Origin: Crenothrix polyspora | GTDB lineage: Bacteria; Pseudomonadota; Gammaproteobacteria; Methylococcales; Methylomonadaceae | Direction: 5' to 3' | Assembly: GCF_900163755.1 (NCBI RefSeq) | Contig: NZ_FUKI01000028.1 | Coordinates: 1 to 34,917 of the forward strand | Length of the DNA stretch: 34,917 nt | Shown: positions 1-34,917 of the stretch, in pieces | Numbering within the stretch: position 1 is the first letter of the stretch | Layout: every line of letters begins with the position of its first letter | The notes under the pieces: model-generated | Told to the model about the DNA's origin: nothing | The model's input: only the letters and a program-made list of their open reading frames with translations | The model's database searches: none | Made by a program: the position numbers and the translations under genes

Positions 1-49
1 ATAGGTTTTGTCAAAACAAATAACGGTATTCTACAGAATCCCCGCACTT

Positions 50-1612
50 TTAATCACACCCATCGCAGTTATATTCCTTGAGTTTTGTTAATACCGCTTG
101 TGTTTCTACGCCTTCTGCAGTGACCGATAAGCCCAGATTATGTGCCAGATTAATAATGGCCTTAACGATAGCCATATCATTGTCGCTGTTCATTAAATCC
201 ATAACAAAAGATTTATCTATTTTAAGCTCTGCCAACGGTAATTTTTTAAGATAGGCGAGTGATGAATAGCCTGTGCCAAAATCATCAATAGAAAATTGAT
301 AGCCCATATCATGCAATCGGTTAATGATGGCCAGTGCATTTTCCGGTTCATTCATCACAGCGCTTTCGGTAATTTCCAGAATGATCCATTCGGGTTTTAT
401 ACCCGATGAGGCAGCAATACCCGCGATGAGGTCAGGTAGATCAGGGTCGTGTAAGTCACGCGTGGATAAATTAACCGATATTTTGATATTGAGTCCTTGT
501 TCATGCCACATGGCGCAATCTTTAAAAGCACGTTTTAATACCCATTGCGTGAGTTGTTTGATCATGCGTGTGCGTTCTGCCATTGGGACAAACTCATCCG
601 GCGCAATAAAGCCATGAATCGGATGATACCAGCGTGCTAAGGCTTCTGCGCCGTAAAGTTCGTTGGTTTTTATTGATACCTTGGGTTGGTAAAATAAAGT
701 TAAATCGTTTTTTTCGATAGCGCGGCGCAGTTCTGACATCAGCGTTAACCGCAATGGTGTATGCTTGTCGAATGATGGCTCATAGATAGCATAGCCTTTG
801 GCGGATTTTTGTGCCATATGCAAGGCAACACCGGCTTTTTGCACTAACGTATCTACATCTTCGCCATGTTTTGGGAAATGTACAATACCAATATTGGCGT
901 GCATACCAACTTGTAATCTATCGACCATAAAGGTCGCTTCCATTGCTTTTTGGATATGCTTGGCAAGTTGCTCGGCTTCGTAGGTATTTTCTATATTAGA
1001 GATAAGAATACCGAAAACATTGCCGTCTATTTTGGCAACGTTATCATATTCTGTGCTAGTGCCTTGTAAGCGGACAGCAAACTGCTTAAGAATAAGATCA
1101 CTACTGTTTCTGCCTAAGGTATCGTAAACGTCTTTAAAATTTTCAATTTCAATTAACAAGACAGACAATTGCTTGGTTAAAGAATTAGCCGATGAAATAG
1201 TCCGTGCCACGCGATCATAAAACAAGGCGCGATTAGGTAAATCTGTTAACAGATCGTGGGTACTGACATGATTGGTATGTTTTTCAAGATCGATGGTTCG
1301 ATTACGTAACTCTTGTGTCTGATCGAAAATGAGCGCACCGGCCTGGTACGCCATAATCGAACTGGAATACTGTCCCCACATGCCAAATACAAACGGGATG
1401 CCATCAAGCATCCACAGCGCAATATTATTTCTTTGTGCCGCCAATAAACTTTCAACTGATACACTGTTATTAACGTAAAAGCTAACCAGGCAGGTAGCGA
1501 TAATAATACTGGCAATAGCAATCAGTACGCCTTGGCAAGCCGTTTTTGACGCCTCGCCTTTAAGAAGTTTTACGTTATTACTGAGTAAATTACTGGCGTT
1601 TGTTACATCCAT
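50..1612 (-). CDS. Membrane GGDEF/EAL-domain protein with truncated EAL end
   Basis: Likely cyclic-di-GMP phosphodiesterase or sensor at the inner membrane. A hydrophobic segment lies near residues 26-48 and a second, weaker one near 63-80. The GGDEF domain (about 115-280) reads DGNVF at 196-200 in place of GGDEF, so diguanylate cyclase activity is unlikely. The EAL domain (about 295-520) keeps EAL at 323-325, DDFGTGYS at 443-450 and TAEGVE at 498-503, which argues for a working or recently working phosphodiesterase. The protein stops soon after this last motif and lacks the QGYxxSxP-type end usual in EAL domains, so it looks shortened by a stop or frameshift. The ATG has an AGGA-type ribosome site just upstream and lies 17 nt after the metZ stop, so the two genes are probably co-transcribed. 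Family is certain; activity is inferred. Confidence 0.85.
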   Translation of the reverse strand: MDVTNASNLLSNNVKLLKGEASKTACQGVLIAIASIIIATCLVSFYVNNSVSVESLLAAQRNNIALWMLDGIPFVFGMWGQYSSSIMAYQAGALIFDQTQELRNRTIDLEKHTNHVSTHDLLTDLPNRALFYDRVARTISSANSLTKQLSVLLIEIENFKDVYDTLGRNSSDLILKQFAVRLQGTSTEYDNVAKIDGNVFGILISNIENTYEAEQLAKHIQKAMEATFMVDRLQVGMHANIGIVHFPKHGEDVDTLVQKAGVALHMAQKSAKGYAIYEPSFDKHTPLRLTLMSELRRAIEKNDLTLFYQPKVSIKTNELYGAEALARWYHPIHGFIAPDEFVPMAERTRMIKQLTQWVLKRAFKDCAMWHEQGLNIKISVNLSTRDLHDPDLPDLIAGIAASSGIKPEWIILEITESAVMNEPENALAIINRLHDMGYQFSIDDFGTGYSSLAYLKKLPLAELKIDKSFVMDLMNSDNDMAIVKAIINLAHNLGLSVTAEGVETQAVLTKLKEYNCDGCD

Positions 1613-1629
1613 AATGTTCCTGTGGTTGG

Positions 1630-2811
1630 TTATAACCCTCTTAGGAGGTCATTTTTAATATCGTTACAGTTCTCTAATCCTACCGAGACCCTAACTAATC
1701 CATCTTTAATACCCGCCAACTCTCTTACTTCGGGGGTCAGCCGACCGTGTGTGGTGCTGGCTGGATGCGTAATTGTAGTTTTTACATCCCCTAAATTAGC
1801 GGTAATTGAAATCATTTGTGTGGCATCGATAAGTCGCCACGCGTGGTCTTTACCACCGGTTACTTCAAAACTCACAATGCCGCCAAAATGACTTTGTTGG
1901 CGTTTAGCCAGCTCGTGCTGCGGATGAGAAGCTAAGCCCGGATACAGTACACGACTGACCCCCGCTTGTTGTTCTAGCCATTGCGCCAGTTCAAATGCAC
2001 TGTCGCAGTGGGCTTTCATTCTTATTGCTAAAGTTTCTAGGCCAGATAAAAATACCCAGGCATTAAACGGGCTCATGGTAGCGCCGCCAGTTCGTAAATA
2101 CGGATAGATGTACTTTTCTATAATGTCGTTACTGGCAATGACCGCACCACCGATACATCGACCTTGACCATCCAAATATTTAGTAGCCGAATGGATAACA
2201 ATGTCGGCACCTAATTCAAACGGTCTTTGTAAAACTGGCGTGCAAAAACAGTTATCAACAATCAATAAACAGTTATTGTTATGAGCAATATTAGCAAGTA
2301 ATTTAATATCTGCAATTTCAGTGAGAGGATTTGAGGGTGTTTCTAAAAATAAAAATCGCGTATTCGGCTTAATAGCCGCCTCCCAGGCACTGGTATCGGT
2401 CAAATCAACGAAATCGGTCGTTACACCAAACTTGCCAAAATAGTTTTGAAACAGCAATACGGTGTTGCCAAATACGCCGCGTGAACACACAATATGATCG
2501 CCTGTTTGCAGTAATCCCATGCCAACAGCCATGATGGCCGCCATGCCAGAGGCAAATGCCAGACAACGCTCCCCTTTTTCCATTAATGCCAAACGTTCTT
2601 GAAACGCATTAACGGTAGGATTGGTAAAACGAGAGTAAATATTACCGGCTTTTTTACCAGTAAAACGCAAAGCGGCTTCTTCTGCGTTTTTAAATACATA
2701 ACTGGAGGTGGTAAAAATGCCGATGCTGTGTTCATCTTCATGGGTGCGTTTATGCCCGGCGCGGATGGCTTTGGTTTCCAAAGAATAGTCGTTCCAGTTA
2801 ATGTCTGTCAT
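1630..2811 (-). CDS. metZ: O-succinylhomoserine sulfhydrylase
   Basis: PLP-dependent enzyme of the Cys/Met metabolism family that makes homocysteine from O-succinylhomoserine and sulfide in methionine synthesis; cytosolic. The 393-residue length is typical. The PLP lysine is Lys211 in SATKYLDGQGR; YSRFTNPT (about 59-66) and the ETPSNP segment (about 157-162) are family hallmarks. Placement directly after purF is the usual gammaproteobacterial order and favours MetZ over cystathionine gamma-synthase, which has a similar fold. It is separated from purF by 79 nt that hold an intrinsic terminator (2830-2862), so its expression may depend on read-through. Exact substrate preference (succinyl or acetyl ester) cannot be read from sequence. 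Confidence 0.9.
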   Translation of the reverse strand: MTDINWNDYSLETKAIRAGHKRTHEDEHSIGIFTTSSYVFKNAEEAALRFTGKKAGNIYSRFTNPTVNAFQERLALMEKGERCLAFASGMAAIMAVGMGLLQTGDHIVCSRGVFGNTVLLFQNYFGKFGVTTDFVDLTDTSAWEAAIKPNTRFLFLETPSNPLTEIADIKLLANIAHNNNCLLIVDNCFCTPVLQRPFELGADIVIHSATKYLDGQGRCIGGAVIASNDIIEKYIYPYLRTGGATMSPFNAWVFLSGLETLAIRMKAHCDSAFELAQWLEQQAGVSRVLYPGLASHPQHELAKRQQSHFGGIVSFEVTGGKDHAWRLIDATQMISITANLGDVKTTITHPASTTHGRLTPEVRELAGIKDGLVRVSVGLENCNDIKNDLLRGL

Positions 2812-2829
2812 AGGAGTATGTGTAAGTGA

Positions 2830-2862
2830 TAGAAAAAAAGAAGGGCGGTTATTGGCCGCCCT
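2830..2862 (-). terminator. Intrinsic terminator between purF and metZ
   Basis: On the minus strand a 7-bp GC-rich stem (AGGGCGG at 2856-2862 pairing with CCGCCCT at 2842-2848, 7-nt loop) is followed by a run rich in T (CTTCTTTTTTTC). It lies 29 nt after the purF stop and about 20 nt before metZ. This is the form of a rho-independent terminator; whether it is complete or leaky is not visible. Confidence 0.75.
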
Positions 2863-2890
2863 GTTGTTAAGCCTGCTGTCTGGCTATGGG

Positions 2891-4399
2891 TCAGTTATTG
2901 TTTTGCATTTCAATAATAAACGATTGCGTATTACGCATCGTTTGTGCGCTGTCATTACGTAAGGTTTCAATACGTTCTAGGTAAGCATCATCGACATCGC
3001 CGGTAATATATTCTTTACTAAAGCACGAGGTATCAAAATGTTGAATCGTAGGGTTGCCTTTACGCACCGCATCAATTAAATCGGTTAAATCTTGGTAAAT
3101 TAACTTATCAGCGGTCATTTCGGTACACACTTCGTCTTCGGTACGGTTATGGGCAATTAATTCGTGTGCCGCAGGCATATCAATGCCATAAACATTTGGG
3201 TAGCGTACCGGCGGTGCTGCGGAGGCAAAATAGACTTTTTTAGCGCCCGCATCTCTGGCCATTTGGATGATTTGTGCCGAGGTAGTGCCTCGAACGATTG
3301 AATCATCTACCAATAACACATTTTTACCTTCAAATTCTAGGCCGATAGCATTAAGTTTTTGCCGTACTGATTTTTCGCGCATTTTTTGACCGGGCATAAT
3401 AAATGTCCGACCAATATAGCGATTTTTAATAAAACCTTCGCGGAATTTTACACCCAATATATGCGCCATTTGCAAAGCGGCGGTGCGGCTGGTATCGGGG
3501 ATAGGAATGACCACGTCGATGTCATGATCTGGCCAGTCTCTTAGGATTTTTGCCGCCAGTTTTTCGCCCATACGCAAACGGGCTTTGTGTACCGAGATAT
3601 TGTCGATAATGGAATCGGGTCTGGCAAAATACACGTATTCAAATATACACGGGCAGTGATCGGGGTTGCTAGCGCATTGTCTGGTGTGCAATACGCCGGA
3701 TTGTTCAATAAACACGGCTTCGCCAGGTTGCACGTCTCGCAGTACCGAAAAGCCCAGTACGTCTAGCGCAACACTTTCGGAGGCAATCATGAATTCAGAT
3801 TTATCTTCGGTTTGGCGTTCGCCAAAAATCAGCGGGCGAATGCCGTGTGGATCTCTAAAACCTAAAATGCCGTAACCGGCAATCATGATGACGACTGCAT
3901 AAGCGCCCTTACAGCGACGATGTACGCCTGCGACGGCTTTAAAGACATCTTCAACGCTTAAGTGTATCTTGCCTAAGCTTTGCAGCTCGTGTGCAAAGAT
4001 ATTCAGTAATACTTCCGAGTCAGAATCGGTATTTAAGTGGCGCTGATCTTCAATAAACAGCGCTTTTTTCAGTTCTTCAGTATTGGTAAGATTACCGTTA
4101 TGCGCCAGTGTTAACCCAAATGGCGAGTTGACGTAAAAAGGTTGCGCCTCGGCAGAGCTGGTGCAACCAGCTGTTGGATAACGCACATGGCCAATACCCA
4201 TATTGCCGCGTAGCTTTAACATTTGGGCATTGGTGAAAACATCGCGGGTTAAGCCGTTTTCTTTGCGTAAATACAATCTGCCATTTTCGCAGGTAACAAT
4301 GCCAGCGGCATCCTGACCTCGGTGTTGCAGAACGGTAAGTGCGTCATATAATTCTTGGTTGACGGCTTGATGTGAAACGATAGCAGCAATACCACACAT
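2891..4399 (-). CDS. purF: Amidophosphoribosyltransferase
   Basis: Catalyses the first step of purine synthesis, PRPP plus glutamine to phosphoribosylamine. The class II glutamine amidotransferase domain begins at Cys2 (MCGIAAIV), the nucleophile exposed after Met removal. The PRPP-binding motif [13 protein letters not shown] lies in the C-terminal phosphoribosyltransferase half. The length of 502 residues is close to the 505 of E. coli. It follows cvpA by 26 nt, the cvpA-purF order common in gammaproteobacteria. The start is fixed by the catalytic Cys2. Confidence 0.96.
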
Positions 4400-4425
4400 T
4401 ATTGTTTGGGCCTAGGTCGAAAGTG

Positions 4426-4929
4426 TCAGTGATAATGAACATAAGATGCCATTTCCGAAGGAATAGTATCCTTTATAAAAATAGCAAGTGATTGAAAAGG
4501 TGGTATTAATATAGCATCGTCCCACCAGGGTTCTAAGGGTAACGGCGATAAGCCAGCTAACAGGATAAGCGTTGCCACGATAATGATACCGTGTATGCCA
4601 CCCAGAAATAGCGCCCAAAAACGGTTAAAAAAATCCAAGTTGGTTTTTGGAATCACATCCCGCAGTAAATGACTAATGGTATTGCCGATAATCAGAGTAA
4701 TCAACAATAAGCCAGCAAAAGATAGGGCAACGCGCACCGCAGGATTAGCCAGCTTTAAAGCGAGTAACATGGAAAATTCTCGGTTAAACATCAGGCTAAT
4801 CGTTATCGCTAATAGCCAAATGCTAAGCGACAGTGCTTCGCCCATTAAGCCCCGCGCTGTGCCTGCAACAGAGCAGATAACGATAATGGCGATAATGACA
4901 ATATCTATCCACAGCACAGGGCTCCCCAT
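4426..4929 (-). CDS. cvpA: CvpA family membrane protein (colicin V production)
   Basis: Small inner-membrane protein of 167 residues with about four hydrophobic segments (near 8-24, 28-48, 62-86 and 104-125) and the early WIDIVIIAIIV motif typical of CvpA. In E. coli it is needed for colicin V export and is linked to envelope stress and purine genes; its molecular role is unsettled. It lies 26 nt upstream of purF on the same strand, the classical arrangement. No strong ribosome site is seen before the ATG. A 202-nt gap with overlapping inverted repeats separates it from the SPOR gene, so cvpA-purF could have its own promoter. Confidence 0.9.
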   Translation of the reverse strand: MGSPVLWIDIVIIAIIVICSVAGTARGLMGEALSLSIWLLAITISLMFNREFSMLLALKLANPAVRVALSFAGLLLITLIIGNTISHLLRDVIPKTNLDFFNRFWALFLGGIHGIIIVATLILLAGLSPLPLEPWWDDAILIPPFQSLAIFIKDTIPSEMASYVHYH

Positions 4930-5034
4930 TCAGTTAGTGCATGAAATGGCTGCCGGCTTAATAGAAGATAAAATGTAGATTGGCTTGGATGTTTTCTCTC
5001 AATTTAGTATTTCCAAGGTAATATTACGTGTTGA

Positions 5035-5064
5035 GTTGTCAAACAGTAGACAACCCAGTCTACT
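5035..5064. repeat. Two overlapping inverted repeats upstream of cvpA
   Basis: GTTGTC (5035-5040) can pair with GACAAC (5049-5054), while AGTAGAC (5045-5051) can pair with GTCTACT (5058-5064). The central bases are shared, so only one of the two hairpins can form at a time. The rest of the 202-nt gap 4930-5131 shows no gene. This could be a regulator site or an RNA switch for cvpA-purF, or chance; no known family is recognised. Confidence 0.35.
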
Positions 5065-5131
5065 TGAATGATATTATTTTTTTGTCCCGTGTTAAGTTGA
5101 TAGCCCATAAAATGACAGAAATGCTGTGTAT

Positions 5132-5947
5132 TTATTCAGCAATCATTAAAGATTGGATGTTTTGTTTGTCTAATTTCTTTTTCATGTCGCTGGCGCGTTG
5201 TTTATCCAGTTCAGGGCCAATTTTAAGCCGGTAAATATCGCCTTTAGTTTGCAAAATAACGGGGAAACCTTGTTTTTGCAGTTTTTCTAATAGCGCGATA
5301 GCATTTTCTTTTTTACTAAAGCTACCGGCCTGAATAGACCATCGGCCTAGTCCTGGAACGGTTTTTACTGGCGTAGGTTTGCTTTTGTGACTGGTATCGG
5401 TTGTGATATCGTCATCAATTGGCTTAATGGTTTTATGGTTTTCAGTCTCAATGACTGGCTTGGGCTTTTTTTTGACGGTTGTTGTGGTTACCGTATGCGT
5501 ATCGCCAGATTCAGTGGCTTTTGATTTCACAGAGCCATGTTTGGGCGCATGTGTCGGTTCTGCTTCCAAAATGTCGCCGGTATCTAAAGAGTCTACCGAT
5601 GGTTTTGTTTTGCTGGCGCTGGGCGTGTCTTCAGTGACGATCAGCTCCTCTTCCGCACCACTGTCCAGCGCTTGTCCTTGTTCTTCGTCGTTGGGTAAGT
5701 TGTTTTTATCACCGGTATTACTGTTAGCTGTGTCGGTGGTTATGTCTTGATCTGGCGTGAGTGCGCGGCCAAAATCAGCAGGCAGTTCTTTTTCAGCTGT
5801 CTTTTCGGGCGGTTTTGGCAGCGTTAATTCACTGACTTGTTGGCCATTGTTTTCAACGGGGTCGTCGAATACCATGGGAAGAAAAATAGCTGCCAGTGCG
5901 GTGACGACAATGGCACCAATTAAGCGTTGTTTTAATTCATGATCCAT
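5132..5947 (-). CDS. SPOR domain protein (DedD-like)
   Basis: Bitopic cell-division-associated protein of 271 residues. A short cytoplasmic start (MDHELKQRLIG) is followed by one membrane segment (about 11-26), a long low-complexity linker rich in Thr, Lys, Asp and Pro (about 30-195), and a C-terminal SPOR domain (about 199-271, starting GRWSIQAGSF) that in this family binds denuded peptidoglycan at the septum. This matches the architecture of E. coli DedD, and the folC-SPOR-cvpA order is the usual one. It lies 5 nt after folC and is translated in the same run. Confidence 0.9.
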   Translation of the reverse strand: MDHELKQRLIGAIVVTALAAIFLPMVFDDPVENNGQQVSELTLPKPPEKTAEKELPADFGRALTPDQDITTDTANSNTGDKNNLPNDEEQGQALDSGAEEELIVTEDTPSASKTKPSVDSLDTGDILEAEPTHAPKHGSVKSKATESGDTHTVTTTTVKKKPKPVIETENHKTIKPIDDDITTDTSHKSKPTPVKTVPGLGRWSIQAGSFSKKENAIALLEKLQKQGFPVILQTKGDIYRLKIGPELDKQRASDMKKKLDKQNIQSLMIAE

Positions 5948-5952
5948 TTTAT

Positions 5953-7230
5953 TTACTTACCTTCAAGTTCAATTAAGCAATCAGATACCAAGAAAAAAGA
6001 ACCAAAAACGAGTAACACGTCATTTTTTTGGCACTGATTTTTGGCTGCGGCAAAAGCGCCAGCAAACTCAGTATAGTCAAAGGATACGTTAGTAATTTGA
6101 CCTTGCGAAAAAATTTCTTGTACGGCTGCTGTGGAAATAGCCCTGGGCGTGGTGAGCGGTACAAAATGCCAAAAATGTACAGCGGATGCCATAATTTTGA
6201 TCACCCCTGCAATGTCTTTATCTTTCATCATGGAGAAAATAGCATGGACGCGTCTGTTTGGGAAGGCGGCGCGTAAATAATTTGCAAGTGTGCTGACCGC
6301 TTCAGGGTTATGGCCGACATCTAACAGCAGTGGAACGCCGTTATCAAGGTTGATTTTTTGAAATCGACCGGCTAAGTAGACATTTTTAAGCCCTGACTGA
6401 ATAGCGGCTTCTGTGACGGGTATGTGGGTGTTTAATTGCTGTATCGCCATAAGCACCGATGACGCATTGCGGTATTGATGCTCACCTTTTAGTGCAGGGT
6501 CGGGAAGATTTATTAGCTGTTGATCGCCTGCTGACCAATCCCAGCCTGAGGCGTGTCTGTGATAAGAAAAATCTGTGCCAATACAATAAGGAAGAGCATT
6601 TTTATCAATAGCGCACTGGCGTAAAGTTTCCGGTGGATGTGGGTCGCCAATGATGGCGGGGCTATGCGCTCTAAAAACCCCCGCTTTTTCTATGGCAATA
6701 ATGTCACGGGTTGCACCTAACCAATCAACATGGTCGATATGAATACTCGACACCAAGGCGGCATCAGTATCAATAATATTCACCGCATCCAAGCGTCCGC
6801 CCATGCCAACTTCCAGTAATTGAATATCAACATTGGAGCGCCAAAAGATATCTAATGCCGCCAGTGTGCCAAATTCAAAATAGCTGAGCGAGGTGTCTTG
6901 ACGAGCCGCTTCGATACGGTCAAAAGCGGCGCAAATTAACGCATCGGAGACTGGCTCGCCGTTGATTTTTATCCTTTCGTTATATTTTAAAATATGCGGC
7001 GAAGTGTACGAACCCACCGTATAGCCAGCGGCTGTATAAATGGCTTCCAGAAATGCCACACAAGAGCCTTTGCCGTTAGTGCCTGCGACAGTAATGGTCA
7101 GTGGCTTGATAGCGTCTGGATTGAGCACCCGATAAATCTGTGCGGCTCGCTCCAGGCCTAAGTCTATCGCTAAAGGATGGTGGCTTTCCTGCCATTTAAG
7201 CCAATCCGGTAACGAATCAAAGTGCATCAT
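5953..7230 (-). CDS. folC: Bifunctional folylpolyglutamate/dihydrofolate synthase
   Basis: Adds glutamate to dihydropteroate and to folates in the cytosol. The Mur-ligase-type P-loop GTNGKGSC lies near residues 50-57, DHVDWLG is in the central domain, and LLLDVGHNPEA marks the start of the C-terminal domain. The length of 425 residues is normal. The start overlaps the accD stop by one base (TAATG); a second ATG follows at once at 7227. The gene sits in the accD-folC-SPOR run seen in Pseudomonas and E. coli relatives. Confidence 0.95.
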   Translation of the reverse strand: MMHFDSLPDWLKWQESHHPLAIDLGLERAAQIYRVLNPDAIKPLTITVAGTNGKGSCVAFLEAIYTAAGYTVGSYTSPHILKYNERIKINGEPVSDALICAAFDRIEAARQDTSLSYFEFGTLAALDIFWRSNVDIQLLEVGMGGRLDAVNIIDTDAALVSSIHIDHVDWLGATRDIIAIEKAGVFRAHSPAIIGDPHPPETLRQCAIDKNALPYCIGTDFSYHRHASGWDWSAGDQQLINLPDPALKGEHQYRNASSVLMAIQQLNTHIPVTEAAIQSGLKNVYLAGRFQKINLDNGVPLLLDVGHNPEAVSTLANYLRAAFPNRRVHAIFSMMKDKDIAGVIKIMASAVHFWHFVPLTTPRAISTAAVQEIFSQGQITNVSFDYTEFAGAFAAAKNQCQKNDVLLVFGSFFLVSDCLIELEGK

Positions 7231-8201
7231 TAATCAGCATTGATAACGGACGCTTGAGTTTTTGCATCAGCACTGTTTTGAAGCACTGCGTTAACTTCAG
7301 TCGTTTCAGTTTTATCGCTAGTATCTTCAACGGCTATTGGCGCGGGTCGGCCTGCCATTAATAACGACAGAATGCTGGCAATTTTATCGCGCATTTGCCG
7401 CCGGTCGATAATCATGTCGATAGCGCCGTGTTCTTGTAAAAACTCACTGCGCTGAAAGCCCTCAGGTAGTTTTTCACGTACGGTTTGTTCAATGACTCTA
7501 GGGCCTGCAAAGCCAATTAAAGCATTGGGTTCAGCAATATTAAGATCACCCAGCATGGCTAAACTGGCTGATACCCCGCCCATTGTCGGGTCGGTCATAA
7601 ATGAAATATACGGTAAACCGGCCGCCGATAAACGCGATAGCGCGGCGCTGGTTTTGGCCATTTGAAACAAGGAGAACAGTGATTCCTGCATACGCGCACC
7701 ACCACTGGCGGTAAACACGATAAAGGGTATGTGTAATTCCAGGCTTTTATTCACGCCACGCACGAATTTTTCACCGACTACCGAGCCCATCGAGCCGCCC
7801 ATAAAGTCAAAACCAAACGCGGCGGCAACAATATCTTGACCATGCAACTGGCCTTTCATGACCACGAGCGCATCGTTTTCTTTGGTTTGTTTTTGGGCAG
7901 CAGTGAGGCGATCTTTGTATTTTTTGCTGTCTTTAAATTTTAACGGATCGACCGGCCTAACATGCTTGGCAATTTCTTCGCGGCCTTCTTCATCCAGAAA
8001 CATTTCCAGGCGTATTCTGGCTGGAATACGCATGTGATGCTCACATTTAGGGCATACACTGAAGTTTCTTTCCAGTTCGGCATTGTAAAGAATCGCACTG
8101 CAATTAGGGCATTTATTCCACAAGCCTTCAGGAACTGCGCCTTTTTTATTGGAACGTTCGGTTCTGATGGTGGATGGAATTAATTTTTCAAACCAACTCA
8201 T
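7230..8201 (-). CDS. accD: Acetyl-CoA carboxylase carboxyltransferase subunit beta
   Basis: Transfers CO2 from carboxybiotin to acetyl-CoA together with AccA, giving malonyl-CoA for fatty acid synthesis. The N-terminal zinc ribbon has Cys31, Cys34, Cys50 and Cys53 (CPNC...CPKC). The crotonase-type body carries GGARMQES and [11 protein letters not shown]. At 323 residues it is about 20 longer than E. coli AccD; the extra is a C-terminal tail rich in Thr, Ala, Asp and Asn after the conserved LMAGRPAP segment. It is followed by folC with a 1-nt overlap and preceded by trpA with a 21-nt gap. Confidence 0.96.
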
Positions 8202-8222
8202 AGTATTTCCTAGGCTATCGAT

Positions 8223-9026
8223 TTAAGCGTCCATTGCATGGCGCATGGCGGTTAATAAGGCAATAATTTCATGCTTGGCGGTGTCTAAGTCATTCAGATT
8301 AGCTTCTATTTTGCTGATTAGCGCACTGCCAATAACCGCACCATCACCGATATCGGCAATGGTTTTTGCCATCGCGGCATCTTTAACACCAAAACCGATA
8401 GCGACCGGTAAGCGTGTGTTGGCTCTGATTTGTTGTAGCTTGGCTTCTACGTCAGCAATGTTTAAATGCCCTGCGCCGGTGACACCTTTTAATGACACAT
8501 AATAAAGATAACCACTGCCTAACGCATCCATTTTTTTGATGCGTTCATCGGTGCTGTTGGGCGCTAACAGAAAAATAGGATCTATGCCACGCGCTTTCAG
8601 CAGGCTACCGTATTCGCTGGCTTCTTCGGGCGGTAAGTCTACCGTGAGTATGCCATCGACATCGGCGAGTTTTGCTGCGTTGGCGAAATTTTCATAACCG
8701 AATATTTCGATAGGATTAACATAGCCCATAAGCACGATGGGTGTTTGTTGGTTGGTTTTTCTAAATTCTGTTGCCAAGACTAATACACGGCGCAAGCTCA
8801 TTTTATGGGCGAGTGCGCGTTCGCTGGCACGTTGAATGACAGGGCCATCGGCCATAGGATCAGAAAAAGGAATGCCTAATTCAATAACATCGACACCGGC
8901 TGCCACCATGGCGTGCATCAGCGGCAAGGTGAAGTCTGGATTAGGATCGCCGGTAGTTATAAAGGGGATTAACGCTTTGCGACCTGATTTATGTAAGGCT
9001 TCGAAAGTAGCGGCTAAACGGCTCAT
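8223..9026 (-). CDS. trpA: Tryptophan synthase alpha subunit
   Basis: Cleaves indole-3-glycerol phosphate to indole and glyceraldehyde 3-phosphate and passes indole to TrpB. The catalytic pair is present: Glu49 ([11 protein letters not shown]) and Asp60 (PMADGPVIQ). The length of 267 residues is normal for this TIM barrel. The ATG overlaps the trpB stop by four bases (ATGA), which suggests translational coupling and equal production of the two subunits. Confidence 0.97.
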
Positions 9027-10225
9027 AATGCTATGCCTTCGCGTTGGGCTATGGTGTGCATGTCTTTATCGCCACGACCGGATAAGTTAACGATGATAAT
9101 GTCATCTTGTTTCATAGTGGGTGCGAGTTTCATGGTATAAGCCAGAGCATGGCTGGATTCTAGCGCGGGGATAATGCCTTCCATTTTAGTCAGTGCATGA
9201 AAACCGGCCATCGCTTCGGTATCAGTAATACTGACGTAATTAGCGCGGCCTGAATCTTTTAACCAAGCATGTTCAGGGCCTACGCCAGGGTAATCAAGGC
9301 CTGCCGAAATAGAATGGGTTTCAATGATTTCACCGTCTTCATCGGACATTAAATACGTGCGATTGCCGTGTAATACCCCAGGTTTGCCAGCGGATAACGG
9401 CGCGGAATGACGACCGGTTTCGATGCCATCGCCCGCCGCTTCCACGCCGTATAAGGCAACTGACGTGTCATCTATAAAGGGATGGAATAAGCCGATAGCA
9501 TTAGAGCCACCACCTACACACGCGACCAGGGCATCGGGTAAACGTCCTGTTGCTTCTAAGCATTGTTGTTTGGCTTCATGGCCAATCACGGTTTGAAAAT
9601 CTCTCACCATAGCCGGGTAGGGGTGTGGGCCTGCGACCGTACCGATGATATAGAAGGTGTTATCGACGTTAGTAACCCAGTCGCGTAGTGCTTCGTTGAG
9701 TGCGTCTTTTAAGGTTTTCGAGCCAGATTCAACCGATACCACGGTAGCACCTAACAGTTTCATGCGATAGACATTTAATGATTGGCGGGCGACATCGACA
9801 GAGCCCATGTAAACGACACATTCTAAGCCTAATCGTGCCGCAACAGTTGCTGTGGCAACCCCGTGTTGACCAGCACCGGTTTCGGCGATAATACGGGTTT
9901 TACCCATGCGTTTGGCCAGTAATGCTTGGCCGACGGTGTTGTTAACCTTATGTGCGCCGGTATGATTTAAGTCTTCGCGCTTTAAATACACTTGTGCGCC
10001 GCCTAAATGCTTACTCCAGCGTTGTGCGTGGTATAAAGGCGAAGGCCGTCCGACGTAATGCTTTAAGTCGGCACTCAGTTCAGCGATAAATTCGGGGTCT
10101 TTAAGATAACGTTGATAGGCTTCATTTAATTCTTGTATCGGTGGTATCAATGTTTCTGCGACAAAGATGCCGCCGTAGTTACCAAAGTGCCCTCGGTCAT
10201 CGGGCATATTATATTTTTCTGTCAT
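9023..10225 (-). CDS. trpB: Tryptophan synthase beta subunit
   Basis: PLP enzyme that condenses indole with serine to tryptophan. The PLP lysine is in [11 protein letters not shown] (Lys93 with the start chosen here), and the phosphate-binding loop [10 protein letters not shown] is present. I chose the ATG at 10225, 4 nt after the trpF stop, which gives 400 residues. A GTG at 10243 would add six residues and overlap trpF by 14 nt; neither has a strong ribosome site. It lies in the order trpF-trpB-trpA. Confidence 0.96.
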
Positions 10226-10229
10226 AGTA

Positions 10230-10856
10230 TTAACTTTTGTCACCGTAATTAATTGCTTGTAAAAATGCGCTTACTTTGAGTGGGTCTTTAATGCCTTTGG
10301 CGGATTCTACGCCGCTGCTGGCATCTAAGGCATAAGGCTTGACGGTTTGTATGGCCAACCGTGCATTAGTGCTGTCAAGACCTCCTGCCAGAATGATGGG
10401 TAAAGGGTGTTGCTTAGGAATTAATGACCAGTCGAATTGATGACCAGTGCCACCTTTGGCGGCTGGATGGTAGGTATCCAGTAATAGCCCGGTGGCATCA
10501 TGATAGTGTGTGGCCAATGCTGAAATATCGGTGTCTGCTTGCATGCTCACGGCTTTGATATAACGGGTATTATACATTCTGCAAGCCTCAGCGGATTCGT
10601 TGCCATGAAATTGCAGGCAATCAATTGGCAGCTGGCGTAAAACCTCACGAATGCTAGTTTCTGGCGCGTCAACAAACAAGGCAACGACAGAAACAAAAGC
10701 TGGTAAAGCACGGACAATTTGGAGAGCTTGATGTATAGCAACATGTCGTGGACTGGGTGGGTAAAACACCAAGCCAATGGCATCAACCCCCGCATGAGCG
10801 GCGTGCACGGCATCTTCAACACGAGTAAAGCCGCAAATTTTAACGCGAGTTCGCAT
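10230..10856 (-). CDS. trpF: Phosphoribosylanthranilate isomerase
   Basis: Amadori isomerase of tryptophan synthesis. It begins [12 protein letters not shown], with the catalytic Cys in KICGFT, and carries the aspartate of [10 protein letters not shown] near the end. The frame stays open 17 codons further upstream, but the KICGFT motif normally lies within the first ten residues, so the ATG at 10856 is preferred (208 residues). No clear ribosome site is seen. It is the first gene of the trpFBA-accD-folC run; the 98 nt upstream separate it from the hybrid kinase gene and probably hold the promoter, though no clean promoter boxes were found. Confidence 0.94.
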
Positions 10857-10954
10857 AAGCTGATATGAGAATTTTCTGAAAATAGCTAGGCCATTAGAAT
10901 AACACAAAATTAACAGTAACTTGTTTTCTAATCATTGAGAAACAGGGGGATGGG

Positions 10955-13543
10955 TTAGTGCGGTTTTTTGGTCGTGGAGAGAGAGCGTATTAAGCTATTG
11001 AGCTGATTGACATCTATGGGTTTAGTTAAGTAGTCATCAAAACCTGCATCCAAGGCTTCGTTGATTTTATCTTGATCGGCGTAGGCACTGATAGCCGCTA
11101 TTTTTAAGGGATTATGTCGACTACGCAGTATTTTTATCAGTTGCAAGCCGGTCATAACCGGCATGTTGAGATCAATAAACGCCATTTGATAGTTGGTATT
11201 TTTAATTAATTGCAAGGCTTCTCGGCCATTAACAGCAGAGTCTACGCTACAGTTTTGCAGTTCTAGCATATTGCGTAGCAGTAGCAAGTTGATTTCATTA
11301 TCATCTGCAATCAAAATGCGTTTTGACGTGGGTGCATCTGATTTAATAATGGCTTGTTGTGGCATGGGTGGCGCTATTTTATCGCTGATAGACAGTGGCA
11401 AGGTCACAGAAAACACACTGCCGATACCCGGCTTGCTGGTAACCAATAGTTTGCCATTCATCAGCGTTACTAATTCTCTGGTAATAGCCAGACCTAAACC
11501 CACGCCTTCTTTAACCAAGGATGGCGCGTTGATTTGTACAAAAGGTGAAAAAATTTGTTGCAGATCTTTTTGAGCGATGCCGCAACCGGTATCCTCAATA
11601 GAAATATTTAAATTACCATTTTGATAATTAAAGTTAATGGTTATCTTACCTTGGTCGGTGTATTTAATAGCATTGTTAAGTAGATTAATAATGACTTGTT
11701 GTATGTGTTTCTGATCGCCTTGAAAAGAATGCGGAATAATAGTGTTACGGATGCTTAATTTGAGTTTTTTTTCTTCAAGTTGTAACTTAAACATGGCGAT
11801 AATATTGGCCAATAGGGTTTCAAAATTAAAATCGCTGATTTCTTTTTTGATTTGTTTGGATTCAATTGAAGCAATATCAAGAATATCGGTAATCAGTAAT
11901 AACAAGCTGTCGCCGCATTGTTTGATAATATTGATTTGTTTTTTATCTTCGGCAGCTAACGAAGATTTATTTTGTAATAACTGTGAAAAGCCAAGAATAC
12001 CATTTAAAGGTGTGCGTAACTCATGACTGATTTTTGCTAGGAATTGGCTCTTAGCCTGATTGGCTTTTTCTGCGGTATTTTTGGCTTGTAATAAAGCGGC
12101 GGTGCGTTCTTCGATAATAGATTCGGAGCGAAAATGCCGCCCGGTTAGCATTAATAATCCTACGCCTAAAAGACAGGTAAAAATTAATCCACTCAGTAAA
12201 ACAGCCCACATTGTCCAATGATTAGAGGATTGTTCGCTGCGCCAATCATGGTAAAAATTGATTTGCCAGTGTTGATGGCCGGCCACCATTAAATGGTATT
12301 TTTGATATACCTCGGCTTGGTTGTCTTTTATGTTTGAATAAACCAGAGTTTGCTCAGTTAATGTCGGATTAAAAACACTGATGGTGAAAAATAAATTTTC
12401 GACATCAAGATGTGTGTGTGCCGCATTGATAAGTTCTTGAATTGAAAGCGTGCATGCCAATATACCGAGTAATTTTTTAACGTCGGATTTTATCGAAAAA
12501 ACAGGGTTAATAAAAATAATAAGATTATTTTTTGCGGAAATATGCATGCTATCTTCAGCTAAAATCGTATTATTTTTGATCAAGTCTAAAAAATTTTCAG
12601 TAGAGATTTTTTTGTCAGTGTGTTCTGTGTTGTATTTATGGATTGCAGAAGTGAATTTAATAACCCCCGTCTTTGATTCTGGGTAAATTAGCCAGCTTAT
12701 TGTGTCTATTGCTTTATACGAAGACAGCGTGTTTTTAGTAAATAACGAAAAACTGTTATCATCGAGTTCCTTGGTGCTGTTAATAAAGAATCGGGTTGCA
12801 TTAATAGCGTGTGCAGTGCCTTCAATTTGTCCTTTGAGGGCTTCAAATAAGGTCATAGATTGATCTTTAAGTTGTTGTCGGTGTTGCTGATATTCAATTT
12901 TGCGTACGTAAAAAAAGAACACAACAATCAATGCCAGAGTAACAATCAGGGGCAAACCAACAGAATAGCGGCGCTTTAGCCAAACAGACTGCGGTTCGGC
13001 AAAAATAATCAATGTGAATGGCGTGAACAGATAAACACCCAAGCTGTCTTTCATCCAATAGCTGAGCCAATTTATGGGGATGTTAAGCAGATTTATCTGG
13101 TTGGTTAGGTGCAGGTATATTGTGTTGATTGTTGCGGGTATAACGCAGCTGACTGCTGCTAACAACATAAACAATAAAATATTTTTATCAGTTGTTAACG
13201 GATTAGGAAAACCAAGAACGCGGCGAACAGCAAATGCATTGCTTAACGCACACAGACAAGCACCAAAACTGCTCACTAATGCTGTATTGAACGCAAGGTT
13301 GTTAGTACCCAGTTGCCAGATGATAATGCCAATGTGCCCCATAATAATGCTGGGCCATATTTTATTACCGGCCAGTAAGATAGCCGCTAAAGCGATGCCG
13401 GCCGGTGGCCAAATAGCACCTAAGTTGCTGGGCGGAACTTTAAGCAAAAATCCGAGCAAGCCAAAAACAAAATAAGCCCCTGCTATTAAGCTGATTAATA
13501 ACAGATATTTTAATATATGGCTTATTGAGAAACTGCTCGGCAT
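10955..13543 (-). CDS. Hybrid sensor histidine kinase (MASE1, CHASE-like, HisKA, HATPase, REC)
   Basis: An 862-residue membrane sensor. Residues 1-200 form a multi-spanning MASE1-type domain ([16 protein letters not shown] near 36-51). A periplasmic CHASE-like domain runs from about 215 to 440 between membrane segments near 197-213 and 444-467. The dimerisation/phosphoacceptor His is His507 ([11 protein letters not shown]). The ATPase domain has the N-box [10 protein letters not shown] (620-629), DTGCG (651-655) and GVGLGLAI (690-697). The C-terminal receiver has Asp791 (DLNMPVMTG) and Lys841. All key residues are present, so it should be active. There is no output domain, so a separate phosphotransfer protein or regulator is expected elsewhere. 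It starts 10 nt after the mfnB stop and is probably the last gene of the H4MPT operon. The signal is unknown. Confidence 0.9.
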
Positions 13544-13553
13544 TAATTCACCA

Positions 13554-14231
13554 TCAACAGCGGTTTAGGGCTAGTTTTATTTGTTTAATAGCATACTGGT
13601 TAAGTTGTCCAGTTCTAATATGTTGATTACACAACGCGCCTCTAAAACCCAGATAATTCGCTTGGTATTGGCGTAAGTCAGGAATACTTTGCAATGATAA
13701 CGATCCCGCCAGTCCGCACAACAGGTGTTGTTGTTTTGCTTGGTCAATGAAGTGATGAATTTCATCAGCAGTCATCACCTGGTTTAACGAGCCTGATTTT
13801 TTGTTCATTGTATCCAGCATGACACCGGTAAATCCAGCTTGTTTTAGTGCCGGTATAATTGTCATATCGGGCTGTTGGTCGGCAAATAATACCGCGATTA
13901 AAGCACTATTTTCGGTCAATGTGGCTAATTGATCAATAATCGATTGCCAATTATCAGCAGGAAAAAAGCCCAGCTTAATATAATCCACGCCAGTTTCTGC
14001 CATTGCCTGTACTGCGTTAAAAATAAGTCTGGCGTGCATGGGCAAATCGCCGATGGTTGCACTCACCGGCTTACGTTTGGCAATTGTAGCGACAATTTCG
14101 CGTACCACAGCCAGTTCCAACGCACCCAACGCGCCCAACGCGGGTTGCTTAAGGTCGATAATATCCACGTTTTCCTGTAACACAAACAGCGCCTCTTCCA
14201 CGCTATTGACGCTGGCGAGCATTTTGGTCAT
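13554..14231 (-). CDS. mfnB: (5-formylfuran-3-yl)methyl phosphate synthase
   Basis: MfnB/DUF556 family. In Methanocaldococcus the enzyme makes 4-(hydroxymethyl)-2-furancarboxaldehyde phosphate from two glyceraldehyde 3-phosphates, the first step to methanofuran; methylotrophic bacteria carry it with their H4MPT/methanofuran-analogue genes. The protein is a TIM barrel of 225 residues with the family lysines visible in [15 protein letters not shown] (Lys28), DYIKLGFF (Lys86) and LDTMNKKSG. Its ATG overlaps the stop of the DUF447 gene by four bases. It is the fourth gene of a tightly coupled block, with a histidine kinase gene 10 nt downstream. Confidence 0.88.
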
Positions 14232-14791
14232 ACGATTAACGCCGCTTTGTAGTTGGCGACCGTGGCCATTAACCAGCCCCAGGCTTCTTTTTCTGCATCA
14301 CCTGCGGTTTTATCGACAGCGATTTGCAAATAAGCCAGCTCAGCAGCAATCTTTTCCATAGGCAGTCTATGCAATCGGCTGACCAAAATCGCCGCTTCCA
14401 ATACTGCATATTGGGCGCGGTTAAAGCCGGTAAATGGTGCATGGTTAACCGTATGCACCGATTTACAATAAAGTTTGGGGCGAAGATTGTCTTCTTCAAT
14501 GTGAATCACTTTAACTTCGGTATGTGCCAAGGCACAAGACAATACTTTGCCGGTGATGCGTTCGGCATCTTTAACGGGCCAATCGCGTCGACCGGTTAAG
14601 CAACCGGCAAATACCCGCACGTCGGTGCAGTAATTAAGTACAGCGACGTTAGTTTCTAACAGGTTATCCAGTGTGGTGGAGGGTTTAAACGGCAGGATAA
14701 TAAATTCATCGGCTGTGATGTGTATGCCCATTGGCGCAATATGCACAACGCCAGCCTGATTTTGTGTGGTGACTATGGTTTCTTGTATCAT
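14228..14791 (-). CDS. DUF447 family protein of the H4MPT gene set
   Basis: A 187-residue protein of the DUF447 family, found in methanogens and in bacteria with H4MPT-dependent C1 oxidation. Visible features are an N-terminal beta-rich half with VHIAPMGIH and ADEFIILPFKPSTT, and FTGFNRAQYAVLEAAILVSRLH in the second half, as in flavin-binding split-barrel relatives. Its biochemical role is not established; in methylotrophs its genes cluster with H4MPT biosynthesis. Four-base overlaps on both sides tie it to mfnB and to the DHPS-related gene. Confidence 0.75.
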   Translation of the reverse strand: MIQETIVTTQNQAGVVHIAPMGIHITADEFIILPFKPSTTLDNLLETNVAVLNYCTDVRVFAGCLTGRRDWPVKDAERITGKVLSCALAHTEVKVIHIEEDNLRPKLYCKSVHTVNHAPFTGFNRAQYAVLEAAILVSRLHRLPMEKIAAELAYLQIAVDKTAGDAEKEAWGWLMATVANYKAALIV

Positions 14792-16176
14792 GGTTTTTTT
14801 AAGGTGCTTCCCGCCGGTTTAAAGGCGTGTAGGTCAACAGTTTGTTCAGTGCTATCGGTTGCGCAGCCCCAGTGTAAGGGCTGATCCTGGTTAAAACGTT
14901 TGCCTAATTGCCAAGCAATTTCGGCGCGTGCCAGTTCCACGCCTAAATAAAAGGCATGGCCGCCGTCGTCTTTAACGTTTAAATGCGGGTACAGATCAAA
15001 CGGGTCGGTGGCGCTGTGCAAGCCATCGCGGTTAAAAATATGCACGCCTTCCTGGCTGATCTGGATACGAAAGCTAGGATCGGTAATTTGTACGGCCAGT
15101 TCCTTAATTTCGTTAAACGCATACGGGAAGGGTGCGGCTTCGTGCAAGGCCATTAAACCGGCATCGATGTGCTTGGGCAAGGTATTTTGCTCCTTGGCTG
15201 CGTGCATAATGCGCCGTGCCACATCGGCTTCTTTAATGGCACGGCAGGCGTGTTTGCTGACTTCGGTCGCTAAAATATTGTTGATATTCAGTTCTGAACA
15301 GATGCCCATTAACAGCGTGTTTATGCCCACGGTATCGGCATGGGTGAGTTCGGTAATATTGCCCACGCCCAGCATCATATTGATGTCGGGGTGTTGCTGG
15401 CGCACCTGATGGTAACGGACGATGGATTGGGTAAAGCCAAAATGGATCGGATCGAGGATAGGATCAACAATAAAAGCGCGGTTTTTGGCCTGCATGATGG
15501 CAATCGCGCGGTTTAACGAGGCCAAATCTTCGTGTTTTTTGGGGATTAAAATTGGCGTGGCGGCGATTTCATCGGCGATCCACAGGCTGTCTTCGTGCAA
15601 GCTGAGCATGTAATCCGCGCCGGCTTTGCCGCCTTTGAGCAAGTCAGCGTCATCCAGGGAATCTATGCTGACGGTAAAGCCCTCCTGCTTTAAGGTGCGG
15701 ATGGCATCTTCAAGGTGCGGAAAATCGGTGCTGGGCAAGCAACCTATGTCGATGACATCCGCGCCGTTGCGCCGATAATACAGGGCTTTCTCAACGATGG
15801 CTTCGACGCTGATATTGGGGGCATCGACAATTTCGGCAAAGATTTTGACGCTGTACTGGCTTAAGTCATACTTATGCGCGGCTTTGCCAAAATACATTGG
15901 CAAATCTTTCAGCTCTTCGGGGCCGCGTTCTACCGGTATATTGAGCTGTTGTGATAAGGCGGCAATATCGCCACGGCAGCGCCCAGGCAATATGATGCGG
16001 GTGGCGGCGAAAGTATCGGTCAAGCGCCGTGCAATCATGTCGGTGGTCATTAAGGCGGCCACTTTTACGCCCAGCTGATGCACGGTGTAAGTGAATTCCG
16101 GCTGGATTTTTTCCAGGATATTACGCAGTTGTTTTTCGGCCAGTTTGCCGGTTAAAAACAGGACGTGTTCGCTCAT
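14788..16176 (-). CDS. Dihydropteroate synthase-related protein (DUF6513 plus pterin-binding barrel)
   Basis: A 462-residue protein of the archaeal/methylotroph DHPS-related family. The first 110 residues or so form a separate domain (LFLTGKLAEKQLRNIL). The barrel follows, with NGADVIDIGCLPS in place of the DIGGESTRPG of folate DHPS, then DPILDPIHFGF and MLGVGNITELTHAD. The typical C-terminal SRKRF motif of folate DHPS is absent, so it is probably not a folate enzyme. A role with a pterin intermediate of H4MPT is inferred from fold and neighbours; the exact step is unknown. It overlaps both neighbouring genes by four bases. Confidence 0.8.
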   Translation of the reverse strand: MSEHVLFLTGKLAEKQLRNILEKIQPEFTYTVHQLGVKVAALMTTDMIARRLTDTFAATRIILPGRCRGDIAALSQQLNIPVERGPEELKDLPMYFGKAAHKYDLSQYSVKIFAEIVDAPNISVEAIVEKALYYRRNGADVIDIGCLPSTDFPHLEDAIRTLKQEGFTVSIDSLDDADLLKGGKAGADYMLSLHEDSLWIADEIAATPILIPKKHEDLASLNRAIAIMQAKNRAFIVDPILDPIHFGFTQSIVRYHQVRQQHPDINMMLGVGNITELTHADTVGINTLLMGICSELNINNILATEVSKHACRAIKEADVARRIMHAAKEQNTLPKHIDAGLMALHEAAPFPYAFNEIKELAVQITDPSFRIQISQEGVHIFNRDGLHSATDPFDLYPHLNVKDDGGHAFYLGVELARAEIAWQLGKRFNQDQPLHWGCATDSTEQTVDLHAFKPAGSTLKKP

Positions 16177-16709
16177 GGTAACGATTTTAAACGTGTATTC
16201 ACAGCGGTGATCAATTGCTCGACACTTTCGACCACGGTGGTGTATTCAAACGTGCGAATTTTATCAGTGCCTTCCAGATCAATTTTGCGCGGATAGACCA
16301 TGACTTTGCCGCCAGGTGCGGTGGTTTCCATTTCGGGGGCAATGTCGCACGGGTAGACGATGCTGGGTACTTTGCATTTTCCAGCCTGTGAATACAGGTT
16401 AGTGACCAGGTTGTCGGCAATGCCTAACACGCATTTGGCGATAGTGTTGGAGGTGGCAGGTGCCATCACAAAAGTATGATAATAGCCTTTGTAAAAGTGG
16501 CCAACGGGCGGTGATGAGGCAGTTTTGTCGCGGAAAATCGGCATTTTGGCACGCACCTCGCTAAGGTCAACCCCGTACATTTTAATCACTTCTTCACCCG
16601 CTTGGCTGATGTACAGGTCAACGTCGTCCAGGGTTAGGAGAAAAGCCAGGCATTCTTCTATATAATGACCTGAGCCGGTGATTGCCCAAGCTAATCGCGG
16701 TTTTTTCAT
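16173..16709 (-). CDS. dmrB: Flavoprotein, dihydromethanopterin reductase (acceptor) DmrB-like
   Basis: Flavodoxin-like flavoprotein of the archaeoflavoprotein/DmrB family, which reduces dihydromethanopterin to H4MPT; a bacterial member from Burkholderia xenovorans has been characterised. Family features are RLAWAITGSGHYIEE at the start (FMN-site loop), MAPATSNTIAKCVLGIADNL in the middle, and a C-terminal segment with APEMETTAPGG. I chose the ATG at 16709 (178 residues), which puts the RLAWAITGSG motif close to the N terminus; the frame is open to a TTG at 16736. It is the first gene of the H4MPT block, with a candidate promoter at 16739-16744, and overlaps the next gene by four bases. Confidence 0.78.
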   Translation of the reverse strand: MKKPRLAWAITGSGHYIEECLAFLLTLDDVDLYISQAGEEVIKMYGVDLSEVRAKMPIFRDKTASSPPVGHFYKGYYHTFVMAPATSNTIAKCVLGIADNLVTNLYSQAGKCKVPSIVYPCDIAPEMETTAPGGKVMVYPRKIDLEGTDKIRTFEYTTVVESVEQLITAVNTRLKSLP

Positions 16710-16738
16710 TACACGGTGGCTGTTAAAAAGAGACAACC

Positions 16739-16744
16739 ATTATA
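16739..16744 (-). promoter_or_regulatory. Candidate -10 box for the H4MPT operon
   Basis: A perfect TATAAT lies on the minus strand at 16739-16744, 30 nt upstream of the chosen dmrB start and in the 74-nt gap shared with folP. The -35 region is weak: TTGCAA lies only 14 nt upstream. The first base of the transcript would fall near 16732, giving a short leader. Confidence 0.45.
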
Positions 16745-16783
16745 CCTGAATCAAGGGATTGCAACGCAGTGAGGTCTATACGC

Positions 16784-17608
16784 ATGTTTGAAGGCTTTGA
16801 AAAACCGCTCATTATGGGCATATTGAATGTCACTCCTGATAGTTTTTCCGATGGTGGCCAGTTTTTAAAAGTTGATAATGCGGTGCAGCAAGTTGAGCGG
16901 ATGCTGGCGGAAGGTGCAGATATTATCGATATTGGCGGCGAATCGACGCGTCCAGGTGCGGTGTCTGTGCCGGTTGAAGAACAAATTCAGCGTATTGTGC
17001 CGGTTATTACTGCGATTCGTCAGCGTGGTATTACGGTATTGATTAGTGTGGATACTACGTTAAGCTGTGTGGCTAAGGCGGCGTTGCTGGCGGGGGCTAA
17101 TATTATCAATGATATTTCGGCAGGCGATGATGATGTATCAATATTATCGCTGGCGGCACAATTGCAAGTGCCGATTATTTTGATGCACCGGCAGGGGTTG
17201 CCGCAAACCATGCAAGATAACCCGCATTATGACAACGTGGTGCAAGAAGTGGTTGATGGTTTAAAGGCCAAGATTGATGCCGCGTTGGCGGTGGGTATTA
17301 AACCGAACAATATTATAATTGATCCTGGCATTGGCTTTGGTAAGCGTAAGCAGGATAATTTAGCTTTGTTGGCGAATTTGAACAGTTTGGTGGTATTGGG
17401 TTTCCCCGTGTTGTTGGGGACAAGTCGTAAGCGTTTTATGGGGTCTCTTTGTAATGTGTCCGAGCCTATGCAGTTGGTAACAGCGACAGCGGTGACGACA
17501 GCTTTAGGCGTGATGGCGGGGGTTAGGGTTTTTCGGGTACATGATGTTAAGGAAAATCGGCAGGCGGTGGATGTGGCTTGGGCGATCAGGCAGAGTCGAT
17601 TGAGCTGA
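16784..17608 (+). CDS. folP: Dihydropteroate synthase
   Basis: Condenses dihydropterin pyrophosphate with p-aminobenzoate in folate synthesis. All hallmarks are present: GILNVTPDSFSDGG, IDIGGESTRPGA, INDISAG, DPGIGFGKRKQDN, LLGTSRKRF and VFRVHDV. I prefer the ATG at 16784, which has GAGG nine bases upstream, giving 274 residues; a GTG at 16769 is possible. It is transcribed away from the H4MPT block, so a folate DHPS and an H4MPT DHPS relative lie back to back. Its usual gammaproteobacterial neighbours ftsH and glmM are not here. Confidence 0.93.
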   Translation: MFEGFEKPLIMGILNVTPDSFSDGGQFLKVDNAVQQVERMLAEGADIIDIGGESTRPGAVSVPVEEQIQRIVPVITAIRQRGITVLISVDTTLSCVAKAALLAGANIINDISAGDDDVSILSLAAQLQVPIILMHRQGLPQTMQDNPHYDNVVQEVVDGLKAKIDAALAVGIKPNNIIIDPGIGFGKRKQDNLALLANLNSLVVLGFPVLLGTSRKRFMGSLCNVSEPMQLVTATAVTTALGVMAGVRVFRVHDVKENRQAVDVAWAIRQSRLS

Positions 17609-17767
17609 ATTGCTGTTGTCTCTGTTGTGAGGGTGTGTTGTCAATAAATTGAGTGATTTAAATTTTCTTAAATAGATGTGGTTTTTTTACTCGAAATCCA
17701 CCTCTAAAGCACAGCGAGCAATTAAGCTTAACAAAATGTAGTGCTATAAGTGATTATTGGGGCAGTG

Positions 17768-17798
17768 ACACGCAAGGAAAAAATCCCCTTGCGTGTTT
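17768..17798. terminator. Bidirectional terminator between folP and ppiD
   Basis: A perfect 10-bp stem (ACACGCAAGG at 17768-17777 with CCTTGCGTGT at 17787-17796, 9-nt loop) sits between the convergent folP and ppiD genes and is followed by TTT on plus. The T tract is short, so termination may be partial. The rest of the 17609-17816 gap shows no gene. Confidence 0.6.
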
Positions 17799-17816
17799 AA
17801 ATGGCGGGCTTTATAA

Positions 17817-19691
17817 CTACGGCGCAATCGGTTTTGGTGTAGCAATAGCTACGTCTGTATCGGCTTGCAAACTACCCAAAACAGCTTCAAATTCATTTTG
17901 GCCTATTGCTTTGGCGATATTTTTGGTGGCTAATTCCATTTTTTTCTTGTCATCTTCGCTCATTACGCCGTCAGTAACTTTTGTGATACTGGCAACAATA
18001 TTTTCGCCAGTAGGTAAGGTTACCAGGATTGCTGTCGCTTTGCCTGCCAGTGGCTTGGCTGCTTTAAATACCGCTTGATTCAGTAATTCTGGGACAGTTG
18101 TATTGTTGCGTGAAAAGCCAGGTAACTTTTGTACGGTCAATTTATTTTCGGCAGCAATGGCTTCGATGTTTGTTCCTGTTAATAAACGCTCTTTAATTTT
18201 TTGTGCAGTATCAGTGGCTTGTTGCTTGGCTTTATTAATAAATATAGCGGCAATCACTTCAGATTTTACATCTTTTAATTCGCGTGTAGTACTGGGTTTA
18301 TGATCCAATTTATGCAGCACCGCGATACGATCAGCGCTGATTTCAACCGGTGTGCTGTTATTGCCTTGCAGTACTTCTTCAGAAAACGCCATTGTGCGGA
18401 TTTTTTCGTCAGCGGCAATACCGTCGCCTTTATCTTTGGTAAATAAGGTTGATTTTTTAATGGGGAGTTTTAAGGCATCAGCGGCAGCTTGTAGGCTGTC
18501 AGGATTTTGGTAGCTGACCTCTGTTAAGGTTTCGCCTGCTTTAAAGAAAGCATCTTCCGATTGTATTTTTTGGTAAGCTTTAGTGACATCGGCTTTTACG
18601 CTGTCGTAAGGTTTTATAACAGCGGCTTCCAATTCGGTTAGTTTAATTAAATGGTAACCAAACGCAGATTTGATGGGTTTAGAAACCTCGCCCTTTTTTA
18701 ATAATTTGGCGGCATCTTCAATAGTTTTTTCTAAGTCACCGGTGTTAAAAAAGCCTAAATCGCCGCCTTCGGTTGCAGATTTTTTATCATCAGAAATTTC
18801 GGTTGCTAACACAGCAAAGTCTTTGGCTTTTAGCGCTTCTTGACTGGCGGCGGCTTTTGTTAAAGCGGTTTTTTCATCTTGTTTGCTGTTGATAGCAAAT
18901 AAAATATGACTGATTTTTCTACGCTCTGGTGTGGTGTATTGATCTATTTGTTCGTCATAGAAGGCTTTTATTTTGTCATCGGTAACCACAATGGTCTTAG
19001 CCATTTCGTCACTGGTTAATTCCACGTATTCTACCGAAACTTGTTCTGGAACCTTGTAAGCATCTTGGTGTTGTTGATAATACTGAGTAACTTCGTCGTC
19101 CGAAGGTTGCTCGGTGGGTTTTTGTGGTGTAATCGTGAGATAGCTTACGTCACGCAGTTGATTATGGATTTTAAAAAAGCCTTCGACATCGTAAGGTGTT
19201 GCGAAACTACTTTCGGTAATGCTATGCTGGAATTGTTCCATAAGCAGGGCATTTTTTATTTCACCGGTAAATTGTGCTGAGGACATTTTTTGCGAACTTA
19301 ACAGTTTTTTGTACTGTTGGTCGTCAAATTTACCATTAGTTTGAAAATAAGGCAGGGTTTTGATGAAGGTTTTTACGCTAGCATCAGTGACAGCCAAGTC
19401 TTCGGCATGGACGTATTGTAATAAAACTTCATCTTTGATTAATTTATCGAGTGCTTGTTTTTTTAACGAGGTCTCGTCAACGTTCATTCCTTGAAAATTT
19501 TGGCGGTATTTTTCGTAAGCTTTATTAACATCGCGCTGGAAAAAATCCTTGCCACCGATTGATACAACGGGGGGTTCTGAGCCGCCACCCATGTAATTTT
19601 GAATACCCCACAAGGCAAAAGTGCCACAAATAGCCACTAGCATGCCTTTTGCGAAAGTACCTTGCGCTTTTTCTCTCATTGTTGTCAGCAT
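17817..19691 (-). CDS. ppiD: Periplasmic folding chaperone PpiD (SurA_N/parvulin)
   Basis: Inner-membrane anchored, periplasmic chaperone that assists outer-membrane protein folding. A single membrane helix (about residues 13-31, MLVAICGTFALWGI) follows a short basic start, then a SurA_N-like domain, a central parvulin domain (RRKISHILFAI to FGYHLIKL, roughly 255-355) and a C-terminal domain. The ATG at 19691 has GGAA 9-12 bases upstream and gives 624 residues, close to E. coli PpiD (623); the frame is open a further 24 codons upstream, but that extension would run into the terminator at 19743-19779. It follows hupB and two tRNA genes, the usual lon-hupB-ppiD order. Confidence 0.93.
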   Translation of the reverse strand: MLTTMREKAQGTFAKGMLVAICGTFALWGIQNYMGGGSEPPVVSIGGKDFFQRDVNKAYEKYRQNFQGMNVDETSLKKQALDKLIKDEVLLQYVHAEDLAVTDASVKTFIKTLPYFQTNGKFDDQQYKKLLSSQKMSSAQFTGEIKNALLMEQFQHSITESSFATPYDVEGFFKIHNQLRDVSYLTITPQKPTEQPSDDEVTQYYQQHQDAYKVPEQVSVEYVELTSDEMAKTIVVTDDKIKAFYDEQIDQYTTPERRKISHILFAINSKQDEKTALTKAAASQEALKAKDFAVLATEISDDKKSATEGGDLGFFNTGDLEKTIEDAAKLLKKGEVSKPIKSAFGYHLIKLTELEAAVIKPYDSVKADVTKAYQKIQSEDAFFKAGETLTEVSYQNPDSLQAAADALKLPIKKSTLFTKDKGDGIAADEKIRTMAFSEEVLQGNNSTPVEISADRIAVLHKLDHKPSTTRELKDVKSEVIAAIFINKAKQQATDTAQKIKERLLTGTNIEAIAAENKLTVQKLPGFSRNNTTVPELLNQAVFKAAKPLAGKATAILVTLPTGENIVASITKVTDGVMSEDDKKKMELATKNIAKAIGQNEFEAVLGSLQADTDVAIATPKPIAP

Positions 19692-19742
19692 AATTCTTAT
19701 TCCGAAGCAATAACTTAAAAAATATAAAGCGAAAACCAGATT

Positions 19743-19779
19743 AAAAAAAAAGCCCCGCACCATACGGTGCGGGGCTTTT
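19743..19779 (-). terminator. Strong intrinsic terminator after tRNA-Asp
   Basis: A 14-bp stem (AAAAGCCCCGCACC at 19748-19761 with GGTGCGGGGCTTTT at 19766-19779) with a 4-nt loop is followed on the minus strand by an unbroken T tract. It begins 6 nt beyond the tRNA-Asp CCA end and should stop the hupB-tRNA transcript before ppiD, which starts about 50 nt further on. Confidence 0.9.
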
Positions 19780-19784
19780 AAATT

Positions 19785-19861
19785 TGGCGGAGCGGACGGG
19801 GCTCGAACCCGCGACCACCGGCGTGACAGGCCGGTATTCTAACCAACTGAACTACCGCTCC
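19785..19861 (-). tRNA. tRNA-Asp (GUC)
   Basis: 77-nt cloverleaf on the minus strand: acceptor GGAGCGG paired with CCGCTCC, anticodon GTC at 19825-19827 in a CCGGC stem, TTCGAGC in the T loop, and an encoded CCA end at 19785-19787. It lies 8 nt after tRNA-Val. Confidence 0.97.
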
Positions 19862-19869
19862 AAAAAGTC

Positions 19870-19945
19870 TGGTGGGTGCTGAGGGGTTCGAACCCCCGAC
19901 CCTCGCCTTGTAAGGGCGATGCTCTCCCAGCTGAGCTAAGCACCC
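19870..19945 (-). tRNA. tRNA-Val (UAC)
   Basis: 76-nt cloverleaf on the minus strand: acceptor GGGTGCT paired with AGCACCC, anticodon TAC in the loop of CGCCCTTACAAGGCG, GGTTCGAACCC in the T arm, and an encoded CCA. It starts 11 nt after the hupB stop, so it is probably cut from a hupB-tRNA-Val-tRNA-Asp transcript. Confidence 0.97.
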
Positions 19946-19956
19946 GACTAATGAGA

Positions 19957-20241
19957 CTAGTTTACAGCATCTTTTAAAGATTTACCAGCTTTAAATGAAG
20001 CTATTTTTGCTGCTTTGATAATTATTTCTTCTCCGGACTGTGGATTACGACCTTTACGCTCTGCTCTTTCCTTTACGGTAAAGGTGCCAAAGCCCACTAA
20101 TGCCACGGAGCGCTTGCTAGGTTCAGCATCGCTTAGCGCTGTAGTAACGGCATTAATAAAGCCATCTAAAGCACGTCCCGCATCTGTTTTTGTTAAGCCA
20201 GCAGACTCTGCAATAGCGTCAATAAGTTCCGATTTATTCAT
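19957..20241 (-). CDS. hupB: DNA-binding protein HU-beta
   Basis: Nucleoid protein that bends DNA without sequence specificity. The 94-residue protein opens [12 protein letters not shown] and carries the DNA-binding arm around [10 protein letters not shown] (about 64-73) and the ending [12 protein letters not shown] strong GGGGGAA ribosome site precedes the ATG. It has its own strong promoter (20332-20361) despite lying downstream of lon. Confidence 0.97.
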
Positions 20242-20331
20242 TATTCCCCCTTAGGAAGTCAATTTGTGTGTATTCAGCAAAACACGAGCAATTCCTATGT
20301 ACGATGCCCTGAAACACAAGAAACAGTGGTA

Positions 20332-20361
20332 TTTATATCAATAGCCTTTGTTGTCTGTCAA
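20332..20361 (-). promoter_or_regulatory. Sigma70-type promoter of hupB
   Basis: On the minus strand a consensus TTGACA (20356-20361) and a TATAAA box (20332-20337) are spaced by 18 nt, with TGA in front of the -10 box as in extended -10 promoters. The start would be near 20325, giving a leader of about 84 nt before hupB. Confidence 0.75.
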
Positions 20362-20765
20362 GTTTTAACCCGCTAGAGACCGCTATTTTTATGGGATAGA
20401 TAAAAAACAACAAAAATTTTGACTTTTGTTGATCCTGCATTGTAGCTCAATAAAGGCTGAAATAAAGCGAATAAAATATATGCTTTATTTAAATGTCGTA
20501 AATCGCTGTAGATTGATTTTAACGGTGTTTGATTTCGTTCAACAACTTAAGGCAGTAGCTGATTATACTTAATTAAATGAAGCCACAGAAAATAGTAATT
20601 ACAGGCATAGAGTGGCGATTAATCGCGATATTTATATATATTTGTAAATTAAAATATTATTTTATCGGTAAATTTAACATTTTTTAGTTAAAAAATAGAT
20701 ATGTTATTATTTTAGCTCACGTTGTTTTTGCGGTAGGTTATTTATTAATAAACATTTAAGTGCAT
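20362..20765. other. Long AT-rich gap between lon and hupB
   Basis: No open frame or RNA gene is recognised here. The stretch is AT-rich, most of all at 20630-20710. It holds an 8-bp inverted repeat (CAACAAAA at about 20408 with TTTTGTTG ending at about 20431) and a small palindrome GCGATTAATCGC near 20615. It may host binding of nucleoid proteins to the hupB upstream region; that is only an inference. Confidence 0.5.
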
Positions 20766-20796
20766 CCAGGCTCAAACACGGGTAGTTTGAGCCTGG
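20766..20796 (-). terminator. Hairpin after lon
   Basis: A perfect 12-bp stem (CCAGGCTCAAAC at 20766-20777 with GTTTGAGCCTGG at 20785-20796, 7-nt loop) begins 14 nt after the lon stop. No T tract follows on the minus strand, so it may be an RNA 3'-end stabiliser or a factor-assisted terminator. Confidence 0.55.
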
Positions 20797-20809
20797 CGAT
20801 GGATTAAAC

Positions 20810-23233
20810 TCAGTGCGCTGTCAATACTGATTTGCTTAATTTAACCGAATCAGTTTCATTTTGCGGTTGGTCGATAGCTTCAATTTTGACGGTAGGAATC
20901 GGCATGTACTGCAAGGCTACTTCTAGCACTTCATCTATCCAATGTACCGGCTTGATGGTTAGATTCTGTTTGATATTTTCCGGAATATCAATCAAATCTT
21001 TTTCGTTATCAGCAGGGATTAGAACGGTGGTAATGCCGCCTCTGTGCGCTGCCAAGAGTTTTTCTTTCAAACCACCAATGGGCAGCACCTCACCCCGCAA
21101 GGTGATCTCTCCCGTCATGGCCACGTTAGCACGTACGGGTATCTTGGTTAGCGCAGAAATAATGGCGGTACACATGCCTATACCGGCGCTTGGGCCATCT
21201 TTCGGCGTAGCACCTTCTGGAACATGGATATGAATATCATTTTTTTGGAAGATGTCATTATCGATACCCAAAATTTCTGAGCGGCTTCTTACCACCGTCA
21301 TTGCCGCCTCAATGGATTCTTTCATTACATCGCCTAGTTTTCCTGTCGCGGAATGCTTGCCTTTGCCGGGGATAACCGCCGTTTCAATGGTTAATAGTTC
21401 ACCACCAACTTCCGTCCAGGCAAGACCAGTTACTTGGCCAATTTGATCTTTTTCTTCAGCAAGTCCGTAGCTATAGCGCCGAACGCCTAGGTATTCGCCT
21501 AAGTTTTCTGGAGTCAGCAATACCTTGCTTTTACTGGGTTTTAATAACAGTGCTTTAACAACTTTGCGGCAAATTTTAGAAATGTCACGCTCAAGACTAC
21601 GTACCCCTGCTTCTCTTGAATAATAGCGAATCATATCTCTGACAGTTGCTTCTGAGATTTCAATTTCGTTTATTTCAAGACCGTTATTTTTAATTTGTTT
21701 AGGGACGAGATAGCGCAGCGCAATATTGATTTTTTCATCTTCTGTGTAACCTGCCAGACGAATGACTTCCATTCTATCCAACAAGGCAGGTGGAATGTTC
21801 AGCGTATTTGCTGTCGCAACAAACATGACATCAGACAAGTCAAAATCAACTTCCAGATAATGGTCTGAAAAAGTATGATTTTGTTCAGGGTCTAATACTT
21901 CAAGCAGTGCTGAGGCGGGGTCGCCGCGAAAGTCGGCGGCCATTTTGTCGATTTCATCCAATAAAAACATTGGATTACGGGTTTTTATCTTGGACAGATT
22001 TTGTAAAATTTTGCCGGGCATCGAACCAATATAAGTACGCCGATGGCCACGAATTTCCGCTTCATCACGGACACCGCCCAATGCCATACGCACATATTTG
22101 CGATTAGTGGCTCTGGCAATGGATTCGCCCAGTGAGGTCTTACCTACGCCTGGAGGTCCAACCAGACACAAGATAGGTCCTTTCAGTTGTTTAACGCGTT
22201 GTTGCACAGCCAGGTATTCTAAAATGCGCTCTTTGACTTTCTCCAAGCCATAATGCTCTTCATCCAGCACTTGTTCAGCAACTTTTAAATCATGACGAAC
22301 CTTGGTTTTCTTTTTCCACGGTACATTGACCATCCAGTCAATGTAATTACGTACCACGGTCGCTTCTGCCGACATCGGCGACATCAGTTTGAGCTTATTA
22401 AGTTCAGTGGTGGCTTTGGTTTTGGCTTCTTTAGACATGCCCGCCATTTCAATTTTATATTCCAGCTCTTCTATTTCATTGGGCACGTCATCCATATCGC
22501 CTAATTCTTTTTGAATGGCTTTCATTTGCTCATTCAAATAGTATTCACGCTGATTTTTTTCCATTTGCTGTTTGACGCGGACACGGATTTTTTTTTCCAT
22601 TTCCAATAAGTCAACTTCGCCTTCCATGAGCGTCATTAAATCTTCAAGACGCATTTCAATGTTAGCCGTTTCCAGTATCGCCTGTTTTTCTTGTACTTTT
22701 AAGGGCATGTGTGCAGCAATAGTGTCTGCTAGGCGGCTAGGCTCATCAATACCATTGAGTGAACTCAATACTTCGGGCGGAATTTTATTGTTGAGCTTAA
22801 TGTATTGATCAAATGAATTAATCACCGTGCGCTGCAACACGTCTTGCTCTTGATTAGACAGATGCAAGAAATCTTCAATGGGGGTTACCGCAGCGGAGAA
22901 AAAGTTGCCGGTTTCTTGGTAGCGAATAATTTGGCTGCGCTCAATGCCTTCTACCAGTACTTTGACTGTACCGTCAGGGAGTTTAAGTAGTTGCAGAATA
23001 TTAGCTAATGTACCGACATCGTATAAATCGTCAAATTCAGGATCATCAATTTCGGCTTCTCGTTGCGCGACGAGCACAATTTGTTTATTGTTTTCCATCG
23101 CAGTATCCAGCGCTTCAATGGATTTTTCGCGGCCAACAAATAACGGGATGACCATGTGCGGGTATACCACGACATCTCTCAGCGGCAAAACCGGAATTAA
23201 AGTTTCAGTTTGTGTCATTGCATGTATTTCCAT
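20810..23233 (-). CDS. lon: ATP-dependent protease Lon
   Basis: Cytosolic AAA+ serine protease that removes misfolded and regulatory proteins. The N-terminal substrate domain (about 12-205, [15 protein letters not shown]) is followed by the AAA+ module with Walker A GPPGVGKT (359-366) and Walker B MFLLDEID (about 422-429), and the protease domain with Ser682 (PKDGPSAG) and Lys723 ([13 protein letters not shown]). The length is 807 residues against 784 in E. coli; the C-terminal tail after QYMPIP is extra. An ATG five codons downstream (23218) is an equally good start, with GGAA nine bases before it. A sigma32-like promoter lies at 23272-23299. Confidence 0.97.
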
Positions 23234-23271
23234 AACTGGAGCCTTTGGGACAGTGTTCTTGAATTACAAGA

Positions 23272-23299
23272 TTATGGGGGCGCTAATTAAAATAGCAAG
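23272..23299 (-). promoter_or_regulatory. Sigma32-like heat-shock promoter of lon
   Basis: On the minus strand CTTGCTA (23293-23299) and CCCCATAA (23272-23279) are spaced by 13 nt, close to the sigma32 consensus CTTGAAA-N13-15-CCCCATNT. The start would be near 23265, about 32 nt before lon. lon is a classic sigma32 target in E. coli, which supports the call. Confidence 0.6.
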
Positions 23300-23574
23300 C
23301 ATGGCTATCAATTTAGAGCTTTTTAATCAGGTATTAAAGTAGGAGAGCTAAGCTAAATAATGGCTCTTAACGTGAGCACTCACTGGGTTACGACAACGCT
23401 TAAGTGTTTAATGTAGTTGGTTAAGTATATTAAACTATAAACAGAGCAGATGTTACTATGATCAGTTAAGCGCGTTGATCTAGCAATCCGTATAAATACC
23501 TATATTGACGTTGCGGCATCGCAGTGATTTTGGGGTAAAGCGCTGTGTTTTTCGGGTTGGTATACGTGGGAAAC

Positions 23575-23615
23575 ATGCAACCCCATCAGATTATTGCAAT
23601 CTGATGGGGTTGCAT
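23575..23615. terminator. Perfect 18-bp hairpin between clpX and lon
   Basis: ATGCAACCCCATCAGATT (23575-23592) and its exact complement (23598-23615) are separated by 5 nt. It lies 25 nt after the clpX stop and should end or stabilise the tig-clpP-clpX transcript. No real T run follows on minus (GTTTCCC); TTTAATT follows on plus. The remaining 23300-23574 shows no gene. Confidence 0.65.
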
Positions 23616-23640
23616 TTAATTACTTAATTCAGTTACAGCT

Positions 23641-24912
23641 TTACGATTCAGCAACGGATTTTTGAATTTCGGTTTCATACACCAGATAAGGTTCTGAATG
23701 ACCTAAAATAACCGCTTCATCAACCACTACTTTGCTAATGTTGTCCGCTGAAGGTAGTTCGTACATGGTATTTAATAATACATTTTCCACAATGGTACGT
23801 AAGCCGCGTGCACCGGTTTTTCTTTCCATTGCTTTACGCGCTATTGCACCTAAAGAGTCTTCACGGAATTCTAATTCAGCGCCTTCCATATCGAATAAAT
23901 GCTGATATTGCTTAATGAGGGCATTTTTAGGTTCGGTTAATATTTTAATTAGCGCGACTTCATCCAGCTCATCTAAAGTGGCGACCACTGGCAAACGACC
24001 GACAAACTCAGGGATTAAGCCGTATTTGATTAAGTCTTCAGATTCGACTTCAGCAAATAATTGCCCGACATTTTTAGAATCATCTTTGGTTTTAACTTCG
24101 GCAGAAAAACCGATACCGCCTTTTTCCGAACGGGCTTTAATGACTTTATCCAGGCCTGCAAACGCCCCCCCGACAATAAACAGAATATTGGCTGTATTAA
24201 CTTGCAAAAATTCGCCTTGCGGGTGTTTACGGCCGCCGGCAGGTGGCACAGACGCAATTGTGCCTTCAATTAGTTTTAATAATGCCTGTTGTACACCTTC
24301 ACCTGAAACATCGCGGGTAATTGAAGGGTTATCGGATTTTCGGGATATTTTATCGATTTCGTCAATATAGACGATGCCGGTTTCGGCTTTTTCGATATTA
24401 TAATCACATTTTTGCAGAATTTTTTGGATGATATTTTCCACGTCCTCGCCCACGTAACCCGCTTCGGTTAATGTGGTGGCATCGGCAATGGTAAACGGCA
24501 CGTCGAGCAGCCGTGCTAAAGTTTCTGCCAGTAAGGTTTTACCGGAGCCGGTCGGGCCTATGAGCAAGATGTTGCTTTTTGCCAGCTCAACACCATCTTT
24601 CTTGGATTTGCTGCGCAAGCGTTTATAGTGGTTATACACGGCAACTGCCAACATTTTTTTAGCACGATCTTGGCCAATAACGTAGGCATCAAGCTCTTCC
24701 TTGATTTCTTTGGGCTTAGGCAGGGCATCGCCACCGAAGCTGGATTTTTCTTGCAATTCGTCTTTGATGATGTCATTACAGAGCTCGACACATTCATCGC
24801 ACACATAGACCGAAGGCCCTGCAATTAGCTTTCTGACTTCATGTTGACTTTTGCCGCAAAATGAACAGTACAAAAGTTTCTCCTCGTCTTTGCCTTTTTT
24901 GTCATTACTCAT
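23641..24912 (-). CDS. clpX: ATP-dependent Clp protease ATP-binding subunit ClpX
   Basis: AAA+ unfoldase that feeds substrates to ClpP. The N-terminal zinc-binding domain has Cys16, Cys19, Cys38 and Cys41 (CSFC...CDEC). Walker A is GPTGSGKT and Walker B is IVYIDEID; the pore-loop region (AGYVGEDVE) and sensor segments are intact. The length of 423 residues matches E. coli (424). It lies 107 nt after clpP on the same strand. Confidence 0.98.
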
Positions 24913-25019
24913 AACGCGAACCCCTTAAAAACATCAATGTGATATGTAGACTTTCCTTGTGATAACAATAGGCCGAAATGCTTAAAAATACTACTATTAA
25001 GTATCTCAGCCATGCTGAC

Positions 25020-25658
25020 CTAAATGGTTTCCCTGCTGGTTAACACTTTGTCGATAAGACCGTAGTTTACAGAATCGGTGGCGCTTAGGAAATTATCTCT
25101 GTCGGTATCTTGTTGAATTTTTTCGATGGGTTGGCCGGTATGTGTCGATAAAATTTTGTTTAATTTATCTCTGATTAACAAAATTTCTCGCGCGTGAATG
25201 TCGATATCGGAGGCTTGGCCTTGATAGCCACCTAACGGTTGGTGAATCATCATTCTGGAGTGTGGTAAACAATAACGTTTGCCCGCCGCGCCACCTGTTA
25301 ACAATAACGCCCCCATGCTGGCAGCTTGGCCAATACACATGGTGCTGACATCGGGTTTAATAAACTGCATGGTGTCATAAATTGACATGCCAGCGGTTAC
25401 TGAGCCGCCGGGTGAGTTGATATATAAATGAATGTCTTTATCAGGGTTTTCTGATTCCAAAAACAACAATTGAGCGACAATTAGATTGGCCATGTAGTCT
25501 TCAACCTGGCCTACCATAAAAATAACGCGCTCTTTTAACAAGCGCGAGTATATGTCGTAAGCGCGTTCGCCGCGAGCACTTTGCTCAACAACCATAGGCA
25601 CCAGGCCGCCAGCTGCTTGAGGAGACATCATTTGATTGATTAGCTGGTGCTTATTCAT
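25020..25658 (-). CDS. clpP: ATP-dependent Clp protease proteolytic subunit
   Basis: Tetradecameric serine protease, partner of ClpX. The catalytic triad is Ser114 (GQAASMGA), His139 (MMIHQPLGG) and Asp188 (DTDRDNF). The length is 212 residues; an N-terminal propeptide of about 15-20 residues is probably removed, as in E. coli. It starts 8 nt after tig, forming the conserved tig-clpP-clpX unit. Confidence 0.98.
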
Positions 25659-25666
25659 GCGCGCTC

Positions 25667-26989
25667 CTAACGTTGTTGTTTGTCCATGATTTCACTGAAA
25701 CTTAACGACTGATCGACTATTGTCGCATGTGCAGCCAACCATTCCACTGTTTGTTCTTCTAAAACCATTTGGTGAATGTCATTCATGCGCTTGGTGTCGG
25801 CATAATAATATTCAACGACTTCTTCCGGTCTTTCAAAACTTTGTGCCATATTGTTTACAACCGTGCGTACTTTCGTTTCGTCCAGTTGGATATTTTGTTG
25901 TTCAATGATTTTACGTAAAATCAATGATAAAGCCACGCGGGTTTTGGCGGTATCTTCAAATATTTCACGCGGAAGATTTAGCTCTTCCATGCTGATTTTT
26001 TGTTTTTTGGCATTTTCCAAATAAGGCTTGGCCAAATTATTGATTTCTTCGTCAATCAGGGCTTTAGGCAACGGCAGTTGTACTGTTGTGTACAAGCTGC
26101 TAAGTACAGCGGCCTTAAATTGATCTTTTAGGGCTTGTTCCAGTTCTCTTTCCATTGTGACTTTTACGTCATCACGGAAAGATTCTACTGTACCGCCTTC
26201 AAGGCCGTAGGCTTTTACAAATTCGTCATCAATTTCAGGCAATGCCGAAGTTTCTTCAACTTTAATGACATCAACTGTAAATTGCGCCGGCTTACCTGCT
26301 AAGTTAGCGTTTGGGTAGTCATCAGGAAAGTTTAATGGGAAGGTTTTATTGTCACCGGTTTTAAGGTCGAGCAGGTTTTCTTCGAAACCAGCAATCATTT
26401 GTTGGGTACCAATAACCACGCTGAAATCAGCGCCACTGTCGTTTTTATCAATTCTGCCGGTGCTAAAGCTGCCGTCATCCAGTGTCGCTGAAAAGCTAAT
26501 GCTAACGCGATCGCCTGATTTGGCGGCACGGTCGACTAGTTGCCAGGTTTGACGCATGAACTTTAATTTTTCGATCATGATGTCAACGTCGGTTTCTTGT
26601 ACCGATGCAATAGGGCGGGTAACTTCTAACGTATCTAAAGCATCCAGAGATACGTTAGGCGATACTTCAAAAGCGGCGGTGTAGGTTAAACCTTCTGCAT
26701 CATTTAAGAACTCAATCACGGGGTAATCAACCGGCATGATGTCTTGTTGCTTCAGGGCTTCAGGGTAAGTGGATTTGAGTAATTCTTCGGCCACTTCTGT
26801 GCGTATTTGTGCGCCGTACATTTTTTTGACGACTTGCTGAGGTACTTTACCAGGGCGAAAACCATCAATTTTGACTTTGCTTGCCAATGATTGTAAACGT
26901 GCTGCCATTTTTTGCTGAACAACGGCTGCGGGCACGCTAACAGTCATTTTTATGCCTAATTCTGATGTCTTTTCGACAGAAACTTGCAT
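25667..26989 (-). CDS. tig: Trigger factor
   Basis: Ribosome-bound chaperone with peptidyl-prolyl isomerase activity. The N-terminal ribosome-binding domain contains the signature DGFRPGKVP (about 42-50). An FKBP-like domain (about 160-245) and the long helical C-terminal chaperone arms follow. The length is 440 residues (432 in E. coli). tRNA-Leu lies about 100 nt upstream, an arrangement shared by other gammaproteobacteria. Confidence 0.97.
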
Positions 26990-27093
26990 TTCTTTACCTC
27001 AAATAAGTTACGATGAATTTTACGGAATACGGGTGCGGCTCAAAAGACCTGAAAAGTTAGCCAACTAAAGTGTAGCTAATTTTAGTAAATAAG

Positions 27094-27180
<87 letters not shown>

Positions 27181-27254
27181 TTATGTTGAACCTGCCATTA
27201 TAGCGGTAATATAGGTATGACAACAAGTGTTAAATTTAACACTGTGCCCCATGT

Positions 27255-28106
27255 TTAGTCGCTAATAGTCACAGTGTAGCCTAATAATCTGATTTTTAAA
27301 GCAAAGGCACGGAGTTGATCTGGCGATAATTTTTTTAGAAGATTCGCTTCAGCTTGTAAAGATGTTCTGGCAAGTGTGTATAGCATTATAGTGGTGACTT
27401 TGCTGTTTTGTTTAATGCGGGTGAGCAAGTTTAAAAAGGCCGTTTGTTCTTGTTCAGAAAACCCTTGATTGTCATAATCGACTAAACAGGTTTGTAATTT
27501 GGTAGGGCAGATACTGGCGGATAGTATTAGATTTTTTAAACTGCTTTGCCAGCTTTGAGCGCAATTATTAAGGCGTGCGCGGCCTATGTCAGTAGCGCTA
27601 TCAAATTTAAACCAGACTTCACCGCCGTAGCGATGTAAGCTTTTTAAGCCTTGTTGCACGCTAGGTAAATGCACTAAGCTACCATTGGTAATAAGCACAA
27701 AATTGCTTTGCGGCAATATATTTTGCTCGGTTGCTATTTTGCCAATTAACGCTACCGCTTTGTTAAAGTCTGGTAACGATGTGGGTTCGCCGTTACCAGA
27801 GATTGCGATGTCTTTGATAACGCGTTGTGAAACAGCTATGTTAAAACGCGTGTAAAAATCCCCGTGCAGTACGTCGTTTAAAAAAAAGCGTAATTCTGCT
27901 TCTAGTAAGGCAAAATCCATGTCGGGTGCGCTGCCGCGTTTAAGATCAGGTACTTGGCAATACACGCAGCGCCAGTTACAGGCGTTGTTGGTATTAAAAT
28001 TAATGCCAATGGATAAGCCGCCCGCTCGCCGTGAGATGACCGGATAAATGTATTTTAAACCGGCAATATCGCGGCTGTGGTCAGTGGTGGTGAGTGTAGC
28101 TGCCAT
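27255..28106 (-). CDS. Radical SAM protein of unknown substrate
   Basis: A 283-residue radical SAM enzyme. The cluster motif CNWRCVYC gives Cys43, Cys47 and Cys50 (C-x3-C-x2-C), and ISGNGEPTSLPDF (about 117-129) is the SAM-binding GGE-like motif. It resembles the COG0731-type family (YfkA/TYW1-like) in the spacing of NACNWRCVYCQ and in SGNGEPT, but has no flavodoxin or other extra domain. The substrate cannot be told. It is divergent from the PepSY-type gene across a 68-nt gap and is not in an operon. Confidence 0.82.
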   Translation of the reverse strand: MAATLTTTDHSRDIAGLKYIYPVISRRAGGLSIGINFNTNNACNWRCVYCQVPDLKRGSAPDMDFALLEAELRFFLNDVLHGDFYTRFNIAVSQRVIKDIAISGNGEPTSLPDFNKAVALIGKIATEQNILPQSNFVLITNGSLVHLPSVQQGLKSLHRYGGEVWFKFDSATDIGRARLNNCAQSWQSSLKNLILSASICPTKLQTCLVDYDNQGFSEQEQTAFLNLLTRIKQNSKVTTIMLYTLARTSLQAEANLLKKLSPDQLRAFALKIRLLGYTVTISD

Positions 28107-28170
28107 AACGATGTGTTTACCTCAGGGTTGTTACCCCAAGACTGCTTGGTAAATTTCAGTTTGGGTGTGG

Positions 28171-28176
28171 GATAAT
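28171..28176 (+). promoter_or_regulatory. Candidate extended -10 box before the PepSY-type gene
   Basis: TGGGATAAT (GATAAT at 28171-28176 with TG in front) resembles an extended -10 box, with a weak TTGGTA 19 nt upstream. If it is used, transcription starts near 28183 and translation must begin at the ATG at 28202 or later rather than at 28175. Confidence 0.35.
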
Positions 28177-29545
28177 GGTTATTTTAATCCAAAATACTGT
28201 CATGCAAAGCTTTGTTCAACGTTTTCCGATGCGGCTCATTTGGTTGAAAGCGCATTTGTGGCTAGCATTATCCGCTGGCTTATTTTTTGTATTAGTAGGA
28301 TTAACCGGCAGTCTCAGTGTGTATCGAGAAGATATCGACGATTTTTTTAATCCGCAACTGGTTATTGCGCATCCACAGGGTGAATGGCAATCATTAGATC
28401 GTATTATGGCCTCGGTACGAAATGCACATCCTAAACGCTATGGTTCGTGGACGCTGGAAATGCCTCGCTCACCACACAGTATGATGACAGTTTGGTACGA
28501 TAAACCAACTGAGACTTTTTTTGAATTATACGCACCGCTGATGGTATCGGTAAATCCGTATACGGCGGAAGTGGTTAGCAGTCGATTTTGGGGCGCAACC
28601 CTGACGACGTGGTTACTAGATTTACACACGCAGCTATTAATGAACCGTTTTGGTTGGAATACGGTAGGTATTTTAGGTGTGTTATTAATATTGTCGGTGT
28701 GCAGTGGGCTTTGCCTGTGGTGGCCAGGTTATAAAAATATTGTTTCGGCATTAAAGGTCAATTACCGAACGGGCGTAATAAAACTGTTGTTTGATGTGCA
28801 TCGACTCACCGGCGTACTGATTGCACCGGTGCTGATAGTGTTGGCTTTAACCGGCGTTATGCTGAGTTATCCTGAGTTTTTAGAAAAGCTGGTGGGTACT
28901 TCTGGTATGGCACATGGTGAAACCGGACGCAGTATTGCCAGCACCGCGAACCCGAACGATCATCCAACGGGCATAGAATCGGCTGAGTTTATTGCCCGTG
29001 GTAGTTTTCCGCGTTCCACGTTAAGACGTGTTACTACCCCTACGGGTGATAGCGGTATTTACCGAATTAATTTACGGCAACCGGGCGAGGTTAATCAGCG
29101 CCACCCGTTTACTACAGTGTGGGTAGATCGCTGGAGTGGACAGACCCGTGAGGTGCGTGATCCCTACCAATTTTCAGCAGGTGAAACCGCGTTAACCTGG
29201 ATTTGGCCGTTGCATACCGGTGAGGCATTAGGTTCTAAAGCTCGGTTTATTTGGTTTTTATCGGGCTTTGGACTGTGCTTTTTATATGTCAGTGGTGTGC
29301 TGCGTTGGTTACATCGGCGCGGCAAAATACAGGACAGACCGGTTGATGTGACGGTATTACGAAGGCTCGCTCAGCAAAGTTTAAAGATGCTGATGCAGGG
29401 TATTGCGTTAATGATACCGTGTATTAAACGCGTGATAAACACTGCGCGGCCTTATATTAAAGCGGCTGCTTTAACGACGTTACAGTGGTTTTATCGCTTA
29501 CGTGCGCTGTGGCGTAATCGGCAGAAGCGGTTAGACAAGTTGTAA
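28175..29545 (+). CDS. PepSY-associated transmembrane protein (PiuB-like)
   Basis: Inner-membrane protein of 456 residues in the PepSY_TM family; relatives are linked to siderophore or iron uptake and are thought to be ferric reductases. Family features are an N-terminal helix after WLKAHLWLALSAGLFF, His-containing helices (LDLHTQLLM, FDVHRLTGV, WPLHTGEALG) that may bind haem, and a large periplasmic stretch between helix pairs. Candidate starts are 28175, 28202 (MQSFVQ) and 28229 (MRLIWL); none has a clear ribosome site. No TonB receptor gene lies beside it, so its substrate is open. The last 89 bp overlap the convergent acyltransferase-hydrolase gene. Confidence 0.82.
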   Translation: MVILIQNTVMQSFVQRFPMRLIWLKAHLWLALSAGLFFVLVGLTGSLSVYREDIDDFFNPQLVIAHPQGEWQSLDRIMASVRNAHPKRYGSWTLEMPRSPHSMMTVWYDKPTETFFELYAPLMVSVNPYTAEVVSSRFWGATLTTWLLDLHTQLLMNRFGWNTVGILGVLLILSVCSGLCLWWPGYKNIVSALKVNYRTGVIKLLFDVHRLTGVLIAPVLIVLALTGVMLSYPEFLEKLVGTSGMAHGETGRSIASTANPNDHPTGIESAEFIARGSFPRSTLRRVTTPTGDSGIYRINLRQPGEVNQRHPFTTVWVDRWSGQTREVRDPYQFSAGETALTWIWPLHTGEALGSKARFIWFLSGFGLCFLYVSGVLRWLHRRGKIQDRPVDVTVLRRLAQQSLKMLMQGIALMIPCIKRVINTARPYIKAAALTTLQWFYRLRALWRNRQKRLDKL

Positions 29546-31826
29546 CCGGCTGACAACTACACATAAAAGTGCGTATGGCATCCCAAGTGCCACCGATATT
29601 GTCCATTAAAATACCGTGACGATGGGTGTTGATGACCACGAGTTGTTTTTGGACAGTGGTGAGTTTATCCATTATATCGGTAGCGCTTTTAAAGGCGACA
29701 ACTGGATCGTTATCTGCCTGAACGATTAATACCGGTATGTCGATATCTGCCAAACAGGCATTCATGGCTTCGATAAGCCGTCGTAATTCATATAAACTTT
29801 TAACGGGCATATGGCGGTAATTGATTAAAGGGTGCTCAGAACCGTTTTCGATAAATGGTTTGATACCTTCATAGGATGAAAGCCAGTCAATCAATGTATT
29901 GGCGCTGTGTAATAACGGCACTAGCATAAACGCGGGATTAACAAATTTAACCGGCACTGCGCTGGCACACACGCCGATAATTTGTGGCCGTTTTTCAGCC
30001 GCGAGTTTTAAGGCTAATGCACCGCCGGTAGAAAAGCCACTGACGAAAATCTGCGGGCAATGTGCGCTTAAAATATCAAAACCTCTCAACACAGAAGCAT
30101 ACCAGTCTTCAAAGGTTTGTTGGCGCAAGGCGTAGGGTGAAGAGCCGTGGCCTTTTAAGCGTACTCCCATAACCGTATACCCCTGTTGTACCAAATGGTT
30201 GCCATAATCTTTTAATTCGGCAGGGCTGGCAAGCAGGCCATGTATTAGCAGTACCCCTACGCTGTTACTGCTTTCTGGGGTCAGTAAAAAAGGTGAGGGG
30301 TCGGCTTCGGCGGTTTCTTGGCTGTTAATATCATTGTATTGGCTTTTTCGGTAGGCGTGATATTCCCAGATTAAATCGCGGCATTCATCTTCAAAATACC
30401 ACGCCGCCAGTTGTTTTTTATCAAACGTGTGGCATTGTGCTAACGCGCTGATAATAGTGTCGCGAACCGCTGTAATCGGCTCTACTTCGTTGTCGTAAAC
30501 AGCAATCAGATTTTCCAGTCGGATGCTGTCGAAATCTTGTTCTTGCAAAAGCTTGGGTAAGAATTGATAGCTGTCAGCATGCTCAATAAGCAGTTCGCTG
30601 TCTTGGGCGGCGTGGATAAAATGTTGGAAGCGTGTACTGGTTCCGGTGATTAAATCGTTATAATCCAGTGGATTAAGCAGGCTGCGGTGCAAGTTAATAT
30701 GGGTGTTGTGCTGTAAGTGTTTAACCGCTATGTACAGTGCGGTTAAAAAATCGCTACGAGAAATTGTGTTGCGACCATTTTCGATGCAGTGCATGATCAG
30801 CGTAGCGGCAAGGTGGCTTAAATTAACAGTGACATTGGTGTAAATTGCCTGCATGTACTGATTACGAATATTGATAGCGTTGCTTTTAAGATATAACCCC
30901 AGCAGGTGCTGCTGACAATTTTTAGGGCTGGCATTGATGGCAAATACGGCATCGAGACTGTCAAAATCGGCTGTTGTGGCTTGCAGTAGCTGGCGCGACC
31001 ACCAGGTTGATGTAATACAAGGGTCAATGGGTTGCCCCATACGGATATCCATATCGGTATTTTTGAGCAGAATATTGCCTTCAACCAGCAATTCTTCAGT
31101 TTGGCGAAAACTCAGGTTATTTGTAAATAACTCAACCCCAGTGGACAGCCAGTTTTTGGAGGTTTGAATCGGGTAAAAGGTAATATTGGCGGGGATAATG
31201 CGCGTGGGTTTTAAGGCATTAATTAATAATTGATCGACACTGTCGAGTTTAAGGTGTTCTTGCCAGCGTGCCAGTTGAGCATGGTTTTTAGCGTTGTAAG
31301 TTTTGCGTATCGCGGCTTTAAAAATTTCTAAACCCTGTGCCAGAACAGCGGCTCCGGTATGTTGTTTGCGTCTTTCGCCGGAGATGCGCGAGTAGATATT
31401 GTATTGTCCTTGGTGATCCAGCACCCTGTGGTCTTTAACCATGCCGCCTTCAGGAAAAATGATGACTTTGTGGCCGCGCAGTATGTGCGCTGCCAGTAAA
31501 GAAAATAATCGCGGGTGATCGTGGGGCAGTGCGCCTACTTTTTGCAGATAACTGGCCAATAAGCTATCGTCTTTAAAAAACTCACTGGAAGCGACGGCGC
31601 AACTGTAAGCTCCGGTTTGTTCAAAAATTAAAAATTGCGGGATAAAGGTTTCAAAGCGGGCAAAATGATTAAATAAAAAAATATCGCCTTCTTGTACCTG
31701 GCTATCACCGTGAATTTTTATTTTGACGCTGAGCAATTTGGTGACTGCGCTGATCATTTTTACTGAGCGATGATAAATTGTTGTATCAATAGCGTACCAA
31801 TCATCGGGATAGTCTGTATTGGGCAT
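29457..31826 (-). CDS. Fusion protein: PlsC-like acyltransferase plus alpha/beta hydrolase (lipase-type)
   Basis: A 789-residue protein with two enzymatic modules in one frame. Residues 1-260 resemble 1-acylglycerol-3-phosphate acyltransferases, with NHFARFE at 53-59 (His54-x4-Glu59 in place of the usual His-x4-Asp) and FPEGG at 124-128. A helical linker of no known family spans about 270-510. Residues 520-755 form an alpha/beta hydrolase of the esterase/lysophospholipase type: LLIHGLLASP oxyanion region, nucleophile Ser599 in GFSTGG, Asp707 in QADNDPV, and His735 or His737. No signal peptide is seen. It starts 5 nt after mlaA, so a role in remodelling retrieved phospholipids or lysophospholipids is inferred. 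The C-terminal tail of about 30 residues is encoded opposite the end of the PepSY-type gene. Confidence 0.85.
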   Translation of the reverse strand: MPNTDYPDDWYAIDTTIYHRSVKMISAVTKLLSVKIKIHGDSQVQEGDIFLFNHFARFETFIPQFLIFEQTGAYSCAVASSEFFKDDSLLASYLQKVGALPHDHPRLFSLLAAHILRGHKVIIFPEGGMVKDHRVLDHQGQYNIYSRISGERRKQHTGAAVLAQGLEIFKAAIRKTYNAKNHAQLARWQEHLKLDSVDQLLINALKPTRIIPANITFYPIQTSKNWLSTGVELFTNNLSFRQTEELLVEGNILLKNTDMDIRMGQPIDPCITSTWWSRQLLQATTADFDSLDAVFAINASPKNCQQHLLGLYLKSNAINIRNQYMQAIYTNVTVNLSHLAATLIMHCIENGRNTISRSDFLTALYIAVKHLQHNTHINLHRSLLNPLDYNDLITGTSTRFQHFIHAAQDSELLIEHADSYQFLPKLLQEQDFDSIRLENLIAVYDNEVEPITAVRDTIISALAQCHTFDKKQLAAWYFEDECRDLIWEYHAYRKSQYNDINSQETAEADPSPFLLTPESSNSVGVLLIHGLLASPAELKDYGNHLVQQGYTVMGVRLKGHGSSPYALRQQTFEDWYASVLRGFDILSAHCPQIFVSGFSTGGALALKLAAEKRPQIIGVCASAVPVKFVNPAFMLVPLLHSANTLIDWLSSYEGIKPFIENGSEHPLINYRHMPVKSLYELRRLIEAMNACLADIDIPVLIVQADNDPVVAFKSATDIMDKLTTVQKQLVVINTHRHGILMDNIGGTWDAIRTFMCSCQPVTTCLTASADYATAHVSDKTTVTSLKQPL

Positions 31827-31831
31827 AAGGC

Positions 31832-32788
31832 TTAATCCGGTGCAGACAATTCCAAAAAACGTTTGGAGTTGTCAATAATAGGAACGGGGGCGTTGATAAT
31901 CGGCGGTAATTTTTTAGAATTGTCTATAACAGGAATACCGTCGCTACTATAACCTAGCCCCCCTGAGCTATTACTGGGATCAAGCGTTTGCGTACTGGCA
32001 ATACCCGTGTCTGTGCTATTCGTATCAGGTTGGTCGGCTAATAAATCATCACCGTCTGCGGTGGGTGGGCTGCCGTCATGAATTAAATATTCACGGTGTT
32101 GTGTATAGGCATTTTTAATAAAATCGTAACGATCAATAGCACCTTCATCGACAATTTTTTCAGTCGACATCAAATCTGATCGGGTGTCGGTTACATCTAA
32201 CACGGTTGTGCCTGTGGTAGCTGCACTGGCCGCTACGCCGCCAAACATCGACACATAGGTTAAGGGGTTTAATAGCGCGTCACCCACTAAACCGACGGCA
32301 TCGCGCGGTGAGCTGGCACCAAAAAATGGCAATACCGTGTAAGAGCCGGAGGGCACCCCCCAAAAACCTAAAGTTTGGCCAAAATCTTCGTTATGCTTAG
32401 GCAATTTTAGTTTGGAAGCCACATCAAAAATACCGCCTAGCCCCGCCGTTGAATTAATGACAAAACGACTAACATCCATGCCGCTTTGCAAAAATTTAAG
32501 TTGCAGCAAGTCATTAACAGACACACCGATATCGCTTATATTACTGAAAAAATTGGTAACACCGGTATTTATCGGTTTAGGAGCGGTGTTTTTGTAACTC
32601 TTAGCCATCGGTTTTAAGATCGCTTTATCGACATCGTTATTAAAAGATGATGTCGTGCGATTCCATGATTCCCATGGATCGGCAGGATTTTTAGCAGGTT
32701 GCTGCGCCGCGCAACCGATAAAATTGCCTGCGATAATAAAGCCCAGCGCGGTAAGTTGCTTACAAGGCGTGTGTTTTTTCAGGTTCAT
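31832..32788 (-). CDS. mlaA: MlaA (VacJ) family outer-membrane lipoprotein
   Basis: Outer-membrane lipoprotein that removes misplaced phospholipid from the outer leaflet. The ATG at 32788 has GGAAG seven bases upstream and gives a lipoprotein signal (basic start, hydrophobic core, NFIGC with lipid Cys26); the frame is open 34 codons further upstream but without a signal. The MlaA domain starts at DPWESWNR and includes FVINSTAGLGG, EDFGQTLGFWG and LPFFGASSPRDAVG. At 318 residues it is longer than E. coli MlaA (251): a C-terminal extension rich in Asp, Ser and Thr ends with a duplicated IDNSK(K/R) unit. It is followed after 5 nt by the acyltransferase-hydrolase gene; no other mla genes are nearby. 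Confidence 0.92.
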   Translation of the reverse strand: MNLKKHTPCKQLTALGFIIAGNFIGCAAQQPAKNPADPWESWNRTTSSFNNDVDKAILKPMAKSYKNTAPKPINTGVTNFFSNISDIGVSVNDLLQLKFLQSGMDVSRFVINSTAGLGGIFDVASKLKLPKHNEDFGQTLGFWGVPSGSYTVLPFFGASSPRDAVGLVGDALLNPLTYVSMFGGVAASAATTGTTVLDVTDTRSDLMSTEKIVDEGAIDRYDFIKNAYTQHREYLIHDGSPPTADGDDLLADQPDTNSTDTGIASTQTLDPSNSSGGLGYSSDGIPVIDNSKKLPPIINAPVPIIDNSKRFLELSAPD

Positions 32789-32911
32789 ACGGTTTCTTCC
32801 AATCGGTTTAGCGTGATTTGAATAGTGGTAATGACTTGGATTACATTGATAGTTTAGTGCGTGTTGCGTTATTTCAAAGTTTGCTATCAACCTTGAAAGG
32901 GCGTTTTAATC

Positions 32912-32985
32912 CAGATTGGCGTGAGTTAACATATTGCAATAACATCTTGTATTCAATGTTGTAGTTGTTAGGTCACGCCAATCTG
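32912..32985. repeat. 13-bp inverted repeat with 48-nt spacer
   Basis: CAGATTGGCGTGA (32912-32924) and TCACGCCAATCTG (32973-32985) are exact complements. Inside, AACAT and ATGTT can extend an inner stem. The element sits in the non-coding gap between the PilZ gene and mlaA (32789-33092), about 125 nt before mlaA. It could be a regulator site, a structured RNA, the end of the PilZ transcript, or a small mobile repeat; no family is recognised and no T tract follows. Nothing else is seen in this gap. Confidence 0.6.
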
Positions 32986-33092
32986 TGGTGCGTATTGTTG
33001 CTCTGTTTTAAGATATAAGCCGAGTGCGTGATGTGAGGTGCATAAAATTGGTCGCTTTAACACTTTACATCTTGGCGATAATAACTATCAGT

Positions 33093-34673
33093 TTAGTTGA
33101 CTTGAATAATTTGATAGCGATTTAAAAATTCGGTTGAATGCAGTTGGCGCATTTGGCGGTATCGGTTGTTACTGTGTTCTTTTTTAATAAAAATATATTC
33201 ATCGGGATGGAAGCCATTATTTAATACCAATACGCTTTCAGGCTGTCGATTGCTGTCTTCTCTAGGCAAATAAATGGCATCGATTTCAGTATCGGGTTGT
33301 CCTGCGTTAGATATTTTTATGGCTTGGGCATTAATCCCCAATAATTCTACGCCAATTTTGGTATCGCTTTCTTCTGATTGCGATAACCAACGAATAAAGC
33401 CGATATTGAGTGACTTTTGTTGTAAACCGATAATATTGCCTACTTTGGGTTTAATGCGTTTGTTGGGCCATAAGACACCGCAGCCATTTTTACTTTTATC
33501 AATTAATTTGACATGGGTATCGGCAGGACGTGTCGTGTTAAAAATAGCGGAAAGCTCAGGCGGCGTTGTTGGCTGTCTATTATAGCCAGCACCGATATTA
33601 GCAGTAATGCGGTGCAGTGCGCCGGTTGCTTTTAAGTCGATATAGCCTTTGGCATTGGCTGTGTAGGCATTTTCCAAGGCCTGATTACGCAAATAATCGA
33701 TCAAATGTTCGAAATTAATCAAGGCCATGCACGGTGTGTTTACCGGCACTCTTTCGTGTTTACGCTGTGTGTTAGATGTCAGTGCTTTTGCTAGGCGTAA
33801 TAACATTAACTGATCTAAATAAGAATGCTCTAATTCTTTATCGTAAGCGGCTTCAAGTACTTTGCTGGCAACATCGACAGCTGCTGTGTAAAGCACGTAA
33901 GGATCATCTTTATCTACGTCATCGGTTGGATTGCTGGGTGGCAAATCACGTCTAAGATGCACCCACGGCGTGCCTCTGAATTTTTTTTCGGGTACGTTTT
34001 TTAACAGTTTGGCGTGTATGGAATACTGCCCCAGTAACGCGTAGACGACTCGCATTTCCTGCGGTGAAAATTGATTGGTATGGCTTAAATAAAAGACTAA
34101 AACATGTTTGAAAGCATTGGTGATACTTTCGCCACTGTATTTTATGGTTTCTTTATGGTGCGCCAGTCGATAAAAATGATAGCAATCAGACCAAAAATTG
34201 GCGTAAGGGCGATTGTAAAGCTGACTCATGTACAGCAATGCTTTGCTTAAAGCTTGTAGGCCGTGGGTAATGAGTAATGATTTTTGTTGTTGTGAATAGT
34301 AAGTGTTTTTCTTAAAGGCTTCTTCCATGCTTAACATTTTGTAGCTGTTTGCCAATTCTACGCAGCTCCAAATAGAGAAATCGTACACGGTATTTTCATC
34401 GGCATCAAACGGGTGTAGGTTTTGATTAATAACCGGTTGCGTAGTGATACGTGCCGTTAATTGAAAAAGCACGGGTGCTATTTTTTCCAGTATTAGTAAA
34501 CGGGTTTTTCCTGCTACCGGCGTTTTGTTGAGTGTGAGCAAAATATGTAACAGCTGTTCGCAGCTTTGCACTTCGTCCTCAAGGTTGAGCGATTTAAACC
34601 AGCGCAGAAAATCCATATCATTCACTGCAAAGGGAAGTGGTCGGGACATGGCAATCGGACAATATCTAAACAT
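33093..34673 (-). CDS. PilZ-type c-di-GMP-binding protein with split motif
   Basis: A 526-residue cytosolic protein. Residues 20-300 are mostly helical and of no known function. The PilZ motif RxxxR appears as RKHER (304-308, followed by VPVNTPC), but DxSxxG appears only at 392-397 (DKSKNG), leaving an insertion of some 60 residues compared with ordinary PilZ domains, where the two lie about 20-30 residues apart. Residues 398-450 continue the PilZ barrel (GNIIGL, GFIRWL). Binding of c-di-GMP is inferred. The start is uncertain: ATGs at 34673, 34649 (MSRPLP) and 34616 (MDFLRW) are possible; a good promoter at 34716-34743 fits either of the first two. The gene lies upstream of mlaA but is separated from it by about 300 nt. 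Confidence 0.75.
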   Translation of the reverse strand: MFRYCPIAMSRPLPFAVNDMDFLRWFKSLNLEDEVQSCEQLLHILLTLNKTPVAGKTRLLILEKIAPVLFQLTARITTQPVINQNLHPFDADENTVYDFSIWSCVELANSYKMLSMEEAFKKNTYYSQQQKSLLITHGLQALSKALLYMSQLYNRPYANFWSDCYHFYRLAHHKETIKYSGESITNAFKHVLVFYLSHTNQFSPQEMRVVYALLGQYSIHAKLLKNVPEKKFRGTPWVHLRRDLPPSNPTDDVDKDDPYVLYTAAVDVASKVLEAAYDKELEHSYLDQLMLLRLAKALTSNTQRKHERVPVNTPCMALINFEHLIDYLRNQALENAYTANAKGYIDLKATGALHRITANIGAGYNRQPTTPPELSAIFNTTRPADTHVKLIDKSKNGCGVLWPNKRIKPKVGNIIGLQQKSLNIGFIRWLSQSEESDTKIGVELLGINAQAIKISNAGQPDTEIDAIYLPREDSNRQPESVLVLNNGFHPDEYIFIKKEHSNNRYRQMRQLHSTEFLNRYQIIQVN

Positions 34674-34715
34674 CTTTTTGACACCAGAAATTATGAGTAA
34701 TAGATGACGACAGAG

Positions 34716-34743
34716 ATTATCGGTAAACGAACGGTCTTGTCAA
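34716..34743 (-). promoter_or_regulatory. Sigma70-type promoter of the PilZ gene
   Basis: On the minus strand a consensus TTGACA (34738-34743) and GATAAT (34716-34721) are spaced by 16 nt. The transcript would start near 34709, about 36 nt before the ATG at 34673. Confidence 0.65.
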
Positions 34744-34770
34744 TCAGAGCACTTTTTTATCCAAACGAGC

Positions 34771-34840
34771 GAAAACCCCCGCCGCTTTAAAGCGGGGATG
34801 AAAGCGCCCCGTACGGCAATAGACTGAGCCCTTAAAAGGG
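34771..34840 (+). other. Cluster of three hairpins resembling an IS200/IS605 or IscB omega-RNA end
   Basis: Within 70 nt lie a 14-nt palindrome CCGCTTTAAAGCGG (34782-34795) flanked by C and G runs, then GATGAAAGCGC, the palindrome CCGTACGG (34809-34816), GACTGAGCCC, and a CCCTT/AAGGG hairpin (34829-34840). Order and wording resemble the structured ends of IS200/IS605-type elements, and the GATGAAAGCGC...GACTGAGCCC pair recalls the 5' part of IscB-associated (HEARO) RNAs. No transposase or nuclease gene is inside the window; it would have to lie beyond the right edge, or this is a solo remnant. Read on minus, the first hairpin followed by GTTTTC could instead act as a terminator. Confidence 0.35.
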
Positions 34841-34898
34841 GGTTAGTTTATTGTTTAGGAGCGTGCATGAAATAACTTGAACAACTTAAACGCCACCA

Positions 34899-34917
34899 CC
34901 GTTCGTGCTGAGCCTGT
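34899..34917. repeat. First half of a dispersed palindromic repeat, cut by the window end
   Basis: CCGTTCGTGCTGAGCCTGT matches from memory the left arm of a short dispersed repeat common in proteobacterial genomes, usually continuing CGAAGCACGAACGG to form a hairpin. Only the left arm is inside the window, so the palindrome cannot be confirmed here. Confidence 0.5.

Follow-up and report, generated by a model that had tools for sequence, protein, structure and literature searches.

The plant and algal ELT proteins (phytyl ester synthases PES1/PES2, PES alpha/beta) combine an alpha/beta hydrolase with an acyltransferase in a single chain and act in lipid turnover. The hydrolase region of PES alpha and beta precedes the acyltransferase region (PMC12526585), and the PES acyltransferase groups with the cyanobacterial MFAT and more distantly with DGAT2 (PMC12048435). 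The fusion protein of Crenothrix polyspora described here has the same two kinds of domain, but its acyltransferase is PlsC-like, an additional domain stands between the two, and the order is the opposite one, both in the C. polyspora protein and along the alignment of its homologues. Mycobacterial BCG1721/Rv1683 also carries an acyl-CoA synthetase part, so that a ligase would stand there where the fusion has an acyltransferase. BCG1721/Rv1683 is listed with the lipases/esterases of TAG metabolism (PMC3503283). For E. coli, the conversion of outer-membrane phospholipid to acyl-CoA via PldA and FadD has been described (PMC5874903).

A literature search, with subscription journals mostly outside its coverage, returned no paper on the fusion protein among the matches listed. 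We know of no characterised protein with the domain order acyltransferase then hydrolase. The initial annotation, which knew of no characterised protein so built, holds to our knowledge for the exact order; the pairing itself occurs, in reverse, in the PES proteins.

Gene and domain organization

The window, a stretch of 34,917 nucleotides of C. polyspora DNA, contains the fusion gene as a single open reading frame (29457..31826, minus strand) that starts with ATG and encodes 789 amino acids. A PlsC-like acyltransferase domain (30930..31769, minus strand; about residues 20-299) is followed by a conserved middle domain (30312..30929, minus strand; about residues 300-505) and by a monoacylglycerol-lipase-like alpha/beta hydrolase domain (29559..30293, minus strand; about residues 512-756). 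The same three-part layout runs end to end through 61 distinct aligned homologues, in one frame, and an artefact or frameshift was rejected for this reason. The fusion is a real bacterial protein that is widely conserved. The 61 include the very divergent row L103 and leave out L106 (split), L054 (same protein as L099), L020 (near a contig end), L095 (no frame found) and two identical sequences; L045 was additionally omitted from the tree, which has 60 rows. Some copies of the fusion carry stops or splits, for example in G113 and G022.

The motifs named in the initial annotation were all recovered at their residues, NHFARFE at 53-59, FPEGG at 124-128 and GFSTGG, with Ser599, at 597-602; a further segment of the acyltransferase, IIPANITFYP, occupies 210-219. 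The annotation's assignment of the two domains likewise holds. The Pfam Acyltransferase family (PF01553) scored 14.9 bits on residues 35-164, below the cut-off of 23; of the 42 relatives in the alignment, 28 matched it at E<=0.01 (best 3.2e-6). HHalign against three PlsC proteins of the C. polyspora genome gave E 5.6e-7 and a probability of 92%. The fusion shares with PlsC (1-acyl-glycerol-3-phosphate acyltransferase, PF01553) the FPEG motif, present in 60/61 homologues with FPQG in L103, and the position of motif I, and it differs by the extra middle domain, the fused lipase and the catalytic motif, which is HX4E instead of HX4D (His in 60/61 and Glu in 61/61 rows), in each row that retains the histidine. 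Other LPLAT families have HX4E as a recognised variant. These comparisons make the N-terminal half a probable, remote acyltransferase of the PlsC type.

The middle domain, which the initial annotation had called a linker of unknown family, indeed matched no Pfam family. It is predicted with modest confidence to be mostly helical and has no significant relative. By eye it resembles the C-terminal domain of PlsB, and the layout of PlsB / GPAT is similar, an acyltransferase and then a large further part; the HHalign alignment with PlsB is colinear but weak and not significant (E 0.01-0.02; 0.022 with residues 1-505, 0.072 with the middle domain alone), where the same forward queries gave E 0.17-0.66 against decoy profiles and reversed-against-reversed PlsB controls 0.028-0.22. 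A profile search of the C. polyspora genome found no match to GPAT_C (PF19277). Two AlphaFold2 models built from seven rows had mean pLDDT of 61.2 and 56.7. Foldseek and VIA-align show the hydrolase half clearly in them; the N-terminal model had no match at E<=0.001 in the fold search, a result that says nothing about the fold at such model quality.

Hydrolase_4 (PF12146) matched residues 525-742 with 86.2 bits against a cut-off of 27, and matched at E<=0.01 in 42/42 relatives. The catalytic triad is complete in C. polyspora (Ser599/Asp707/His737) and is found across the homologues in 56/61, 61/61 and 60/61 rows respectively. Of the hydrolases with known structures, the closest are monoacylglycerol lipases and carboxylesterases; the monoacylglycerol lipases of Bacillus sp. 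H257 and Geobacillus and the Est30 carboxylesterases share the fold, the triad and about 20-32% identity with the fusion domain, but they are free-standing, whereas the fusion hydrolase is joined to an acyltransferase and has lost its nucleophile in one clade. The C-terminal half is, on sequence grounds, a monoacylglycerol-lipase-like hydrolase.

The linkage to mlaA

Directly upstream of the fusion lies the lipoprotein gene mlaA (31832..32890, minus strand; Pfam MlaA, 244.9 bits), whose start is likely the ATG at 32788 and not an upstream TTG. Its stop (31832-31834) and the ATG of the fusion (31826-31824) are separated by 5 nt, as first annotated. From this neighbourhood it had been proposed that the pair retrieves and remodels phospholipid, and a search for the same linkage in related genomes was suggested. 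The linkage is there: mlaA is directly upstream in C. polyspora and nine relatives, and these ten rows form one clade with support 100/100. The distance between the two genes, measured in six loci, ranges from -8 to +11 nt. The clade is also its limit. The linkage occurs in 6/59 fusion genomes of the order among the matches listed, not constantly as would be expected of a component of the Mla system, and has a single, shallow origin on the tree; MlaA is present in at least 114/121 genomes with or without the fusion, and 7/10 of the mlaA-linked rows retain fadA or fadB downstream. The C. polyspora genome has a second MlaA beside hopanoid-like genes, and mlaF/E/D/B-like genes elsewhere. MlaA was therefore rejected as the defining partner, and we consider it very unlikely that retrieval and remodelling of phospholipid coupled to MlaA is the primary role of the fusion. 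Lipid recycling as such is still plausible, with beta-oxidation as the wider partner.

Association with beta-oxidation genes

Among 121 genomes of the order, the fusion was found in 59 and one FadB type (E<=1e-60) in 47, with both in 46 and FadB alone in 1 (Fisher p 3.6e-20, uncorrected for kinship). Thirteen of the 59 fusion genomes are without the FadB type. Either this type or one FadD type (E<=1e-120) is present in 55/59 fusion genomes versus 2/62 others. Eight genera have the fusion in part of their sampled genomes; in four of these (g3, g4, g5 and g23) fusion and FadB occur together or not at all throughout, and in the other four (g16, g17, g20 and g22) the agreement is incomplete.

The association extends to gene order. 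The FadB type lies within 10 kb of the fusion in 24/59 fusion genomes, a close FadD lies within this distance in 14/59, and one or the other in 29/59, always downstream and on the same strand; in several loci fusion and fad genes overlap or abut. FadD distances were computed for 17/34 FadD positions and 20 fusion positions, the remaining FadD being seen by eye on other contigs than the fusion. The order is broken in L079, which has a FadJ-type gene on the opposite strand, in L094 and L096, where FadB-like genes are upstream, and in L101 and L102, whose weak ligase matches are both upstream and on the other strand. No fad match was found in 18/46 neighbourhoods, C. polyspora included, with downstream stretches of 0.9-6.7 kb over the 46. 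The commonest genomic partner of the fusion is beta-oxidation, not the outer-membrane lipid transporter. The pairing informs on neither direction nor substrate.

In C. polyspora fadA, fadB and fadE are present with intact frames, and since they lie elsewhere in the genome this partner could not be seen from the window. We found no match to FadL in the genome, by a search that recovers E. coli FadL as control, and no FadD at E<=1e-120. With fadA, fadB and fadE but no FadL match or close FadD, internal lipid may therefore feed beta-oxidation. All 20 sampled fusion genomes of the C. polyspora family have the FadB type and 0/20 have FadD at this threshold, which is found in 32/39 fusion genomes outside the family. 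This distribution would suit an acyltransferase acting as a CoA-dependent deacylase, with lipid and CoA giving acyl-CoA and lysolipid; beta-oxidation would be fed directly, without FadD, and the hydrolase would clear the lysolipid. Reverse acyltransfer by this fold is known from eukaryotic enzymes. A similar gene set is described for Methylomicrobium buryatense 5G(B1), where fadABE and no fadL, fadD or plsB are reported and where the authors hold fadABE to be active and find the absence of fadD puzzling (PMC5222806). The same authors allow that other acyl-CoA synthetases may stand in for FadD, which speaks against a deacylase (PMC5222806). We regard the deacylase as improbable. Its fullest form is just as doubtful: in methanotrophs with beta-oxidation and without FadL and FadD, the fusion would be the entry gate, the HX4E acyltransferase moving membrane-lipid acyl chains onto CoA independently of ATP and the hydrolase finishing the lysolipid, so that the cell would burn its own membranes and, in one clade, lipid returned by MlaA as well.

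A clade without the catalytic serine

In five of the 61 homologues, all from a single clade, Ser599 is replaced by Gly (four) or Ala (one), and the loci retain fadD and fadB downstream; hydrolysis is therefore not needed everywhere. In this clade dN/dS is 0.06-0.10 for the acyltransferase and 0.13-0.19 for the hydrolase, from four non-independent pairs, and the latter values indicate that the hydrolase domain is still kept. In the divergent L103 it is the acyltransferase that is degenerate, and the serine is intact.

Perhaps the fusion is mainly an acyl-CoA-dependent acyltransferase that salvages acyl-CoA of the fad pathway into lipid, or into neutral esters as PES does, with the hydrolase as a helper that works as a catalyst in most lineages and has a purely structural or regulatory part in the rest. 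The higher constancy of the acyltransferase residues (H54 and E126 in 60/61, E59 in 61/61 rows) against the loss of Ser599, and the lower dN/dS of this half, point that way, as do the missing GPAT_C match and the reported lack in M. buryatense of PlsB, through which acyl-CoA enters phospholipid (PMC5222806). Against it stand the conservation of Ser599 and Asp707 in the large majority of rows, the state of L103, and the pairing with fad genes, which would fit an enzyme that supplies fatty acids better than one that does nothing but salvage. We think this reading unlikely, if worth keeping in mind.

Proposed function

We favour, tentatively and with a probability of roughly 0.45, a bifunctional acyl-lipid turnover enzyme attached to beta-oxidation, which both releases fatty acids and re-esterifies acyl-CoA. 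We infer its substrates, direction and location, and the joint working of its two sites, as follows. The enzyme is probably at the cytoplasmic face, where the lipase-like domain would take the acyl chain off a lysophospholipid or monoacylglycerol, a monoacyl lipid drawn from the cell's own membranes. FadD or some other ligase would activate the freed fatty acid, which FadE, FadB and FadA would then oxidise. Acyl groups meant for retention would pass from acyl-CoA back onto lysolipid through the acyltransferase domain. The fusion would thus stand where oxidation and re-esterification part. The locus was joined by mlaA in one clade, and there the outer-membrane lipid brought back may be one source. 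Against this reading count the serine-less clade, the neighbourhoods without a fad match, the exceptions to the gene order, the fusion genomes without the FadB type and the four genera of incomplete agreement. In M. buryatense, moreover, deletion of fadABE did not significantly change growth and moved FAME from 9.17+/-0.80 to 10.12+/-0.89, within errors (PMC5222806).

In the serine-less clade the two functions are naturally separated. Related bacteria have the fusion as the leading gene of fad loci, and where fadD is absent beside beta-oxidation it is a concrete candidate for the entry of fatty acids into the pathway.

Domain architecture of the fusion protein

The initial annotation had proposed an acyltransferase and a hydrolase joined in one frame beside mlaA, and this was borne out: the gene at 29457-31826 on the reverse strand encodes 789 residues and is separated by 5 bases from the stop codon of mlaA, whose product matches Pfam MlaA at 244.9 bits. 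Hydrolase_4 of Pfam matches residues 525-742 (86.2 bits), and the closest proteins to this domain, by sequence and by fold, are bacterial monoacylglycerol lipases and Est30-type carboxylesterases. The Pfam Acyltransferase profile matches residues 35-164 under the cut-off (14.9 bits); 28 of 42 aligned relatives match it at E<=0.01 (best 3.2e-6), and a profile comparison with three PlsC proteins encoded elsewhere in the window's genome gave E 5.6e-7 and a probability of 92%, decoy profiles giving E 0.17-0.55 with the same query. These matches in relatives and this comparison support the remote assignment of the N-terminal half as an acyltransferase.

AlphaFold models of the fusion are of modest confidence, and Foldseek returned no significant match for the N-terminal part of such a model. 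The middle domain was assigned to no family, its resemblance to PlsB being suggestive only. As described in PMC12526585, PES-type proteins also combine a hydrolase with an acyltransferase, but in the opposite order; cyanobacterial slr2103 is reported to be similar to the acyltransferase part of PES1/PES2 (PMC12048435).

The fusion gene shares its last 89 bases (29457-29545) with the 3' end of a convergent PepSY_TM gene; in Crenothrix the corresponding frames also overlap. Upstream of mlaA, a 526-aa protein (33093-34673) shows 73% conservation in Crenothrix and no match in Pfam at E<=1. Elsewhere in the genome (L117, G000:C6, 2266-4410) lies a 714-aa Aas-like fusion of a PlsC-type acyltransferase and an acyl-activating enzyme; its neighbours include another PlsC and genes resembling those of a phosphatidate cytidylyltransferase and a CDP-alcohol transferase. 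Apart from the PF01553 matches, these names come from reading the sequence.

Distribution and conservation of the active sites

The window is one contig of a 3.9 Mb genome. Among named organisms, relatives were found in Crenothrix polyspora (78% identity), in Methyloglobulus and in four further records of Methylococcales or Methylococcaceae; 59 of the 121 genomes sampled from the order hold a relative at E<=1e-30. In the class sample 40/369 genomes reach E<=1e-15; 21 match over almost the full length, and most weaker matches cover the hydrolase alone. At E<=1e-20, 9/398 genomes of the phylum sample match. Nearly full-length matches come from the window and from three genomes of another class, a match over residues 48-755 from one genome of the same class, and matches to the hydrolase alone from four.

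We aligned 61 distinct proteins from the named-relative, order, class and phylum searches. Acyltransferase motif I has His54 in 60/61 rows and Glu59 in 61/61, the FPEG motif is present in 60/61, and of the hydrolase triad Ser599 is kept in 56/61, Asp707 in 61/61 and His737 in 60/61. The row lacking the acyltransferase motif, L103 (26% identity), retains the lipase serine; this very divergent 705-aa protein (4552-6669 on the fusion strand) has degenerate acyltransferase motifs. Ser599 is replaced in five rows, four by Gly and one by Ala, which form a single clade (support 99/98), the Gly rows themselves being a clade with support 100/100. Four non-independent pairs among the Gly rows gave dN/dS of 0.06-0.10 for the acyltransferase and 0.13-0.19 for the Ser-less hydrolase, and therefore the latter domain is still kept; six other pairs gave 0.05-0.16 for the hydrolase and 0.03-0.30 for the acyltransferase. 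Some dS values in this analysis are saturated. The retention of the Ser-less hydrolase suggests that it has a structural or regulatory role in that clade.

Two genomes, G004 and G079, carry two fusion copies each; in G079 one copy (L070) has the lipase serine and the other (L071) lacks it. The homologue frame L099 (5048-8011 on the fusion strand, 987 aa) has about 200 additional N-terminal residues, which may reflect only an upstream start codon.

Association with beta-oxidation genes

At least one fad-type match was found in 28 of the 46 fusion neighbourhoods read. Downstream and on the same strand were fadA (19), fadB (17), fadE (12) and fadD (10); gene order departs from this in L079, where the match is on the opposite strand, in L094 and L096, where it is upstream, and in L101 and L102, which have weak ligase matches. 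NCBIfam names of ten such neighbours agree with these assignments (acetyl-CoA C-acyltransferase, FadB/FadJ-type proteins, long-chain-fatty-acid CoA ligase, acyl-CoA dehydrogenase FadE). Over whole genomes, one FadB type (E<=1e-60) lies within 10 kb of the fusion in 24/59, a close FadD (E<=1e-120) in 14/59 and either in 29/59, always downstream and on the same strand.

Across the 121 genomes of the order the fusion occurs in 59 and this FadB in 47, with both in 46 and FadB alone in 1 (Fisher p 3.6e-20, kinship ignored). FadB or FadD is present in 55/59 fusion genomes versus 2/62 genomes without the fusion. Eight genera are mixed for the fusion: in g3 (fusion in 5/6), g4 (2/4), g5 (1/14) and g23 (1/2) every sampled genome has both fusion and FadB or neither, and g16, g17, g20 and g22, where some genomes are incomplete, are not fully concordant. 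Counting against the link, 13/59 fusion genomes are without this FadB type.

In the window's genome fadA, fadB and fadE lie together on contig C32, away from the fusion, with a cytochrome-c-like gene (CNSCH motif; L134, 3798-4418) between fadB and fadE. No FadL family match was found there by a search that recovers E. coli FadL, and no FadD at E<=1e-120, which is found in 0/20 sampled fusion genomes of the window's family versus 32/39 in other families. This parallels Methylomicrobium buryatense 5G(B1), where the account in PMC5222806 gives fadABE, with consecutive accessions, and reports fadL, fadD and plsB absent. Deletion of fadABE there did not significantly change growth; FAME went from 9.17±0.80 to 10.12±0.89, described by the authors as an increase (PMC5222806), and as quoted this rise lies within the errors.

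Linkage to mlaA

The initial annotation had read the pair with mlaA as phospholipid retrieval and remodelling. The linkage does recur, mlaA being directly upstream of the fusion in the window and nine other rows, but these are one clade (support 100/100) and, among the matches listed, only 6/59 fusion genomes of the order (G000, G086, G092, G094, G100, G119); MlaA itself is in 114/121 genomes, among the matches listed. The fad link is wider on the tree than the mlaA link. In 7/10 mlaA-linked rows fadA or fadB is also downstream. In the neighbourhoods read these include L035, L036 and L086, and neither gene is downstream in the window, L033 or L034; FadB lies 1.1-1.3 kb from the fusion in G086, G119, G100, G092 and G094 (genomes of L004, L005, L007, L008 and L086).

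A second mlaA of the window's genome (L115, G000:C176, 788-3422) adjoins MlaC/HpnM-like and HpnH-like radical SAM genes near a squalene/phytoene-synthase-like gene, all but MlaA named by reading; perhaps this MlaA serves hopanoid lipids. At L116 (G000:C180, 3298-5694) an mlaF-mlaE-mlaD-mlaB-like operon precedes genes resembling murA and hisG, all but MlaD again named by reading; neither mlaC nor mlaA was seen among the listed ORFs.

Proposed role

The protein probably lies at the cytoplasmic face, a location inferred from its sequence. No signal peptide was seen on reading it, and the hydrolase holds its most hydrophobic 19-residue stretches, with a top mean of 1.68 at 684; 28/61 homologues have a stretch above 1.6, the six highest at about 610-629 in their own numbering. 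In E. coli, PldA and FadD are described as carrying outer-membrane lipid into the acyl-CoA pool (PMC5874903). The two-domain architecture, the conserved sites and the partnership with fad genes are observed; we infer its substrates and acyl donor, the direction of the reactions and that the two sites cooperate. The fusion would free the acyl chains of monoacyl lipids, which would pass to beta-oxidation, and would re-esterify acyl-CoA, and this combination of release and re-esterification is its most likely role.
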